A DNA stretch of 64,000 nucleotides from Streptomyces sp. ACA25 (GTDB lineage Bacteria > Actinomycetota > Actinomycetes > Streptomycetales > Streptomycetaceae): positions 62,001-126,000 of the forward strand of contig NZ_JAQKPV010000015.1 in NCBI RefSeq assembly GCF_028200735.1. The letters are read 5' to 3'. The translations under genes were made by a program, and so were the position numbers. Position 1 is the stretch's first letter; every line of letters begins with the position of its first letter. Shown in pieces: positions 1 to 64,000 of this stretch. A model generated the notes under the pieces. That model saw only the letters and a list, made by a program, of their open reading frames with translations, ran no database searches and was not told the origin of the DNA.

Positions 1-238
1 CGGCCATCGTCAGACCCGCGAACGCCTCCCCCGCCACCGCGATGACCCGGTGCCGGACCTTCTCGGGCAGGGGGCCGTCCAGCTCCTCGGGCTGCGGTGT
101 GCCGGACTGCGGGGCAAGCTCCTCGGCCTGCTCCGTTCGGCCGTCCCCGTCCCCGGGACGCACCGCGGATCCAGCCGCCGCCTCCGGGTCCGCGGAGCCC
201 GCCGCGTCCTGGTCCCTGGGGTCCGGCACCGCGCCCAC
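1..238 (-). CDS. Partial N-terminus, possible NYN-domain (YacP-like) protein
   Basis: This is an open minus-strand frame running off the left edge, so only about the first 79 residues are present. The probable start is a GTG at 238, five bases beyond the stop of the upstream zinc-ribbon gene. The first 50 residues are acidic, Ala/Gly/Pro-rich and low complexity. They are followed by a conserved-looking stretch, PLPEKVRHRVIAVAGEAF, which from memory resembles the start of Streptomyces NYN-domain (PIN-like RNA-binding) proteins. No catalytic residues are visible in the fragment, so the family call rests on that one stretch. Confidence 0.5.
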   Translation of the reverse strand, partial: MGAVPDPRDQDAAGSADPEAAAGSAVRPGDGDGRTEQAEELAPQSGTPQPEELDGPLPEKVRHRVIAVAGEAFAGLTMA

Positions 239-243
239 CGCCG

Positions 244-483
244 TCAGGCCTGGGTGCCGGGCCGCTCGACCAGCTCCACCTGGTCGACCGCGCCGCACCA
301 ACGGCAGCGGACGGATTCGACGCGGTCGCTGAGCACCTCCCGCTCCTCGACCTCCGGTTCTCCCGAGAGGTCGAGATGCAGGAACTCGACCACTCTGCTG
401 GAGCGGGTCACATCGAAGCGGGTGAGATTGCCGCACAGGGAGCACCGCCAGCGGGTCCCTGCCGTGGGCTGAGAGAGCGCCAT
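244..483 (-). CDS. Small zinc-ribbon-like hypothetical protein, 79 aa
   Basis: This 79-residue protein has two CxxC pairs, CSLC near residue 15 and CRWC near residue 60. The spacing could form one zinc knuckle. The segment between the pairs is acidic. No DNA-binding or catalytic motif is seen, so function is unknown. The stop is only a few bases from the start of the next minus-strand gene, suggesting a two-gene operon. It is small, cytosolic and lacks any signal peptide or membrane segment. The zinc-binding idea is inferred from the cysteines only. Confidence 0.7.
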   Translation of the reverse strand: MALSQPTAGTRWRCSLCGNLTRFDVTRSSRVVEFLHLDLSGEPEVEEREVLSDRVESVRCRWCGAVDQVELVERPGTQA

Positions 484-712
484 GGTCTCGTCCTACTTTC
501 TCGGCTCGGCACTGCGGAGGGCTGACGAGTGTCCCTTGTCACCCTACGGCCTGTACGGCGGCGCAGGTCACCGGCGAGGGTGCCCATGATCATCCGGTGC
601 TGCGGGCGCGACGCCCGCACGGCACGCTTCCCCGTCCGAACGCCCCGCTTCCACGGGGAAACGTGACCGCTTCCCCGACCCGCCGCACTCCGGCACTCAC
701 CGCCCGTGACCA

Positions 713-743
713 GTGACCGTGTGCGGAGACGCTCGTCTAGAGT
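713..743 (+). promoter_or_regulatory. Candidate promoter for the Lrp-domain gene
   Basis: The 304-base gap 484-787 between divergent genes holds no gene that I can support. Near its right end a TAGAGT at 738-743 fits an actinobacterial -10 element, and GTGACC at 713-718 is a weak -35 with a long 19-base spacer. It would serve the gene starting at 788. This is pattern matching only. Confidence 0.25.
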
Positions 744-787
744 GTGAACGGCGATCTCCATACATCACCCCAGGGAGCAGCCCCGTC

Positions 788-1069
788 ATGATCACGTCGA
801 TTGTGCTCATCAAGACCAGCGTGGATCAGATCCCGGAGATCGCGGAGCAGATCGCGGCGCTGGAGGGAGTCAGCGAGGTCTACTCCGTGACCGGTGCGCA
901 CGATCTGATCGCCCTGGTCCGGGTGGCCCGGCACGACGATCTTGCGGAGGTCATCCCGGGCCGCATCAGCAAGGTGCCGGGAGTCGAGTCCACCGAGACG
1001 CACATCGCCTTCCGCACCTACTCGCAGCACGACCTGGAGGCGGCCTTCGCGATCGGCCTCGACTCCTGA
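788..1069 (+). CDS. Stand-alone Lrp/AsnC ligand-binding (RAM) domain protein, 93 aa
   Basis: The whole protein is an AsnC_trans_reg/RAM domain with the beta-alpha-beta pattern SIVLIKTSVDQ ... VSEVYSVTGAHDLIALVRV ... VPGVESTETHIAFR. The N-terminal helix-turn-helix of full Lrp/AsnC regulators (about 150 aa) is absent. Such single-domain members oligomerise and bind amino acids or modulate full-length Lrp proteins. The ATG at 788 was chosen because AGGGAG sits about 8 bases upstream and the domain begins at once. It lies convergent with trpD, which invites but does not prove an amino-acid-sensing link. Confidence 0.88.
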   Translation: MITSIVLIKTSVDQIPEIAEQIAALEGVSEVYSVTGAHDLIALVRVARHDDLAEVIPGRISKVPGVESTETHIAFRTYSQHDLEAAFAIGLDS

Positions 1070-1098
1070 CCCGGTACCGCGCCGGGCCGCCCGCGACG

Positions 1099-1123
1099 GC
1101 CGGACCCCGCCGGGCGGGGCCGG
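1099..1123. terminator. Hairpin between convergent genes
   Basis: The GC-rich inverted repeat CCGGaCCCCGCC / GGCGGGGCCGG, with one bulged A, lies exactly between the stops of the Lrp-domain gene and trpD. It probably acts in both directions. No T-run follows, as is common in high-GC actinomycetes. Confidence 0.5.
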
Positions 1124-2188
1124 TCAGCGGTGGCTCGCGGCCACCCAGCGCTCCAGCGTGGCCCTGGCGGCGCCGGAGTCGATCGACTCGGCCGCCTTCA
1201 CCATGCCCGCGGCGAGCTGCTCGGGCAGCGGGCCGTCGGCCTGCTCCAGCGCCACCAACGCGGCAGCCGAGTTGAGGAGCACCGCGTCCCGCACGGGGCC
1301 GCGCTCCCCTTCCAGCAACCGCCGGGCCACGTCGGCGTTGTAGGCGGCGTCCGCACCGCGGAGCGCCTCCACCGGCACCAGCTCCAGACCCACGCTGCGC
1401 GGATCGAACGCCTCCCGGCGGACCGCTCCCCCGCGCACCACCCAGACCGTCGAGGTGGCCGTCGTGGTGAGCTCGTCCAGGCCGTCGTCCCCGCGGAAGA
1501 CCAACGCGGAGCTGCCGCGCTCCGCCAGCACGCCGGCGACGACCGGGGCCATCCGGGGGTCCGCCACACCCGTCGCCTGGGCCCGGACCCGGGCCGGATT
1601 GGTCAGCGGGCCGAGAAAGTTGAAGGTCGTCGCGATGCCCAGCTCCTTGCGCGCCGCGGCGACGTGCCGCAGCGCGGGGTGGAACTTCACCGCGAAGCAG
1701 AAGCTGATTCCCGCCTCGACGGCGACCTCCGCGACCCGCTCGGGGGTCAGCTCCAGATTGACGCCGAGCTTCTCCAGCACGTCGGAGGCCCCGCTGGCGC
1801 TGGAGGCCGCCCGGTTGCCGTGCTTGACGACCTTCGCCCCGGTGCCGGCCACCACGATGGCGGACATCGTCGAGATGTTCACCGTCCTGGCCCGGTCGCC
1901 GCCGGTGCCGACGATGTCCACGGTGGCGCCGGGCACCTCGATGGTCCGGGCATGCCGGTACATGGTCTCGACGAGACCGGTCACTTCCTCGACGGTCTCG
2001 CCCTTGGCACGCAGCGCCACGGCGAACCCGGCGATCTGGGCGTCGGTCGCCTCACCGGACATGATCCGGTCCATCGCCCAGGCAGTGGAACCACCGGTCA
2101 GGTCCTGGCCTGCGAGGAGCGAGCTCAGCACGTCCGGCCAGGTGTGCGCCGCCGCGGTGTCGCCTCCTGCGGGGGTCACGCTGCTCAT
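1124..2188 (-). CDS. trpD: Anthranilate phosphoribosyltransferase
   Basis: TrpD transfers phosphoribose from PRPP to anthranilate, the second committed step of tryptophan synthesis in the cytosol. The 354-residue length fits the family. The glycine-rich PRPP loop [14 protein letters not shown] and the KHGNRAASS motif are both present. The [17 protein letters not shown] stretch and the NPARVRAQ substrate region are also intact. The gene lies downstream of the qcr operon on the same strand but behind a strong terminator, so it is probably transcribed separately. No other trp gene is in the window; this isolated position next to qcrB is, from memory, usual in Streptomyces. Confidence 0.96.
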
Positions 2189-2284
2189 GGTGGGCTCCGG
2201 GATTCGGCGGCGGACGGGGGCACACGGGCCGGCGGTGTCGCCACAAGCATCACGCCGGGGCTCTTGATCCTAGTGGCGGCGGAA

Positions 2285-2329
2285 CGCCCGAGCGGCCCCG
2301 TCCGCACAATGGACGGGGCCGCTCGGGCG
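2285..2329. terminator. Strong hairpin ending the qcr operon
   Basis: A perfect 19-base-pair stem (2285-2303 with 2311-2329) closes a 7-base loop GCACAAT. It lies 11 bases beyond the qcrB stop and has no T-run. It is one of the strongest hairpins in the window and separates qcrB from trpD. Confidence 0.85.
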
Positions 2330-2340
2330 GACAGCAGAGG

Positions 2341-3987
2341 TCAGTGGTGACCCTCGCCGCTGGTGATCTGGCGGTACTCCTCGGCGGTCGGCTTCGTGAC
2401 CTGACCGCTCTCCCCGAAGTAGCCACGGCTGATCCGGACCCGCAGCTTCTCCAGCCGGCCGACCTTGCGCGGCACACCGTTCTCATCGGTGAGCTCGCCG
2501 AGATCGTGCGCGTGGTACTGGTCGTGCGCCGTGAGGCGGTACAGCTCCGCGCGCGGCAGCGGCTCGTGCACCTCGGTGAACTCACCGTGCGGCAGCCGCT
2601 TGATGATCCCGGTCTCCCGGCCGTGCAGCACCTTCTCCCGGTCCCGGCGCTGCAGACCGAGGCAGATGCGGCGCACCACGATGAAGGTCACCACCGGGAG
2701 GACGAAGAAGCCGATCCGGCACGCCCAGGTGAGTGCGTTGAGCGACAGGTTGAAGTGCAGGGCCCACAGGTCGTTGCCGCCCGCGACGAGGGCGACGAAG
2801 TACCAGCTGAGCCACGCCACACCGAACGCGGTCCGGGTGGGGGCGTTGCGGGGGCGCTCCGCGATGTGGTGCTCGCGCTTGTCCTTGGTGACCCAGCTCT
2901 CGAAGAACGGGTACAGCGCGATGACCGCCAGCATGAGCGGGAACACCATGAGCGGAACGAGCAGCCCGAGGTTGAGGGTGTAGTTGTTGAACAACACCAT
3001 CTCCCAGGCCGGCATGAGCCGCACCAGGCCCTCGGAGAAGCCCATGTACCAGTCGGGCTGGGCGTTGGTCGACACCTGGTCCGGCCGGTAGGGGCCGAGC
3101 ACCCATACCGGGTTGATGCTGGTTGTCGCGGCGATCAGCGACATGGCACCGAAGACCAGGAAGAAGAACCCGCCCGCCTTGGCCATGTAGACCGGGAACA
3201 GCGGCATGCCGACGACGTTGCCGTTGCTCCGCCCGGGACCGGCGTAGTGGGTGTGCTTGTGGTAGACGACCAGGATCAGGTGCGCGGCGATCAGCCCGAG
3301 CATCAGGCCGGGCAGCAGCAGCACATGGACCACGAAGAACCGCGGGATGATGTCGTGGCCGGGGAACTCCCCGCCGAACAGCAGCATCTGCAGCCAGGTG
3401 CCGACCACCGGCACCGCGAGGATCGCACCCTCCATGAACCGCACGCCGGTACCGGAGAGCAGGTCGTCCGGCAGCGAGTAGCCGGTGAGGCCGGTGAACA
3501 TGGCCAGCAGCAGCAGCGTGAAGCCGAAGAGCCAGTTGATCTCGCGCGGCTTGCGGAACGCCCCGTTGAAGAACACCCGCATCATGTGGAAGAAGAGACC
3601 GACCACGAAGATCAGTGCGGCCCAGTGGTGAATCTCCCGCATCAGCAGGCCACCGCGGACGTCGAAGCTGATGTCCAGCGTCGAGGCGTAGGCCTCCGAC
3701 ATCAGTACGCCCTGCATCGGGACGTAGGAACCGCTGTACTCGACCTCGGCCATGCTCGGCACGAAGAAGAGCGTGAGGTAGATGCCCGTGAGGATCAGGA
3801 TGATGAAGCTGTAGAGAACGACTTCCCCGAGCAGGAAGGACCAGTGATCCGGGAAGATCTTGCGCATGTTGGACTTGGCGAGGCTGTAGACGCCCAGCCT
3901 GCCGTCGGCCCAGTCGGCGACCCGCTCACCGGCGGGGGCTTTGCCCCGGCGGTCCTTGCTCGTCGACGTGTCCGTTGCCGTACTCAT
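2341..3987 (-). CDS. qcrB: Cytochrome bc1 complex cytochrome b subunit
   Basis: This is the 548-residue integral membrane di-heme subunit of menaquinol:cytochrome c reductase. The N-terminal half has the usual helices and heme-ligand histidines (MREIHHWAALIFVVGLFFHMMRV and the FVVHVLLLPGLMLGLIAAHL region). The quinol-site motif appears here as PDWYMGFSEG. The protein is longer than mitochondrial cytochrome b because of a soluble C-terminal tail of roughly 100 residues, a hallmark of the actinobacterial QcrB. Its ATG overlaps the qcrA stop by four bases (ATGA), giving translational coupling. It is the last gene of qcrCAB. Confidence 0.97.
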   Translation of the reverse strand: MSTATDTSTSKDRRGKAPAGERVADWADGRLGVYSLAKSNMRKIFPDHWSFLLGEVVLYSFIILILTGIYLTLFFVPSMAEVEYSGSYVPMQGVLMSEAYASTLDISFDVRGGLLMREIHHWAALIFVVGLFFHMMRVFFNGAFRKPREINWLFGFTLLLLAMFTGLTGYSLPDDLLSGTGVRFMEGAILAVPVVGTWLQMLLFGGEFPGHDIIPRFFVVHVLLLPGLMLGLIAAHLILVVYHKHTHYAGPGRSNGNVVGMPLFPVYMAKAGGFFFLVFGAMSLIAATTSINPVWVLGPYRPDQVSTNAQPDWYMGFSEGLVRLMPAWEMVLFNNYTLNLGLLVPLMVFPLMLAVIALYPFFESWVTKDKREHHIAERPRNAPTRTAFGVAWLSWYFVALVAGGNDLWALHFNLSLNALTWACRIGFFVLPVVTFIVVRRICLGLQRRDREKVLHGRETGIIKRLPHGEFTEVHEPLPRAELYRLTAHDQYHAHDLGELTDENGVPRKVGRLEKLRVRISRGYFGESGQVTKPTAEEYRQITSGEGHH

Positions 3988-5063
3988 CCGCGCTCCCAGA
4001 AGCTCGGGCCGACCGGCTCGTCGAAGTCGCCGAGCGCCTCGAGGTAGCCGTCATCGTTCACTGTGATACGCAGCTGCGGCAGGGGGTGGCCCGCCGGCCC
4101 GAAAAGCACCCTGGCACCGTCGGCGAGGTCGAAGGTCGACTGGTGACACGGGCACAGCGCGTGGTGTGTCTGCTGTTCGTAGAGAGTCGCCGGACAGCCG
4201 ATGTGGGTACAGATCTTCGAGTAGCAAAGGATGCCGTCGTAGCCCCAGTCGGCCGACTGCTGGTCCCTGATGTCCTCCGGCTCGATCCGCACCAGCATCA
4301 CCGCGGCCTTGGCGATCTCCTGGAGGAAGTCGTGGTCGTGGATGTCCAGACCCTCCGGCATCGCCTGGACGAGCGAGCCGGTGGTGATGTCCTCGGGGCG
4401 CAGCGGCTGCATCGTGTTCTCGTTGATGATCAGGCTGCCGGGCTGCCAGGCGGTGTGGAACAGCTTGTCACCGGGCGCCGGACCGAGGTCGCGCAGCAGG
4501 ACCACACCGGAGAGCGGCACCAGGGCCAGCGCACCGAACATGCTGTTGCGCATCAGCTTCCGGCGGCCGAAGCCGATGCCGGACTCCTCGGTCCCGCGGC
4601 GGAACTGCTCGAGGACGTAGGCCTTGGTCTCGGGCGTTGCCTCGACCTGGTGGCGGTCCTCGGAGGTCTCCACGTCGTTCATCAGGGTGCGGGCCCAGTG
4701 GACGGCACCCGCACCGATGAACACCAGCGCCAGCCCGAGCGTGCCGCCGAGGGCGAAGTTGAGCATGCTGATGTTGCCGAGCGGCCAGATCGTCGTGATC
4801 TGATCGATCGGGATGAGCGCGTACGACAGGATGAAGCCGACCGTGGCCAGCATCGAAGCGATGAACAGCAGTGCCACGATGCGTTCGGACCGCTTGGCGG
4901 CCCGCTCGTCCACGTCCTGCCGGCGGTACTCGTGCCCGGGCAGTCCCGGGTCGGCGAACGGGTCGTCCACCAGGGCTGCCTCGCCGCGCTGACGCTCGTC
5001 GGGCAGAAACTCTTCCGACGGGTCCAGTGACTCGTCGTTCTTGGATCCAGTCTGGCTACTCAT
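3984..5063 (-). CDS. qcrA: Rieske iron-sulfur subunit of cytochrome bc1
   Basis: QcrA carries electrons from menaquinol at the bc1 complex towards cytochrome c. The two cluster-binding boxes CTHIGC and CPCHQS lie near residues 275-300 of 359. Upstream are three hydrophobic segments: a pair around residues 65-125 and one before the Rieske head. This fits the actinobacterial three-helix type, which is longer than the single-helix mitochondrial form. The acidic, Arg-rich cytosolic N-terminus (about 60 residues) is also typical. The start overlaps the qcrC stop by four bases and the stop overlaps the qcrB start. Confidence 0.97.
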   Translation of the reverse strand: MSSQTGSKNDESLDPSEEFLPDERQRGEAALVDDPFADPGLPGHEYRRQDVDERAAKRSERIVALLFIASMLATVGFILSYALIPIDQITTIWPLGNISMLNFALGGTLGLALVFIGAGAVHWARTLMNDVETSEDRHQVEATPETKAYVLEQFRRGTEESGIGFGRRKLMRNSMFGALALVPLSGVVLLRDLGPAPGDKLFHTAWQPGSLIINENTMQPLRPEDITTGSLVQAMPEGLDIHDHDFLQEIAKAAVMLVRIEPEDIRDQQSADWGYDGILCYSKICTHIGCPATLYEQQTHHALCPCHQSTFDLADGARVLFGPAGHPLPQLRITVNDDGYLEALGDFDEPVGPSFWERG

Positions 5064-5869
5064 GACTTCCTGGCCTTAGCGGTGTGAGCACCGACCCACA
5101 CGGACGCGACGATGAGCACACCGATGCCGAAGGTCCACGCGAAGAGACCTTCGCTGACCGGCCCGTAACCACCGAGGGAGAACCCGCCGTGGTTGGGGGC
5201 CTCGGAACTGTTGACCGCGGCCAGCCAGGCGATGATGTCCCGCTTCTCCTGCTCGGGCATGATCCCGTCGGGGTACTCCGGCATGTTCTGCGGGCCGGTG
5301 AGCATCGCCTGGTAGATCTGCTTCGGTTCGACATCGTGCAGGTTCGGGGCGTACTTCCCGTGCGTCAGGGGACCGCCCTGGCCGGTGAAGTTGTGGCACT
5401 GCGCACAGTTGGTGCGGAACAGTTCGCCGCCGCGGGCGGAGTTGCCCTCCGCCGGGTCGTACTGGCCGGGCTCGGGGACGGAGGGCCCCGGGCCCAGCGA
5501 GGCGATGTAGGCGGCCAGCTGGGCGGTCTCGGCGTCGTTGTAGACGGCCGGCTTGTTCGGGGCCTGCGGGCCCGGGTTCTGCATCGGCATGCGGCCGGTG
5601 GCGACCTGGAAGTCGACGGCCGCGGCGCCCACACCCACGAGGGAGGGACCCGCTTCGGTGCCCTGCCCGCCGGTGCCGTGGCAACTGGAGCAGCCCACCG
5701 CGTAGAGCTTCATTCCCTCCTCGACAGCGATGGAATGCTCCGCGGTGTCGGCCTGGGCTTCACCCGCGGGAGAGAACGCGGCGTACAGCCCCCCTGTGGC
5801 CGCCAGCGCGAAGATGAGGACGACGAGCGCCGCCAGCGGATGGCGCCGTCGTGCGGAGAGCTTTTTCAC
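5060..5869 (-). CDS. qcrC: Di-heme cytochrome c subunit of cytochrome bc1
   Basis: QcrC is the membrane-bound di-heme cytochrome c that links bc1 directly to the aa3 oxidase in actinobacteria, which lack soluble cytochrome c. Two CxxCH heme sites are visible: CSSCH near residue 57 and CAQCH near residue 155. The axial methionine candidates GRMPM and LTGPQNMPEYPDGIM follow each. An N-terminal hydrophobic anchor (about residues 12-32) and a C-terminal transmembrane helix near 240-260 frame the two heme domains. At 269 aa it has the family length. It is the first gene of the qcrCAB overlap group. Confidence 0.97.
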   Translation of the reverse strand: MKKLSARRRHPLAALVVLIFALAATGGLYAAFSPAGEAQADTAEHSIAVEEGMKLYAVGCSSCHGTGGQGTEAGPSLVGVGAAAVDFQVATGRMPMQNPGPQAPNKPAVYNDAETAQLAAYIASLGPGPSVPEPGQYDPAEGNSARGGELFRTNCAQCHNFTGQGGPLTHGKYAPNLHDVEPKQIYQAMLTGPQNMPEYPDGIMPEQEKRDIIAWLAAVNSSEAPNHGGFSLGGYGPVSEGLFAWTFGIGVLIVASVWVGAHTAKARKS

Positions 5870-5940
5870 GGATTACCCCGGTGGTCAGGATTTTCTGCGT
5901 CGGTGCATGGAATGTGCGTGCGGTGCGGGTGCGGGTGCGG

Positions 5941-6564
5941 CTACCGGATCAGGTAGATCGTGGCAAAGAGGCCGATCCAGACCACGTCCACGAAGTGCCA
6001 GTAGTAGGACACGACGATGGCTGACGTGGCCTGTTCATGGGTGAAACGCCGGGCGGCGTAGGTCCGGGCCAGGACGAACAGGAAGGCGAAGAGACCTCCC
6101 AGCACGTGCAGGCCGTGGAACCCGGTGGTGAGGTAGAACGCCGAGCCGTAGGGGTCGCCCGAGAGCGTGATGCCCTCGTGCGCGACCAGCTCCACGTACT
6201 CGGTGACCTGGCCACCGATGAAGACGGAACCCATGACGAAGGTGATCGAGAACCACAGTCTGAGCCTCTTCACGTCCCCGCGCTCGGCGGCGAACACGCC
6301 GAGCTGACAGGTCAGCGAGGAAAGCACCAGGATCGTGGTGTTGACCGCCGCGAAAGGCAGGTTCAGCAGATCCGCCTGCGCCTCCCAGTACTCGGCTCCC
6401 ATCACCGACCGCAGGGTGAAGTACATCGCGAAGAGGGCCGCGAAGAACATGAGCTCCGAGGACAGCCAGATGACTGTCCCCACGCTGGTCATGTTCGGTC
6501 GGTTGACCGCAGGGTGCTGCGCGTGCCCGGTGTCTAGTGCAGTTGCTGTCGCCACGCCCGACAT
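5941..6564 (-). CDS. ctaE: Cytochrome c oxidase subunit III
   Basis: This 207-residue protein has five hydrophobic helices, matching the short bacterial subunit III that lacks the first two mitochondrial helices. The motifs [25 protein letters not shown] and the terminal [15 protein letters not shown] are diagnostic. The gene sits 71 bases upstream of qcrC on the same strand, so ctaE-qcrCAB probably form one transcript. The gap to qcrC contains short GTGCGG-type repeats but no hairpin that would stop transcription. Confidence 0.96.
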
Positions 6565-6752
6565 TATGTCGGTCGCTTATCCCGCGCTCACCCCGGGGGT
6601 GCCGTTCGGTGTGTCAAAGCCGCGTGTACTGCGGGAACGGCTCGCCCCCGGCCGGTGCGGACCCGGCCGCGCCGCCTGCGGGACGCCCCTGTGCCGTCGT
6701 ATACGGCCCGACCGAGTAGCATCCGCGGAACGGGCCCGACGGAGGAGGACGG

Positions 6753-7154
6753 ATGCAGCGCACGGCGACGGTGCTGGTCTACAGCGATGACGCCAACACT
6801 CGTGAGCAGGTGCGGCTCGCCGCCGGGCGGCGCCCCGCGGCTGATGCCCCACAGATCGAGTATGTGGAATGCGCCACCCTGCCGGCGGTGCTCAGCACCC
6901 TGGAGGAGGGCGGCATCGACGTCTGCGTGCTGGACGGCGAGTCGACCCCCGCGGGCGGCATGGGGGTCTGCCGGCAGATCAAGGACGAGATCTACAACTG
7001 TCCGCCGGTCCTGCTCCTCATCGGCCGCCCCCAGGACGCCTGGCTGGCCACCTGGAGCCGCGCCGAGTCCGCGGTGGCCCATCCGCTGGAGGCGGGCGAG
7101 CTCGCCGCCTCCCTCGCCGCTCTGCTGCGCCGCCGGCTGCCGCACGTGGCCTGA
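6753..7154 (+). CDS. Atypical response-regulator receiver-like protein, 133 aa
   Basis: This is a single receiver-fold protein without an output domain. It keeps the acidic pair (Asp12-Asp13 in YSDDAN) and the phospho-acceptor position (Asp61 in VCVLDGES). It lacks the usual Thr/Ser after strand 4 (here LLLIGRP), and the Lys of the KP motif is replaced by His110 (AHPLEA). It is therefore probably a degenerate or non-phosphorylated receiver. It is transcribed divergently from ctaE and towards ctaF, between the two respiratory operons. The ATG at 6753 follows a strong GGAGGAGGA. The partner is unknown; a respiratory role is only suggested by position. Confidence 0.8.
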   Translation: MQRTATVLVYSDDANTREQVRLAAGRRPAADAPQIEYVECATLPAVLSTLEEGGIDVCVLDGESTPAGGMGVCRQIKDEIYNCPPVLLLIGRPQDAWLATWSRAESAVAHPLEAGELAASLAALLRRRLPHVA

Positions 7155-7174
7155 CCAGCCTCTGAGCTTTCGCA

Positions 7175-7217
7175 GCGCACCGCGCGGCCCGCAGACCCCT
7201 GCGGCCGCGCGGTGCGC
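7175..7217. terminator. Hairpin downstream of the receiver-like gene
   Basis: A perfect 15-base stem (7175-7189 with 7203-7217) contains an inner 4-base stem GCAG/CTGC. It is flanked by CTTT on both sides when read on either strand, so it can work bidirectionally between the convergent receiver and ctaCDF genes. Confidence 0.8.
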
Positions 7218-7276
7218 TTTCTGCGGCCCTCCTGGCCTGTCGGTGACTGTCCAGGGGCCGGGTCGGAGCATGAGGA

Positions 7277-7312
7277 AGGGCGGCCCCTGGACAGGTGTCC
7301 GGGGGCCGCCCT
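7277..7312. terminator. Terminator of the ctaCDF operon
   Basis: The stem AGGGCGGCCCC (7277-7287) pairs with 7302-7312, and an inner stem GGACA/TGTCC closes the loop. An overlapping alternative stem pairs 7247-7260 with 7281-7294. The two structures are mutually exclusive. It lies about 40 bases beyond the ctaF stop. Confidence 0.75.
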
Positions 7313-7351
7313 CTTGTCTCGCTGTTCCTGCTTGCGCAGGTCGGGCCGGTG

Positions 7352-7750
7352 CTACTGGGTCTGGTTCTCTCCCCGGTAGTACTCGAACACCCACAGCCAC
7401 AGGCCGATCACCAGCAGCGGGGCGGTGAACCAGAGGAACCACCAGCCGAAGACCGGGCCGAGGAAGGCGAACATCGCCCCCGCGCCGAGCGCCAGCGGCG
7501 CCCAGCTGTGCGGGCTGAAATGGCCCAGCTCCCCCGCGTCGTCCGCGACATCGGCATCCTTGTTGTCCTGCGCCCCGGCATCCACCCGGCGGGCGGTGAA
7601 GACCAGGTAGAACCCGACCATGATGGAAAGGCCGAAGGCCAGGAAGAGCGCGGTGGTGCCCACCGGCTCCCTCGACCAGAAGCCGTATACGGCGGCGACG
7701 ACGAGGAAGAAGGCCGCCAGCCAGTTGAACATGTGCCCCTGGATCTTCAC
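7352..7750 (-). CDS. ctaF: Actinobacterial cytochrome c oxidase subunit IV
   Basis: This is the 132-residue accessory subunit of the aa3 oxidase found only in actinobacteria. Four hydrophobic segments are visible: about residues 8-24, 33-52, 82-98 and 101-122. They come as two pairs separated by a polar acidic loop ([17 protein letters not shown]). The [20 protein letters not shown] stretch near the C-terminus is typical. Its ATG overlaps the ctaD stop by four bases, so it is translated from the ctaCDF transcript. It is structural and has no heme or copper ligands. Confidence 0.95.
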
Positions 7751-9483
7751 TTCTTGGCACCCTCTCCACGGTCATCGGGCGAGATAACGTCCGGGTCCCG
7801 GTTCTCCAGCTGATCGAGCGACGACACCTCGGGGTGGTGCAGGTCGAACGCCGGCGACTCGGAACGGATCCGGGGCAGGGTGACGAAGTTGTGCCGGGGG
7901 GGCGGGCAGGACGTCGCCCACTCCAGGGAACGGCCGTAACCCCACGGGTCGTCCGTCTCGACCTTCTCCCCGTACTTCCAGGTCTTCCAGACGTTGTAGA
8001 AGAACGGAAGCATCGAGAGGCCGAGCAGGAACGAGCTGATCGTCGAGATCATGTTCAGCGTGGTGAACCCGTCCGCTGCCAGGTAGTCGGCGTAGCGGCG
8101 CGGCATGCCCTCGGCGCCCAGCCAGTGCTGCACCAGGAAGGTGCCGTGGAAGCCCACGAACAGCGTCCAGAAGGTGATCTTGCCGAGCCGCTCGTCGAGC
8201 ATCTTGCCGGTGAACTTGGGCCACCAGAAGTGGAAGCCCGCGAACATCGCGAAGACCACCGTGCCGAAGACGACGTAGTGGAAGTGCGCCACCACGAAGT
8301 AGGTGTCCGAGACGTGGAAGTCCAGGGGCGGCGAAGCCAGGATGACGCCGGTCAGACCACCGAAGAGGAAGGTGACCAGGAAGCCGATCGTCCACAGCAT
8401 CGGGGTCTCGAAACTGAGCGACCCCTTCCACATCGTGCCGATCCAGTTGAAGAACTTGACGCCGGTCGGCACCGCGATGAGGAACGTCATGAACGAGAAG
8501 AACGGCAACAGCACCGCTCCCGTGACGTACATGTGGTGTGCCCACACGGTCACCGAGAGGCCGGCGATCGCGATCGTCGCACCGATCAGACCGATGTAGC
8601 CGAAGATCGGCTTACGGCTGAAGACCGGGATGACCTCCGAGACGATGCCGAAGAACGGCAGCGCGATGATGTACACCTCTGGATGGCCGAAGAACCAGAA
8701 GAGGTGCTGCCAGAGGATGGGACCGCCGTTGGCGGCATCGAAGATGTGCGAGCCGAACAACCGGTCGGACGCCAGTCCGAACAGCGCGGCGGCCAGCACC
8801 GGGAAGGCCAGCAGGACCAGCACACCGGTCAGCAGGACGTTCCAGGTGAAGATCGGCATCCGGAACATCGTCATGCCCGGAGCGCGCATGCAGATGATCG
8901 TGGTGATGAAGTTGACCGCGCCGAGGATGGTGCCGAATCCACCGAGGATCAGGCCCATGACCCACATGTCCGCGCCGACACCCGGCGAGCGGACCGCGTC
9001 GGACAGTGGTGAGTAGGCGAACCAGCCGAAGTTGGCCGCACCCTGCGGGGTGAAGAAGCCGGCCACGACGATGAGGCCGCCGAACAGGTACAGCCAGTAG
9101 GCCAGCATGTTCAGCCGCGGGAACGCCACGTCGGGCGCGCCGATCTGCAGCGGCATGATCCAGTTCGCGAACCCGGCGAAGAGCGGGGTCGCGAACAGCA
9201 GCAGCATGATCGTGCCGTGCATGGTGAACAGCTGGTTGAACTGCTCGTTGGTCACGACCTGGTTACCGGGGCGGGCCAGCTCGGCGCGCATGACCAGCGC
9301 CATCACGCCGCCCACGATGAAGAACAGGAACGAGGTGATCAGATAGAGCGTGCCGATGGTCTTGTGATCCGTGGTGGTCGCCCACCGGACCACGATGTTG
9401 CCGGGCTCTTTCCGGTACACGGGCGGCGTCGCCGTCGGCGGACCCGAGATGGCCGGCTCCTGGGAGTTGTCGAGGATGCTCAC
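7747..9483 (-). CDS. ctaD: Cytochrome c oxidase subunit I
   Basis: CtaD is the catalytic subunit holding heme a, heme a3 and CuB, where oxygen is reduced and protons pumped. At 578 residues it shows twelve membrane helices. The CuB/cross-link motif [14 protein letters not shown], the paired histidines in WAHHMYVTG, and the heme ligands in [10 protein letters not shown] are all intact. The D-channel Asn-rich region [19 protein letters not shown] is present. The start overlaps the ctaC stop by four bases and the stop overlaps the ctaF start. The hydrophilic N-terminal extension (about 25 aa) and C-terminal tail are normal for streptomycetes. Confidence 0.98.
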
Positions 9484-10439
9484 GGGTTGTTCGTCTCCGC
9501 GTTTCTGGCGGCGTCCGTCTGCTCGATGCCCGCCGGGATGTAGCCGGTCTGGCCCCTGTCGGCCAGATCCTGCAGGTGCTCCTGGTATTCCTCGGGAGAC
9601 ACCACCTTGACGTTGAAGAGCATGCGGGCGTGGTCAACGCCACAGAACTCGGCGCACTTGCCCATGAAGGTGCCCTGCTTGTTCGGGGTCACCTCGAAGC
9701 GGTTCGTGTGCCCGGGAATGACGTCCACCTTCATCAGGAACGGCACCACCCAGAAGGAGTGGATGACGTCCCGGGAAGTCAGGATGAACTGCACCGACTC
9801 GCCCTCGGGGAGCACCAGGGTCGGCCCCGGGTCGTTGGTGTCCGGGTCACGGTCGTCGGGCGTGCCGATGTCCCACACGCCGTCGGCGTTCTCCGGCACC
9901 GCCTCCATCATGCGGTCCGGGATGCCCCCGAGCTCCGGAGCGGTGCGGGCGTCGCCGTCGGAGGCACCGACCGGCTCCAGGTAGTTGAAGCCCCAGCTCC
10001 ACTGGAAGCCGACCACGTTGATGACGTGATCCGCGTCGTCGGACACCCTGGTGAGCTCGGTCTGGTCACGCGCGGTGAAGTAGAAAAGCACCGATACGAT
10101 GATCAGTGGAACTAGCGTGTACAAGGCCTCGATGGGCAGGTTGTACCGCGTCTGCGGAGGTACCTCGACCTTTGTTCTGGACCGCCGGTGGAAGTAGACA
10201 CTCCACAGGATGAGGCCCCAGACCAGCACACCCGTAATAAGGGCAGCAGCCCACGAGCCCTGCCACAGGGACAGGATCCGCGGCGCCTCCTCCGTCACCG
10301 GAGTGGGCATGCCAAGGCGGGGAAAGTCCTCTGATGTGCAACCTGTCGCGGTTGCCAGGACCAGGCCCGCGATCAGCGCCTGCGGCAGAATCCGCCGCAT
10401 CGGGCGCCGCGACGAGCGGTCGGAGCCGTTGGGACTCAC
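9480..10439 (-). CDS. ctaC: Cytochrome c oxidase subunit II
   Basis: CtaC carries the dinuclear CuA centre that accepts electrons from QcrC. It is a lipoprotein: a basic N-terminus is followed by [13 protein letters not shown], with the lipobox Cys near residue 34. Two transmembrane helices follow. The CuA ligands are visible in DVIHSFWVV and [16 protein letters not shown] at 10439 ([16 protein letters not shown]) was chosen over an upstream ATG because it gives 319 aa, the streptomycete length. It is the first gene of ctaCDF. The 273-base gap upstream to 10712 probably holds its promoter, but I see no convincing -35/-10 pair. Confidence 0.96.
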
Positions 10440-10712
10440 GTAGCGCCTTCCCGAGAGTCTCGCCCGTAGGCCGGCCGCAGCCTTCGCACGGAGCGGGGCA
10501 CCGGCCCTGGCACGGGCAGGGGTTTGGATGTTTATGCGGACCAAACCCTACTGGACGCCCTGTGCGGTCGCGCGAGGAGGGTGCCCAACGCGGCGTGCCC
10601 CCTTCCCAGGGGGCGGAACTGGCCCTGCGGAGCCCCGGGTGACGCCCCGCAACGTGCCCGCTCCCGGCGGCCCGCGGCCCGGAGTGCCCCCCCGCGACGA
10701 TAGCGTTTCCGC

Positions 10713-12113
10713 GTGTCCTACTTCGATGCCGCCTCCTCTCTCCCCTGGCACCCCGTGGCACGGGAGGCTCTCGCCGCAGCCCTGGAGGACGGCTGGGCCG
10801 ATCCCACCCGGCTGCACCGCCAGGGGCGACGGGCCCGCATGCTGCTGGACGCCGCCAGGGAAAGCGCCGCGGAGCAGGTGGGCTGCCGCCCCGACGAGCT
10901 GGTCTTCACCTCCTCCGGCACCCGGGCACTGCACACCGGGATCGCCGGAAGCCTCTCCGCCCGTCGGCGTGTCGGGCGCCACCTGCTGGTCTCCGCGGTC
11001 GAGCACTCGGCCGTGCTGCACGCCGCCGGCGTCCACGAGCGGGACGGCGGCACGGTCACCGAAGTGGCCCCGGACCGCGGCGGCCGCGTCGATCCCGGTG
11101 ACTGGGCCGGCCGGCTCCGCAGGGACACCGCCCTGGCCTGCCTGCAGTCCGCCAACCACGAGGTCGGCACCGAGCAGCCGGTGGCCGAAGTGGCCGCCGC
11201 CTGCGGGGCGGCCGGCGTCCCCCTGCTGGTGGACGCCGCCCAGTCACTGCCCTGGGGGCCGGTGCCCGGCGAGTGGTCCCTGCTCACCGCGAGCGCCCAC
11301 AAGTGGGGCGGGCCGGGCGGGGTAGGACTCCTCGTGGTGCGCAAGGGAGTGCGCTTCGCCGCTCCGCAGCCGGCGGACGAGCGGGAGTCCGGCCGCGCCC
11401 CCGGCTTCGGCAGCCTGCCCGACGTGGTGGCCGCGGCGGCCTCGCTGCGCGCCGTCCGGCAGGAGGCGGTGAAGGAGGCGGCGCGGCTGCGGAAGCTCGT
11501 CGACCGGATCCGCGACCGGGTACCACGGCTCGTTCCGGACACCGAGGTGGTCGGGGACCCGCTGCGGCGGCTGCCGCACCTGGTCACCTTCTCCTGTCTC
11601 TACGCCGACGGCGAGGCCCTGCTGCACGCCCTGGACCGGGAGGGCTTCGCCGTCTCCTCCGGTTCCTCGTGCACCTCCAGCACCCTCACCCCCAGCCATG
11701 TGCTGCGCGCCATGGGAGTGCTCTCCGAGGGCAACGTCCGGGTCTCCCTGCCACCGGGCACCCGCGAGGAGGACGTCGAGCGGTTCCTCGCCGTGCTGCC
11801 CGGTGCCGTGGAATCGGTGCGGGAGCAGCTGGCGGGTCCGGCGCCGGCCGGACCCGGACCGGGCCCGCGGCCCGAGTCCGTCACGGTCGATTCGCTGGGG
11901 AAGCTCTGCCCGGTGCCCGTCATCGAACTGGCCCGGGCGATCGAGGGGGTGCCGGTCGGTGGCATCGTCACGGTGCTGTCCGACGACGGCGCTGCCGGGC
12001 TGGACATCCGGGCCTGGTGTCATCTGCGCGGGCAGGAGTTCCTCGACGAGCGGGACCTGGACAGCGCGGACCCGGATCGCGGCACGGCGTACCGGGTGCG
12101 CCGTGCCGCGTGA
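10713..12113 (+). CDS. Cysteine desulfurase fused to a TusA sulfurtransferase domain
   Basis: Residues 1-370 are a PLP-dependent NifS/IscS-type desulfurase. The PLP lysine is in SAHKWGGPGG, the PLP-contact His is in SAVEHSAVL, and the persulfide Cys lies in the SSGSSCTSS loop. After a Pro/Gly linker, residues about 392-466 form a TusA/SirA domain with the catalytic CPVP motif (LGKLCPVPVIELARAI). The fusion should mobilise sulfur from cysteine and pass it directly to TusA, for thiolated tRNA or cofactors. The GTG at 10713 lies 6 bases after TAGCGT with no Shine-Dalgarno, so the message may be leaderless. It is divergent from ctaC. Confidence 0.9.
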   Translation: MSYFDAASSLPWHPVAREALAAALEDGWADPTRLHRQGRRARMLLDAARESAAEQVGCRPDELVFTSSGTRALHTGIAGSLSARRRVGRHLLVSAVEHSAVLHAAGVHERDGGTVTEVAPDRGGRVDPGDWAGRLRRDTALACLQSANHEVGTEQPVAEVAAACGAAGVPLLVDAAQSLPWGPVPGEWSLLTASAHKWGGPGGVGLLVVRKGVRFAAPQPADERESGRAPGFGSLPDVVAAAASLRAVRQEAVKEAARLRKLVDRIRDRVPRLVPDTEVVGDPLRRLPHLVTFSCLYADGEALLHALDREGFAVSSGSSCTSSTLTPSHVLRAMGVLSEGNVRVSLPPGTREEDVERFLAVLPGAVESVREQLAGPAPAGPGPGPRPESVTVDSLGKLCPVPVIELARAIEGVPVGGIVTVLSDDGAAGLDIRAWCHLRGQEFLDERDLDSADPDRGTAYRVRRAA

Positions 12114-12140
12114 CCCTTCGCGGGTCGGCTCCCCCGGGGC

Positions 12141-13121
12141 TCAGCCGCCCTGCACGTGGGCGCGGACCTCGTCCGCGGCGTCGTGGCCGTATGCCTTCGC
12201 GAAACGCTCCATGAAGGAGCCCCGGCGCAGCTCGTACTCCTGGGTGCCCACCGTCTCGATGACCAGGGTGGCCAGCATGCAGCCCAGCTGAGCGGAACGC
12301 TCCAGCGTGGTGCCCCAGGCCAGGCCGGCCAGGAAGCCGGCCCGCAACGCGTCACCGACGCCGGTCGGATCCGCCTTGGTCTCCTCCTGCGGGCAGCCCA
12401 CCCGCAGATCCGGCTCACCGGCCCGCTCGATCAGCACCCCCCGGGCACCGAGCGTGGTGACCCGGGTGCCGACCTTCGCCAGGATCTCCTCGCCGGTCCA
12501 ACCGGTCTTCGACTCGATGAGCGAGCCCTCGTACTCGTTGCTGAAGAGGTACGCGGCGTCTTCCGTCAGGGCGCGGATCTCCTCCCCGTCCATCCGGGCG
12601 AGCTGCTGCGAGTAGTCGGCGGCGAACGGGATGCCGCGGCTGCGGCACTCCTCGGTGTGCCGCCGCATCGCCTCGGGGTCGTCGGCACCGATGTGCACCA
12701 GATCCAGTCCGCCGACCCGGTCCGCGACCGTCTTCAGCTCGATGAGCCGGGCCTCGCTCATCGCACCCGTGTAGAAGGAACCGAGCTGGTTGTGGTCGGC
12801 GTCGGTGGTGCACACGAAGCGCGCGGTGTGCAGCACCTCCGAGATCCGGACGGACTCGGTGTCCACACCGTGCCGGTCCAGCCAGGCGCGGTACTCGTCG
12901 AAGTCCGCGCCCGCGGCGCCGACCAGGATCGGGGCGGCACCCAGCTGCCCCATGCCGAAGCAGATGTTGGCGGCGACCCCGCCCCTGCGCACATCGAGCT
13001 GGTCGACGAGGAACGACAGGGAGACGGTGTGCAGTTGGTCCCCGACGAGCTGGTCGGCGAACCGGCCGGGAAAGGTCATCAGATGGTCGGTGGCGATGGA
13101 GCCGGAGACGGCGATGCGCAC
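12141..13121 (-). CDS. PfkB-family carbohydrate kinase, adenosine-kinase-like
   Basis: This 326-residue ribokinase-fold enzyme has the N-terminal substrate motif RRGGVAANICFGMGQLG and the C-terminal PfkB signature DPTGVGDALRAGFLAG. The Asp in GVGD is the catalytic base. It phosphorylates a sugar or nucleoside with ATP in the cytosol. The mycobacterial adenosine kinase AdoK belongs to the same subfamily and also lies next to ctaC, so adenosine is a reasonable substrate. This is inferred from family and position, not from a substrate-specific residue. It is convergent with the desulfurase fusion, and the gap between the two stops is only 27 bases. Confidence 0.88.
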   Translation of the reverse strand: MRIAVSGSIATDHLMTFPGRFADQLVGDQLHTVSLSFLVDQLDVRRGGVAANICFGMGQLGAAPILVGAAGADFDEYRAWLDRHGVDTESVRISEVLHTARFVCTTDADHNQLGSFYTGAMSEARLIELKTVADRVGGLDLVHIGADDPEAMRRHTEECRSRGIPFAADYSQQLARMDGEEIRALTEDAAYLFSNEYEGSLIESKTGWTGEEILAKVGTRVTTLGARGVLIERAGEPDLRVGCPQEETKADPTGVGDALRAGFLAGLAWGTTLERSAQLGCMLATLVIETVGTQEYELRRGSFMERFAKAYGHDAADEVRAHVQGG

Positions 13122-13261
13122 GGCAGGTCTGCTCCTGGAAAGGGGGCGGGCGGACTCCTCAGGCTACCGCCGGACGGCAAGGGACCACAGACCCGGGAAC
13201 CGGCAACGGGTGCGGCCCGTCCAAGAGACGCATCATCCATCCGCACCCGAGGAGCGTTGCC

Positions 13262-14848
13262 GTGGCTGACCAGGACACCGTGGACCACCCCCCTGCGGAC
13301 GCCCTTCCCCTCCCGGCCCGCCGCCGCCACTGGCCGGCCGCGGCCGCGGTGGCGGCCTCCGTGGCGCTGCTCGCGGGCGGGATCTACGGCGGGCAGACGC
13401 TGTTCGGCACGGCCGGTGACGAGGCCGCGGGCCCGGAGGCCGCTGCGCCGGACGCCACCGGCAACCTGGAAGCCGACTCCCTGGCGTCCTCGGACGCGGC
13501 CCGCGTCGTGCTCGTGGCGACCGAGGATCTCCCGGACGGACCCGAACGGGCCGCGGTGCACCGCTTTTCCGGCAGTGTCGGTGCGGCGGAGGTGACGGAA
13601 CTGGCCAGAGCCCTGGGGCTGTCGGGCACGCCGGAGTTGCGCGACGGGACCTGGCGGGTCGGCGCCCCGGCAGGCTCCCCCGACTCCCCCCGCTCCTCCG
13701 GCCCGGCACCCGACGCGCCCGGCGCCGCGCAGCCGGTGCTCACGGTCTCCGCGGAAGCCCCCGGCGAGTGGTCCTTCCACTCCTACGGGGATCCCGGGCA
13801 GCCGGTCCCGGCCCCGGGCACCGGCACCGAGGACCTCCCCGGGGCCGGGAAGGGAGGCGAGGGCCAGGGCGTCGATCCCTCGGAGGGCACGGACGGCCGG
13901 GCGGACGCGGAGCCGGTGATGCCCGGCGCCCCGGTCGACCCGGTGCCGGAGAAGACCGCGCTGGCCGCCGCCCGGCCCCTGCTGGAGACGCTCGGTCTGC
14001 AGGACGCGCAGCTGGAGACCGAGGAGCAGTGGGGCGACAGCCGGACGGTGCGGGTCGCTGACCAGGTGTCCGGTCTTCCGGTGCACGGCGCGGACACCGT
14101 GCTCGAGGTCGGCCCCGGTGGTGAGCTGCGGAGCGGCTACGGCAGGCTGCTGACCCCCACGGCGGACGGGGAGCATCCGCTGTTGAGCGCGCAGGAGGCC
14201 CTGGACACGCTGAACGGTGAGTCCGCGGCGCAGGGTTCCGCGGACGCGCGGGAGGACGGGGCCGAAGTCGCGCCTCCGGAGGGAAGCACCGAGGTCCCGG
14301 TGACGGGCGCGCACCTGGCGCTGAGCCTGGAGCACGCCGGGGCCGAGCCGCTGCTGGTGCCGGTCTGGGTCTTCGAGGCGGGCGAGCGCGACGCGCGCTA
14401 CGCGGTGACGCAGCCTGCCGTCGACCCCGGGACGCTGGGCCTGCGCGACGGCGAGGCCGGGGACGGCGGGCACCCCGGGGCAGGAGCGGCGGAGCCCGGC
14501 AGCCCGGGCCAGGTGGAGCCCGCCCCGCCGCTGGAGCCGCTGCCTCCGGACGCCCCCGGCGGGCCCGGTGACGTGCCGGACCTGACGGACGCGGGCATGT
14601 CGGTGGACGCCTACGGTCCCGGGGACCGTGTCCTCACCCTGCACTTCTGGGGCGGAGTCTGCGACGAGTACGCCGGAGCCGCGGAGGAGTCCGGGGACAC
14701 CGTCCGGCTGCGCACCGAGACGGTCGGCGGTACCGACGATGTCTGCATCATGATCGCGGAGCGGACCTCGGTCCGGGTGAAGCTGGACGCGCCGGTCGGG
14801 GACCGGACACTGGTGGACGAGCGCGGCGAGGAGATCCCGGTGCGCTGA
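13262..14848 (+). CDS. Membrane-anchored Pro/Gly/Glu-rich hypothetical protein, 528 aa
   Basis: A short basic N-terminus (ARRRHWP) precedes one hydrophobic helix (about residues 26-45), after which the rest of the chain is predicted outside the membrane. The ectodomain is acidic and has several low-complexity Pro/Gly/Glu linkers. These separate more ordered blocks: about 78-125, 220-300 and 340-385, and a C-terminal block from about 435. The last block contains the only two cysteines seen (GGVCDEYAG and TDDVCIMIAE), which could form a disulfide. No enzyme motif was recognised. The GTG at 13262 follows GAGGAG. It is divergent from the sugar kinase. Function is unknown. Confidence 0.8.
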   Translation: MADQDTVDHPPADALPLPARRRHWPAAAAVAASVALLAGGIYGGQTLFGTAGDEAAGPEAAAPDATGNLEADSLASSDAARVVLVATEDLPDGPERAAVHRFSGSVGAAEVTELARALGLSGTPELRDGTWRVGAPAGSPDSPRSSGPAPDAPGAAQPVLTVSAEAPGEWSFHSYGDPGQPVPAPGTGTEDLPGAGKGGEGQGVDPSEGTDGRADAEPVMPGAPVDPVPEKTALAAARPLLETLGLQDAQLETEEQWGDSRTVRVADQVSGLPVHGADTVLEVGPGGELRSGYGRLLTPTADGEHPLLSAQEALDTLNGESAAQGSADAREDGAEVAPPEGSTEVPVTGAHLALSLEHAGAEPLLVPVWVFEAGERDARYAVTQPAVDPGTLGLRDGEAGDGGHPGAGAAEPGSPGQVEPAPPLEPLPPDAPGGPGDVPDLTDAGMSVDAYGPGDRVLTLHFWGGVCDEYAGAAEESGDTVRLRTETVGGTDDVCIMIAERTSVRVKLDAPVGDRTLVDERGEEIPVR

Positions 14849-14903
14849 GCGGCAGGGGCAGGCGCTGACACGCCCGCCACGCGCTCCTGCCCCGGAGCGC
14901 ACG

Positions 14904-14936
14904 GAAGGGGGCGGCCCGGACGGGGCCGCCCCCTTC
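14904..14936. terminator. Hairpin between convergent genes
   Basis: A perfect 14-base stem GAAGGGGGCGGCCC (14904-14917) pairs with 14923-14936 over a 5-base loop. Its T-containing arm ends favour termination on either strand. It separates the anchored protein gene from the A-type Fe-S carrier gene. Confidence 0.85.
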
Positions 14937-14987
14937 AGCTGTCTGTCGGAGGCGCGGAACACCACGCCCGGCCCCGCCGGGGACGGC

Positions 14988-15341
14988 TCAGCTGAACGAG
15001 TCGCCGCAGGCGCAGGAACCCGTGGCGTTCGGGTTGTCGATGGTGAAGCCCTGCTTCTCGATGGTGTCGACGAAGTCGATGGAGGCGCCGCCCAGGTAAG
15101 GGGCGCTCATCCGGTCGGTGACCACCTTGACGCCGTCGAAGTCCTTGACGACATCTCCGTCGAGCGAACGCTCATCGAAGAAGAGCTGATAGCGCAGCCC
15201 GGAACATCCACCCGGCTGAACTGCGACGCGGAGGGCGAGATCATCGCGACCCTCCTGCTCGAGCAGGGTCCTGACCTTCCCCGCGGCAGCGTCGGACAGG
15301 ATGATGCCGTCACTCACAACGGTCTGGTCCTCAACGGACAT
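14988..15341 (-). CDS. erpA: A-type iron-sulfur carrier (HesB/IscA/ErpA family)
   Basis: This 117-residue protein delivers Fe-S clusters to apo-enzymes. The three cluster cysteines are visible: Cys46 in QPGGCSGLRY and Cys110/Cys112 in GSCACGDSF. The terminal motif reads CAC rather than CGC. The ATG at 15341 was chosen; a much longer reading frame continues upstream but has no conserved sequence. It lies back to back with nadA, whose product needs a 4Fe-4S cluster, so the pair makes functional sense. The ErpA-type name follows from length and sequence; IscA is the alternative. Confidence 0.92.
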   Translation of the reverse strand: MSVEDQTVVSDGIILSDAAAGKVRTLLEQEGRDDLALRVAVQPGGCSGLRYQLFFDERSLDGDVVKDFDGVKVVTDRMSAPYLGGASIDFVDTIEKQGFTIDNPNATGSCACGDSFS

Positions 15342-15551
15342 CTGCTTCTCTCCCGGGTAGTACGGACTGCTCTGCCTATTGCTGGAACGCCCGGCACCGC
15401 CGAGGCATTCCGGTGTCGGCATGTCTCTTTCCTCCCCGCCATGCTCGCACACCGTCGCGCCTCGGGTCACGGCTCGCGGCACCGGACCGGCCGGCGCGCA
15501 GCGGGATGCGTCACATTGACACGAGCTGCATCGTCGAACTGACGCGAAGCG

Positions 15552-15566
15552 GTTATCATAGATAAC
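15552..15566. promoter_or_regulatory. Palindrome GTTATC-ATA-GATAAC in the erpA/nadA divergent region
   Basis: A perfect 6+6 inverted repeat with a 3-base spacer lies 76 bases before the nadA start and 211 bases before erpA, in otherwise GC-rich DNA. It contains TATGAT on the minus strand, a good -10 for erpA. It could be an operator, a promoter, or both. The rest of this 300-base gap (15342-15641) shows a TTGACA at 15516-15521 but no matching -10 at proper spacing. Confidence 0.35.
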
Positions 15567-15641
15567 GTCAGATCGACGAAAAGCCAGGTGAAGCGGTCTA
15601 CTGCTGCTTCGAGGCATCCGACGCAACGGAAAAGGTGTGCC

Positions 15642-16820
15642 GTGAACACCGCCCAGCCCTTGGACGTCCAGCCCACCCCGCTGGCCCTGCTCCTGCTCGG
15701 CCGCGAAGCCGACCCGGCCAGTGAGCGCGGCGTGGACTGTCCCGGTGACCTCCCGGCCGCCTCGGACCCGGACCTGGTCGAACGGGCGCGTGCGGCCAAG
15801 GCCGCGCTCGGCACCCGGGTCTTCGTCCTGGGCCACCACTACCAGCGCGACGAGGTCATCGAGTTCGCCGACGTGACCGGCGACTCGTTCAAGCTGGCCC
15901 GCGAGGCGGCGGCCCGGCCCGAGGCCGAGTACATCGTCTTCTGCGGCGTGCACTTCATGGCCGAATCGGCCGACATCCTGACCTCCGACGCCCAGCAGGT
16001 CGTTCTCCCCGACCTGGCCGCCGGCTGCTCCATGGCCGACATGGCCAACGCCGAGCAGGTCGCCGAGTGCTGGGACGTCCTGACCGAGGCCGGCGTCGCC
16101 GGCACCACCGTGCCCGTCTCGTACATGAACTCCTCCGCCGACATCAAGGCCTTCACCGGCCGGCACGGCGGCACCATATGCACGTCCTCCAACGCCAAGC
16201 GTGCCCTGGACTGGGCCTTCGAGCAGGGCGAGAAGGTCCTCTTCCTCCCCGACCAGCACCTCGGCCGCAACACCGCGGTCCGTGACCTGGGGCTGTCCCT
16301 GAACGACTGCGTGGTCTACAACCCGCACCGGCCGAACGGCGGCCTCACCCCCGAGCAGCTCCGGGACGCGAAGATGATCCTGTGGCGCGGGCACTGCTCG
16401 GTGCACGGCCGCTTCTCCGTGGACTCGGTGCGCGATGTACGCGAGCGGGTGCCCGGCGTCAACGTCCTGGTGCACCCCGAGTGCAAGAACGAGGTCGTCG
16501 CCGCCGCCGATCAGGTGGGCTCCACGGAGTACATCATCAAGACCCTGGACGCCGCCCCGGCCGGCTCGAAGTGGGCGATCGGCACCGAGCTGAACCTGGT
16601 GCGGCGGCTGGCGAACCGCTACGCCGGGGAGGGCAAGGAGGTCGTCTTCCTCGACCGGACGGTCTGCTTCTGCTCGACCATGAACCGCATCGACCTGCCG
16701 CACCTGGTGTGGGCGCTGGAGTCCCTGGTGGACGGCAAGGTCGTCAACCGCATCCAGGTGGACCCGGAGACCGAGAAGTACGCCAAGCTCGCCCTGGAGC
16801 GCATGCTCAGCCTCCCGTAG
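15642..16820 (+). CDS. nadA: Quinolinate synthase
   Basis: NadA condenses iminoaspartate with dihydroxyacetone phosphate to make quinolinate for NAD synthesis, using a 4Fe-4S cluster. The 392-residue protein has the GHHYQRDEVI motif and three candidate cluster cysteines, in IVFCGVHFMAESAD, HPECKNEV and VCFCSTMNR. The SYMNSSADIKAF and DQHLGRN substrate motifs are intact. The GTG at 15642 (VNTAQPLD) was chosen over an upstream ATG at 15588, because an AGG-type ribosome site lies just before it and the sequence is conserved from here. nadB and nadC are not adjacent. Confidence 0.96.
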   Translation: MNTAQPLDVQPTPLALLLLGREADPASERGVDCPGDLPAASDPDLVERARAAKAALGTRVFVLGHHYQRDEVIEFADVTGDSFKLAREAAARPEAEYIVFCGVHFMAESADILTSDAQQVVLPDLAAGCSMADMANAEQVAECWDVLTEAGVAGTTVPVSYMNSSADIKAFTGRHGGTICTSSNAKRALDWAFEQGEKVLFLPDQHLGRNTAVRDLGLSLNDCVVYNPHRPNGGLTPEQLRDAKMILWRGHCSVHGRFSVDSVRDVRERVPGVNVLVHPECKNEVVAAADQVGSTEYIIKTLDAAPAGSKWAIGTELNLVRRLANRYAGEGKEVVFLDRTVCFCSTMNRIDLPHLVWALESLVDGKVVNRIQVDPETEKYAKLALERMLSLP

Positions 16821-16867
16821 CCGGGCACCGCGGCTGCTGCCGGCCGCACCCGCTCCATCCCGGCGAC

Positions 16868-16904
16868 GGCGGTGGGGCCGGACAGGTTGTCCGGCCCCAC
16901 CGCC
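16868..16904. terminator. nadA terminator
   Basis: A perfect 17-base stem (16868-16884 with 16888-16904) closes a 3-base loop GGT about 48 bases past the nadA stop. It also lies between nadA and the convergent small membrane protein gene. There is no T-run. Confidence 0.85.
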
Positions 16905-16918
16905 GCCCGTCACGGGCA

Positions 16919-17083
16919 CTACGGCCGGGAGGAAGGGCCGTGTCCGGCGAACGGAAGCGCGTCGAAGATCTCGCCGTCCCCTCCGGGCGGGTCCGGGTCC
17001 CGCACGCAGCCGTCCGCCACCACCAGCAGGCCCAGCAGCACGCCGACCAGCGCCGCGACCGTCACCCACGAACGCACACTCAT
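16919..17083 (-). CDS. Small single-helix membrane protein, 54 aa
   Basis: The 54-residue frame starts MSVRSW and has one hydrophobic helix (about residues 7-25) ending in DGC. A short acidic Pro/Gly-rich tail follows. The single Cys after the helix could be a lipobox-like residue, but the preceding VVADGC is a poor match. It lies between the nadA terminator and the divergent GNAT gene. No family was recognised, and a real gene is plausible rather than certain at this size. Confidence 0.45.
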   Translation of the reverse strand: MSVRSWVTVAALVGVLLGLLVVADGCVRDPDPPGGDGEIFDALPFAGHGPSSRP

Positions 17084-17174
17084 TCTCGGATCATCCCACC
17101 GCTCCCCCGCCCGCACCGCCCCTCGACTTCACCGGGCTGGACCGGTGACCGCGCCCACGGCGAGGATGGACGGC

Positions 17175-18056
17175 ATGCTGCTGCGCCAGGTCCGTGACAC
17201 CCGGGACGACGCCTCCGCCGTACGGACCGTGGCCGCCGCCGCGTTCGCCGCCTCCCACGCCGCCAAGGGCGATGCACCGGAGGAGTGGTGGTCCCCGGAG
17301 GCCATCGCCGGGCACGAACGGACCACCCGGCACCTGGCCCGCACCGATCCGGGCGGCTGCTGGCTGGCGGAGGACGCCGCGGGCCGCCCGGTGGGCGCCG
17401 TGCGGGCCTCGCTCCGGGAAGGCACCTGGGGACTGTCCCTGCTCGCGGTGCTCCCCGAGGCGCAGGGCAACGGCGTCGGCACCGCACTGCTGGACCGCGC
17501 GCTGGAGTACGGCCGCGGCACGCTGCGCGGCATCATCTGCGGCTCCCGGCACCCGGTGGCCGCCCGCACCTACCGGCGGGCCGGCTTCACCCTGCACCCC
17601 GCGATGCGCATGCGGGGCACGGTGGACGCCACCCGTCTCCCCGCCCCCGACGGTCCTGCCCTCGAAGGCAGCGCCGCGCACCGGGACCTGATGGACTCCG
17701 TGGACCGCAGGATCCGCGGCGGCGCCCACGGCCCCGACCACCTGGAGCTGCTGCGGCACCACCGCGTGGTCGTCGCCGACGACCTGGCGGGCGGCGGCTA
17801 CGCCTACGTCAGCGACGACGGCCGGGTGGAGCTCCTGGCCGCCACCTCCCGCCGCATCGCCACCCGGCTCCTCACCGCGGCCCTGCTGAGCCTCCCCGCC
17901 GGCGCCACCGCGCGGCTCGCCCAGCTCACCGCCGAGCAGGAGTGGGCGGTGGACGTCGGCCTGGCGGCCGGTCTGGAGCTGACCACGGCCGGCTACCTCT
18001 GTCTGCGCGGTATGCGCCCGCCCACCCCCTACATCCCCTCCGGTACTTTCCTGTGA
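17175..18056 (+). CDS. GNAT-family N-acetyltransferase
   Basis: This 293-residue protein has an acetyl-CoA pocket in the first half: the motif A stretch LSLLAVLPEAQGNGVGTALLDRAL near residues 95-118 and the motif B element AARTYRRAGF. The second half (about 160-293) looks like another, weaker GNAT-like fold (DDLAGGGYAYVSDDGRVELLAATS), giving a tandem arrangement. The acceptor substrate is unknown. The ATG at 17175 has GAGG 9 bases upstream; an ATG at 17166 is in frame but too close to it. It is divergent from the small membrane protein gene. Confidence 0.88.
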   Translation: MLLRQVRDTRDDASAVRTVAAAAFAASHAAKGDAPEEWWSPEAIAGHERTTRHLARTDPGGCWLAEDAAGRPVGAVRASLREGTWGLSLLAVLPEAQGNGVGTALLDRALEYGRGTLRGIICGSRHPVAARTYRRAGFTLHPAMRMRGTVDATRLPAPDGPALEGSAAHRDLMDSVDRRIRGGAHGPDHLELLRHHRVVVADDLAGGGYAYVSDDGRVELLAATSRRIATRLLTAALLSLPAGATARLAQLTAEQEWAVDVGLAAGLELTTAGYLCLRGMRPPTPYIPSGTFL

Positions 18057-18352
18057 CCTGCCTGCGAACCTGCCGACTCCGTCACGCAGCGGGGCGTGTT
18101 TGCCTGGCCGAGCCGGCTGTTCCCGGGCCGGGCCCGCTGCGGGCGTAGCTGCCCGGGCCTCTTCGGGCGCCGTTGTCATGCTCGCCGGTGCCCTGCTGGC
18201 CGTGACACAGGGCCGCTTCCGTCAACAGGCCCCGCAGCAGCCCGAAAAGGCCGCCGAGTCGTTCGCCCCCGCTCCCAGGGCGGGAGGTGACAGGCAGGAA
18301 TCCCGGCGTGGCGGCTGACTCGATGGCCGTCCGGACAGCGGGCGAAAGCCGG
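18057..18352. other. Intergenic stretch, no supported gene
   Basis: This 296-base gap separates the convergent GNAT and response-regulator genes. It has a run of GGGC/GCCC self-complementary segments around 18110-18165 that may terminate transcription. It also has a short plus-strand open frame near 18179 without a ribosome site or recognisable sequence. I see no gene here. Confidence 0.4.
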
Positions 18353-19060
18353 CTAGTGGCGGGGACGGACCAGGCCGGTCTCGTAGGCGGTCATGACGAG
18401 CTGAGCCCGGTGGCGGGCACCCAGTTTGGACAGCAGGCGGTTGATGTGGGTCTTCACGGTCAGCGGGCTCACCGACAGGCGTTCGGCGATCTCGTCGTTG
18501 GCGAGACCGCCCGCGACCTGGATCAGCACCTCGCGCTCCCGGGCGGTCAGCACCTCCAGCACCGAGGATGACAGGGGCGGATCGTCCCCGGGGTGGCTCT
18601 GGGCCAGGAAGCGGGTGATCAGACCACGGGTGGCGGTCGGCGACAGCAGGGCCTCCCCCGCCCTCGCGCGGCGCACGGCGGACAGCAACTCCGCCGGCTC
18701 CACCCCCTTGCCCAGAAAGCCGGAGGCCCCCGCGCGGAGCGCCTGCACCACGTAGTCGTCCTCCTCGAAGGTCGTCAGGATGATCACCTTGACGTCCCTC
18801 AGGTTCGGGTCCGAGGCGATCGCCCGGGTCGCGGCCAGCCCGTCCATGCCGGGCATCCGGATGTCCATCAGGACCACGTCCGCGCCGTGCACGCGCAACA
18901 GCTCCAGCGCCTGGGCGCCGTCGGACGCCTCCCCCACCACGGCCATGTCCGGCTCGGAGTCCACCAGCACCCGGAACGCGCTGCGCAGCAGAGCCTGATC
19001 GTCCACGAGGAGGACCCTTGTGTGTCCTGCGTCCACGTCCCCTGACTGCTCCGGCACCAT
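18353..19060 (-). CDS. NarL/LuxR-type two-component response regulator
   Basis: This is a 235-residue regulator. The receiver domain (about residues 14-130) has the acidic pair Asp20-Asp21, phospho-acceptor Asp66 in VVLMDIRMPGMDG, the switch Thr in ILTTFEE and Lys118 in FLGKG. The LuxR helix-turn-helix (about 170-230) contains LTAREREVL and NDEIAERLSVSPLTVKTHI. Its natural partner is probably the minus-strand histidine kinase at 22390-23817, now 3.3 kb away. The ATG is 6 bases after TACGCT on the minus strand with no Shine-Dalgarno, so the mRNA may be leaderless. Target genes are unknown. Confidence 0.94.
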   Translation of the reverse strand: MVPEQSGDVDAGHTRVLLVDDQALLRSAFRVLVDSEPDMAVVGEASDGAQALELLRVHGADVVLMDIRMPGMDGLAATRAIASDPNLRDVKVIILTTFEEDDYVVQALRAGASGFLGKGVEPAELLSAVRRARAGEALLSPTATRGLITRFLAQSHPGDDPPLSSSVLEVLTAREREVLIQVAGGLANDEIAERLSVSPLTVKTHINRLLSKLGARHRAQLVMTAYETGLVRPRH

Positions 19061-19154
19061 GGAGCCAGCGTAGGCCCACAGGGCGGACAGCCGAGCCCGC
19101 GCACCACCACGGGGCCGGGGCGCGGGCGAACCGGGCGTGACCGGGCGCCCGGTC

Positions 19155-19544
19155 TCAGCTCACGGCGCTGCCTGCTCCCACTGCCGGGACCGCTCCGGGG
19201 ACCGCCCCGACCGGAGTGGCGGACAGCAGGTAGTGGACCGGGCCGTCATGGATCGCCAATAGGTACGGCTCGCCCCGGCCCAGTTGTTCCAGGGCGCGCC
19301 GGGTCGTTCCCTCGTCCGCCAGTCCGGCCCGCACCCGGCGCGCGGCCGGAGGGTCCAGCTGGTCGGCTATGTGCGCGGCACGCCAGCTCAGCCACAGCAT
19401 CGCCCCCCACGCCGACGTGGACGGATGCCTGCCGAGCCGGAACGACCGGCCGTCCTCGGTGACGTAGGCCAAGCACACACAGCGCACGGCGTCCGGCACC
19501 GGCAGCGGAACCGGTGAGGGAAAGCGCGTCTGGACGGTCAGCAC
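19155..19544 (-). CDS. Hypothetical protein coupled to an RsbW-like ATPase gene, 129 aa
   Basis: The reading frame from a GTG at 19544 overlaps the end of the ATPase gene (GTGCTGA), which implies coupled translation. It encodes a soluble protein with an Arg-rich central region, a Trp-containing stretch (AWGAMLWLSWRAAHIADQL) and an Ala/Val/Gly-rich C-terminus. No catalytic or binding motif was recognised. A longer upstream extension is possible but would overlap most of the ATPase C-terminus in another frame. Its role, if any, is likely tied to the ATPase and XRE pair next to it. Confidence 0.6.
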   Translation of the reverse strand: MLTVQTRFPSPVPLPVPDAVRCVCLAYVTEDGRSFRLGRHPSTSAWGAMLWLSWRAAHIADQLDPPAARRVRAGLADEGTTRRALEQLGRGEPYLLAIHDGPVHYLLSATPVGAVPGAVPAVGAGSAVS

Positions 19545-20062
19545 GGTCCGCCCGCCGTCCTCCCCCGGCCGGCCCTGGGCAGGGCAGAGGGCTGATCGGC
19601 AGGCGGGGTGGTGCTGAGCAGGTCGATCTCGGCCCACACGGTCTTGCCCAGTGGCGTCAGGTTCCGCACACCCCACCGGGTGGCATGGGCCTCGACCAGC
19701 AGCAGCCCGCGGCCCCCCTCACAGTCCCCGGCGGGCGGGCGCGGAGGTGCCGTGGTGTCCGGCCATCGGCTCGCGACCGCGTCCGTGACCTCGATCAGCA
19801 GCCGGACACCGCGCTCCTCCCGGAGCCGGAGCCGGAAGTCCCGGCCGGGCAGCCGCCCGTGCAGGACCGCGTTCGACGCCAGTTCACCGACCAGAAGCGC
19901 CGCTGTCCGCGACACGGTCGAGTCGTAGGGGTGTCCCCAGCTGTCCAGCTGCTGGGCTGCCATCAGCCTGGCCAGCCTCGCGCCCCGCCGGGTGGAGCTG
20001 AACAGCTGCGCGAAGTCGTGGCGCCCCGCGAGGTCCGGGGCGGAGGGAGTTCTCGACGTCAT
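19538..20062 (-). CDS. ATP-binding protein, RsbW/anti-sigma-like HATPase
   Basis: This 174-residue protein has the GHKL ATPase N-box ELASNAVLHG and G-box EGGRGLLLVEAHATRWGV, as in the large Streptomyces family of RsbW/SpoIIAB-like regulatory ATPases. It lacks kinase phospho-acceptor domains and membrane segments. It is divergent from an XRE regulator followed by DUF397. That trio matches the whiJ/abaA-type developmental loci of Streptomyces, where the ATPase is thought to modulate a regulator. The ATG at 20062 was chosen from the start of homologous-looking sequence. Confidence 0.85.
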   Translation of the reverse strand: MTSRTPSAPDLAGRHDFAQLFSSTRRGARLARLMAAQQLDSWGHPYDSTVSRTAALLVGELASNAVLHGRLPGRDFRLRLREERGVRLLIEVTDAVASRWPDTTAPPRPPAGDCEGGRGLLLVEAHATRWGVRNLTPLGKTVWAEIDLLSTTPPADQPSALPRAGRGRTAGGPC

Positions 20063-20452
20063 GGCGTCGATCCTGGACCGCTCGCGCGCCACTGAACAGC
20101 AGTGACGACGGTACGCACGGCTCCTGTCCAGAAGTGGAAATCGGCGTGTACGGAGGGGCCGTCCGCCCGTGCGTCCGGCACCTGGCCCTGACTCCGGCAG
20201 GAAGTTCCTGAGCTGCGCCACCGCACAACTGGCAGCCACGGGGAACCACGAACGGTACCGATACCCCTCCTCACATCCCAGCACGCGCCGCGGCATGCGG
20301 GCAATGGCAGAGGCTGTGAAAGGCGGCGCGGGCATCCGGACGGAGACGGCCCGTACGGATCCCGGCGGTGCTGTACGGGCCCGGGACAGTGACGTGGCTG
20401 TGCCGCCAGCAGTTGGAAAGGGGGGACAGAACTGCGCTGTGGAGGTCGCACC
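20063..20452. other. Divergent control region of the XRE/ATPase pair
   Basis: This 390-base gap lies between the divergent ATPase and XRE genes. It is less GC-rich than its flanks in places. A GGAGG at 20441-20445 is the ribosome site for the XRE gene at 20453. No long palindrome or open frame with good support was seen. It should hold the promoters and any autoregulatory operator of this set. Confidence 0.4.
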
Positions 20453-21319
20453 ATGACGGTCGAGGACAACGGGAAACCGGCGAGCGCGCCTGCCGAGCAG
20501 GCGCCGGAGGACAGCGAGGGCGCCGAGCCCGTGCTGCGGGCGGTAGGGAAGCAGATCAAGGTCTTGCGGGAGCAGACCGGTCTCACCCAGCTGGAGTTCG
20601 GCAGAAGAATTGGTTACGGGGTGGACCAGGTCTCCTCCGTCGAACGCGGGCGCCGGGCCCCCAAGCCGCAGTTCATCGATGCCGCGGAACGCGTCCTCGG
20701 TGCGCGGGGCGTGCTGAAGGTGGTGAAGGAAGACGTGGACACGGCGCGATTCCCGGCCCGTTTCCGCGACTTCGCCATCTGGGAGAAGGACGCGGTGAGC
20801 CTGCACTCATACGAGCCCTTGATCGTCCCCGGTTTGCTGCAGAGCATGGCCTACGCCCGGGCGCTGATCAGCGGACACTGTCCGCCGCTGGACGACGACA
20901 AGGTGGAGGACCGGGTCGCCGCGCGGATGGACCGGCAGGCGATCTTTGAGAGCCGCAAGGGAGTGGTCACCGGATTCGTCATCGAGGAGGCCGTGCTGCG
21001 GCGGCCGGTGGGCGGTCCGGCCGTCATGAAGGAGCAGTTGGAGAAGCTGGCGCGGATGGCCGGGCGGCGGAACGTCTCCCTCCAGGTCATGCCCACCGCC
21101 CGGTGGGAGCACGACGGAGTTCTGGGTGCCATCACCCTGCTGGAGAGACGGAATGGGCGTACCGTCGCCTATACCGAGTCGCAGGGGGTCAGCGGAGTGA
21201 TCACCGATCACGCACGCGTCCGCGTGTACGCCCAGCGGCACGGCATCATCCGCGCGCAGGCGCTGCATACGGAAGAGTCCGCGCGCTTCCTCGAGAAGCT
21301 GGCAGGAGAGTATGGATAA
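20453..21319 (+). CDS. XRE-family regulator with DUF5753 ligand/sensor domain
   Basis: This 288-residue protein has a helix-turn-helix at residues about 27-75 (AVGKQIKVLREQTGLTQLEFG and GVDQVSSVERGRR). The rest is the DUF5753 domain typical of hundreds of Streptomyces paralogues, including WhiJ (SLHSYEPLIVPGLLQSMAYARALI and RRNVSLQVMPTA are characteristic). It is probably a DNA-binding regulator controlled by the small DUF397 protein encoded just downstream. The stop overlaps the DUF397 start by 8 bases, giving coupled translation. It is divergent from the RsbW-like ATPase gene. Confidence 0.93.
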   Translation: MTVEDNGKPASAPAEQAPEDSEGAEPVLRAVGKQIKVLREQTGLTQLEFGRRIGYGVDQVSSVERGRRAPKPQFIDAAERVLGARGVLKVVKEDVDTARFPARFRDFAIWEKDAVSLHSYEPLIVPGLLQSMAYARALISGHCPPLDDDKVEDRVAARMDRQAIFESRKGVVTGFVIEEAVLRRPVGGPAVMKEQLEKLARMAGRRNVSLQVMPTARWEHDGVLGAITLLERRNGRTVAYTESQGVSGVITDHARVRVYAQRHGIIRAQALHTEESARFLEKLAGEYG

Positions 21320-21515
21320 CACGCAGAGTGCAAGTGGATCAGCGTCCTTGGCCTGGTTCAAGAGCAGCTACAGCGACAGCGAAGGCGCCAACTGCGTCGA
21401 GATAGCAGCCGCACCGGACACCGTGCACATCCGCGACTCCAAGACCCAACGCACCACCCTCACCTTCACCCCCCACACCTGGGCCACCTTCCTCCACTTC
21501 ACCACGCACCACTGA
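21312..21515 (+). CDS. DUF397 (WhiJ-partner) protein, 67 aa
   Basis: This is a small acidic-to-neutral protein with the DUF397 core: WFKSSYSDSEGANCVEIA, HIRDSK and a final FLHF segment. DUF397 proteins are partners of WhiJ-like XRE regulators and are thought to antagonise their DNA binding. It is translated from a start inside the end of the XRE gene, so the two are made in fixed proportion. The last 15 residues, rich in Thr and His (TTLTFTPHTWATFLHFTTHH), are typical of the family's variable end. Confidence 0.9.
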   Translation: MDNTQSASGSASLAWFKSSYSDSEGANCVEIAAAPDTVHIRDSKTQRTTLTFTPHTWATFLHFTTHH

Positions 21516-21546
21516 CCCCGCAAACCCTCGATGGCCGGACGGCCGG

Positions 21547-22299
21547 TCAGAAGCCGGTGGCGGCCCCGAGCCAGGAGCCGATGCCGTAGGTGACGGCCAT
21601 GGCCAGGGTGCCGCCGCAGACGTTGCGGATCACCGCGCGGCGCGGACGGGCCCCGCCCAGGCGGGCGGCGGTCCAGCCGAAGGCGGCCAGGGTGACGAGG
21701 ACCAGCGCCACCGTGACGTACAGCCGCATCTCCGGTGGGGGCAGCACGATGGCGATCACCGGCAGCAGGGCGCCCAGGGTGAAGGAGGGAAAGCTGGCGA
21801 GCGCGGCGTGCCAGGGGTTGGTGAGCGCTTTCGGGTCGATGCCCAGCTCGGTCTCCGCATGAGCGGCGAGCGCGTCCCGGCGGGTGAGCTGCTCGGCGAC
21901 TTCCCGGGCCACTTCGGGAGTCAGCCCTTTCGCCTCGTACATCCGGGTGAGCTCGTCGAGCTCCTCGTCGGGGGTCTCGTCGATCTCGCGGCGCTCGTTG
22001 GCCAGCGCGGCGCGCTGGGAGTCCCGCTGGATGCTGACCGAGACGTACTCGCCGACCGCCATCGACAACGCTCCGGACAGCAGACCGGCCAGTCCGACCG
22101 TGAGCAGTACCGAGCGGGAATCGGTGGCGCCGGCCACGCCGACCACCAGCGCGGCGGTGGAGACGTGTCCGTCGTTCGCGCCGAGCACCGCGGCGCGCAG
22201 CCAGTTCAGCCGGGACCACAGGCTGGAGCGGGGGTGGATCTCGGGGTGCGCGTTTCCCTTGGCAACGGCGCGCCTCTTACGGTCCGGTGATTCGCCCAC
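21547..22299 (-). CDS. VIT1/CCC1-family iron/manganese transporter
   Basis: This 250-residue membrane protein has the first-helix motif LNWLRAAVLGANDGHVSTAALVVGVAGA, diagnostic of the VIT1/CCC1 family that moves Fe2+ or Mn2+. The SMAVGEYVSVSIQRDS motif follows the second helix. The cytosolic loop (DETPDEELDELTRMYEAKGL) carries acidic metal-site residues, and three more helices close the protein. Unlike the plant and yeast vacuolar proteins, the bacterial member acts in the plasma membrane. A GTG at 22299 was preferred to an upstream ATG, as the extra 20 residues look like non-coding sequence. It lies between HK and XRE genes. Confidence 0.92.
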   Translation of the reverse strand: MGESPDRKRRAVAKGNAHPEIHPRSSLWSRLNWLRAAVLGANDGHVSTAALVVGVAGATDSRSVLLTVGLAGLLSGALSMAVGEYVSVSIQRDSQRAALANERREIDETPDEELDELTRMYEAKGLTPEVAREVAEQLTRRDALAAHAETELGIDPKALTNPWHAALASFPSFTLGALLPVIAIVLPPPEMRLYVTVALVLVTLAAFGWTAARLGGARPRRAVIRNVCGGTLAMAVTYGIGSWLGAATGF

Positions 22300-22389
22300 G
22301 CCGCCCACAGTACGCCGAACGGGGTGCCGGAAAAGTCGGCGCGCCGTGCCGGGCCGGTCCACCGGTCCAGCGCTCCACCGACCCGGAGT

Positions 22390-23817
22390 TCAGCAGCAGA
22401 GACCGCGCCGGCCGGAGGGAGCCGGGTCGTCCCGGCCGGGGATCCTCGGCGGGCGGAGCGGCAGGCGGACCCGGACGCGGAACCCTCCGTCGGGCGCAGG
22501 ACCGGCCTCGCACGTGCCGCCGAGGGCTTCTGCCCGCTCCCGCATTCCCAGCAGACCGTGCCCGCCGGGCAGTTCGCCGGGAGGCTCCGGGGCTGTGCCG
22601 TCATCGCGCACGGTGATCTCCACGGCGCGGTCGGAGGGACCGCCGGAGCGGGCGATGCTGACCTCCGCGCGGGCCTGCGGTCCGGCGTGCTTGTGCACGT
22701 TCGTCAGGCCCTCCTGGATGACCCGGTAGGCGGCGAGGTCCACCGTCGAGGGCAGCGGGCCGCCCGCGCCGGGGGCATCAACGGTGACGGTCATCCCTGC
22801 CCGGGTGAAGCTCTCCACCAGCTCGTCGAGGACCCCGAGACCACGGGCGGGCTCCGTGGGCGCCACCGGTTCGTCGGCGCCGCGCAGCAGCCCGACGGTG
22901 GTCTGCAGCTCGCTCAGCGCGTGCCGGCTGGCCTCCCGCACGTGCGCGAGGGCCTCCTGTGCCTGGTCGGGTCTGCTGTCCATGACGTGCGCGGCGACCC
23001 CGGCCTGGACGTTGACCAGGGCGATGTGATGCGCGACGACGTCGTGCAGCTCGCGGGCGATCCGCATCCGCTCCTCCGCAACCCGGCGGCGCGCTTCCTC
23101 CTCCCGGGTGCGTTCCGCCCGCTCGGCGCGTTCCCTTATGGCGTCGACCGCCGCACGGCGGCTGCGCACCGCTTCGCCCACCGCGGCGGCGAGCGCCGAC
23201 CAGGCGAAAACGCCGAGGTTGTCCGCGACGTACCAGGGCTGCGGGCCGAAGAGCATCGCGGACGAGGTGAGCACCGCGACGGTGAGGCCGCCCACCCGCC
23301 AGGTGGTGGGACGGTCGGTGCGGCCCGCGACGGTGTACAGGGCGATGACGGCGGCGGCGGCGACCGCGTTGTGCCGGTCGGGCGAGGGCAGGGAGAGCAC
23401 CGTGGCGCCGATGGCCTGCTCGCCCACGGCAAGGACGACGGTCGCGGCGAGCACCGCCATCGGGAAGCGCCGGCGCAGCACCAGGGCCGCGCAGGCCAGT
23501 GCGGTGAGCACCGCGGTGTGCGGGGAGAGCGCCCGGTGGCCGAATCCGGGGCCACCGTTCGGATGGTGAGCCACCGTGACGGCGCCGACGAGGATCACCA
23601 CGCAGGCCAGGATCGCGATCAGGGCGTCGCACAGCAGCGGATGAGCGCTCAGGCGGTGCCGGACCCTGACCGGCATCGAGGGCACGGAGTCAGGGGACGG
23701 GCAGGCCGCCTGAGTGGCCCCGCCGCGGTCGCCGGCTCCGGCCGAGGGGGCAGCGGTGGGGGCGGCCGGCGGTGAGGTCACCGTGGCCGTGTCCCGCGCG
23801 TGGGGAGCGCGTCGCAC
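22390..23817 (-). CDS. Two-component sensor histidine kinase (NarL-type partner)
   Basis: This 475-residue protein has about 50 disordered N-terminal residues, then about six hydrophobic segments between 55 and 230. A DHp domain follows with RIARELHDVVAHH (phospho-acceptor His) and then a HATPase with an N-box (GLTNVHKHA) and G-box (GGHGLLGMRERAEALGG). This is the HisKA_3 type that pairs with NarL/LuxR regulators. The probable partner is the response regulator at 18353-19060, on the same strand but separated by a 3.3-kb segment. The stimulus is unknown; the neighbouring psp genes hint at envelope stress. Confidence 0.93.
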   Translation of the reverse strand: MRRAPHARDTATVTSPPAAPTAAPSAGAGDRGGATQAACPSPDSVPSMPVRVRHRLSAHPLLCDALIAILACVVILVGAVTVAHHPNGGPGFGHRALSPHTAVLTALACAALVLRRRFPMAVLAATVVLAVGEQAIGATVLSLPSPDRHNAVAAAAVIALYTVAGRTDRPTTWRVGGLTVAVLTSSAMLFGPQPWYVADNLGVFAWSALAAAVGEAVRSRRAAVDAIRERAERAERTREEEARRRVAEERMRIARELHDVVAHHIALVNVQAGVAAHVMDSRPDQAQEALAHVREASRHALSELQTTVGLLRGADEPVAPTEPARGLGVLDELVESFTRAGMTVTVDAPGAGGPLPSTVDLAAYRVIQEGLTNVHKHAGPQARAEVSIARSGGPSDRAVEITVRDDGTAPEPPGELPGGHGLLGMRERAEALGGTCEAGPAPDGGFRVRVRLPLRPPRIPGRDDPAPSGRRGLCC

Positions 23818-23874
23818 CCCGGCTCCGTCGCCGGAACCGGGGTGCGTGGCGTGCTCAGCCGTGACGGTGCCAAC

Positions 23875-24165
23875 TCAGCTCGGCGGCTCGAGGGGGATCA
23901 GGCCGTCCTCCGAGAGCATGGCCCGCACGTCATCGATCGAGGACTCCGGTGAGGGCAGGATCAGCTCCGACGGCTCCAGCGAGTCGTCGGGCAGGGGGGT
24001 ACCCATGGTGCGCACGGCGTGCAGCAGTGCGGACAGTGTGCGCTGGAACCCTTCCCTGTCGCCCTGCTCGACCTCGGTCATCAGCTCGTCGTCAAGCTCG
24101 TTGAGCTTGGGGAAGTGGCTGTCGTCCAGCTTGACCTGCCCCTCCCCCATGATCCGTACGATCAC
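23875..24165 (-). CDS. pspAA: PspAA-type protein, 96 aa
   Basis: This small cytosolic protein has the PspAA features MIVRIMGEGQVKLDD and LNELDDELMTEVEQGDREGFQ. It has a central coiled, acidic region and a Pro/Glu-rich C-terminal tail ending IPLEPPS. PspAA forms complexes with PspA and is co-encoded with it in actinobacteria. It lies 37 bases downstream of pspA on the same strand, so the two form one operon. It sits just before the histidine kinase gene, which is consistent with an envelope-stress module. Confidence 0.88.
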   Translation of the reverse strand: MIVRIMGEGQVKLDDSHFPKLNELDDELMTEVEQGDREGFQRTLSALLHAVRTMGTPLPDDSLEPSELILPSPESSIDDVRAMLSEDGLIPLEPPS

Positions 24166-24202
24166 TCTGCTCTCCTTCTCCCAGGGCTTCGAAGTGGTCC
24201 CG

Positions 24203-24982
24203 TCACTGCTTGTCGAACTTGGACGGGTCCTGCTGACCCTCTCCTGAGCCGCTTTCCAAAGCCTGCTGCTCGCTGCTGCCGCCCGCCAGTTCGGCCTTCA
24301 TCCGCTCCAGCTCGAACTCCACGTCCGCGCCGCCGGAGATCCGGTCCAGCTCGGAGGTGAGGTCGTCCTTGGTGGTACCGGTCGGGTCGTCCAGCGCACC
24401 GGAGGCGAGCAGCTCGTCGATGGCACCGGACCGGGCCTGGAGCTCCTGCGTGCGGTCCTCCGCACGCTGGATCGCCATGCCCACGTCGCCCATCTCCTCC
24501 GAGATACCGGAGAACGCCTCACCGATGCGCGTCTGTGCCTGCGCAGCCGTGTAGGTGGCCTTGATGGTCTCCTTACGGGTACGGAAGGCGTCCACCTTGG
24601 CCTGGAGCCGCTGGGCGGCCATGGTGAGCTTGTCCTCCTCGGCCTGGAGGGTCTGGTGCTGCGTCTCCAGGTCGCTGACCTGCTGCTGCAGCGCCGCCCG
24701 CCGGGAGAGCGCCTCTCGGGCGAGATCCTCCCTGCCGAGCGCCAGGGCCTTCTTGCCCTGATCTTCGAGCTTGCTGGACTGGCCCTGCAGCTGATTCAGC
24801 TGAAGCTCCAGCCGCTTCCGCGACGTGGCTACGTCCGCGACTCCGCGTCGCACCTTCTGCAGCAGCTCCAGCTGCTTCTGGTACGAGTAGTCGAGAGTTT
24901 CGCGCGGGTCCTCGGCCCGGTCCATAGCCTTGTTCGCTTTCGCGCGGAAGATCATCCCCATCCGCTTCATGACACCGCTCAT
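24203..24982 (-). CDS. pspA: PspA/IM30 phage-shock protein
   Basis: This 259-residue protein is almost entirely alpha-helical and coiled-coil, with the PspA/IM30 N-terminal amphipathic helix MGMIFRAKANKAMDRAEDP and the long heptad region from about 30 to 180. PspA polymerises on stressed membranes and protects them. The C-terminal part (SELDRISGGADVEFELERM) is conserved in actinobacteria. It is followed by pspAA. The start is just within the annotated frame and no signal peptide is present, as expected for a peripheral membrane protein. Confidence 0.95.
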   Translation of the reverse strand: MSGVMKRMGMIFRAKANKAMDRAEDPRETLDYSYQKQLELLQKVRRGVADVATSRKRLELQLNQLQGQSSKLEDQGKKALALGREDLAREALSRRAALQQQVSDLETQHQTLQAEEDKLTMAAQRLQAKVDAFRTRKETIKATYTAAQAQTRIGEAFSGISEEMGDVGMAIQRAEDRTQELQARSGAIDELLASGALDDPTGTTKDDLTSELDRISGGADVEFELERMKAELAGGSSEQQALESGSGEGQQDPSKFDKQ

Positions 24983-25242
24983 GGGCCTCGCGCGCCCCCT
25001 TCAGACGGACTTCGAGCCTTCGCCACCATCATTACCCTGCTGGACCCCACCTTACGGGGCCCGCCTCCATTAGCGCACCGTCCAGCCCTGATTGCGCTCC
25101 TCCTTCAGGACGATGCCGCAGGCCGGGTCTCCCGCTCAGGTACCAGCAGGCAGGGCGACGGGCCGGGGGTCGCGGGACGTGTTGCGGGATCGTGCCCGAC
25201 CCGGAGCACCGAGCAGCCCGGTCCAGCCCTTACCCTGGGGGT

Positions 25243-25830
25243 GTGTTCCGAAGCCGTTCGAAAGAAGAGCAGGCCACCGAGCCCGCAGCCGTGACCGACG
25301 TCCGTGATCCCCAGGCCCCCAAGGGACGCCCGACGCCCAAGCGCAGTGAGGCCCAGGCGCAACGGCGTGCTGTCGCCAAGCCTCCGGTGAGCCGGAAGGA
25401 TGCCGCCAAGCGCGCCAAGGAGGCGCGGCGTGCCGCGCTGGCCAAGCAGCGTGAGGCGCTGGTCTCCGGCGACGAGCGCTATCTCCCGGTGCGGGACCGC
25501 GGCCCGGTGCGGCGGTTCGCCCGGGACTTCGTGGACAGCCGCTGGCATGTGGCAGAGTACTTCCTGCCGATCGCCGTCGCGATCCTGATCCTGAGCATGA
25601 TGCCGTCGCTGCAGGCGAAGAACATCGCCCTGATGCTGTGGATGGGCGTCATCCTGATGATCATCTTCGACTCGGTGATCTCCTCGCGCCGGCTGAAGCG
25701 GGCCCTGCGCGAACGGCACCCGGACGAGAACCACAAGGGCGCCACGGCCTACGCCCTGATGCGCACCCTGCAGATGCGGCGGATGCGGCTGCCCAAGCCG
25801 CAGATCAAGCGCGGCGAGACGCCTCGCTGA
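25243..25830 (+). CDS. DUF3043 two-helix membrane protein
   Basis: This 195-residue protein has a basic Lys/Arg/Ala-rich, probably disordered first 100 residues (RKDAAKRAKEARRAAL). A hairpin of two hydrophobic helices follows at about 108-150 (FLPIAVAILILSMMP and NIALMLWMGVILMIIFD), with a positively charged C-terminal tail. DUF3043 is an actinobacterial family of unknown function. The GTG at 25243 is 6 bases after TACCCT with no Shine-Dalgarno, so this gene may be leaderless. It is divergent from pspA across a 260-base gap with no other gene. Confidence 0.88.
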   Translation: MFRSRSKEEQATEPAAVTDVRDPQAPKGRPTPKRSEAQAQRRAVAKPPVSRKDAAKRAKEARRAALAKQREALVSGDERYLPVRDRGPVRRFARDFVDSRWHVAEYFLPIAVAILILSMMPSLQAKNIALMLWMGVILMIIFDSVISSRRLKRALRERHPDENHKGATAYALMRTLQMRRMRLPKPQIKRGETPR

Positions 25831-25893
25831 CGTCACCCGGTTCGCGGTAACGCCGCTCCCGGGCCGCGGGCCCCTGCCGGGCGACAATCCGGT

Positions 25894-27000
25894 ATGCCCC
25901 GACCGCGCCCTCTGCCGACCGTCATGAGTGCTGCCGCGCCCCTGTGCGCGGCAGCACTGCTGTTGAGCGGGTGCGCCGGGCAGGAACGCACCCCTGCGGG
26001 CGCCGGCAGCTCGCCGGCCTACTCCCGCCCCACGGATTTCCTGCCCACCGACGACGCCACGGATGCCACCGGTGCCCGGGACGCCGGCGAGGCCATCGAG
26101 CTGCAGCGCAGCTACCAGCGTGCGGTGCAGGAGGTGCTTCCCTCCGTCGTGGAGATCACCGGGCCCGAGGGTCTGGGCTCCGGAATCGTCTACGACGCCG
26201 ACGGGCACGTCGTGACCAATGCGCACGTGGTCGGCGAGGAGGAGGAGTTCGAGGTGACGCTGGCCACCGGCGGCCGGCCGCTCACGGCGACCGCGGTGGC
26301 CTCCTACCCGGAACAGGACCTGGCCGTCATCCGGCTCGGGGAGGTCCCGGACAATCTGCGGCCCGGCAACTTCGACACCTCACGGGTGGAGGTCGGACAG
26401 ATCGTGCTGGCGATGGGCAACCCGCTGGGGCTGTCCTCCAGCGTCACCCAGGGCATCGTCTCCGCGGTCGGCCGCTCGGTGAGCGAAGGCGAGGGTCTGA
26501 CGACACTGGGGGATCTGGTGCAGACCTCGGCGGCCATCAACCCGGGGAACAGCGGCGGCGCGCTGGCCGATCTGGCGGGCCGCATCATCGGCATTCCCAC
26601 CCTGGCCGCCCGGGACCCGCAGCTGGGCGGCGGCACGGCACCGGGCATCGGCTTCGCCATCCCCTCGACGACCGTCATCCATCTCACCGACCAGATGATC
26701 GAGTACGGGGAGGTCCGCGACTCCGGACGGGCGGAGCTCGGCGTCTCGGTGCGGACGGTGCTCGGCGAGGGCTTCGAGCCGGCCGGGGCCGCGGTCGTGG
26801 CGACCGCTGAGGACGGACCCGCCGCCAGGGCGGGCATCCGGCCCGGGGACGTGCTCGTCGCGCTGGGGTCCGAGCAGGTCACCGACGTGGTGTCGCTGGC
26901 GGAGGCGCTGGCCGCGCAGCAGCCGGAGGACACGGTGCCGGTGGTCGTCGAGCGCGCCGGTGAGGAGGAGCGTTTCGAGGTGACGCTCGGCGAGGCCTGA
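25894..27000 (+). CDS. HtrA-like trypsin-fold serine protease, lipoprotein, with PDZ domain
   Basis: The 368-residue protein begins with a signal peptide and lipobox LLLSGC (Cys27), so it is anchored outside the membrane. The protease domain has the triad His111 (VVTNAHVV), Asp142 (EQDLAVIRLG) and Ser220 (NPGNSGGAL), all in DegP-type contexts. A C-terminal PDZ domain (about 285-365) includes RPGDVLVALGSEQVTDVVSLAEAL. HtrA-type proteins degrade misfolded proteins or act as envelope stress sensors. The start lies 5 bases after GACAAT, with no strong ribosome site. A downstream ATG (MSAAAPL) is an alternative start. Confidence 0.94.
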   Translation: MPRPRPLPTVMSAAAPLCAAALLLSGCAGQERTPAGAGSSPAYSRPTDFLPTDDATDATGARDAGEAIELQRSYQRAVQEVLPSVVEITGPEGLGSGIVYDADGHVVTNAHVVGEEEEFEVTLATGGRPLTATAVASYPEQDLAVIRLGEVPDNLRPGNFDTSRVEVGQIVLAMGNPLGLSSSVTQGIVSAVGRSVSEGEGLTTLGDLVQTSAAINPGNSGGALADLAGRIIGIPTLAARDPQLGGGTAPGIGFAIPSTTVIHLTDQMIEYGEVRDSGRAELGVSVRTVLGEGFEPAGAAVVATAEDGPAARAGIRPGDVLVALGSEQVTDVVSLAEALAAQQPEDTVPVVVERAGEEERFEVTLGEA

Positions 27001-27005
27001 CCCCG

Positions 27006-27026
27006 GGGCCCGGCCCCGCCGGGCCC
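27006..27026. terminator. Hairpin between convergent genes
   Basis: The inverted repeat GGGCCCGGC (27006-27014) pairs with 27018-27026 over a 3-base loop CCC. It fills the short gap between the protease stop and the stop of the next minus-strand gene. Confidence 0.75.
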
Positions 27027-27233
27027 TCAGCTCTGCTCGTGCAGGCTCATCGGGCCGTAGATCACGGTGCCGTCCTGTACCAGGGTGACCTGGTCGATGC
27101 CTTCCTCCACCAGCTCCTTCCACACCTCGCCGACCCAGGTCTCGGCGTCGCCCTGGGTGCCGAACTCACCCGGGGGCGTGGCCGGCTCGGTGACCGAGCC
27201 GTCCGCCTTCTCGAACCGCCACTCCCATGCCAT
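27027..27233 (-). CDS. Small acidic hypothetical protein, 68 aa
   Basis: The protein is short and acidic with a Trp-rich start MAWEWRFEKADG. A central helical stretch (AETWVGEVWKELVEEGIDQVTLV) leads to a beta hairpin-like end DGTVIYGPMSLHEQ. A Shine-Dalgarno TAGGAGG lies just before the ATG. No family function was recognised, though similar small proteins are widespread in Streptomyces. It overlaps nothing and ends just before the protease terminator hairpin. Divergent neighbour: the cobU fusion. Function is unknown. Confidence 0.72.
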   Translation of the reverse strand: MAWEWRFEKADGSVTEPATPPGEFGTQGDAETWVGEVWKELVEEGIDQVTLVQDGTVIYGPMSLHEQS

Positions 27234-27315
27234 GTCAGCCTCCTACAAGATCGCCGGTACTCCCGCAGAGTAGCCCCCCGCGCGCCGGCTGCCCCGGGGA
27301 AGAGAGGATCAGGGG

Positions 27316-28518
27316 GTGGATGTCACCCTGCTCGGTACCGGCGCCCCAACCGGGCTGCCGAGACCCGGCTGCCCGTGTGCGGCCTGCGCCCGTGCGCTGG
27401 GCGGGCAGGCCCGCACCGCCACGGCGGTCCTGCTGGACGGGGTTCTGCTCCTCGACCTCACCCCGGGCGCAGCGATGTCCGCCGCCCGGGCCGGCCAGTC
27501 CCTCCAGGGGGTGCGGCAGGTGCTGCTCACCCATCCGCACGACGGACCGCCGAGGGAGATCCCGGCCGGGTTGCCCGCTCCGGTCCGGATGCCGGACGGC
27601 CGGGACATCACCCTGATCACCGGGCACCGGGTGCGGGCGGTGGCACTGGACTCCCCCGGTACGGGCTACGACGTGACCGGCCCGGACGGCGGGCGGCTGC
27701 TGTATCTGCCGCCCGGCGGGGCCCCGGCCGGGGTGCCCGAGAGCGGCCGGGCGTACGACCTGTGCCTGCTCGACGTGATCGGGCGGCCCGACGCCCTGGC
27801 CCGGCTCCGCGCGGCGGGAGCGGTGGGGTGGTCGACCGATGTGGTCGCCGTCCATCTGGACCATGACGTGCCGCCGGGCGCGGAGCTGCACCGGCGGCTG
27901 GGGGCGGCCGGTGCCCGGGCCGAACCGGACGGCGTCACCCTGGTGCTCGGCGCTCTGCCGGACGTCCCTGAACTGCCGCGGCGCACCCTGGTGCTCGGGG
28001 GCGCCCGCTCGGGGAAGTCGCTGGAGGCCGAACGCCGGCTGGCGGCCTTTCCCGGTGTCCTGTACGTGGCAACGGGCGGCCGGCGCGACGGTGACCCGGA
28101 GTGGGCGGCCCGGGTCGGGATCCACCGGGAGCGGCGGCCGGCCGGCTGGCGGACGGTCGAGACCTGCGACCTGGAGCCGCTGCTCGCCGAGGACGACGGT
28201 CCGCCCCTGCTCATCGACTGCCTGTCGCTGTGGCTGACCGACGCGATGGACACCGTCGGCGCCTGGGACGACGCAGCCTGGTACGGGGGCGGTGACGGGG
28301 CGCTGGCCGACCGGATCAGCGGCCTGGCCGAGGCGCTGCGGGAGACCGGGCGCACGGTGGTGGCGGTCAGCAACGAGGTGGGTTCCGGGATCGTCCCGGA
28401 GACCGCTTCCGGCCGCCGCTTCCGCGATGAGCTGGGCCGGCTCAACGCCGCGGTGGCCGCGGAGTGCGAGACCGTGCTGCTGGTCGTCGCGGGCACCGTC
28501 CTGCCGCTGCGCGGCTGA
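27316..28518 (+). CDS. cobU: Cobinamide kinase/GTP:cobinamide-P guanylyltransferase fused to an N-terminal MBL-like domain
   Basis: The C-terminal half (about residues 215-400) is a CobU/CobP enzyme. It has the P-loop RTLVLGGARSGKSLEAER, the strand VLYVATGGRRDGD, the guanylylation-loop residues IHRERRP and a late NEVGSGIVPE motif. It would phosphorylate adenosylcobinamide and add GMP, an early step of nucleotide-loop assembly. The first 210 residues resemble a metallo-beta-lactamase-like fold (LLGTGAPTGLPRPGCPCAAC and LLTHPHDGPP). The classic HxHxDH metal motif is degenerate there, so that part may be structural. The GTG at 27316 begins the first strand. It leads the cobU-cobT-cobS group. Confidence 0.93.
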   Translation: MDVTLLGTGAPTGLPRPGCPCAACARALGGQARTATAVLLDGVLLLDLTPGAAMSAARAGQSLQGVRQVLLTHPHDGPPREIPAGLPAPVRMPDGRDITLITGHRVRAVALDSPGTGYDVTGPDGGRLLYLPPGGAPAGVPESGRAYDLCLLDVIGRPDALARLRAAGAVGWSTDVVAVHLDHDVPPGAELHRRLGAAGARAEPDGVTLVLGALPDVPELPRRTLVLGGARSGKSLEAERRLAAFPGVLYVATGGRRDGDPEWAARVGIHRERRPAGWRTVETCDLEPLLAEDDGPPLLIDCLSLWLTDAMDTVGAWDDAAWYGGGDGALADRISGLAEALRETGRTVVAVSNEVGSGIVPETASGRRFRDELGRLNAAVAAECETVLLVVAGTVLPLRG

Positions 28519-28663
28519 CCGGGTGGCGGGCAGCTCACGGCGGGGGCACCGTCCGGCCGCCGCCGGGCCGACGCCGCCCCGCCGTGCCCGATCCGCAGCC
28601 GGGACGGGGCCGGCCGTGACGGGTGACCAGAGGGCGCCCCTGCGGCGACGGTAGCCTCTGGGC

Positions 28664-29800
28664 ATGAGTGACGGCAGCCTGAAACTCGACGACTTCGGCG
28701 ACCTCATCGAGCGTCCCAGCGCCCGGATCCGGCGGAGCGTCCAGAAGCGGAGGGCGAGCACCGGCCTCCCGCACCTCGCCCTCGGCAGACTCGACGAGCT
28801 CGGCAGCTGGCTGGCCGCCGCCCAGGGGCAGGTGCCGGTGACCCCGGTGCGGCAGCCCCGGGCCGTGCTGTTCGCCGGTGATCACGGGATCGCCGGGGCC
28901 GGGGTGTCGGCCCGCCCGGCGGGGGGCGCGCACGCGCTGGTCCGCGCCGTGCTCGACGGCGGCAGCCCGGCCGCCGTGCTGGCGCGGCACAACGGCGTCC
29001 CCGTGCGGGTCGTCGACATCTCACTCGACTGTCCCCCGGAGGATCTGCCGGAGGACGTCACCCGGTACCGGGTGCGCCGCGGCTCCGGACGGCTCGACGC
29101 GGAGGACGCGCTGAGCCGCGAGGAGGCCGAGCGGGCCTTCCGCACCGGTATGGCGGTCGCCGACGAGGAGGCCGACTCGGGTACCGACCTGCTGGTGCTG
29201 GGCGACCTGTCGGTGGGCGGCACCACCGCGGCCGGGGTGCTGATCGCCGCCCTGTGCGGCACCGACGCCTCCGTCGTCACCGGGCGGGGCGGTCTGCGGA
29301 TCGACGACGTGACCTGGATGCGCAAGTGCGCGGCTGTCCGGGACGGTCTGCGGCGGGCCCGCCCGGTGCTCGGCGACCAGCTGCAACTGCTCGCCACGGT
29401 CGGCGGGGCGGATCTCGCGGCGATGACGGGCTTCCTGCTGCAGGCCGCGGTCCGCCGTACCCCGGTGGTCCTGGACGGGGTCGTGTCGGCGGCCTGTGCC
29501 CTCGTCGGGCAGCGGATCGCCTTCCGGGCCCCGGACTGGTGGCTGGCCGGGCAGGCCAGCGGTGAGCCCGGCCAGGCCAAGGCACTGGACCGGATGTCCC
29601 TGGAGCCGCTGCTCGACCACGGAGTGACGGTCGGGGAGGGCGCCGGCGCGCTGCTGGCACTGCCCCTGGTGCGGGCAGCCGCCGCCCTGGCGGCAGAGCT
29701 CCCCGAGCTCCCCGGACCGGCCGAGCCCGCCGGCGAGGCCGCCCAGGAGAACCCGGCAGCCGGGCCGGTCGCCGGCGAGGCCGTCCAGGAAGCCACCTGA
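28664..29800 (+). CDS. cobT: Nicotinate-nucleotide:dimethylbenzimidazole phosphoribosyltransferase
   Basis: CobT makes alpha-ribazole phosphate, the lower-ligand precursor of cobalamin. The 378-residue protein has conserved blocks: FAGDHGIAGAGVSARP near residue 67, DLLVLGDLSVGGTTAAGVLIAAL near 177 and the late VTVGEGAGALLALPLVRAAAALAAELPEL segment with the catalytic Glu. A 40-residue Glu/Pro/Ala-rich tail is extra to the usual end. The ATG is 6 bases after TAGCCT with no Shine-Dalgarno, so a leaderless message is likely. It follows cobU by 145 bases. Confidence 0.95.
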   Translation: MSDGSLKLDDFGDLIERPSARIRRSVQKRRASTGLPHLALGRLDELGSWLAAAQGQVPVTPVRQPRAVLFAGDHGIAGAGVSARPAGGAHALVRAVLDGGSPAAVLARHNGVPVRVVDISLDCPPEDLPEDVTRYRVRRGSGRLDAEDALSREEAERAFRTGMAVADEEADSGTDLLVLGDLSVGGTTAAGVLIAALCGTDASVVTGRGGLRIDDVTWMRKCAAVRDGLRRARPVLGDQLQLLATVGGADLAAMTGFLLQAAVRRTPVVLDGVVSAACALVGQRIAFRAPDWWLAGQASGEPGQAKALDRMSLEPLLDHGVTVGEGAGALLALPLVRAAAALAAELPELPGPAEPAGEAAQENPAAGPVAGEAVQEAT

Positions 29801-29816
29801 CGCCCCACGGGTGTGT

Positions 29817-30554
29817 CTACGGCCCCTTGATGCCGCCGAGCGCGTCCTCGACGCGGCGCTGCCAGGGGCCCCAGCGGATGTCGTGCCGGCGGGCCCGCTT
29901 CTCGGCGCGCGCCCGGGCCCGGGGCCTGCGGTGGTAGAAACGCCGGTCCCACCACGAGCCGGGGCGGGCCAGCCGGAGCGCGGCCGTCAGCGCGACGAAC
30001 GGCATGAGCGCGCCGAACACCGCCATCCGCGGCTTGTCCTTGGCCAGTGCGACGATCGCGAAGAGGAAGTGCGAGGCCACGGTGGCCGACAGCAGCGCAC
30101 GGTTCTGCCGCTCCTCCTCGGAGAGCGTGTCGACGCCCAGCGGGGTGAAGCCCGCGAGCACCATCCCCACCAGGGCGGCCGTCAGCACCACCAGCTCGAC
30201 GCTCCGGCGGCCCTGGTCGGACCAGTAGACGTCGCTGAGATACAGGATGAGCGCGAACTCGTCCAGAACCAGGCCGGCCCCCACCCCGAAGACCAGGGCC
30301 GCCATGCCGGCGGCCCAGCCGGACCGGCCGGTGGCCACCGCGCCGAAGCCGCCGGCCACCATGAGCACCAGCCCGGGGACGGCGTGGTGGATGTGCACAC
30401 CGCCCGAGGACACGTCACGGAACGGGCCGCGGCCGGCCCGGATCGACCGGGTGATCCCGCGGGTGACCACGAAGGTCAGCACGAAGGCGAGCAGCGCCAC
30501 CAGCAGCGGCAGTTTGCCCGCTTCCACGATGCCGCGATCCCACCAGTGCTCCAT
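29817..30554 (-). CDS. Conserved integral membrane protein, 245 aa
   Basis: Six or seven hydrophobic segments are visible, followed by a basic C-terminal tail of about 45 residues (RRPRARARAEKRARRHD). A histidine-rich GGVHIHHAVPGLVLM stretch near residue 55 and the loop FTPLGVDTLSEEERQNRALL are the most distinctive features. No transporter signature was recognised. The gene lies antisense between cobT and cobS, with only 33 bases between its start and that of cobS, so their promoters overlap. Function is unknown; position near cobalamin genes does not establish a role in cobalamin. Confidence 0.8.
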   Translation of the reverse strand: MEHWWDRGIVEAGKLPLLVALLAFVLTFVVTRGITRSIRAGRGPFRDVSSGGVHIHHAVPGLVLMVAGGFGAVATGRSGWAAGMAALVFGVGAGLVLDEFALILYLSDVYWSDQGRRSVELVVLTAALVGMVLAGFTPLGVDTLSEEERQNRALLSATVASHFLFAIVALAKDKPRMAVFGALMPFVALTAALRLARPGSWWDRRFYHRRPRARARAEKRARRHDIRWGPWQRRVEDALGGIKGP

Positions 30555-30569
30555 GACCGCCCAGGGTGG

Positions 30570-30579
30570 ACGCTAACCT
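30570..30579. promoter_or_regulatory. Overlapping divergent -10 elements, cobS and membrane protein
   Basis: TAACCT at 30574-30579 is a -10 candidate for cobS, with its ATG 8 bases further on (leaderless). The overlapping TAGCGT, read on the minus strand from 30575 to 30570, is a -10 candidate for the divergent membrane protein. Both candidates share two bases. Confidence 0.35.
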
Positions 30580-30587
30580 GCACGGCG

Positions 30588-31442
30588 ATGAACGACACGC
30601 CGCCGCCTTCCTCCACCGGCCCCGCTCCTGTCACCCGGACGGCCGCGGTGGCCGACGGGCTGCGCTTCGCGTTCGGCACGCTCACCGTGCTGCCGGTGCG
30701 GGTCCGCCGCTGGGACCGGACGACGGCGCGGGCCGGAATGCTGTGTGCGCCGCTGGCCGGGCTGGTGGTCGGGCTGGGTGCGGCGGCGGGCGGCTGCCTG
30801 CTCCTGGCACTGGGCTCGGGCCCGCTGCTGGCGGCCGTGGCCACCGCCGCGGTACCGGCCGCGCTGACCCGTGGGCTGCACTGGGACGGCCTGGCGGACG
30901 TGGCGGACGGCCTGGGCAGCGGGAAGCCCGCCGACGCGGCGCTGCGGATCATGAAGCAGTCCGACATCGGGCCGTTCGGTGTGCTGACCCTGGTGTTCGT
31001 ACTGCTGGCCCAGGTGGCGGCCCTGCACGGGCTGTACACCCACGGCTGGGCACATGGTGCGGCCGGCGCCGTGGTGGCGGGGCTGGCCGCGCGGACCGCG
31101 CTCACCCGGTCCTGCCGGCGGGGGATCCCGGCCGCCCGGCGGGACGGGCTCGGCGCGGTGGTGGCACAGACCGTGCCGGGGGGCGCGGCAGTCGCGGTGA
31201 CGGCCGCCGCGGTGACGGCCGGTGCCGGGGTGGCCGTCCTGGGCGGCGGTCCGGCCCTTCCGGGGGCGGCGTCCGCCGCGGTGCTCGGCGGCGTGACGGT
31301 AGTGGCGGCGCTCGGCGCCGCCGAGTTGCTGCTGCGGCACTGCCGCCGCCGGTTCGGCGGCGTGACCGGGGACGTCCTCGGTGCGGTGGCCGAGACCGCG
31401 GGCACCGTCGCCCTGCTGGTGCTGACGCTGGGTGCGCACTGA
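30588..31442 (+). CDS. cobS: Adenosylcobinamide-GDP ribazoletransferase (cobalamin synthase)
   Basis: CobS joins GDP-cobinamide to alpha-ribazole, the last step of cobalamin assembly, in the membrane. This 284-residue protein has about six hydrophobic helices. The conserved stretch TRGLHWDGLADVADGLGSG (about residues 83-101) is followed by LRIMKQSDIGPFGVLTLVF, both CobS hallmarks (Mg/nucleotide binding). The ATG at 30588 was preferred to frames extending left because the sequence before it overlaps the divergent gene. There is no Shine-Dalgarno. It shares the pathway with cobU and cobT upstream. Confidence 0.95.
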   Translation: MNDTPPPSSTGPAPVTRTAAVADGLRFAFGTLTVLPVRVRRWDRTTARAGMLCAPLAGLVVGLGAAAGGCLLLALGSGPLLAAVATAAVPAALTRGLHWDGLADVADGLGSGKPADAALRIMKQSDIGPFGVLTLVFVLLAQVAALHGLYTHGWAHGAAGAVVAGLAARTALTRSCRRGIPAARRDGLGAVVAQTVPGGAAVAVTAAAVTAGAGVAVLGGGPALPGAASAAVLGGVTVVAALGAAELLLRHCRRRFGGVTGDVLGAVAETAGTVALLVLTLGAH

Positions 31443-31650
31443 GCGCCGCGGACCGGAACGGCGGAGCCCTGCGCGTCTCCCGGGGCGAGCGCGGATCGCG
31501 CTGCGAGGCGGCACGACGCGGGCGCGGGCCGAGCACGACCTGCTCCCGCTCCCGGGGGTGACCGGGCGTAGGGTCGAAGATCCCGGGCGCGGCCCGGTCA
31601 TCCCGTGGCCGCGGACAATCACCCCACGACGGAACAGGACCTCCATCACC

Positions 31651-33222
31651 GTGACTGCACTGACCCTGAGCAACACCTCCGCCGCAGCGGTACGCGCGGA
31701 CGCCGTGATCATCGGCATCGCCAAGGGCGAGGCCGGGCCGCTGCTCGCCCCCGGCTCCGAGGCCGCGACCGCTGTTGATTCGGCCTACGGCGGCAGGCTG
31801 GCCGCCACGCTCGGCATCCTGGGTGCGAAGGGCGGTGAGGACGAGGTCACGAAGCTTCCCGCGCCGGAGGGCCTGAAGACGCCGCTGGTTCTCGCCGTCG
31901 GTCTCGGCGCCGCTCCGGCGGAGGGGGCGGGCTGGCAGGCGGAGACGCTGCGCAGGGCGGCCGGTGCGGCTGCCCGGGCGCTGGCCGGCACCGGGCACGG
32001 TGCGTTCGCGCTGCCCGCCGACGACGAGGCGGGAGTGGCCGCGGTCGCCGAGGGTGCGCTGCTGGGTGCCTACGCCTTCACCTCCTTCCGCGGCGGCAAC
32101 GGCGGGACGGGCAAGGGCCGGAAGGCGAAGAAGGACGACAGGGACGTCAAGGACCCGAGTGCCCCGCTGGCGCAGGTCACGGTCCTGACCCCGGAGGCGG
32201 GGAACAAGGCGTACAAGGCCGCCGCCGAGCGCGCGTCGGTGCTGGCCGAGGAGGTGGCCCGGGCCCGTGACCTGGTGAACACCCCGCCGAACGCGCTGAA
32301 TCCCGCCGCCTTCGCCACGGCCGCCCAGGGCGCCGCGAAGGAGCACGGGCTGAAGATCGAGGTGCTCGACGAGCAGGCGCTGGCCAAGGGTGGCTACGGC
32401 GGCATCCTCGGCGTCGGACAGGGCTCCGAAAGCCCGCCCCGGCTGGTGCGGCTGACGTACCGGCACGCGAAGGCGAAGACCTCGCTGGCCCTGGTGGGCA
32501 AGGGCATCACCTACGACTCGGGGGGCATCTCGCTGAAGCCGGCCGGCAGCAACGAGACGATGAAGTGCGACATGAGCGGGGCTGCCGCGGTGTTCGCCGC
32601 CGTGGTCGCGGCCGCCCGGCTCGGCCTGCGGGTCAATGTGACCGGCTGGCTGGCCCTGGCCGAGAACATGCCGTCGGGTTCCGCCGCTCGTCCCGGTGAC
32701 GTGCTGACCATGTACAGCGGCAAGACCGTCGAGGTGCTGAACACCGACGCGGAGGGCCGGCTCGTCATGGCCGACGCGCTCACCCGCGCCTGTGAGGAGT
32801 CCCCGGACGCGCTGGTGGACGTGGCGACCCTGACCGGCGCGATGGTCGTGGCCCTGGGTAAGCGCACCTTCGGGGTGATGGCCAACGAGGACGCGTTCCG
32901 CGCGCTGGTGCACGAGACCGCGGAGCAGGCCGGCGAGGCGTCCTGGCAGCTGCCGCTCCCCGCCGACCTGCTGGAGGGCATCAAGTCGCCGATCGCCGAC
33001 CTCGCCAACGTGGGTGACCGGATGGGCGGCGGGCTGAGCGCCGGGCTGTTCCTGCAGGAGTTCGTCGCCGAGGGCACGCCCTGGGCTCACGTGGACATTG
33101 CCGGTCCCGCGTTCAACGACGGCTCGCCGTTCGGCTACACCCCGAAGGGCGGCACCGGATCGGCGGTGCGCACGCTGGTCCGGCTGGCGGAGCGCGCCGC
33201 GGACGGTGAGCTGAGCCGGTAG
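31651..33222 (+). CDS. pepA: Leucyl aminopeptidase (M17)
   Basis: This cytosolic di-zinc aminopeptidase removes N-terminal residues from peptides. The 523-residue protein has the N-terminal alpha/beta domain (1-180) and the catalytic domain with VGKGITYDSGGISLKP. The signature NTDAEGRLVMADAL holds the metal ligands. The AYKAAAERASVLAEEVARARDLVNTPPN stretch is also typical. The GTG at 31651 was chosen because AGGA lies 12-15 bases before it and the first strand begins here. It sits between cobS and lpdA, with its own transcript likely. Confidence 0.96.
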   Translation: MTALTLSNTSAAAVRADAVIIGIAKGEAGPLLAPGSEAATAVDSAYGGRLAATLGILGAKGGEDEVTKLPAPEGLKTPLVLAVGLGAAPAEGAGWQAETLRRAAGAAARALAGTGHGAFALPADDEAGVAAVAEGALLGAYAFTSFRGGNGGTGKGRKAKKDDRDVKDPSAPLAQVTVLTPEAGNKAYKAAAERASVLAEEVARARDLVNTPPNALNPAAFATAAQGAAKEHGLKIEVLDEQALAKGGYGGILGVGQGSESPPRLVRLTYRHAKAKTSLALVGKGITYDSGGISLKPAGSNETMKCDMSGAAAVFAAVVAAARLGLRVNVTGWLALAENMPSGSAARPGDVLTMYSGKTVEVLNTDAEGRLVMADALTRACEESPDALVDVATLTGAMVVALGKRTFGVMANEDAFRALVHETAEQAGEASWQLPLPADLLEGIKSPIADLANVGDRMGGGLSAGLFLQEFVAEGTPWAHVDIAGPAFNDGSPFGYTPKGGTGSAVRTLVRLAERAADGELSR

Positions 33223-33529
33223 TACCCGCAGGAGTGAGGACGGCCTCGTTCGCGAGGAGCGATCGGGGCCGTACCGGCGGGTAATCCGCCCCCCTCCGCC
33301 CGAAAAGTCCGATATCAACTGTTTTGATAGCGCTCCTGTGGTGGCCCGGCGTCCCATCGGCGCCCGACAAGTGCGAGGATGTTGTTCCGGCGAGGCTTTG
33401 CTGCAGGACAGGCAATCCGGCTCATCCACAGAGCGAGCCATGACAAGCCGCGCAAGCAGCGGCCAACAGAAGCCGTCGGGAGGTCAGCGCTGATCCGGCC
33501 CGGCGAATCCCATGCATGGAGGACGTGAC
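33223..33529. other. lpdA upstream region with palindrome TATCAA-CTGTT-TTGATA
   Basis: This 307-base gap lies between pepA and lpdA, which read the same way. A 6+6 inverted repeat with a 5-base spacer at 33313-33329 stands out as AT-rich in this genome, and may be an operator or promoter element for lpdA. A weak GGCGG/CCGCC hairpin at 33276-33290 may end pepA transcription. A 17-codon open frame at 33440-33493 has no ribosome site. Confidence 0.4.
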
Positions 33530-34918
33530 GTGGCGAACGACGCCAACACCGTTTTCGACCTAGTGATCCTCGGTGGCGGCAGCGGTGGCTACGCCGCGGC
33601 CCTGCGGGCTTCACAGCTGGGCCTGGACGTTGCCCTGATCGAGAAGGACAAGCTGGGCGGCACCTGCCTGCACTACGGGTGCATCCCCACCAAGGCCCTG
33701 CTGCACGCCGGTGAGCTCGCGGACAACGCCCGCAACGGCGCCGAGTTCGGTGTGAAGAGCACCTTCGAGGGCATCGACATGGCGGGGGTGAACAAGTACA
33801 AGGACGGCATCGTCTCCGGCCTGTACAAGGGTCTCCAGGGCCTGGTCGCCTCCCGCAAGATCACCTACGTGGAGGGTGAGGGCCGGCTGTCCTCCCCCAC
33901 CTCCGTGGACGTCAACGGCCGGCGCTACAACGGCCGGCACGTGCTGCTGGCCACCGGATCGGTACCCAAGTCGCTGCCCGGTCTGGAGATCGACGGCGAC
34001 CGGGTCATCTCCTCCAACCACGCGCTGACCATGGACCGGGTCCCGAAGTCCGTGGTCGTACTGGGCGGCGGGGTGATCGGCTGCGAGTTCGCCTCAGCCT
34101 GGAAGTCCTTCGGCACCGAGGTGACCATCGTCGAAGGTCTCCCCCACCTCGTCCCGGCCGAGGACGAGAACAGCTCCAAACTGCTGGAGCGGGCCTTCCG
34201 CAAGCGCGGCATCAAGTTCTCCCTCGGCTCCTTCTTCAAGGGCGTCGAGTACACCGACAGCGGCGTCAAGGTCAGCCTGGACAACGGCAAGACCTTCGAG
34301 GCCGAGCTGCTGCTCGTGGCCATCGGCCGCGGCCCGGTCTCCCAGGGCCTGGGTTACGAGGAGGCCGGGGTCGAGATGGACCGCGGCTTCGTGCTCGCCG
34401 ATGAGTACTGCCGGACCAACGTGCCGACGATCTCGGCCGTCGGCGACCTCATCCCCACCCTCCAGCTGGCGCACGTCGGCTTCGCGGAGGGCATCCTCGT
34501 CGCGGAGCGGCTCGCCGGGCTGAACCCGGTGCCCATCGACTACAACGGCGTTCCGCGCGTCACCTACAGCCACCCCGAGGTCGCCTCCGTCGGTATCACC
34601 GAGGAGAAGGCCAAGGAGATGTACGGGGCCGACCAGGTCGTCACCCTGAAGTACAACCTCGCCGGCAACGGCAAGAGCAAGATCCTCAAGACCACCGGCG
34701 AGATCAAGCTCGTCCAGGTGCGCGACGGCGCTGTCGTCGGCGTGCACATGGTCGGCGACCGGATGGGGGAGCAGATCGGTGAAGCCCAGCTGATCTACAA
34801 CTGGGAAGCCCTGCCCGCCGAGGTCGCCCAGCTCATCCACGCCCACCCGACGCAGAACGAGGCGCTCGGCGAGGCACACCTGGCGCTGGCCGGGAAGCCG
34901 CTGCACTCCCACGACTGA
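33530..34918 (+). CDS. lpdA: Dihydrolipoyl dehydrogenase (E3)
   Basis: Lpd reoxidises dihydrolipoyl groups of 2-oxoacid dehydrogenase complexes using FAD and NAD+. The 462-residue protein has the FAD motif ILGGGSGGYAAAL, the redox-active disulfide GGTCLHYGCIPTK, the NAD motif VVVLGGGVIGCEFAS and the dimer-interface/base motif LIHAHPTQNEALGEAHLAL with the catalytic His-Glu. The GTG at 33530 follows GGAGG by 7 bases. It is immediately upstream of sucB, which supplies its lipoyl substrate. Confidence 0.97.
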   Translation: MANDANTVFDLVILGGGSGGYAAALRASQLGLDVALIEKDKLGGTCLHYGCIPTKALLHAGELADNARNGAEFGVKSTFEGIDMAGVNKYKDGIVSGLYKGLQGLVASRKITYVEGEGRLSSPTSVDVNGRRYNGRHVLLATGSVPKSLPGLEIDGDRVISSNHALTMDRVPKSVVVLGGGVIGCEFASAWKSFGTEVTIVEGLPHLVPAEDENSSKLLERAFRKRGIKFSLGSFFKGVEYTDSGVKVSLDNGKTFEAELLLVAIGRGPVSQGLGYEEAGVEMDRGFVLADEYCRTNVPTISAVGDLIPTLQLAHVGFAEGILVAERLAGLNPVPIDYNGVPRVTYSHPEVASVGITEEKAKEMYGADQVVTLKYNLAGNGKSKILKTTGEIKLVQVRDGAVVGVHMVGDRMGEQIGEAQLIYNWEALPAEVAQLIHAHPTQNEALGEAHLALAGKPLHSHD

Positions 34919-34976
34919 TCGGACCGCTTGTCCGAGGCGCATCCATTCGCACTTTTCGTAAGGAGCAACAGAAACC

Positions 34977-36737
34977 ATGGCGGTTTCCGTAACCCTTCCG
35001 GCGCTCGGTGAGAGCGTGTCCGAGGGCACCGTCACCCGCTGGCTCAAGGCCGAGGGTGAACGCGTTGAGGCCGACGAGCCGCTGCTCGAGGTCTCCACCG
35101 ACAAGGTCGACACCGAGATCCCCGCACCGGCCGCCGGTGTGCTTTCCGCCATCAAGGTCGCCGAGGACGAGACCGTCGAGGTCGGCGCCGAGCTGGCCAT
35201 CATCGACGACGGCTCCGGCGACTCGGGGCAGTCCGCCGCCCCCGCAGGGGAGCCCGAGCCGCAGCCCGAACCCGAGCCGGCCAGGCAGGAGCAGCCCGCC
35301 GCGCAGGAGCAGCGGGAGCCGGAGCCCTCCGGCGCCTCCGCGCAAGGCGGTGGCGGCGCTGCCGAGGGCACCGACGTGACCCTGCCCGCACTGGGCGAGT
35401 CGGTCACCGAGGGCACCGTCACCCGCTGGCTGAAGGAGGTCGGCGAGGAGGTCGAGGCCGACGAGCCGCTGCTCGAGGTCTCCACCGACAAGGTCGACAC
35501 CGAGATCCCCGCACCCGCCTCCGGCACTCTGCTGGAGATCGTGGTCGGCGAGGACGAGACCGCCGAGGTCGGTGCCAAGCTGGCCGTCATCGGTGCCGCG
35601 GGTTCGGCTCCCGCCCAGGCCCCGGCACGGGAGGAGGCCAAGCCCGAGCCCGCCCCTGAGCCCGAGCCGGCCCCCGAGCCGAAGCCGGAACCGAAGCCCG
35701 AGCCGGAACCGAAGCCGGAACCGAAGCCCGAGCCGAAGCCGGAACCGCAGGAGCGCAAGCCCGAGCCCGCCCGCCCCGCCCCCGCGCCGCCGCAGCCGGC
35801 CGGCACCACGGACGGTGCCTACGTCACCCCGCTGGTGCGCAAGCTCGCCGGCGAGAACGACGTGGACCTCTCCACGGTCAAGGGCACCGGCGTCGGCGGC
35901 CGGATCCGCAAGCAGGACGTCATCGCCGCAGCGGAGGCCGCCAAGGCCGCCGCTGCCGAGCCGGCGGCAGCCCAGGCAGCTCCGGCCCGGAAGGCCCCGG
36001 AGGCCGAGCCGTCGCCGCTGCGCGGCCAGACCGTGAAGATGACCCGGGTGCGCAAGGCGATCGCCAAGCACATGCTCGAGTCGCTGAAGGTGTCCGCGCA
36101 GCTGACCACCGTGGTCGAGGTGGACCTCACCCGGGTGATGCGACTGCGCGAGCGGGCAAAGGAGCAGTTCCTGCGCCGGGAGGGCGTCAAGCTCTCCCCG
36201 ATGCCGTTCTTCATGAAGGCGGCGGCCGAGGCCCTGAAGGTCCACGCGTCCGTCAACGCCAAGGTCAACGACGACGACACGGTCACCTACCACGACACCG
36301 AGAACATCGGCATCGCGGTGGACACCGACAAGGGGCTGTTCGTCCCGGTCATCGACAACGCTGGCGACCTGAACCTGGCCGGCATCGCCAAGAAGACCGC
36401 GGACCTGGCGAAGCGCACCCGCGACGGCGGCCTGAAGCCGGACGAGCTGTCGGGCGGCACCTTCACGGTGACGAACACCGGCTCGCGCGGCGCGCTGTTC
36501 GACACCCCCATCCTCAACCAGCCGCAGGTCGGCATGCTGGGGATCGGTGCGACCGTCAAGCGTCCGGTCGTGGTCAGCCACCCGGAGCTCGGGGAGACCA
36601 TCGCCATCCGCGACATGGTCTACCTGGCCCTGACGTACGACCACCGGATCGTGGACGGCGCGGACGCCGCCCGCTTCCTGTCCACCGTCAAGGCCCGGCT
36701 GGAGGCCGGCGAGTTCGAGGGTGAACTCGGCCTGTAG
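34977..36737 (+). CDS. sucB: Dihydrolipoamide acyltransferase E2 with two lipoyl domains
   Basis: This is the E2 component of the 2-oxoglutarate (and, in actinobacteria, shared pyruvate) dehydrogenase complex. The 586-residue protein has two lipoyl domains (about 2-78 and 134-208), each with the lipoyl-lysine motif [14 protein letters not shown]. An EP/KP-rich linker follows to about 275, then a peripheral-subunit binding domain ([20 protein letters not shown]). The catalytic domain ends with [15 protein letters not shown], containing the active His. The E2 is coupled to lpdA 58 bases upstream and served by LipA/LipB encoded 12 kb away. Confidence 0.97.
35067..35515 (+). repeat. 62-bp perfect direct repeat between the two lipoyl domains
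   Basis: The DNA 35067-35128 and 35454-35515 is identical over 62 bases, covering the lipoyl-lysine site of each domain. Such exact identity, including synonymous positions, suggests recent gene conversion or strong constraint between the two domain copies. Confidence 0.85.
35640..35770 (+). repeat. Imperfect Glu-Pro/Lys-Pro linker repeat in sucB
   Basis: Reiterated 6-base and 12-base units such as GAGCCG, AAGCCG and GAACCG encode an alternating EP/KP linker before the subunit-binding domain. It is flexible and could vary in copy number between strains. Confidence 0.8.
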
Positions 36738-36771
36738 CACCCGGCGCCGGTGTCCGTCACCGGCACCAGGG

Positions 36772-36806
36772 CCGCGCCCCGTCCGGGTCTCCCGGGCGGG
36801 GCGCGG
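36772..36806. terminator. sucB terminator
   Basis: The stem CCGCGCCCCG (36772-36781) pairs with 36797-36806; a T/G mismatch is followed by an inner CCGGG/CCCGG stem around a TCT loop. It ends the lpdA-sucB unit, 35 bases past the sucB stop. Confidence 0.8.
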
Positions 36807-36866
36807 TCGTCCGCGGTCCCGGACAACTCTCCCGGGTGACCGCTCCCCGCATGATGGGATGGCCGC

Positions 36867-37883
36867 GTGCGTGCTGCCCGGCTCATCCAGATGGTGCTGC
36901 TGCTGCAGGACCGGCAGGTGATGACCGCCGCCGAGCTGGCGGCGGAGCTGGAGGTGTCCGAGCGGACCGTCGCCCGGGACGCCACCGCTCTGTCGGAGGC
37001 CGGCGTCCCGGTGTACGCGGACCGCGGGCGGTCCGGCGGCTACCGGCTGATCGGCGGCTACCGCACCCGGCTCACCGGCCTGGGCCGCAGCGAGGCCGAG
37101 GCGCTGTTCCTGTCCGGCGTGCCGTCCGCGCTGCGGGACATGGGCCTGGCGGACGCCGCTTCCGCCGCCCAGCTGAAGGTGTCCGCGGCACTGATCCCCG
37201 CGATGCGGGACGCCCGGACAGCAGCGGCCCGGCGTTTCCACCTCGATGCTCCCGGCTGGTGGCAGACCGCGGGCACCCCGGCGCTGCTGCCCCGGCTCGC
37301 CGACGCGCTCTGGGACGACCGGCCGGTCTCGGTCCGGTACCGGCGCGGTGGCGGTGCCGCAGGCGAGGGGAAGGGCCGGGAGGTCAGCCGCACGCTGGAG
37401 CCCTACGGCCTCGTGCTGAAGGCCGGCGTCTGGTACCTGGTGGCCCGCACCGACGGCGACCACCGGGTGTACCGGGCCGACCGGTTCACCGCCGTGGAGC
37501 CCGGCACGGGACGTTTCGTCCGGGACCCGGACTTCGACCTCCCGGCGTTCTGGACCGAGCGCTCCGCGGCCTTCGCCCGGTCGATCCTGCATGACAGGGT
37601 GCGGCTGCGCCTGACGGCAGAGGGGGCCCGGCTGCTGCCGCACGTCACCGACCGCGCCGCTGCCGGGGAAGCCCTCACCACGGCCGGTCCCCCCGGTGCG
37701 GACGGCCGGATCACGCTGACCCTGGCGGTGGAGAACCTGGACGTCGCCTACAGCCAGCTGCTCGCACTCGGTCCGGAGGCCGAGGTTCTGGAACCCCCCG
37801 CCCTCCGCACCCGGATGGCCGAGGCCGCCACCCGCCTGAACGCCTGCTACCGGGCACAGCCGCCGGATCGAGCGGCCCCGTGA
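36867..37883 (+). CDS. HTH/WYL-domain transcriptional regulator
   Basis: This 338-residue protein has an N-terminal DeoR-type/HTH_11 helix-turn-helix (MTAAELAAELEVSERTVARDATAL). A WYL ligand-sensing domain follows at about 145-240, with the motif YGLVLKAGVWYLVARTDGDHRVYRADR and a C-terminal WCX-like tail. WYL proteins bind small ligands, often single-stranded DNA or nucleotides, and regulate stress or defence genes. The GTG at 36867 lies 6 bases after TGGGAT. There is no obvious defence partner next to it: the following genes are the mod operon. Confidence 0.9.
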   Translation: MRAARLIQMVLLLQDRQVMTAAELAAELEVSERTVARDATALSEAGVPVYADRGRSGGYRLIGGYRTRLTGLGRSEAEALFLSGVPSALRDMGLADAASAAQLKVSAALIPAMRDARTAAARRFHLDAPGWWQTAGTPALLPRLADALWDDRPVSVRYRRGGGAAGEGKGREVSRTLEPYGLVLKAGVWYLVARTDGDHRVYRADRFTAVEPGTGRFVRDPDFDLPAFWTERSAAFARSILHDRVRLRLTAEGARLLPHVTDRAAAGEALTTAGPPGADGRITLTLAVENLDVAYSQLLALGPEAEVLEPPALRTRMAEAATRLNACYRAQPPDRAAP

Positions 37884-38029
37884 CCCGCGGCAGGCAGGAC
37901 GCGCGCCCACCACCGTACTGCTGCCGGCCGGGAGGACCGGCCGTCCGGCGCGATGGCCGCACCGGGCCCTGAAGGACCCGGCACCGGCCCGCGCGTGCCT
38001 GGATACTGGCCATCTGCTAGTTTCCTGGC

Positions 38030-39061
38030 ATGTCTGGTGGGCGGGTACGGCAACGGCGACAGGGACGCAACTGGTCGCAGGCCGACCTGGCCGCCGCGGC
38101 CGGAGTGTCCCGGCAGTCGATTGCGGCGGTCGAGGCGGGTCGGCAAGTGCCCTCGGTGACGGCTGCGCTGGGCCTGGCCGGTGCGCTGGGCTGCTCGGTC
38201 GAGGAGCTCTTCGCCGAGACCGGGCCCGAGACCGGATCGGTGCTGCCGGTGCTGGTCGATGTCGCGGAGCCGTCGCCCGGTACGCCGCTGACTGTGGCCC
38301 GTGTCGCGTCGACGCAGGTGTGGGCCCCGCTCCACGAGCCGGACGAGGCGGGCTTCCGCCTGGCCGACGCGGTCTGGTCGGCCGACGGCCCCACGATGCT
38401 GGACGGGGCGGCCGGAAACGGGTTCGTCGTGGCCGGCTGTGAGCCCGCCTTGGGGATGGCGGCTGCCGCCGCGCCCGGCACCGGCGCCGGGCGGCTGGTC
38501 GTCGTCCACGCGTCCTCCGGACGGTCGCTTGCCGCCCTTGCCGCGGGCCGAGCGCACGCGGCGGTGGTGCACGGCCCGGCCGGCGGGCTGCCGCCGGTTC
38601 CGGAGGGCCTGGCGCGGTGGGAGCTCGCGCGGTGGCCGGTCGGCCTGGCCCACGCCGGTGCGATGCCCCCGCTGGGCGCGGTGGGCGCCGGCCGGGTACC
38701 GGTAGCTCACCGGGACGCGCTGGCCGCTTCCGAGCAGGCCCTGCACCGGGCGCTGGCAGCTGCCGGAGCTCCGGACCGGGTGCGGGGGCCGGTGGCGGCG
38801 GGGCATCTGGCTTCGGCGCGGATGACGGCGGCGGGGCAGGTCGCGGCCGGCGTGACCACGGCCGCTGCGGCTTCGGCCGTGGGTCTGCGCTTCACCGCGT
38901 GGGAGGAGCACGTGGTCCAGCTGTGGGTGGACCGGCGGTTCGCCGAGCACCCGGGGATGTCGACGTTGTTGCAGGTGTGGTGCTCACCGCGGGTGAGTTC
39001 CCAGTTGCGCAGGCTGGGCGGGTACACGCTGGCCGGTGCCGGACAAGAGGTGAAGCGGTGA
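38030..39061 (+). CDS. HTH regulator fused to a substrate-binding-protein-like sensor domain
   Basis: The first 65 residues are an XRE-type helix-turn-helix (VRQRRQGRNWSQADLAAAAGVSRQSIAAVEAGRQ). Residues about 75-340 form a periplasmic-binding-protein-like domain that should sense a ligand in the cytosol. Fusions of this type accompany molybdate transport genes, so molybdate or tungstate is the likely ligand. The stop overlaps the modA start by four bases (GTGA), so regulator and transporter are co-translated. TAGTTT at 38018-38023 leaves 6 bases to the ATG and no Shine-Dalgarno, so it may be leaderless. Confidence 0.86.
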   Translation: MSGGRVRQRRQGRNWSQADLAAAAGVSRQSIAAVEAGRQVPSVTAALGLAGALGCSVEELFAETGPETGSVLPVLVDVAEPSPGTPLTVARVASTQVWAPLHEPDEAGFRLADAVWSADGPTMLDGAAGNGFVVAGCEPALGMAAAAAPGTGAGRLVVVHASSGRSLAALAAGRAHAAVVHGPAGGLPPVPEGLARWELARWPVGLAHAGAMPPLGAVGAGRVPVAHRDALAASEQALHRALAAAGAPDRVRGPVAAGHLASARMTAAGQVAAGVTTAAAASAVGLRFTAWEEHVVQLWVDRRFAEHPGMSTLLQVWCSPRVSSQLRRLGGYTLAGAGQEVKR

Positions 39062-39888
39062 AGCGCACCGGTGCTCTCACGGCAGGGCTGCTGACCGCGG
39101 TCGTGGCGGTAACGGGCTGCGGTACAGGCACGGACGCTTCCGGCACGCCGGACGCCGGCACGAACGCGGGGGCCGGGCCGACGGTGGTGCGGGTCGCCGC
39201 GGCCTCCGACCTGAAGTTCGCCTTGGACGATCTCCTGAAGGACTTTCACGAGGAGCACCCGGGCACGACCGTCGAGGTCTCCTACGGCTCGTCGGGGAAC
39301 TTCAGCACGCAGCTGTTCAACGGAGCCCCGTTCGACGTGTTCCTGTCCGCCGACACCGCCTACCCCGAGATGCTTCGGGAAGCCGGGCTCACGGTCGAGG
39401 ACTCGCAGTTCGACTACGCGGTCGGGCGTCTGGTGGTGTGGGCCGGCAAGGACAAGAAGTTCGGCATCGAGGCCGAGGGACTGGACAGGCTCACCGGCCC
39501 GGACATCCGCAGGATCGCCATCGCCAACCCCGATCACGCCCCCTACGGCGTGGCCGCCGTCGCCGCCCTGAAGAGCGCCGGGGTGTACGAGGAGGTCAAG
39601 GGGAAGCTGGTGATGGGCGACAACATCGCCCAGGCCGCCGAGTTCGTCACCTCCGGCAACGCGGACGCCGGCGTGATCGCCCTGTCACTGGCGGAGGCCG
39701 GACCGATGAAGGACAGGGGAGATGTCGCGGAGGTGGACCTGGAGTCCTACCCCCGCATCAACCAGGGCGGCGTGATCATGAAGAAGTCGTCCGACGTCGA
39801 GGCCGCGAAGGCCCTCGCCACCTACCTGACCGGGCCCGGGGCGCAAGAGGTGCTGAAGTCCTACGGCTTCTTCCTCCCCGGCCAGTAG
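39058..39888 (+). CDS. modA: Molybdate ABC transporter substrate-binding lipoprotein
   Basis: This 276-residue secreted lipoprotein has a signal peptide with lipobox VAVTGC (Cys21). The binding domain begins VVRVAAASDLKFALDDLLKDF, a ModA hallmark, and includes YGSSGNFSTQLFNGAPFDVFLSAD, which forms the oxyanion-binding site. The late YPRINQGGVIMKKS and DVEAAKALATYLTGP stretches are also family-typical. It captures molybdate (or tungstate) outside the cell and delivers it to ModB. It is translationally coupled to the regulator. Confidence 0.95.
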   Translation: MKRTGALTAGLLTAVVAVTGCGTGTDASGTPDAGTNAGAGPTVVRVAAASDLKFALDDLLKDFHEEHPGTTVEVSYGSSGNFSTQLFNGAPFDVFLSADTAYPEMLREAGLTVEDSQFDYAVGRLVVWAGKDKKFGIEAEGLDRLTGPDIRRIAIANPDHAPYGVAAVAALKSAGVYEEVKGKLVMGDNIAQAAEFVTSGNADAGVIALSLAEAGPMKDRGDVAEVDLESYPRINQGGVIMKKSSDVEAAKALATYLTGPGAQEVLKSYGFFLPGQ

Positions 39889-39908
39889 CACGGCAGGGGA
39901 CGTCACTC

Positions 39909-40586
39909 GTGGACTGGCAAGCGATCATGCTGAGCGTGCGCCTCGCGGCGGCGACCACCGGCATCCTGCTGATCATCGCGCTGCCGCTCGGGGCATGGCT
40001 CGCCTACGGTCCCCGGCGCTGGTGGCGCACCGCGATCGAGGCGGTCGTCGCGCTGCCGCTGGTGCTGCCCCCCACGGTGCTGGGGTTCTACGCGCTGCTC
40101 GCGCTCGGGCCCCGGTCGCCGGTCGGCCGCGCGTACGAGGACCTCACCGGCAGCCTGCTGCCGTTCTCCTTCACCGGCCTGCTGGTCGGCTCGGTCCTGT
40201 TCAGCCTGCCGTTCGCGGTGCAGCCGATCGCCGCCGGCTTCGCCGGGGTCGACCGCAGGCTGCTGGAAGCCTCCTGGTCGCTGGGGGAATCCCGCCCCCG
40301 CACCCTGACCCGGATCGCCGTGCCGCTGGCCCTGCCGGGGATCGTCACCGGCGCGGTGCTGTCCTTCGCCCACACCATCGGCGAGTTCGGCGTGGTCCTG
40401 ATGCTGGGCGGAAACCTGCCCGGCGAGACCCGGACCGTGTCCATCTCCATCTACGACTCCGTGCAGTCCATGGACTACGAGGCCGCCGGCCGCACCAGCC
40501 TCCTGCTGCTGGTCTTCTCCTTCGCCGTGCTGGCCGCCACCTACACCCTCCAACGCCGCTTCACCCATGCCGGAGCCACCCCGTGA
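39909..40586 (+). CDS. modB: Molybdate ABC transporter permease
   Basis: This 225-residue inner-membrane protein has five hydrophobic segments and the permease loop EASWSLGESRPRTLTRIAVPLALPGIVTGAVL, which contacts ModC. The motif FAHTIGEFGVVLMLGGNLPGETRT is the ModB signature. The GTG at 39909 is 20 bases past the modA stop. Its stop overlaps the modC start by four bases. The family length is 220-230 aa, so it appears complete. Confidence 0.95.
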   Translation: MDWQAIMLSVRLAAATTGILLIIALPLGAWLAYGPRRWWRTAIEAVVALPLVLPPTVLGFYALLALGPRSPVGRAYEDLTGSLLPFSFTGLLVGSVLFSLPFAVQPIAAGFAGVDRRLLEASWSLGESRPRTLTRIAVPLALPGIVTGAVLSFAHTIGEFGVVLMLGGNLPGETRTVSISIYDSVQSMDYEAAGRTSLLLLVFSFAVLAATYTLQRRFTHAGATP

Positions 40587-41701
40587 CCCTCACCCGCAAG
40601 GAACGCACCGGAACCACCCGGGACGGGCAGCACCCGGCCCTGCGGGCCCGGTTCACCGCCCGGCACCGGCGCGGCCCCGTCATCACCGCCGACCTCACGC
40701 TCGCCGCACGCGAGACGCTGATCCTCTTCGGGCCCTCGGGCGGCGGCAAGACCACCATCCTGCGCGCACTGGCCGGCCTCCATACCCCGGAGTCGGGCCG
40801 CATCACCTGCGCGGGGACCACCTGGTACGACGCCACCACCCGCACAGACCTGCCGGTGCAGCGGCGGAAAGCGGGCTACCTGTTCCAGGACCACGCCCTC
40901 TTCCCTCACCTGACCGTCGCCGCGAACATCACCTACGGCATGCGCCGGAGCAGCCGCGACCACCGCGCGGAGAGACTCGCCGAACTGGTCGGCCTCCTCG
41001 ACCTGCACGGCCTGGCCGACCGCAAAGCGGGCCAGGTCTCCGGTGGCCAGGCCCAACGGGTCGCCCTCGCCCGCGCCCTTGCCACCGACCCGCACCTGCT
41101 GCTCCTGGACGAGCCGCTGTCCGCCCTCGACTCCCCCACCCGGGCCGCCATCCGCTCCGACCTGCGTGCCCTCCTGCGCGAGGTCGGCATCCCCGCGGTG
41201 ATCGTCACCCACGAACGCGCCGAGGCGTTCGCGCTCGGCGACCGCATGGCCCTCGTCATCGACGGCGCCACCACCCGGTGCGGCTCCGTCGCCGAGGTCA
41301 TGGACAACCCCACGAGCGTGGCGGCAGCCCACGCCCTCGGTTTCGACAACCTCCTGCCCGCCACCCCCACCGTGCCGGGGGTGTACGAGCTCACCTGCGG
41401 CCTGCGCCTGCGCCTGCCCGCCGTCCGGGAAGCCCGCCGGGTGGTGGTCGCCGCCCGGGCCGAAGACCTCCTGCTGCAGTCGCGCGAAAGCCGGCCGGAC
41501 ACCGCCGCCGACGGCCGCACGCTGACCGGCACGGTCACCGAGACCGTCCCTGAAGGCCCTCTGACGCGCACCCGTGTCCGCCTCCCCGACGGCACCACCC
41601 TGACCGCACTCACCCCCGCCCGCGACCACACCCCACCGCACCCCGGGCAGTCGGCCACCCTGAGCCTCGACCCCGCCCGCGCCGTCGTTCTTCCCGCCTG
41701 A
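40583..41701 (+). CDS. modC: Molybdate ABC transporter ATP-binding protein
   Basis: This 372-residue ATPase has Walker A FGPSGGGKTT (about residues 52-61), signature QVSGGQAQRVALARAL, Walker B LLLLDEPLSALD and the switch His in VIVTHERAEAFA. The C-terminal 120 residues form a TOBE/Mop-like domain that can sense oxyanion (TGTVTETVPEGPLTRTRV). It powers uptake with ModB. The start overlaps the modB stop (GTGA). It is the last gene of the locus. Confidence 0.95.
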   Translation: MTLTRKERTGTTRDGQHPALRARFTARHRRGPVITADLTLAARETLILFGPSGGGKTTILRALAGLHTPESGRITCAGTTWYDATTRTDLPVQRRKAGYLFQDHALFPHLTVAANITYGMRRSSRDHRAERLAELVGLLDLHGLADRKAGQVSGGQAQRVALARALATDPHLLLLDEPLSALDSPTRAAIRSDLRALLREVGIPAVIVTHERAEAFALGDRMALVIDGATTRCGSVAEVMDNPTSVAAAHALGFDNLLPATPTVPGVYELTCGLRLRLPAVREARRVVVAARAEDLLLQSRESRPDTAADGRTLTGTVTETVPEGPLTRTRVRLPDGTTLTALTPARDHTPPHPGQSATLSLDPARAVVLPA

Positions 41702-41815
41702 GGGCAGGCGTCCGACAACCCGGGGAGGAGCAGGGCCCCGCCCCGCGCCGGCGCTCGGTGAAGGCGGCCGCACAGGGGGGGCACGGAGGTTCCCTCACCC
41801 CCGCCCGGTCCCGGG

Positions 41816-42763
41816 CTAACGGAAGCCGGCGCTCTCTGCGGGTCCGCCCGCCTCCCGGGCGGCCAGATAGCCCCAGGCATCGGGCTGCGAGCCGTCGGTG
41901 TCGGTGAAGCCGTACTCGCGGGCGAGGCCGCCGCTGGACAGGGAGGCCCCGTTCCAGCGGGCGACGTCCGGATCGCCGGCCAGGGCTACGAGCGCTCGGG
42001 CGACGAAGGCCGGTGACTCGGAGATGGCGAAGTCCGGGTCCTTCTCCGTGCCCGCGCGCCAGTTCTCCTCGGTGACCTCGAAGTGGGTGTCCAGCATCGC
42101 CTCGGAGCGCAGCCAGCCCGGGGTGAGGCAGACCGCCGTCGCGCCGTACTCCCGGAGCTCCTCCGCGAGTCCGCGGGCCATCCGGATCGGGGCGCTCTTC
42201 GCCAGGTCGTAGTACAGGGGCGGGCGGTAACGGGTGTTGTACTCCCGCGTACCGTCCGTCACCTCCACCAGCAGGCCGCCGGGGCGGCGGATGAGCAGCG
42301 GGAGCGCGTACCGGCTGGTGACGAGGTGGGTCTCCACACCCAGCCGCAGGACCCGGAGTCCGCGCTCCAGGTCGTGCTCCCACGCCTTGCTCTCCCACTG
42401 CACCAGGTGGTCCCCACCCCAGAGGTCGTTGACCAGGATGTCGAGCCGTCCCTGCTCCCGGTCGATCCGTGCGGTCAGCTCCGCCACCTGCTCCGGCACC
42501 AGGTGATCGGTGGGCACCGCGATGCCCCGCCCGCCCCCGCCGTCCCGCCCGGCCGCGGTGACCAGCTCCGCGGTCCCCTCGATCGTCTCCGTCGCACGGC
42601 CCACCTCGCTGACCCGCTCCCGGGTGGTGCGGCCGGTCACGTACACCGTCGCCCCGGCCCGGCCGAGCTCCACGGCCATCGCCCGTCCGGCGCCCCGGGT
42701 CGCCCCCGCGACCAGGGCGGTCCTTCCCGCGAGCGGTCCGGCACTGCTGTTTCGCTGTTCCAT
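41816..42763 (-). CDS. Short-chain dehydrogenase/reductase
   Basis: This 315-residue NAD(P)-dependent oxidoreductase has the Rossmann motif ALVAGATRGAGRAMAVELG, then the NDLWGGDHL segment. The YYDLAKSAPIRMARGLAEEL stretch holds the catalytic Tyr-Lys. The ATG at 42763 (MEQRNSS) follows AGGAGAGGA, so a 33-residue upstream extension was not used. The substrate is unknown. It is divergent from a DUF4240 gene across 149 bases. Confidence 0.92.
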   Translation of the reverse strand: MEQRNSSAGPLAGRTALVAGATRGAGRAMAVELGRAGATVYVTGRTTRERVSEVGRATETIEGTAELVTAAGRDGGGGRGIAVPTDHLVPEQVAELTARIDREQGRLDILVNDLWGGDHLVQWESKAWEHDLERGLRVLRLGVETHLVTSRYALPLLIRRPGGLLVEVTDGTREYNTRYRPPLYYDLAKSAPIRMARGLAEELREYGATAVCLTPGWLRSEAMLDTHFEVTEENWRAGTEKDPDFAISESPAFVARALVALAGDPDVARWNGASLSSGGLAREYGFTDTDGSQPDAWGYLAAREAGGPAESAGFR

Positions 42764-42912
42764 GTCTGCGTCCTCTCCTGCGGCAACGGCACGACAGTGG
42801 CAGCCAAACCCGACATCCTCTGTCCGGCTTTCCGACCGGACGGAAATTCGGGCACCGTTCACCGCCGGTTCGGCGTGCGGGAGCGGGCCGCAGCGCCGAT
42901 GCTGGAGGCGTG

Positions 42913-43446
42913 ATGCACGAGACGGAGTTCTGGGAGATCGTCGACGGCACCCGTGAGTCCGCCGACGGCGATCCGGACACGCACGCCGATCTGCTGGTCG
43001 AGCGGCTGGCCGAGCTCGATCCGGAGGCCGTCACGGTCTTCGCTCAGCATTTCGAATCGCGGTTCGTCCGCGCCTACCGCTGGGACGTCTGGGGTGCGGC
43101 CTGGGTCCTGCTCGACGGGGCCAGCGACGACAGCTTCGACAATTTCCGCTGCTGGCTGATCTCGCAGGGCCGCCGGGTCTTCGAGGGCACCCTGCACGAC
43201 CCGGACTCGCTCGCGGAGCTGCTGGCGGACGGCTTCGACCCGGACACCGACGGTGAGGCGGAAGGGGTCGGCTTCGCGGCCTTCGACGCCTACGAACAGC
43301 TCACCGGAAACGAGCTGCCCGATCTGGAGCTCCCGGAGCCGCCCTCCGAGCCCATGGGCAGCCCGATGGACTTCGAGGACGACAAGGAGCTGGCCACCGC
43401 CTTCCCGCGGCTCTGGGCCCGCTTCCGGGAACCGGCGCAGCGTTAA
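42913..43446 (+). CDS. DUF4240 protein, 177 aa
   Basis: The start MHETEFWEIVDGTRESA and the core AYRWDVWGAAWVLLDGASDDSFDNFRCWLISQGR match the DUF4240 family, found in many actinobacteria and of unknown function. It is acidic, soluble and has no signal peptide. The ATG at 42913 was preferred to a GTG at 42910, as GGAGG at 42904-42908 is better spaced. It lies 57 bases before the TIGR01777 epimerase gene, probably in one transcript. Confidence 0.9.
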   Translation: MHETEFWEIVDGTRESADGDPDTHADLLVERLAELDPEAVTVFAQHFESRFVRAYRWDVWGAAWVLLDGASDDSFDNFRCWLISQGRRVFEGTLHDPDSLAELLADGFDPDTDGEAEGVGFAAFDAYEQLTGNELPDLELPEPPSEPMGSPMDFEDDKELATAFPRLWARFREPAQR

Positions 43447-43503
43447 CCACTCCCCGCCCGGTCGTTGCTGGCCTCCCCCGCGATCATCGATCAGGATGGC
43501 CTC

Positions 43504-44430
43504 ATGCCCACCCCCTCACGTATCGCCGTCACCGGATCCACCGGACTCATCGGCTCCTCCCTGGTGACCTCTCTGCGTGCCGACGGCCACGAGGTCGTGC
43601 GGCTGGTCCGCCGCCCGGCGCGGGAGAGCGACGAAGCCCAGTGGGATCCGCGCGGGAAGGACACCGGCGTGACCGCGGCCGCCCTCGCCGGCTGCGACGC
43701 CGTCGTCCACCTGGCCGGCGCGGGAGTCGCCGACAAGCGCTGGACCGAGAGCTACAAGCGGGAGATCAGGGACAGCCGGGTGCTGGGCACCGCCGCTGTC
43801 GCCCGGGCCATCGCCGACCAGGACACCCCGCCCGCCACGTTCCTGTGCGGCAGCGCGATCGGCTTCTACGGAGACACCGGGGACCGGGCGGTGGACGAGG
43901 ACGCCCCCGCCGGGGAGGGCTTCCTCGCCGAGGTCTGCCTGGAGTGGGAGGACGCCGCCGCACCCGCTGTCCGGGCGGGGGTCCGCACCGTCCTCGCCCG
44001 GACCGGCCTGGTGGTGGCCGCCTCCGGTGGCGCCTGGGGCAGGCTGTTCCCGCTGTTCAAGGCGGGTCTCGGCGGCCGGATCGGCAACGGCAGGCAGTAC
44101 TGGAGCCACATCGCGCTCGCCGACCACATCGCCGCGCTGCGCTTCCTGCTGGAGCAGGACGGGGAGGACGCGCTGTCCGGGCCCGTCAACCTGACCGCAC
44201 CGGAGCCGGTCACCAACCGGGAGGTGACCCGCGTCATGGGAAAGGTCCTGCGCCGGCCGACGCTCTTCCCCGCTCCGGCGCCGGCTCTGCAGCTCTTTCT
44301 GGGCCAGTTCGCCGAGGATGTCCTGAGCAGCCAGCGGGTGGTGCCGCGGCGCCTGATGGAGGCCGGGTTCCCCTTCACCCACCCCGGGATCGAGGACGCG
44401 GTGCGCGCGGCGCTGGAGGACTCCGCCTGA
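43504..44430 (+). CDS. TIGR01777-family NAD(P)-binding epimerase-like protein
   Basis: This 308-residue extended SDR has the Rossmann motif IAVTGSTGLIGSSLVTSL and the VVHLAGAGVADKRWTESYKREIRDSRV signature. The second-domain FLCGSAIGFYGDTGDRAVDE, and a DUF1731-like C-terminus (RVVPRRLMEAGFPFTHPGIEDAV), follow. These proteins resemble nucleoside-diphosphate-sugar epimerases and the cell-division inhibitor-like SulA/YfcH family; function is not settled. The ATG at 43504 has AGGA upstream. It is usual in the sucB-lipB neighbourhood of Streptomyces. Confidence 0.92.
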   Translation: MPTPSRIAVTGSTGLIGSSLVTSLRADGHEVVRLVRRPARESDEAQWDPRGKDTGVTAAALAGCDAVVHLAGAGVADKRWTESYKREIRDSRVLGTAAVARAIADQDTPPATFLCGSAIGFYGDTGDRAVDEDAPAGEGFLAEVCLEWEDAAAPAVRAGVRTVLARTGLVVAASGGAWGRLFPLFKAGLGGRIGNGRQYWSHIALADHIAALRFLLEQDGEDALSGPVNLTAPEPVTNREVTRVMGKVLRRPTLFPAPAPALQLFLGQFAEDVLSSQRVVPRRLMEAGFPFTHPGIEDAVRAALEDSA

Positions 44431-44715
44431 CCTGGCACGACCCGGAATTCTCGCGCCCGGTAGTTGAGCGGTACCTCTCCGTGCGCCCGGCGTGCATCGG
44501 CTCCTGTTCCGTGCGCTCTGGCGCGGGGCGAGCATCCGTCTAGGGTCATGTGCGGCTCGGGGATAGTCCGGGCCGCCAGTGGGCATCAGGCCGACAGGCG
44601 CCCGCGCGATACCGGGCGCCGCACGCCGTCGGGCCGGCTCGGACCTGATGAGTGCCCGGGCCGTCACTGTCCCGGTCCGGCCCCCGGAGGCGCCGACCAT
44701 CGCACGGGAGGGCAC

Positions 44716-46029
44716 GTGCTCAGCAGCAGTCGCACGCACCGCACGGACACGGACAGCGACGTCATCGTGGTCGGAGCCGGGACGGCCGGTCTGGCCGCCG
44801 CCCACCACCTCACCGCCGCAGGACTCACCGTCACCGTTCTGGAAGCCGCCGACCGGGTCGGGGGCCGGATGGCCACCGACCGGCAGGCCGGCTACCGGCT
44901 CGACCGGGGCAGCTGGATGCCCGCCCCGGACTTCCCGGAGTTGTCCCGGCTGCCCGCCCCGCTGCCGTTGTGCTCCCTGACCGGCGGGGTCCTGCTGCAC
45001 GGCCCGGACCGCGTCCACCGGGTCTGCGGCCATCCCGGACACGGCAGCCGGACGGGCCGCAGCCGCTCGCTGACCGGGGCCTTCGACCAGACGTGGCTGC
45101 GTGCCGACCTGCGCCGGTTCGGCAGCCTCCCGGACGAACGGCTCCGGGCCCGCCCCGAGATGCCCGCGGGCGGCGCCCTCGCCGCCCGGGCCATCCCCGC
45201 GCGGCTCGCCGAGGGCGCGCTGCGACCGCTGCTGACAGCGCTGCTCGCCGACCCCGGCCTGACCGCCTCCTGCCGGCTGAGCGACCTGCGGCTGCGCGCC
45301 TTCGCCCGGTCCGGGCTCAGCCTGCCCGCCGGCGGCTCGGCGACGCTGCCGGAGCTGCTGGCGACCGCGCTCCCGCAGGGCACGGTGCGCACCGGAGTGC
45401 GGGCGGTCTCGGTGGCCACGAACGCCGTGCGGACGGCCGAGCACGGCGTCGTCCGCGGCCGGGCCACGGTGCTCGCCACCGGCGCCCCGGAGGCCGCCCG
45501 GCTGATACCGGGCCTGCGGGTGCCCGCCTTCCACCCGGTGACCGTGCTGCACCACAGCGCCCCGGCTGCCCTCCCGGCCGAGCCGGCGCTGATCGTGGAC
45601 ACCGGCCGGCGCGGCCCGGTCACGCACACCCTGGCCGCGTCGGCGGTCGACCCCTCCCGGGCCCCGGCAGGAAGGACGCTGATCACCTCGGTCGTCCTCG
45701 GGACGGAGGCCGGGCAGGCGCCGGAGGTCCTGGACGCGGCCAGCCGCGCCCAGCTGAGCGCCCTGTACGGGGCTTCCGCCCACGGCTGGACGCTGCTCGC
45801 CGCACACCACGACGCCGAGGCGGTGCCCGCGGTGCCGCCGCCGTACGCCCCCGAGCGGCGGGTACGCCTGCTCGCAGGGCTCTACGTCTGCGGCGACCAC
45901 CGGTCCGCGCCGGGGGTCGCCGGTGAGCTGTCCTCCGCGCGGCGGGCCGCCACCGCCCTGCTCAGCGACGCCGGGCTGCGGGAGGCCGCCGCCGACCGGG
46001 AAGCCGCCGGACTGCACCCGGCTGCCTGA
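44716..46029 (+). CDS. FAD-dependent amine-oxidase-like oxidoreductase
   Basis: This 437-residue flavoprotein has the FAD motif [21 protein letters not shown] and the [22 protein letters not shown] second motif of the amine oxidase/phytoene desaturase-like superfamily. The C-terminal FAD contact [24 protein letters not shown] is also present. It may oxidise an amine, protoporphyrinogen or carotenoid-like substrate; nothing here decides. The GTG at 44716 was chosen because GGAGGG precedes it. The 285-base gap upstream (44431-44715) shows a TAGGGT -10 candidate but no gene. Confidence 0.88.
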
Positions 46030-46034
46030 GCTCC

Positions 46035-46069
46035 ACGGCCCCCGCCGACGGGCACCCGACGGGGGCCGT
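46035..46069. terminator. Hairpin between convergent genes
   Basis: The 10-base stem ACGGCCCCCG (46035-46044) pairs with 46060-46069. It lies between the stops of the FAD oxidoreductase and the TPR regulator and can serve both. Confidence 0.75.
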
Positions 46070-46071
46070 CG

Positions 46072-47619
46072 TCACCGGCGCAGCGCCGCCACTCGCTCCT
46101 GGTATGCCCGGACGGCACAGGTCTCCTGGTGCGGCTCGAGCCGGCGCTCGAAGTCCTGCACATACTCGTGCGCCCGCACGGACCGCATGCCTGCCGCCTG
46201 CTGGGCCGCCTCGGCTGCCAGCTCGCAGGCCTGCTCGAGCTCCCCCAGGCCGAGCCGGGCGGTGGCCAGCACCACCCGGCAGAACAGGCGGCTGCGGGCA
46301 TGGCCGGTGCCGCGCAGCTGCAGGGAACGCTCCGCGTGCCGGGCGGCGGCCCGGTACTGCCGCAGATCCCGGTGACAGTGCCCGAACTCGTCCGCCAGCT
46401 GGGCCTCGTCGAAAAACCGGGCCCATGGCGGCACCTCCTCGCCGGGGCGCGCGGACTCCAGGGCGCGCTCCGCGCGGGCCAGCGCCGTCGTGCAGGCCCG
46501 GACCTCGCCCAGCAGCCCATGGCCACGCGCCTCCACCGCGTGCAGCAGGGCCTGCACCGCGGGCGCCGCCGAGCTGCTCATGCCCTGCTGGGCCACCCGG
46601 GCGAGCTGCACCGCCTCCCTGCCGTGCCCCAGGTAGACGGCCTGCCTGCTCATCGAGACCAGCACGTAGCTGCCGTAGCTGCGGTCTCCGGCGGCCTGGG
46701 AGAGCCGCAGCGCCTGCACGAAGTAGCGCTGGGCCAGCCCATGGGCGGCGATGTCGTAGGACGTCCAGCCGGCCAGCCGGGTCAGGTCCGCGGCGGCGGA
46801 GAACAGCCGGCGCCCGGTCTGCTCGCCGTAGGAGCCGCGCAGCATGGGCTCCAGTTCGTGCTCGAGGTAGCGGATCAACGCCTGCCGGGCGTGGCCGCCC
46901 CCGTAGGTCTGGTCGAGGCCCCGGAACAGGTCGGCCACCGAGCGCAGCGCCGCGATGTCCCCCGAGGTGACCCGCAGGCCCGGCCCCCGCTCCGCCCGGC
47001 AGGCGCCCGGTGGGGCAGCCGCCGCCCGGGGGGCCGGGCGGGGCAGGGCCCCGGGGACGCGTTTCTGCTCGGGGATGACGCTTCCCTGCTCGGGCCGGCC
47101 GGGTCCGCCGGGGCCGGGCGGCGCGGGCGGCTCACCGCGGGCCACCCGCTCGTCGGGGCGCCCGATGAGCCAGTCCCGGCTGGGCACCACCAGACCGGCC
47201 GGGCTGAACGCGATCCGGCGCAGCTCCGCGTAGCTGCCGGAGTCCTTGCGCCACAGGCCGGACACGATGTCCACCGCCTCGGCCGGCGTGGAGGCGAACT
47301 CCAGCCCGGCGTAGACCGGGGCACAGGCCTCCAGGCCGAGGTCCTGGGCGGTCAGTCTGCGGCCGAGCCTGCGGGTGAAGACCTCGGCGATCAGGGCGGG
47401 GGTGGTGCCGCGCGGCCGCTGACCGCGCAGCCAGCGGGTCACCGATGTCTTGTCGTAGCGGAGGTCGAGACCGTGCTCCTGTCCCAGCTGGTCGACCCGC
47501 CTCGCGAGGCCGGCATGGGAAAAGCCCGCCTCGGCGATGAGGGCGGCGAGCTGGCGGTTCGGGATGCGTTGCTCTGCGGACTGCTGGGAGGGCACTCCTC
47601 CTGGTCGTTCCGTGGACAT
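46072..47619 (-). CDS. NsdA-like HTH/TPR regulator
   Basis: This 515-residue protein has an N-terminal domain (about 20-95) that resembles a helix-turn-helix (NRQLAALIAEAGFSHAGLARRV and DKTSVTRWLRGQRPRG). A Pro/Ala-rich linker then leads to tetratricopeptide-like helices from about 250 (ARQALIRYLEHELEPML; AAEAAQQAAGMRSVRAHEYVQDFERRLEP). The layout matches NsdA-type regulators of Streptomyces that repress sporulation and antibiotic production. The ligand or partner is unknown. It is divergent from lipB across 246 bases with a TACAGT -10 candidate near 47781. Confidence 0.85.
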   Translation of the reverse strand: MSTERPGGVPSQQSAEQRIPNRQLAALIAEAGFSHAGLARRVDQLGQEHGLDLRYDKTSVTRWLRGQRPRGTTPALIAEVFTRRLGRRLTAQDLGLEACAPVYAGLEFASTPAEAVDIVSGLWRKDSGSYAELRRIAFSPAGLVVPSRDWLIGRPDERVARGEPPAPPGPGGPGRPEQGSVIPEQKRVPGALPRPAPRAAAAPPGACRAERGPGLRVTSGDIAALRSVADLFRGLDQTYGGGHARQALIRYLEHELEPMLRGSYGEQTGRRLFSAAADLTRLAGWTSYDIAAHGLAQRYFVQALRLSQAAGDRSYGSYVLVSMSRQAVYLGHGREAVQLARVAQQGMSSSAAPAVQALLHAVEARGHGLLGEVRACTTALARAERALESARPGEEVPPWARFFDEAQLADEFGHCHRDLRQYRAAARHAERSLQLRGTGHARSRLFCRVVLATARLGLGELEQACELAAEAAQQAAGMRSVRAHEYVQDFERRLEPHQETCAVRAYQERVAALRR

Positions 47620-47865
47620 CAGCTATGCGGTCTCCTGCCATACGGCTGTGCGGCACCAGGGCTCCCGGCGGGAACGGCGTGAATGTAACGGCCCTGGTAC
47701 GCGGGACTTGCCGCGTCCGCACAGGATTCATCCGTACGTGTGAGGTCGGAGGCCCCTGGGAACCGAAGCGGGCCCGGCCGTACAGTGGGTCCCGAGATGC
47801 CCTCCTGCGGCGAGTTACGGCGATGTACCGGCGCAGTGGCGAGCGGATGAAACGAAGGAGCCGCA

Positions 47866-48657
47866 GTGACTGAGCTGCGCGTTGTTCACCTGGGCTTCGG
47901 TGCCGAGGCTGTCGATTACCAGGCCGCCTGGCAGGAGCAGCGGCGGGTGCACACCGCCCGCTTCGCCGAGGAGATCCCGGACACCTGTCTGCTGCTGGAA
48001 CACCAGCCGGTCTACACGGCCGGACGGCGGACCCTGGACAGCGAACGTCCGCTGGACGGCACTCCGGTGATCGACGTCGACCGGGGCGGGAAAATCACCT
48101 GGCACGGGCCGGGGCAGCTGGTCGGATACCCGATCCTGCGTCTGGCCCCGCCGGTGGACGTCGTCGCCCACGTGCGGCGGCTGGAGGACGTGCTGATCCG
48201 TACCTGCGAGGACTTCGGGCTGGAGGTCACCCGGGTGGAGGGCCGCAGCGGGGTCTGGGTGCTGGGCGACGCGGTGGCCGGTGTTCCCGGGGCCGAGGGG
48301 CTCGGCGGGCTGGCGCTCGACTTCGACCCGCGGCTCAATGACGAGGAGTTCGACGCCCGGCTCTGCGGCCCGGAGTACGCGCCGTCGAACGCGGGACAGC
48401 GGGGCGAGGACCGCAAGCTGGCGGCGATCGGCATCCGGGTGGCCAGGGGCGTGACCATGCACGGCTTCGCGCTGAACTGTGACCCCGACAACACCTCGTT
48501 CGACCGGATCGTGCCCTGCGGCATCCGGGACGCCGGCATCACCTCCCTCAGCCAGGAGCTGGGGCGGCGGGTCACCGTCTCCGAGGTGCTGCCCGTGCTG
48601 GAGCGGCACCTGCACGCGGTGCTGGACGCCGAGGTCCCGGTCCCCCGGCCCGTCTGA
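47866..48657 (+). CDS. lipB: Lipoyl(octanoyl) transferase
   Basis: LipB moves octanoyl groups from acyl carrier protein to lipoyl domains, such as those of SucB. The 263-residue protein has [13 protein letters not shown], the substrate loop [30 protein letters not shown] with the catalytic Lys, and the active Cys in [13 protein letters not shown]. The start follows AAGGAG. lipA lies 62 bases downstream, so the pair probably forms one operon. Both lipoate-synthesis genes in one place match the lpd-sucB genes earlier in the window. Confidence 0.96.
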
Positions 48658-48719
48658 CACCACAAGCACAGGCGTACCCTGGTGAACACCGAAGAATCGA
48701 AGTCGTAGGGAGCCCGGAA

Positions 48720-49661
48720 GTGTCCGCTGTCGCACCCGACGGTCGTAAGATGCTCCGCCTCGAGGTCAGGAACAGCCAGACCCCGATCGAGCGTAAGCCC
48801 GCGTGGATCAAGACCCGGGCAAAGATGGGCCCGGAGTACAACGCCCTGCAGAGCCTGGTGAAGCGGGAGGGTCTGCACACCGTCTGCCAGGAGGCGGGCT
48901 GTCCCAACATCTTCGAATGCTGGGAGGACCGCGAGGCCACCTTCCTCATCGGGGGTGAGCAGTGCACCCGGCGCTGCGACTTCTGCCAGATCGACACCGG
49001 CAAACCCGCCGAGCTGGACCGCGACGAGCCGCGCCGGGTCGCGGAGTCCGTGCAGCAGATGGAGCTGCGGTACGCCACGATCACCGGGGTGGCCCGGGAC
49101 GACCTGGACGACGGCGGAGCGTGGCTGTACGCCGAGACGGTCCGGCAGATCCACGGCCTGATGCCGGACACCGGTGTGGAACTGCTCATCCCGGACTTCA
49201 ACGCCGTGCCGGAGCAGCTGGCCGAGGTGTTCTCCTCCCGGCCCGAGGTGCTCGCGCACAATGTCGAGACGGTGCCGCGGATCTTCAAGCGGATCCGGCC
49301 GGCCTTCCGCTACGAGCGGTCGCTGGAGGTGCTCACCCGGGCGCGCGAGGACGGCCTGGTGACCAAGTCCAACCTGATTCTGGGTCTCGGCGAGACCCGG
49401 GAGGAGGTCAGCCAGGCGCTGCGGGACCTGCACGCCGCGGGATGTGAGCTGATCACCATCACCCAGTACCTGCGCCCGACACCGCGGCACCACCCGGTCG
49501 AGCGCTGGGTGAAACCGGAGGAGTTCGTGGAGCTCCAGCAGGAGGCCGAGGAGATCGGCTACGCCGGAGTCATGTCGGGTCCGCTGGTGCGGTCCTCCTA
49601 CCGGGCCGGCCGGCTGTACCAGCAGGCTGTCGAGCGGCGCGCGGCCACACCGGCCGCCTGA
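48720..49661 (+). CDS. lipA: Lipoyl synthase
   Basis: LipA inserts two sulfurs into octanoyl groups using radical SAM chemistry. The 313-residue protein has the radical SAM cluster motif CTRRCDFC and the auxiliary 4Fe-4S motif [13 protein letters not shown]. The VGFAEGI-like ending is replaced by [32 protein letters not shown] with the conserved RSSY. It matches the family length. It follows lipB closely and a strong hairpin follows it. Confidence 0.97.
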
Positions 49662-49676
49662 CCGTCCGGGTGTGCA

Positions 49677-49726
49677 CCTCCGGAACCTTCCCGGCCGCCC
49701 AGGTGCGGCCGGGAAGGTTCCGGAGG
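49677..49726. terminator. Very strong hairpin after lipA
   Basis: A perfect 22-base stem (49677-49698 with 49705-49726) closes a 6-base loop CCAGGT, with one more A/T pair outside. It ends the lipB-lipA unit and lies about 15 bases from the lipA stop. The remaining gap to 49963 shows nothing else. Confidence 0.9.
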
Positions 49727-49963
49727 TACGCGTAACGATGGGGGAACGGATTTCCGCTGCCGCGGACCCCCGGTCGTCTCCCGGGCGGGTCCGGAAAGCG
49801 ACCGTCGGTGACGGGATGCGGCGGATTACGGCTGCGGCGAGGCGGGACCGGGCCGACTGCTGACCCGCCGTGCCGCCCTGCGGCCCGGCCCCGCAGCAGC
49901 CGGGGCCCACCGGCCGCCGACCCGCAGGACTTCCCGGCGTCATTCACCCGTAAACTTGCCCGC

Positions 49964-50674
49964 ATGGCGAGGAAGAAAAAGGCTGACTCCGACAACCCGG
50001 GGCGACTCAAGCAGATCGCGCTGACGTACAAGATGACCAGGCGGGCCGACCGGTGGATCGGGTGGGTTCTCGCCGGCATCGGTCTCGGCACCTTCGGTGC
50101 CGTGCTCGGCATCGGATTCCTGCTGGGCCATCCGATCTACGTCGGGTTCCTGGGGTTCATGATCGCGCTGCTCGCCGTCGCGATCATCTTCGGCCGCCGG
50201 GCCGAGCGGGCCGCGTTCAGCCAGATGGAGGGGCAGCCGGGAGCGGCCGCCGCTGTTCTGGAGAACATCAAGCGCGGCTTCGTCTTCACTCCGGCCGTGG
50301 CCATCAACCGCCAGCAGGACGTGGTGCACCGGGCCGTCGGCAAGTGCGGCATCGTCCTGGTGGGCGAGGGCAACCCGAACCGGCTGCGGACCCTGCTCGG
50401 CGCGGAGAAGCGCCGGATGGCCCGGGTGGTCTCCGATGTGCCGGTCTACGACATCATCGTCGGTAAGGACGAGGGCCAGGTGGAGCTCAAGAAGCTGCGC
50501 TCCAAGGTCATGAAGCTGCCCCGGGTGCTTCAGGGCGGCCGGGTGACGGAGGTCAACGACCGACTGCGCGCCATGGGCGATTTGATGGGGAACATGCCCC
50601 TGCCCAAGGGGCCCATGCCGAAGGGCATGAAAATGCCGAAGAGCCAGATGCCGAAGGGCCAGCGGGGCCGCTGA
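49964..50674 (+). CDS. DUF4191 integral membrane protein
   Basis: This 236-residue protein has a basic start MARKKKADSDNPGRLKQIALTY and two hydrophobic helices (about 30-50 and 55-75). A soluble region (GGRVTEVNDRLRAMGDLMG) follows, ending in MPKG-type repeats (PKGPMPKGMKMPKSQMPKG). DUF4191 is an actinobacterial family of unknown function, usually found between lipA and glnA. TAAACT ends 7 bases before the ATG with no Shine-Dalgarno, so the gene may be leaderless. Confidence 0.9.
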   Translation: MARKKKADSDNPGRLKQIALTYKMTRRADRWIGWVLAGIGLGTFGAVLGIGFLLGHPIYVGFLGFMIALLAVAIIFGRRAERAAFSQMEGQPGAAAAVLENIKRGFVFTPAVAINRQQDVVHRAVGKCGIVLVGEGNPNRLRTLLGAEKRRMARVVSDVPVYDIIVGKDEGQVELKKLRSKVMKLPRVLQGGRVTEVNDRLRAMGDLMGNMPLPKGPMPKGMKMPKSQMPKGQRGR

Positions 50675-50696
50675 GGCCACCGCCGCCCCGGTTCCG

Positions 50697-50732
50697 GGCA
50701 CCGTCCCCCGCAGTCCGCCGGGGGGCGGTGCC
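50697..50732. terminator. DUF4191 terminator
   Basis: The arms GGCACCGTCCCCCG (50697-50710) and 50719-50732 pair with one T/G wobble; a TGTTCCG tail follows. It lies between the convergent DUF4191 and RDD genes. Confidence 0.8.
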
Positions 50733-50848
50733 TGTTCCGTTTCCGGCTCCCTGACGCCGCGCCGGACCCTGAGGCCGTGCCGGTGCCCGCTCCTCCCCCG
50801 AGCGGGGCGCGGCGGAGTTCGGTGACGGCTCAGCGGGTGCGGCGGGCC

Positions 50849-51313
50849 TCAGGCGCGGATCTGGACGGCGCCTGCGAGGCGGTCGTGCAGCCCCCGGGTG
50901 TCGCGGTCCCAGACCAGCGCCGGGACCGCCAGCGCCAGCAGCAGGGTGCGGAGCACCGCGCGCGGCAGGCTCAGCCGCTGTCCGGTGAGTGCGACCACCC
51001 GCAGGCCGAGCAGCCGCTTCCCGGGGGTGACGCCGATAGTGCCCACGGTCAGCATCGCCATCGTCACGAACACGAGGAGTGTCCAGTTGCTGAGGGAGGC
51101 GGCACTTTCCGCGAGCAGACCGTATGCGATCAGCATGCACAGACCCCAGTCGATGCAGAGCGCGAGAACCCGCCGTCCCAGCGGCGCGACGGAGCCCGGG
51201 CCGTGCTCCGGCAGGCCGAGACGCTCTCCCCGGTAGCCGAAGTCGACACCCATCTGCTCAGCCGCCGCACGAGGGCCGGAGAGCCACGAACCGATTGCCT
51301 GCCTGTTGTTCAC
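50849..51313 (-). CDS. RDD-family membrane protein
   Basis: This 154-residue protein has three hydrophobic helices and the RDD signature seen here as RRVLALCIDWGLCMLIAY and TPGKRLLGLRVVALTG, with the late LLALAVPALVWDRDTRGLHDRLAG motif. The N-terminal cytosolic region is 40 residues. RDD proteins are poorly understood; some are sodium/proton exchangers. It is divergent from glnA across 233 bases. Family and length fit a complete gene. Confidence 0.9.
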   Translation of the reverse strand: MNNRQAIGSWLSGPRAAAEQMGVDFGYRGERLGLPEHGPGSVAPLGRRVLALCIDWGLCMLIAYGLLAESAASLSNWTLLVFVTMAMLTVGTIGVTPGKRLLGLRVVALTGQRLSLPRAVLRTLLLALAVPALVWDRDTRGLHDRLAGAVQIRA

Positions 51314-51411
51314 CGGACCACGGTAACGCGGCCGGGCCGGCGCTCCTCCCGCGCCCCGTGGCCCGCACCTCCGGCACCGGCCGGGTTCCCGTGTCCGGCG
51401 TCACCCACCGG

Positions 51412-51449
51412 TTAACATCAGTGAAACAACCGGGTCATGCCCGAGAAAT
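51412..51449 (+). promoter_or_regulatory. GlnR box pair upstream of glnA
   Basis: The pattern TTAAC-n6-GAAAC-n6-GTCAT-n6-GAAAT occurs with exact 6-base spacers, giving two a/b boxes 22 bases apart. This fits the GlnR consensus gTnAc-n6-GaAAc known for Streptomyces glnA. A TAGGGT at 51460-51465 is a -10 candidate. The glnA start is 97 bases beyond the box. Confidence 0.85.
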
Positions 51450-51546
51450 GCCGTGTCCTTAGGGTCGGCCCCGGCAGGCCACCGCACTGGGCTGCTGACC
51501 GAGCTGCGAACGCCCCGTCCTCGTAGGCGGGCAAGGAGGACCACGG

Positions 51547-52962
51547 ATGTTCCAGAACCCCGACGAAATCAAAAAGTATATCTCGGACAATGACGTCAAG
51601 TTCATCGATGTCCGGTTCTGCGACCTGCCGGGCACGATGCAGCACGTCACGGTCCCGGCCGCGATCTTCGACCCGGCCGAGAAGCTCATGTTCGACGGCT
51701 CGTCCATCCGTGGCTTCCAGGCCATTCACGAGTCCGACATGGCCCTTGTCCCGGACCTGACCACCGCCCGGGTGGATCCGTTCCGCAAGGACAAGACCAT
51801 CAACATCAACTTCTTCATCCACGACCCGATCACGGGCGAGGCGTACAGCCGTGACCCGCGGAACATCGCGAAGAAGGCGGAGGCCTACCTGGCGTCCTCC
51901 GGCATCGCCGACACCGCGTACTTCGGTCCCGAGGCCGAGTTCTACGTCTTCGACGACGTCCGGTTCGAGACCAAGTCGAACGCCGGCTACTACTACATCG
52001 ACTCCGAGGCGGGCGCCTGGAACACCGGCGCCGTCGAGGTCGGTGGCAACCGCGGCTACAAGGTGCGCTACAAGGGCGGCTACTTCCCCGCCCCGCCGGT
52101 CGACCACTTCGCCGACCTGCGGGCCGAGATGTCCCTGGAACTCCAGCAGTCCGGCCTCGAGATCGAGCGGCAGCATCACGAGGTCGGCACCGCCGGCCAG
52201 GCCGAGATCAACTACAAGTACAACACTCTGCTGGCCGCCGCCGACGACCTGATGCTCTTCAAGTACATCGTGAAGAACGTCGCCTGGCGCAACGGCAAGA
52301 CCGCGACCTTCATGCCCAAGCCGATCTTCGGTGACAACGGCTCCGGCATGCACGTCCACCAGTCGCTGTGGAGCAACGGCACCCCGCTCTTCTACGACGA
52401 GCAGGGTTACGCCGGCCTGTCGGACATCGCCCGCTTCTACATCGGCGGCATCCTCAAGCACGCCCCGTCACTGCTGGCCTTCACCAACCCGACGGTGAAC
52501 TCGTACCACCGCCTGGTGCCCGGCTTCGAGGCCCCGGTGAACCTGGTGTACTCGCAGCGGAACCGCTCCGCCGCGATGCGTATCCCGATCACCGGCTCGA
52601 ACCCGAAGGCCAAGCGCGTCGAGTTCCGCGCCCCGGACCCGTCGGCCAACCCGTACCTGGCCTTCTCGGCGCTGATGCTGGCCGGCCTGGACGGCGTGAA
52701 GAACAAGATCGAGCCGGCCGAGCCGATCGACAAGGACCTGTACGAGCTGGCCCCGGAGGAGCACGCCGGTGTCGCACAGGTGCCGACCACGCTGCCCGCC
52801 GTGCTGGAGGCCCTGGAGAACGACAACGAGTACCTCCAGGCCGGTGGCGTCTTCACCCCCGACCTGATCGAGACCTGGGTCGAGTACAAGCGGGAGAAGG
52901 AGATCGCCCCCATGCAGCTCCGCCCGCACCCGCACGAGTTCGAGCTCTATTTCGACGTGTGA
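51547..52962 (+). CDS. glnA: Glutamine synthetase type I
   Basis: GlnA makes glutamine from glutamate, ATP and ammonia, the main nitrogen-assimilation step. The 471-residue protein has the GS signatures [16 protein letters not shown] and [18 protein letters not shown], and the late [21 protein letters not shown]. The adenylylation site Tyr399 lies in [11 protein letters not shown], so it is the adenylylated GSI-beta type. GGAGG precedes the ATG. GlnR boxes lie upstream. A second GS-like gene is at 59609-60994. Confidence 0.98.
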
Positions 52963-52984
52963 GCCGCGTGCCCTGACTGCGTCC

Positions 52985-53022
52985 CGGGCCCCGCCGAGTC
53001 CACCCGGACCCGGCGGGGCCCG
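52985..53022. terminator. glnA terminator
   Basis: The arms CGGGCCCCGCCG (52985-52996) and 53011-53022 pair perfectly, with an inner GTCC/GGAC stem. It is 22 bases beyond the glnA stop. Confidence 0.85.
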
Positions 53023-53628
53023 CCGCTGTCCGGGCCGCCCTGCCCGGCACCGGCACGGGGCCGCGAGCAGCGTGGTGCCGAGCGAAAGCTGCCCTGCGGC
53101 CGGCGGGCCGGGCCCGGCCGGGAGAGGGGTGCGGAAGCGCCACGCGACGCCGCACGGAACCGCTGCGACCAAGCCGATCTCGGCGACCCCACCCGCCCCG
53201 CCTTCCCCACCCGACCCTCCGGTGGGCCGTTCCCGGACGGACGACGCCGACCGGCCATGATCCGGATGGCCGAAACCGTACGTCCGGCCGGCTCGGCCGG
53301 AGCGGCCACCGCCCCTCGCCACGGCCTGTGGGAGCCGTCGCCGCTCCCACGGGGCACGCCCGGGAGCGGCCGTGCGCACCGCCCCCGCCTGCGCCGCAAG
53401 CCGCGACTCCGGCAAGCCCGGGCCGTGCCCGCGCCGGTATCCCGGACGGCTCCGCCAGGCCTGGACGGGTGCGCTTCCTCAATGCCTCCTCCTCGTCACC
53501 TGCAGGAGGCTGCACGGCGGTCACGTTTGGGGCCGAAACCATCCTTGCTTCACATTGTGTGCTTGTCGTGCCTGTGCGGCGAAAGTACGTTCCTGCACCG
53601 AGCACCCCCGGGCGGAAGGCAAGGTGCA
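53023..53628. other. 606-base leader region of the RiPP locus, no supported gene
   Basis: No convincing gene is seen. The MFS frame stays open leftwards from 53629, but that sequence is low-complexity and lacks the family start. Around 53520-53600 the base composition drops clearly below the surrounding GC level, which suggests the promoter region of the locus. A GTGGGAGC/GCTCCCAC hairpin lies at 53328-53350. No regulator gene adjoins this side. Confidence 0.45.
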
Positions 53629-54912
53629 GTGACCGAACGCAAACAAGCACCGCACCGCACCGCCATCCGCGACTTCCGGCTGTACTGGGCCGCGTCCACC
53701 ACCGACGCAATGGGGAGTCAGGCGTCCGGTCTCGTCCTGCCGCTGTTCCTGCTCGCGGCGGGATACTCGCCGGCGCTGGCCGGAGCGGTGGTCTCCCTGT
53801 CCATGGCGGCCGGTCTGCTGGCTGCCCCCTTCGCGGCGGTGTTCGCCGATCGCGGGGCGCGGCGCCGGACGATGTGGTGGTCCGCCCTGGTGGCCGCCGG
53901 TGCCATGGGTCTGGTCGCGGCGCTGGCGGTCGGCGGCCGGCTGCCGCTGGCCCTGCTGGTGTCGGCGGTACTCGTCGAGCGCGTGGCGACCTCCTGCTAC
54001 TCGGCAGCGGCGAAGGGCTGCGTGGCCGCTCTCGCCTCCCCGGCGGACTACCCGAGGGCGGTGTCACGGCTGCAGGCCGGAGAACAGGGCGCGGTCGTCG
54101 TGGGTCCTGTCCTCGGCGGTGTGCTGTTCCAGGTCGCGCGCTGGCTGCCCTTTCTCGCCGACGCGCTCTCGTACCTCGTTGCGGCCTGGTGCGTGCGGGC
54201 CATCCGCTCCGACCTCGAGCCCGGCCGGCCGGCCGGGCCCGCAACCCGCGCCGTCGGCCTCCGTTCCGTTCTCGCCGACCTCGGGGAGAGCCTGCGGTTC
54301 ACTTGGCGGCAGCCCTTCCTGCGAAGCGTCCTGCTGTGGGCTGCCGGGGTCAACGGCGCACTGGCGGCGCTCTACTACGCGGTTCTGTTCACCCTGCAGC
54401 GGCAGGGGACACCTGCCGCCGCCATCGGACTCGTCCTCGCCGTGACCGGCGCCGCAGGGCTGGCAGGCGCACTCGCCGCTCCCTGGCTGGCCCGTCGGAT
54501 CCCCACCGCCCGGCTGGTCAGGACGGTCTCCTGGACCACCGTGCCGGTGGCCGTCGCACTGGCCCTGGTGGAGCGGGTCTGGTGGTACGGGGCATTGTTC
54601 GGCGCGGTATCCCTGCTGGTCCCCACGCTGTCCGTGCTCCTCGCCGCCCGTGCGATCGCAGTGACCCCGCTCGGGCTCCAGTCGCGGGTGGGCACCGCGC
54701 TGGCCACCGCCTCCGGGATCACCGCGGCCGCGGCCCCCGCCGCCGCCGGGGTCCTGGTAGCACTGGCCGGAACCTCGGCAACCGCCCTGGTGTGCGCCGC
54801 CGCGCTGGCCCTGCTCGCGGGATATGCCTCCGTGACCGTTGCCCGCAGGATCGGGACCGCCTCTCCCGGGGCCCCCGCCGAAGCGGCGACAGCCCTGGGG
54901 GAGACCCCATGA
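53629..54912 (+). CDS. MFS transporter, probable RiPP exporter
   Basis: This 427-residue protein has about twelve hydrophobic helices. The first loop has the MFS-type motif FADRGARRRTMW between helices 2 and 3 (residues about 72-83). The N-terminus AIRDFRLYWAASTTDAMGSQASGL is typical of drug/proton antiporter-like MFS proteins. The GTG at 53629 was chosen because AAGG precedes it and the first helix follows at normal distance. The stop overlaps the peptidase start by four bases (ATGA). It most likely exports the product of the downstream precursor and thus may confer immunity. Confidence 0.88.
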   Translation: MTERKQAPHRTAIRDFRLYWAASTTDAMGSQASGLVLPLFLLAAGYSPALAGAVVSLSMAAGLLAAPFAAVFADRGARRRTMWWSALVAAGAMGLVAALAVGGRLPLALLVSAVLVERVATSCYSAAAKGCVAALASPADYPRAVSRLQAGEQGAVVVGPVLGGVLFQVARWLPFLADALSYLVAAWCVRAIRSDLEPGRPAGPATRAVGLRSVLADLGESLRFTWRQPFLRSVLLWAAGVNGALAALYYAVLFTLQRQGTPAAAIGLVLAVTGAAGLAGALAAPWLARRIPTARLVRTVSWTTVPVAVALALVERVWWYGALFGAVSLLVPTLSVLLAARAIAVTPLGLQSRVGTALATASGITAAAAPAAAGVLVALAGTSATALVCAAALALLAGYASVTVARRIGTASPGAPAEAATALGETP

Positions 54913-56699
54913 GCCCGACGGCCTCCGCGAGCCCGGCCGGCTGGAGCGTCTCCCGGCCGGTCCTGCCCACAGCCTGCCCCCGGGATCCGGACCTCATGGT
55001 GTTCGCCGGGGACGCCGACGGCCGGTGCGAGATTTTCAGCTGGCACGCGGGCACCGGGCGGGCCCGGCAGGTCACCGACCGTGCCGAGGGCACCGCGCGC
55101 TGCGCGATCGACTCCGATGCCGTCATCTGGTGGTTCGCCGAGGAGCGGGACGGCACCGGCAGCTGGCAGGTGCAGAACTTCCACGGCGGCCCGGACAGCC
55201 CGGCACTGACCGGCATCCCGGCGGGGCGGCCCGGCGGCCTCGCGTTCGGCAGCAACGGACGCGCGGCAGTCGGTCTCCGGGACGAGCAGGGTCTGACCGT
55301 CCACCTCGGACAGCGCTCCGGGCCCGCGGAACGAACCCTGCGCATACCCGGCCACGCGACGCTGGCCGGCCTCTCCCCTCGCGAGGACCTGGTGGCCGTC
55401 GCCCGCTCCGCGGGATCCTCCCGGTCCGTCATCGTGCTCACGCCGGACGCGGTCCCCACCGAACTCGACGGGGAGCAGGGGCAGATCTGGGCCCTGGGCT
55501 TCGCTCCTGGCCTGCGCACTCCGGAACTGCTGCTCATCGTCGTGCACGAGGAACGCTACGTCCTCGCGACCTGGACACCGCAGCGCGGGCTGCACAGGCA
55601 CACCTGGTGTTCTTTCGACACCGAGATCACCGCATGCTGGTACCCGCACGACCGCAGGGTGCTGGTCCGTCAGGACCGGCACGGCCGCAGCAGGCTGTAC
55701 GTCGCCGACCCGGAACGGCGGCAGCTGACGCCCGTGCCCGTACCGGCCGGCACCGTCCTGGACGCGACACCGGCCGCCGACGGCACCGTCCGCTGTCTGT
55801 GGACCGACACCCGCACACCCCCTCGGGTCATCTCCACCGGCGATACCACGCCCCGGATGCCGCAGGCGCCCGCCCCGCCCCCGCTGACCGCCCGCACTGC
55901 CGAACTGTGGACTCCCGGCCCGGACGGGCCGGTGCACACCCTGCTCACTCTGCCCGAGAGGGGCACCGCCCCGCACCCCACCGTGTTTCTCGTGCACGGC
56001 GGCCCCGCGGAACACGACCGGGACGCGTACAGCTCGGTGGTGCACTCGCTGGCAGCCTCCGGGCTGGCGGTCGCCCGGGTGAACTACCGCGGCTCCACCG
56101 GCTACGGTCCGCACTGGCGATCCGCCTTCACCGAGGGGGTGGGCCACACTCAGGTCGCCGACCTGGTGGCCGTGCGCGAGGAGCTGGTGCGCTCGGGCCT
56201 GGCCCGGCCGGACGCCATCGGGCTGTGGGGCACCTCCTGGGGCGGCTACCTGGTCCTCCTCGCCCTCGGCAGCCGGCCCGCGCTGTGGCAGGCCGGAGTC
56301 GCCGTGAAACCGGTGGCCGACTGTGCGGCCGCCTACGAACAGGGCACCCCCGCCCTGCGGGCGCTCGACACCGCGCTCTTCGGCGGCACCCCGCAAGAGG
56401 TTCCCGAGCGCTACGCCCGCTCATCGCCGCTCAGCTGTGCCACCCGCGTCCGGGCCCCCCTCCTCGTCGTCGCCGCCACCCGGGACCTCAAGTGCCCGCC
56501 CGGCCAGGTGCGGAACTATCTCGCGGCGCTCCGCGGGGCCGGAGTCCCTTTCGAGGAGCTGTGGCTGGACTCCCAGCACGACGGCCTCGACGGCGCCCAG
56601 CACGTGGAAGTGCTGCGGCGGAGTCTGCACTTCCTGGCCCGCGAGCTGCACGGCTCCCGGGCCGGGAGAACCCGGCACCCAGCCCCGGAGAGGAGGTAA
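54909..56699 (+). CDS. S9 prolyl-oligopeptidase-type serine peptidase
   Basis: This 596-residue cytosolic peptidase has an N-terminal beta-propeller-like region (1-340) and a C-terminal alpha/beta hydrolase domain. The triad is visible: Ser443 in LWGTSWGGYLV, Asp526 in ATRDLKCPP and His557 in DSQHDGLDG. The oxyanion segment VFLVHGGPAEHDRD and the VARVNYRGSTGYGPHW motif are typical of the acylaminoacyl/POP group. Such enzymes commonly cut after Pro in short peptides. It overlaps the MFS gene and ends 4 bases before the precursor gene, with a GGAGG for the precursor lying inside its last codons. It is the likely leader peptidase. Confidence 0.9.
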   Translation: MSPTASASPAGWSVSRPVLPTACPRDPDLMVFAGDADGRCEIFSWHAGTGRARQVTDRAEGTARCAIDSDAVIWWFAEERDGTGSWQVQNFHGGPDSPALTGIPAGRPGGLAFGSNGRAAVGLRDEQGLTVHLGQRSGPAERTLRIPGHATLAGLSPREDLVAVARSAGSSRSVIVLTPDAVPTELDGEQGQIWALGFAPGLRTPELLLIVVHEERYVLATWTPQRGLHRHTWCSFDTEITACWYPHDRRVLVRQDRHGRSRLYVADPERRQLTPVPVPAGTVLDATPAADGTVRCLWTDTRTPPRVISTGDTTPRMPQAPAPPPLTARTAELWTPGPDGPVHTLLTLPERGTAPHPTVFLVHGGPAEHDRDAYSSVVHSLAASGLAVARVNYRGSTGYGPHWRSAFTEGVGHTQVADLVAVREELVRSGLARPDAIGLWGTSWGGYLVLLALGSRPALWQAGVAVKPVADCAAAYEQGTPALRALDTALFGGTPQEVPERYARSSPLSCATRVRAPLLVVAATRDLKCPPGQVRNYLAALRGAGVPFEELWLDSQHDGLDGAQHVEVLRRSLHFLARELHGSRAGRTRHPAPERR

Positions 56700-56703
56700 C
56701 AGC

Positions 56704-56826
56704 ATGGAGAAGGACATCATCCACAACGACCCGCTGGCGGACGACGAGGAAAGTCGCAGTCCGACCATCACCATCACCATCACCATCCCGTTCATGACGC
56801 CTGAGGACGAGCCCTTGGACGTCTGA
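56704..56826 (+). CDS. RiPP precursor peptide with (Thr-Ile)4-Pro segment, 40 aa
   Basis: The 40-residue peptide has an acidic leader of 20 residues (MEKDIIHNDPLADDEESRSP). It is followed by TITITITIP (residues 21-29) and the acidic tail FMTPEDEPLDV. Prolines at 10, 20, 29, 33 and 37 bound short blocks, so a proline-specific peptidase could release residues 21-29. There is no Cys, which rules out thioether or lanthionine chemistry. A strong GGAGG precedes the ATG by 6 bases, so high expression is likely. It is the only small gene in the locus and sits just before the radical SAM gene. A precursor role is inferred from size, composition and position. Confidence 0.82.
   Translation: MEKDIIHNDPLADDEESRSPTITITITIPFMTPEDEPLDV
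56764..56787 (+). repeat. (ACCATC)x4 hexanucleotide repeat encoding (Thr-Ile)4
   Basis: Four exact tandem copies of ACCATC encode TITITITI. Replication slippage in units of six would add or remove one Thr-Ile pair without shifting the frame. Read in another frame the repeat spells alternating CAT/CAC, but it is not a tag. Confidence 0.95.
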
Positions 56827-56836
56827 CCCGCCCGAC

Positions 56837-56872
56837 GGCCGGCCCGGCTGCCGCGCGGCAGCCGGGCCGGCC
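56837..56872 (+). terminator. Perfect 36-nt palindrome between precursor and maturase genes
   Basis: The arms 56837-56854 and 56855-56872 are exact reverse complements over 18 bases. In RNA this would give a stem of about 16 pairs and a 4-base loop. It begins 10 bases past the precursor stop and ends 28 bases before the radical SAM start. It probably acts as a partial terminator or mRNA-processing stop, raising precursor over enzyme level. Confidence 0.85.
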
Positions 56873-56900
56873 CGGCAACGGACCACGGAAGGGAGCCACC

Positions 56901-58838
56901 GTGCAGGTGCTTCTGGTCAACATGCCCTTCTCCCCCATCGACCTTCCCTCGCTCGCCCTGGGCATCCTCAAGCGCAGCGTGAACGAGCGGGTGCCCGGCG
57001 CCCGCGCGGAGGTGCTGCACGGCAATCTCGACTACTACGACTGGCTGAACGCTCAGGAGCCCGGCTTCACCGCCGCGGACTACGCCTACTACGCGCTCTC
57101 CTCCTACTTCCTGGGCTGCGGGGACTGGGTCTTCTCCTCCGCCCTGTACGACGATCCGGAGTGGCGTGCAGCGGAGTTCACCGAGACGATGAGCCGTCCG
57201 CTGGGTGAGGAGCGGCTCGCCCAGACCCTCGCGCTGCACCGGTCTGCCGGGGAGTTCGTCCGGGACCTCGCCGAACGGGTGGTCGCCCGGAAGCCGGACG
57301 TGGTCGGCTTCACCTCGACGTTCCAGCAGAACACCGCGGCCCTGGCCGCCGCCCGGCACATCAAGCGGCTGGCACCGGAGATCGTCACGGTGATGGGAGG
57401 GGCGAACTGTGACGGCACCCAGGGGGAAGCGGTCCACCGCAACTTCCCCTTCGTCGACTACGTGGTGCGCGGTGAGGGGGAGGTGGCATTCCCCGAGCTG
57501 CTCAAGGGCCTCCGGGACAGCTCCGTCCTGCCGGGGGTGGCCGGCCTGTGCCGGCGCGAGGAAACGCGGACCGTCGCCAACCCGATGAGCACCGCTCCGC
57601 TGCCGCCCGCCGCCATCCTGCCGCCGGACTACACCGGCTACTTCGAGCGGCTCGCAGCCTCCGCGGCCGGCTCCGAGATCGAGCCGAAGCTGGTCGTCGA
57701 AGGAGCCCGCGGCTGCTGGTGGGGGGAGAAACACCACTGCACCTTCTGCGGCCTCAACGGCTCCTTCATGAAGTTCCGCAGCAAGGATCCCGAGGTCTTC
57801 TTCGAGGAGATCGTCAGCATGGCCCGCCGGCACCGGGTGCTGGACATGTACGTCGTGGACAACATCCTCGACATGGGGTACGTCACTTCGCTGCTGCCGC
57901 GCCTCATCGAGAGCGGCTACGACCTCCGCATGCATGTCGAGATCAAGGCGAACATGCGCCGGGAGCAGCTGCAGATTCTGGCCGATGCCGGGCTGGTGCA
58001 TGTGCAGCCGGGCATCGAGAGCCTCAACAGCCGGGTGCTCGGGCTGATGGACAAGGGTGTCAGCGGCTGCCAGAACGTGCGGATGCTCCGCGACGGTGCC
58101 AGCACCGGGCTGTCGATCTCCTGGAACTACCTCTACGGCTTTCCGGAGGAGCAGGAGAGCGACTACGACCCGGTGATCGAACAGATTCCGGCGCTGGAAC
58201 ACCTCAACCCGCCGTCCGATCTCTCGGCCCGCATCGCCATAGAGCGCTTCAGCCCGTACTTCAACCGTCCCGAGCTGGGGTTCAGCGACCTGCGGGCCGC
58301 CAGGCCCTACCGGCTGACCTACGACCTGCCCGAACAGGAGCTCTTCGACCTCGCCTACATCTTCGACGCACCGCAGCGCGGCGTGGGAGGGAAGACCGTT
58401 AAACGGCTCAATGACGCACTCCGCGCCTGGAAGGACGCCTACCCGGTCAGCCGTCTCGTCCAGCACGACCTCGGGGACCGCATCGTTCTGCTCAACCGGC
58501 GCCGGGCCTTCGACTGGACCTCGCTCGTCCTGAGCGACCCGGTGGAGCTGGCCGCCTTTCGCCTGCTCGCCCAGCCGCGTACGCCCGCCGCCCTGGTCCG
58601 CAGGCTGGCCGAAGAGCCCGGCAGCCGGGGAGGCGCAGGCCCGGTGGACGTGGATGCGCTGCTGCACCGCTGGCATGCGCTGGGGCTGCTGTTCACCGAC
58701 GCCGGACAGTACGTCCACGTGGCTCCCCTGCCGGTCAACGACGAGGTGCTGCGGCTGCACTTCATGGGGAGCGTGGTCAGTGACTCCCCGGAGGTCCCGG
58801 TGCCGGCTTCTCGCCCGACAGCCCCGGCGCCGGCCTGA
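56901..58838 (+). CDS. B12-binding radical SAM RiPP maturase (RiPP-maturation-1 type)
   Basis: This 645-residue enzyme has a cobalamin-binding Rossmann-type domain at about residues 100-200 (VVGFTSTFQQNTAALAAARHIKRLAPEIVTVMGGANCDG). The radical SAM core follows with Cys272, Cys280 and Cys283 in GCWWGEKHHCTFCGLNG. That CX7CX2C spacing, longer than the classic CX3CX2C, is seen in the RiPP maturation radical SAM protein 1 family (TIGR03975). The family's members are C-methyltransferases or act on peptides. It should methylate or otherwise modify carbon atoms of the precursor. The GTG at 56901 follows AAGGGAG. It is followed by a DUF5825-like gene. Confidence 0.9.
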   Translation: MQVLLVNMPFSPIDLPSLALGILKRSVNERVPGARAEVLHGNLDYYDWLNAQEPGFTAADYAYYALSSYFLGCGDWVFSSALYDDPEWRAAEFTETMSRPLGEERLAQTLALHRSAGEFVRDLAERVVARKPDVVGFTSTFQQNTAALAAARHIKRLAPEIVTVMGGANCDGTQGEAVHRNFPFVDYVVRGEGEVAFPELLKGLRDSSVLPGVAGLCRREETRTVANPMSTAPLPPAAILPPDYTGYFERLAASAAGSEIEPKLVVEGARGCWWGEKHHCTFCGLNGSFMKFRSKDPEVFFEEIVSMARRHRVLDMYVVDNILDMGYVTSLLPRLIESGYDLRMHVEIKANMRREQLQILADAGLVHVQPGIESLNSRVLGLMDKGVSGCQNVRMLRDGASTGLSISWNYLYGFPEEQESDYDPVIEQIPALEHLNPPSDLSARIAIERFSPYFNRPELGFSDLRAARPYRLTYDLPEQELFDLAYIFDAPQRGVGGKTVKRLNDALRAWKDAYPVSRLVQHDLGDRIVLLNRRRAFDWTSLVLSDPVELAAFRLLAQPRTPAALVRRLAEEPGSRGGAGPVDVDALLHRWHALGLLFTDAGQYVHVAPLPVNDEVLRLHFMGSVVSDSPEVPVPASRPTAPAPA

Positions 58839-58888
58839 GCCCCGCGCTTCGTCCCGCTCCCGCCGCTGGATTCCCCCGGAGGAATACC

Positions 58889-59584
58889 GTGAAACCCACA
58901 CCGTCCGCCCCTGCCGACAGCTCACTGGCCGTCAAGGCCTGGCGCGACTACGACGCGCGGACTCTCGCCGTTCCCGGAATGTGCCTGGAGGAAGCAGAGG
59001 CGGGCGGCCCCCCGGAGGAGGCAGTGGACCGCCTCTGGAAGCAGGGCGCCCGGCGCGTGGAACTCCCGGGGACGGTGGATCCCACCGACACCACCGATGC
59101 TGCCCGGACGGTGCAGAAGCTGTGCCTGATCAGGGATCTGACCGCACAGGCGGTGTACACGCAGTGGCGGCTGCGGCTTGCCCCGGCCACTGGTGCCGGG
59201 AGCACGGAGGCCGCCGGTGAAGAGCTCTGGAAGCTGTTCAGCCATCTGCAGCCACCGGCGGTCGTCGAAGGGCCGACGGACGGGGAGGGCCTCATACAGC
59301 GCTGGCGCGCGGGTCACTACGTGGGCAAGTGCGTGTGGCGCCGGGGGCCGGGATTCCTGCAGGTGCGGGACCGTCGGTGGGGCGAGCTGCGCCGGTTCAC
59401 GGTCAGCGAGGACGCGTTCCAGCGGGCCATCGAGGTGCTCGTGCCCGGGGCGCCGGCCTCGGAGGTGCCCGAAGCCGTCCTGAAAGCCTTTCTGACGGAG
59501 AGCCTCGTTCACCGCGTCGGTGATCAGGTCTGGTGGATGCCCTACCGGGCACGCCGCTGGGCCCAGGCCCCCATGATGATCTGA
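58889..59584 (+). CDS. DUF5825-like protein, RiPP locus partner, 231 aa
   Basis: This 231-residue soluble protein begins SLAVKAWRDYDARTLAVPGMCLE and has a central WRLRLAPATGAG segment. A C-terminal HRVGDQVWWMPYRARRW tail follows. From memory it resembles DUF5825 proteins that accompany this class of radical SAM maturase. It has no catalytic motif I recognise and may act as a precursor-binding or recognition partner. GGAGG at 58878-58882 drives the GTG at 58889. It is the last gene of the RiPP group; the next gene is convergent. Confidence 0.75.
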   Translation: MKPTPSAPADSSLAVKAWRDYDARTLAVPGMCLEEAEAGGPPEEAVDRLWKQGARRVELPGTVDPTDTTDAARTVQKLCLIRDLTAQAVYTQWRLRLAPATGAGSTEAAGEELWKLFSHLQPPAVVEGPTDGEGLIQRWRAGHYVGKCVWRRGPGFLQVRDRRWGELRRFTVSEDAFQRAIEVLVPGAPASEVPEAVLKAFLTESLVHRVGDQVWWMPYRARRWAQAPMMI

Positions 59585-59608
59585 CCCGGCCCGCCCCGCC
59601 GGAACGGC

Positions 59609-60994
59609 TCACAGGCGTTCGAAGGTCCGGACGCGCTCCCAGTCGGTCACCGCCGATTCGAAGGCGGCCAGTTCGGTCCGGGCGGCCTGAGCGTAGTGGC
59701 CGACCACGGCCTCACCGAAGATCGTCGTGGCGAGTTCGCTGTTCTCCCAGCGGTGCAGCGCCTCGGTGAGGGTGGCGGGGAGCCGGGGCACCGCCGGGTC
59801 GGTCAGGGCGTTGGCCCGGTGCGGGTCCGGTAGCGGCAGCCGGTGCTCGATACCGTGCATGCCCGCGGCGACGACGGCGGCCACCGCCAGGTAGGGGTTG
59901 GCGTCACCGCCCGGGACGCGGTGTTCGATGCGCAGGGAGTGCCCGGAGCCGACCACCCGGACGGGGCAGGTCCGGTTGTCGCGCCCCCAGGTGATGCCGG
60001 TGGGGGCGAACGCTCCGGGGCGCAGACGCTTGTAGGAGTTGATGTTGGGGGCCATGAGCAGGGTGAAGTCCGCCAGGCAGGCGAGCTGCCCGGCGACGAA
60101 GTGGCGCATCAGCGCGGACATGCCCCGCTCCGGCCCGGCAGACGCGTCATCGTCGTGGGGGTCCGCGAGGACGGCCGAGCCGTCGGTGCCGCGCAGCGAC
60201 AGGTGGATGTGGCAGGAGTTGCCCTCGCCCTCGTCGAACTTGGGCATGAACGTGACGGCGCGGCCCTCCTGTGCGGCGATCTGCTTGGCCCCGGTCTTGA
60301 ACAGGACGTGATGGTCGCAGGTGGTCATCGCCTCGTCGTAGCGGAAGACGATCTCGTACTGGCCGGGGTGCACCTCACCGCGGGCGGTCTCCATGGTGAG
60401 CCCGGCCCGGACCATCTCCCGGCGGATGCGGCGGACCAGCGGCTCCAGGTCGCTCAGCCCTTGGAGGGAGTAGTCGACGTTGTAGCGGGTGCTGGTGCGC
60501 AGACCGTGGTAGCGGCTCTCCCATGCCTGCCGGTAGGAGTCCTGGAAGACCAGGAACTCCAGCTCGGTGCCGGCCAGTGCGGTGAGTCCGCGGCGCGCGA
60601 GCGCGTCGAGCTGTTCCCGCAGGATCCGCCGGGGGGCGACCCGCACCGGCCGGCCGTCCGGCCAGTGGGCGTCGGCGAGGACGAGGGCCGTTCCCGGGTC
60701 CCAGGGGAGGGCGCGCAGAGTGGCGGGGTCCGGGTGCAGGACGAAGTCACCGAAGCCGGTGTTCCAGGCGTCGATGGCGTAGCCGGGGCCGGTGTCCATG
60801 CCGACGTCGGTGGCCAGGAGGTAGAGGCAGGCTCCGAACCCGTCGCGGGCAGCGGTGTCCAGGAAGTGGGGCACCGACAGGCGGCTGCCCTGCAGGCGGC
60901 CCTGGAGGTCGGGCACGGCGACGATGACCTCCTCGATGCGCCCGGCCTCGGCTTCGGCCCGCAGCGTCTCGAAGGTCAGGCGCTCAGCGGTCAC
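59609..60994 (-). CDS. Glutamine-synthetase-like ligase in the siderophore operon
   Basis: This 461-residue protein shows GS-fold motifs: TELEFLVFQDSYRQAWESRYHG, MPKFDEGEGNSCHIHLSL and the late EHRVPGGDANPYLAVAAVVAAG, so it appears catalytically complete. It is closer to GlnA3/GlnA4/PuuA-type gamma-glutamyl-polyamine or -amine ligases than to GlnA, and has no adenylylation Tyr motif. The GTG at 60994 overlaps the end of the siderophore synthetase gene, so translation is coupled. It might glutamylate a diamine or hydroxamate intermediate; the substrate is not shown by the sequence. Confidence 0.88.
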   Translation of the reverse strand: MTAERLTFETLRAEAEAGRIEEVIVAVPDLQGRLQGSRLSVPHFLDTAARDGFGACLYLLATDVGMDTGPGYAIDAWNTGFGDFVLHPDPATLRALPWDPGTALVLADAHWPDGRPVRVAPRRILREQLDALARRGLTALAGTELEFLVFQDSYRQAWESRYHGLRTSTRYNVDYSLQGLSDLEPLVRRIRREMVRAGLTMETARGEVHPGQYEIVFRYDEAMTTCDHHVLFKTGAKQIAAQEGRAVTFMPKFDEGEGNSCHIHLSLRGTDGSAVLADPHDDDASAGPERGMSALMRHFVAGQLACLADFTLLMAPNINSYKRLRPGAFAPTGITWGRDNRTCPVRVVGSGHSLRIEHRVPGGDANPYLAVAAVVAAGMHGIEHRLPLPDPHRANALTDPAVPRLPATLTEALHRWENSELATTIFGEAVVGHYAQAARTELAAFESAVTDWERVRTFERL

Positions 60995-62891
60995 AACTGC
61001 CCCCGGCGGTGGCTTCATTGCGGCCGGCGGCCGGGCGGGCGGTGGCGAGGGGGTTGGTGACGCGGCCGTGAACGACGTCGAAGCCCTCGTCCCGCTCCGC
61101 CCGGTCGTGGAACGCACCGCCCAGGAGCTGCTCGCGATTGAGCGCCACCCGGTCGAACTCCGGGGCGAACAGCCCGAAGTCCTGGAAGCGGTCGGCGAGC
61201 TCCGGGAAGCGGGCATGGTAGCGCTCGATCTCGGCACGCACCATGGCCCAGAAGGTGTGCTCCGGCAGCGCCAGGTGCTCCGCCAGCAGCGGGGCGAAGA
61301 ACCGGAAGTGCCCGGCGAAGACCGCGCTCAGCAGGGAGTGCGCCAGCTCGTGGGCGGGCCAGCGCAGCAGCACCCGGTCGGCGCGGGCGGAGAGGTCCGC
61401 GTACTCGGGGCGGTCACCGGGAAGGAGATTGACGTCCTCGGCGAAGTCCTTCACGGCGATGCCGACCGGGGTGTCGGTGGCGTCGTGGAGGACGACGGTG
61501 TTCTCGCCGTGCGGGCAGAAGGCCACGCCGTAGCGGTAGAGGTGGTGGAGCAGGCCGGGCAGCAGGGCGTGCAGGAAGCGGCCGAGCCAGTCGGCGGGGG
61601 TGCGGCCGGAACGCCGGACGAGTTCGGTGACGAGCGCACGGCCGTCGGAGCCCACGCTGAGGAGCGCCGCCATGGTGCGGGCCCGCTCGCCGTCGGCCAG
61701 CAGGGCGGCTACCGGTTCGCGCCAGACCGCGCCGAGCAGTTCGTGGTAGCGGTAGGGCGCGTCCCGCACCGATGCGTAGAGCGGGTGCCGGACCGCGACC
61801 GAGGCCTCTTCTCCGAGGGGGTGGCAGCGCAGCTCGTCCCGGAGGTAGGGGTCGGTGTCGCGCAGTCCGTGCAGCCAGGCGCTGATGTCGGGTGCGGCGG
61901 CAGTGGGTTCGGTGGACAGTCCGCGCCAGACGAGGGTGTTGCGGATGAGCAGCGGCACCTTGACGTTGCGGCGGTGCGGGTGGTCCAGGTTGGCGAGGGT
62001 GCGGATGGACTGCAGCGGGCGGTACCGGTCCGGGGCCTCACCGAGGCGGATGATGCGGCCGTCGGCGAGGTAGGGGGCGAACAGGGTTTCCACCGCCTCG
62101 TCCCAGTGGAAGGGGTGCACGGGCAGCCAGGTGAAGTCGTCGGGCGCGTGGCCGCTGTCCGCGCAGGACGCGGCCAGGGCGGTGCCGAATCGGTGCAGGG
62201 TGCCGGGGTTGAGCTCCTGGGACAGCAGGGCACCGGCGTCCAGGCCGGGTATGCCGGAGTACCGGGCAAGGCTGTGGTGGACTGCGGCCCAGACCAGGCG
62301 CACGGCACCGGCTGTCTCGGGCGCGTAGGCGGCGGCATCGGAGGCGGCGAAGCCGAGACGGCCCTTGTTGAGCAGCATGCAGGGGTGCCCGTCCTGGTGG
62401 GCCTCGAGCTCCAGGTGATCCAGGTCGGCGAGCCGGGCGGCGGGCAGCGCCCGGGTGCGGGCCTCGGCGTCCGCCCGGCGGGTGGCGGTGAGTTCCCGCA
62501 GTACCTCGGCGGTGGTCGGGCCGTCCCAGCCGAGGGTGGAGCGGGCGTCGAGGAGGAGCTGCTCGGGGCCCGCCTCCCCGTCCACGGCCGCATCCCCGCT
62601 GTCCGCCGTGGCGGGGTGCCGGCGGAGGGTGCCCTCGGTGAGACGCCAGGTCCCGAAGGTGCCGCGGGTGGCCCGGAACGTCCAGTGCACCCCGTCGCCG
62701 AAGTCCAGCCGGTACGGGCGGCCGGCTCCCTCGGGCAGCGGGCCGTCGGTTCCGGAGCCGCCGGGCGGGCCGGTCCCGTCGGACGGTTCCGGGACGGGCG
62801 TCAGCAGTTCCTCGTAGGCGAACTCCTCGACGGCCTTGGTGAGCAGCCGCCGTCCTGCTTCTTCCCAGGCGGCACGGGTGGGGCGGTTCAC
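60984..62891 (-). CDS. IucA/IucC-family NIS siderophore synthetase
   Basis: This 635-residue ATP-dependent synthetase has the IucA/IucC blocks EAHQDGHPCMLLNKGRLGF, LPVHPFHWDEAVETLF and RHPLYASVRDAPYRYHELLG. The late YGVAFCPHGENTVVLHDATDTPVGIAVKDFAED segment holds ATP/metal residues. The C-terminal FhuF-like region ends NEATAGGSCDR. It condenses carboxylates or hydroxylated amines to make siderophores such as desferrioxamine. The GTG at 62891 overlaps the hydroxylase stop (GTGA). Its stop overlaps the GS-like gene start. Confidence 0.95.
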   Translation of the reverse strand: MNRPTRAAWEEAGRRLLTKAVEEFAYEELLTPVPEPSDGTGPPGGSGTDGPLPEGAGRPYRLDFGDGVHWTFRATRGTFGTWRLTEGTLRRHPATADSGDAAVDGEAGPEQLLLDARSTLGWDGPTTAEVLRELTATRRADAEARTRALPAARLADLDHLELEAHQDGHPCMLLNKGRLGFAASDAAAYAPETAGAVRLVWAAVHHSLARYSGIPGLDAGALLSQELNPGTLHRFGTALAASCADSGHAPDDFTWLPVHPFHWDEAVETLFAPYLADGRIIRLGEAPDRYRPLQSIRTLANLDHPHRRNVKVPLLIRNTLVWRGLSTEPTAAAPDISAWLHGLRDTDPYLRDELRCHPLGEEASVAVRHPLYASVRDAPYRYHELLGAVWREPVAALLADGERARTMAALLSVGSDGRALVTELVRRSGRTPADWLGRFLHALLPGLLHHLYRYGVAFCPHGENTVVLHDATDTPVGIAVKDFAEDVNLLPGDRPEYADLSARADRVLLRWPAHELAHSLLSAVFAGHFRFFAPLLAEHLALPEHTFWAMVRAEIERYHARFPELADRFQDFGLFAPEFDRVALNREQLLGGAFHDRAERDEGFDVVHGRVTNPLATARPAAGRNEATAGGSCDR

Positions 62892-64000
62892 GGGTGCTTC
62901 TCCTCGGCGGGGACGGGGACGGGGACGGGACGGGCGCCCGCGGCGGCAGGGCCGTCGGCCCCGTGCGCGCCGGGCGCCCCGAAGGTGGTCCAGGCGACCT
63001 GCTCGGGGACGGGCAGGACGGTTCGGCCGGCGGCGGCGTTGAGGATGGTCGCGGCCCGCCAGGCGCCGAGGGTGAGGTCGGGGGCACCGACCCCGTGGGT
63101 GTGCAGCTCGGCGTTCTGCACGTGGAGGGCCCCGCCGACCCGGGGATCCAGCGCCACCCGGTAGGCGCCGTCGATCCGGTAGCGGCCCTCGTCGTCCCAG
63201 TCGATGAGCCCGGCCAGCGGCTCCAGGAACGGCGGCCGGGCAGCGGCGTAGCCGGTGGCCGAGACGATCGCGGAGGTGCGGACGGTGAACTGTGTCCGCT
63301 GCTGCGCATGGCGGCAGGTCAGCAGGTAGCCGTCTCCGTCGGTGACAGCCCGCACGACCTCGGTGCCCGGGTGCAGGGCGGCCCGGGGCGGCCCGCCTCC
63401 GATGGTCCGTTCGTAGAGCTCGTCGTGGATGTCGCCGAGGGTCTGCTCGCTGACTCCCTTGTAGAGCTGCCACTGGGAGCGCAGCAGCTGGTTCCGGCTG
63501 TCCTCGGGCAGCGCGCGGAAGTAGCGGATGTAGTCGGGGGTGAAGTGCTCCAGGCCGATCTTGGAGTACTCCATGGGCGCGAAGGCGGGAGTCCGGGCCA
63601 GCCACCGCACGTACGGCCCGCCGTCCCCGCGGCCGTCCTGCCGGCGGATGAGGTCGAGCACGACCTCGGCGCCGGACTGGCCGGCGCCGATCACGGTCAC
63701 GTCCTCGGCGTCGGCGAGCCGGGTGCGGTGGCCGCGGTAGTCGGCGCTGTGCAGGACCCGGGCGGTGCCGGCCGGGGCTCCGGCGGCCTCGTCGAGCAAC
63801 GGCCGGAGGGCGTCGGGAACGACCGGGCGGGTGCCGACTCCGAGGACGACCTGACGGGCCCGCACCTGTGCGGAGGTGCCGTCCGCGGCCCGGTGGGTGA
63901 GGACGAAGACGCCGTCGGTTTCGTCCCACTCCACCGCGGTGACGTGGGCGTCGAAGCGGCAGGACGGCAGCTTTTCGGCGGCCCAGCGGCAGTAGTGGTC
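62888..64000 (-). CDS. Partial lysine/diamine N-monooxygenase (DesB/IucD-like)
   Basis: This is the C-terminal part of an FAD/NADPH-dependent N-hydroxylase; the frame is open through the right edge, so the start lies outside. The NADPH site is visible in VTVIGAGQSGAEVVLDLI. The SATGYAAARPPFLEPLAGL segment and the earlier LGVGTRPVVPDAL stretch are typical of SidA/IucD/PvdA enzymes. It would hydroxylate lysine or cadaverine as a first step towards a hydroxamate. It is the first seen gene of the operon, and overlaps the synthetase by four bases. Confidence 0.92.
   Translation of the reverse strand, partial: DHYCRWAAEKLPSCRFDAHVTAVEWDETDGVFVLTHRAADGTSAQVRARQVVLGVGTRPVVPDALRPLLDEAAGAPAGTARVLHSADYRGHRTRLADAEDVTVIGAGQSGAEVVLDLIRRQDGRGDGGPYVRWLARTPAFAPMEYSKIGLEHFTPDYIRYFRALPEDSRNQLLRSQWQLYKGVSEQTLGDIHDELYERTIGGGPPRAALHPGTEVVRAVTDGDGYLLTCRHAQQRTQFTVRTSAIVSATGYAAARPPFLEPLAGLIDWDDEGRYRIDGAYRVALDPRVGGALHVQNAELHTHGVGAPDLTLGAWRAATILNAAAGRTVLPVPEQVAWTTFGAPGAHGADGPAAAGARPVPVPVPAEEKHP

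Follow-up and report, generated by a model that had tools for sequence, protein, structure and literature searches.

The window, that is, the whole stretch of 64,000 nucleotides of Streptomyces sp. ACA25 DNA that was analysed, carries five same-strand genes encoding an MFS exporter, a prolyl oligopeptidase (POP), a precursor peptide of 40 residues, a B12-dependent radical SAM enzyme (rSAM) and a DUF5825 protein (Table 1). These genes had been placed at 53629-59584 in a preliminary description made from the sequence alone, and every one of the open reading frames was recovered there. The start of the peptidase gene overlaps the end of the MFS gene via ATGA, the AGGAGG of the precursor gene sits within the last bases of the peptidase gene, and the DUF5825 gene starts 50 bp downstream of the rSAM gene.

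Table 1. Genes and features of the locus, in window coordinates.
Feature	Position	Strand	Basis
MFS exporter gene (427 aa)	53629..54912	+	GTG start; Pfam MFS_1 E 9.1e-23
S9 prolyl-oligopeptidase-family peptidase gene (596 aa)	54909..56699	+	Peptidase_S9 E 3e-37
Precursor peptide gene, 40 aa, MEKDIIHNDPLADDEESRSPTITITITIPFMTPEDEPLDV	56704..56826	+	Homologues at relatives' loci
Predicted core Thr-Ile-Thr-Ile-Thr-Ile-Thr-Ile-Pro, DNA (ACCATC)4 CCG	56764..56790	+	Core comparison and repeat position
Perfect 16-bp hairpin in the precursor/rSAM gap	56837..56872	+	Sequence; fold z -3.4 for the whole gap
B12-dependent radical SAM gene (645 aa), probable peptide C-methyltransferase	56901..58838	+	GTG start; TIGR03975
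B12-binding domain, rSAM residues 121-201	57261..57503	+	PF02310 E 4.4e-12
CX7CX2C [4Fe-4S] cluster motif, C272/C280/C283	57714..57749	+	Sequence
DUF5825 partner gene (231 aa)	58889..59584	+	GTG start; PF19142 230.8 bits

The rSAM was recognized by the TIGR03975 model, 'RiPP maturation radical SAM C-methyltransferase', scoring 593.2 bits where the cut-off is 281.85, and its Radical_SAM domain was detected at E 2.4e-10. The CX7CX2C motif and cobalamin domain originally ascribed to this enzyme are both present; the motif columns are invariant in all 41 aligned rSAMs and the pattern occurs in 139 of the 140 collected. The predicted structure matches TokK, CysS, OxsB and TsrM at Z 19-21, with TokK as the nearest (Z 21.3, rmsd 3.9, 414 residues). 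A Pfam scan at E 0.001 yielded the B12-binding and Radical_SAM domains only and no SPASM domain, by which the SPASM-type rSAM RiPPs (sactipeptides, TVG cyclopropyl peptides) were rejected; the Cys donors of a sactipeptide are also absent from the precursor.

Family scans gave no match for the 40-residue peptide itself. Among 392 genomes of the genus, 53 carry homologues, its own genome counted. The absence of such homologues from other loci with this rSAM gene had been named at the outset as grounds for abandoning the RiPP reading. They were looked for, and 75 of the 80 named loci have one ahead of the rSAM gene, which rules out a chance ORF; the remaining five comprise two with N runs before the rSAM gene, two in which the contig begins no more than about 110 bases before that gene, and one in which none was found. 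The core of the family takes the form R-x-[PV]-(8)-P, and all 63 distinct eight-residue cores of this form carry Ile or Val at positions 2, 4, 6 and 8. Of these 63, only the window core, TITITITI-P, has Thr at all four remaining positions. The pattern is not fitted by 11 of 74 distinct precursors, and Pro20 is replaced by Val in some relatives, so the rule for cleavage does not hold throughout. Between the precursor and rSAM genes, a stem of at least 9 bp occurs in 82 of 94 distinct gaps. Neither a T-run terminator nor an Rfam match at gathering score was found in 52900-59900.

The clavusporin (mpc) system was described by Zhang, Li, Overton and Seyedsayamdost in Nat Chem Biol in 2025 (10.1038/s41589-025-01882-8). 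An operon on plasmid pSCL4 of S. clavuligerus, which from its name and the citing papers we take to be the published clavusporin locus, has five genes in an order identical to that of the window (identities: rSAM 68%, peptidase 56%, DUF5825 50%, MFS 47%). All five are present and arranged likewise, with the MFS gene first and then those for the prolyl oligopeptidase, the precursor, the B12 rSAM and the DUF5825 protein, in 68 of the 80 named loci. If the S. clavuligerus operon is indeed the published one, the MFS exporter, the leader hallmarks and the alternating core are also shared with clavusporin; the MxKD..NDPL leader and alternating aliphatic core, both present in the window precursor, would then be hallmarks of the published family, as judged from that operon's sequence. 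The two precursors differ in the core (SVGITITV in S. clavuligerus, TITITITI in the window) and in the follower (FRNAEDADED and FMTPEDEPLDV, respectively). The nearest kin are S. hainanensis DSM 41900 and Streptomyces sp. MP131-18, whose rSAMs form the sister clade (SH-aLRT 99). They share with the window the MEKD leader, Thr at core positions 3, 5 and 7 and a PLM..PEDEDL follower, but their cores (SVTVTITV and AVTVTITV, respectively) are not all Thr/Ile and their rSAMs are 74-75% identical to that of the window; the MFS gene was not found at the S. hainanensis locus, which lies on a short contig.

In clavusporin biosynthesis, a B12-rSAM/DUF5825 pair homologous to that of the window is reported to make C-methylations (PMC12257519), and the prolyl oligopeptidase MpcP is reported to be involved in leader removal (PMC12951456). 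The window thus shares with clavusporin the enzyme pair and the POP described there. The earlier view of the locus as a RiPP cluster with this precursor and this maturase/DUF5825 pair agrees with the relatives and with those accounts, and we read the locus as a clavusporin-type RiPP operon with a probability of roughly nine in ten. Its product is very probably a short greasy peptide with side chains methylated by the vitamin B12-dependent enzyme. The possible novelty of the product class, previously left unverified, can be set aside: clavusporin-type products are recently described and widespread, and the window locus is a member with an unusually regular Thr-Ile core.

The pathway may be pictured as follows. 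The precursor has a leader of about residues 1-20, the predicted core TITITITIP and an acidic follower. More of it than of the enzymes is probably made, probably with the help of the hairpin 3' of its gene. With the leader (MxKDxI.NDPL...R.P) held by the DUF5825/rSAM pair, the rSAM would transfer methyl groups to side chains of the alternating aliphatic core, at carbons that are not activated. Cleavage after Pro20, and perhaps after Pro29 as well, would then fall to the prolyl oligopeptidase, the probable leader peptidase, and export of the very hydrophobic peptide, probably a surfactant in development, to the MFS protein. The sequence of C-methylation, cleavage and export proposed from the first is in keeping with the relatives and the clavusporin accounts, by analogy with which the chemistry is extended to the Thr-Ile core. 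Within the named set the window rSAM is only 65-75% and the DUF5825 protein 40-57% identical to those of relatives, so methyl groups may be placed at other sites or in other numbers. Four identical Thr-Ile units provide a naturally idealised substrate for a family whose enzyme reportedly methylates amino-acid carbons, and the methylated residue and carbon could be read from a simple repeat.

Chemistry on Ile/Thr other than C-methylation, such as cyclopropane formation, desaturation or cross-linking, with B12 in another role, is an unlikely reading of the same enzyme. It can draw on the TVG pathway, in which an rSAM-SPASM enzyme is reported to build poly-cyclopropylglycine (passages of PMC9062424), and on PbsB, a B12-rSAM that is reported to cross-link aromatic residues (ortho-tyrosines; passages of PMC12257519). 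TVG resembles the window locus in having a highly repetitive precursor, on which an rSAM enzyme presumably acts many times over. The TVG enzyme, however, is of the SPASM type instead of a B12/DUF5825 pair, and the scan of the window rSAM is without a SPASM match. The C-methyltransferase subfamily model is exceeded far above its cut-off, the homologous pair is reported as C-methylating, and the precursor has no Cys and its TITITITIP no aromatic residue. Biphenomycin-like pbs-related clusters with YHxYxY precursors do hold a second B12-rSAM and a DUF5825 protein, but their pathway is MNIO-based and their motifs are aromatic (same passages of PMC12257519). That the operon has decayed or fallen silent and yields no product is less probable still: no sigma-70-type promoter match was found in 52900-59900, a finding of little weight in a Streptomyces, and the rSAM and DUF5825 protein diverge from most relatives, but all five frames are open, with third-position GC of 0.84-0.91 and no TTA codons, and the cluster motif, the hairpin and the precursor hallmarks are retained.

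DUF5825 is a Pfam family of unknown function. The window protein exceeds the PF19142 cut-off of 25 bits severalfold, and its gene adjoins the rSAM gene. Profile comparisons suggest that it may be related, in shortened form, to the C-terminal half of the rSAM that it accompanies. Against the full alignment of 41 rSAMs, the N-terminal half of DUF5825 alone reached its collinear place at E 5.8e-4 only, the C-terminal half alone missed it (E 0.03, elsewhere), and the match dropped to E 1.3e-3 when HLxPP was masked. The C-terminal half also missed this place against the 12 and against the 16 more divergent rSAMs; the four most divergent alone brought it there (E 4.9e-4). Controls came near these half-alone scores, with block shuffles up to 31.3 and the POP control at 26.2 (E 0.015). 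Known folds gave no assignment for the predicted model (pLDDT 91.1): Foldseek returned no match at E 0.001, and the best VIA-align rows, RadC (Z 5.1) and ThcOx (Z 4.9; 59 residues, rmsd 2.3, model residues 146-208), lie within the range that the tool labels a common arrangement. No other family below E 0.06 was found when 50 DUF5825 members were scanned against Pfam, and a PDB sequence search gave one match, at E 0.4. On the whole, we give somewhat less than an even chance to a picture in which DUF5825 is related to the rSAM C-terminal half (three beta/alpha barrel units and a C-terminal winged-helix-like domain, HLxPP common to both) but is shorter and catalytically dead, pairs with the enzyme and carries leader binding, the pair acting on a perfectly regular (Thr-Ile)4 strand to give an evenly methylated amphipathic surfactant. 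If right, the kinship offers a concrete structural hypothesis for this Pfam family.

The passages cited above mention neither this kinship nor the conserved hairpin, and a literature search for C-methylated surfactant RiPPs returned nothing beyond papers naming DUF5825 or clavusporin. Four neighbours of the operon (glnA, a glutamine-synthetase-like gene on the opposite strand, a small gene upstream and the first gene downstream) had no match at E 1e-30 in 140 loci (L032-L171), whose limited flanks mean that this result says little on the wider site. The core DNA (ACCATC)4 is found at a single place in the genome and in another frame reads as a run of His codons, resembling a His-tag. With codon frequencies taken from five window genes, the chance that this peptide is encoded with four ACC and four ATC codons is about 0.125, so the exact DNA repeat requires no special cause; a repeat born of slippage or derived from a vector or tag was rejected, since codon use suffices and the protein context opposes a tag.

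The operon in the window is an ordinary yet well-formed new clavusporin-type operon, and its core is the most regular of those compared. The five genes proposed in the preliminary description were confirmed as open reading frames with the same boundaries. A Pfam/NCBIfam scan assigned an MFS transporter, a member of the S9 prolyl oligopeptidase family and a DUF5825 protein, whereas the 40-aa precursor peptide received no family in either database. The radical SAM enzyme (rSAM) matched TIGR03975, "RiPP maturation radical SAM C-methyltransferase" (593.2 bits, cut-off 281.85), and also carries a B12-binding domain. The transporter and peptidase genes are joined by an ATGA overlap, the AGGAGG of the precursor lies within the 3' end of the peptidase gene, and none of the five genes contains a TTA codon. 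A single match to the rSAM was detected in the strain's own genome (5.43 Mb, 99.6% complete) at E 0.001. The operon is flanked by glnA and a second glutamine synthetase-like gene, both named from reading their translations; within the flanks available, such neighbours occurred in 0 of 140 relatives' loci.

Features of the operon and its surroundings (positions in the window)
Feature	Position	Strand	Remark
glnA	51547-52962		flank
MFS transporter	53629-54912	+
S9 peptidase	54909-56699	+
Precursor	56704-56826	+	40 aa
(ACCATC)4	56764-56787		24-base repeat
Hairpin	56837-56872		GC-rich; perfect 16-bp stem, 4-base loop
rSAM	56901-58838	+
DUF5825	58889-59584	+
Glutamine synthetase-like	59609-61237	opposite	flank

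The peptides of the clavusporin study are reportedly hydrophobic and C-methylated; they are said to reduce surface tension and to support development in Streptomyces, and their operon is said to be common across actinomycetes. A plasmid search found a relative of the rSAM on Streptomyces clavuligerus plasmids, and on pSCL4 of strain F613-1 the gene order is MFS, alpha/beta hydrolase, precursor (MQKDVIHNDPLAGDEENRKPSVGITITVPFRNAEDADED), rSAM and DUF5825. The PLSDB gene table, which is incomplete, gives no entry for this precursor gene, located between those of the hydrolase and the rSAM. From the name, we infer that this is the published clavusporin operon. The product class is thus already known, and the window's operon is a new member of it. 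According to PMC12951456, the prolyl oligopeptidase MpcP takes part in the removal of the clavusporin leader.

Across 297 genomes of the taxonomic family, DUF5825 was present in 65, counting the strain's own (73 rows). Of these rows, 60 were examined, the other 13 being the window's own and 12 mostly weak or partial ones. A relative of the rSAM was encoded in all 60 stretches, an MxKD-type precursor preceded it in 28, and 26 of these 28 loci held all five genes in order. A named set comprised the best 80 of 523 stretches encoding an rSAM relative in one scan with the rSAM; the complete operon was found in 68 of them, with identical order in every case, and the precursor in 75. Of the five precursor-less loci, two contain N runs and two abut the end of a contig, while in the fifth none was found; several other incomplete loci also lie on short contigs. 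With the precursor as query, 53 of 392 genomes of the genus matched, own genome included.

The precursors numbered 106 (28 and 75 from the two sets, those of the window and S. clavuligerus, and a second one at one locus). Distinct peptides were counted because the two sets share genomes; there are 74, and the core statistics refer to these. The pattern R[KRSA][PV]-8 residues-P was fitted by 63/74, with other cores in 11/74. Ile or Val occupied core positions 2, 4, 6 and 8 in all 63 fitting cores, and Gly, Ser, Thr or Ala all of positions 1, 3, 5 and 7 in 55; Thr at all four of the latter was found in the window alone. The (ACCATC)4 repeat is the sole exact copy in the genome; in another frame it reads as a His run resembling a His-tag, and one might take it for part of a vector. 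Loci L101 and L079 each have two candidate precursor genes in tandem. At loci L046 and L162, which encode close rSAM relatives, the precursors are altered and their ends read MRLIDIPIPAVRE and MIWINIPIGNTGD; neither MFS nor peptidase genes were detected there. Nine loci (L062, L063, L065-L071) belong to another DUF5825/rSAM lineage whose precursor family differs ([MV]KRRSxx[NS]DP...), and eight of them have a prolyl oligopeptidase relative.

A tree was built by a quick method from 78 rSAM rows, each longer than 550 aa and thinned to 90% identity. The window's enzyme grouped with those of S. hainanensis and Streptomyces sp. MP131-18 (SH-aLRT 99), inside a clade of 54 rows, 52 with MxKD precursors; the deep part of the tree is unsure because of long branches elsewhere. 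The two sister cores are SVTVTITV and AVTVTITV, followed by a PEDE-type follower as in the window, and the all-Thr-Ile core would thus appear to be where a local trend culminates.

The predicted rSAM model (pLDDT 87.9, with low confidence around the cluster motif) had TokK as its nearest structure (Z 21.3, rmsd 3.9 over 414), along with CysS, OxsB and TsrM, all B12 rSAM enzymes, as would be expected for radical methyl transfer. Because Ile or Val recurs so strictly at every second residue, the aliphatic positions 2, 4, 6 and 8 would be the likeliest methylation sites; alternatively, Thr may be methylated. The peptidase product would begin after Pro20, although this cleavage rule is not absolute, since some relatives have Val in place of Pro20.

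DUF5825 appears to be homologous to the C-terminal half of the partner rSAM, in shortened form, and we put the probability that the two are homologous at roughly 0.7. In a profile-profile comparison of 50 DUF5825 and 41 rSAM sequences, DUF5825 51-213 aligned to rSAM columns 354-601 (E 6.2e-6, probability 85%), with a score of 50.0; the highest of 60 column shuffles scored 24.3, the highest of 60 block shuffles 31.3 and the reversed control 16.9. Against 16 more divergent rSAMs, the score was 62.5 (E 9.9e-8, probability 94%; maximum of 40 block shuffles 27.0). The operon's peptidase and MFS, as further controls, scored 26.2 (E 0.015) and 16.2 (E 0.28). HLxPP is present in 50/50 DUF5825 and 36/41 rSAM sequences, and reading the models gave matching strand/helix order. 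Using either half by itself, or masking HLxPP, leaves a weak match, and the C half on its own fails in most cases. In the confident AlphaFold model of DUF5825 (pLDDT 91.1, pTM 0.88), three beta/alpha units are followed by three strands, by helices and by a wing of two strands; structure and PDB sequence searches gave no convincing solved-structure match. The C-terminal part resembles ThcOx residues 11-87, an RRE-like stretch, at Z 4.9, too low for reliance. A role as leader binder is rated less probable than homology with the rSAM. A literature text search on DUF5825 led to one study, in two versions, and the passage from its journal version does not mention kinship with the rSAM. The operon is of moderate interest, mainly for its clean repeat, which would suit enzymological work as a substrate, and for this DUF5825 hypothesis.

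Four chaplin-domain matches were found in the strain's own genome (contigs C67 and C87), which thus probably encodes further developmental proteins with surface activity.

The gap between the precursor and rSAM genes, which holds the hairpin, has a fold z of -3.4 in the window. The gaps compared across loci were distinct, free of N and 21 to 329 bases long. With loops of at most 12 bases and S. clavuligerus added, stems of at least 9 bp occurred in 74/95 distinct gaps, and the best of 20 shuffles was exceeded in 74/95; the S. clavuligerus gap reached just 6 bp, yet its fold z was -4.4. In the control rSAM-DUF5825 gap, 9 bp was reached in 3/94 and shuffles were exceeded in 4/94. With loops of at most 20, such stems were found in 82/94 gaps (S. 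clavuligerus not included) and were missing in 12; they had 56 different 5' arms, some differing merely in length or offset, and lay a median of 6 bases past the precursor stop. The hairpin, which has no T run, may raise precursor over enzyme message, via attenuation or 3'-end protection. This possible transcript-ratio device is conserved in the equivalent gap of most relatives.
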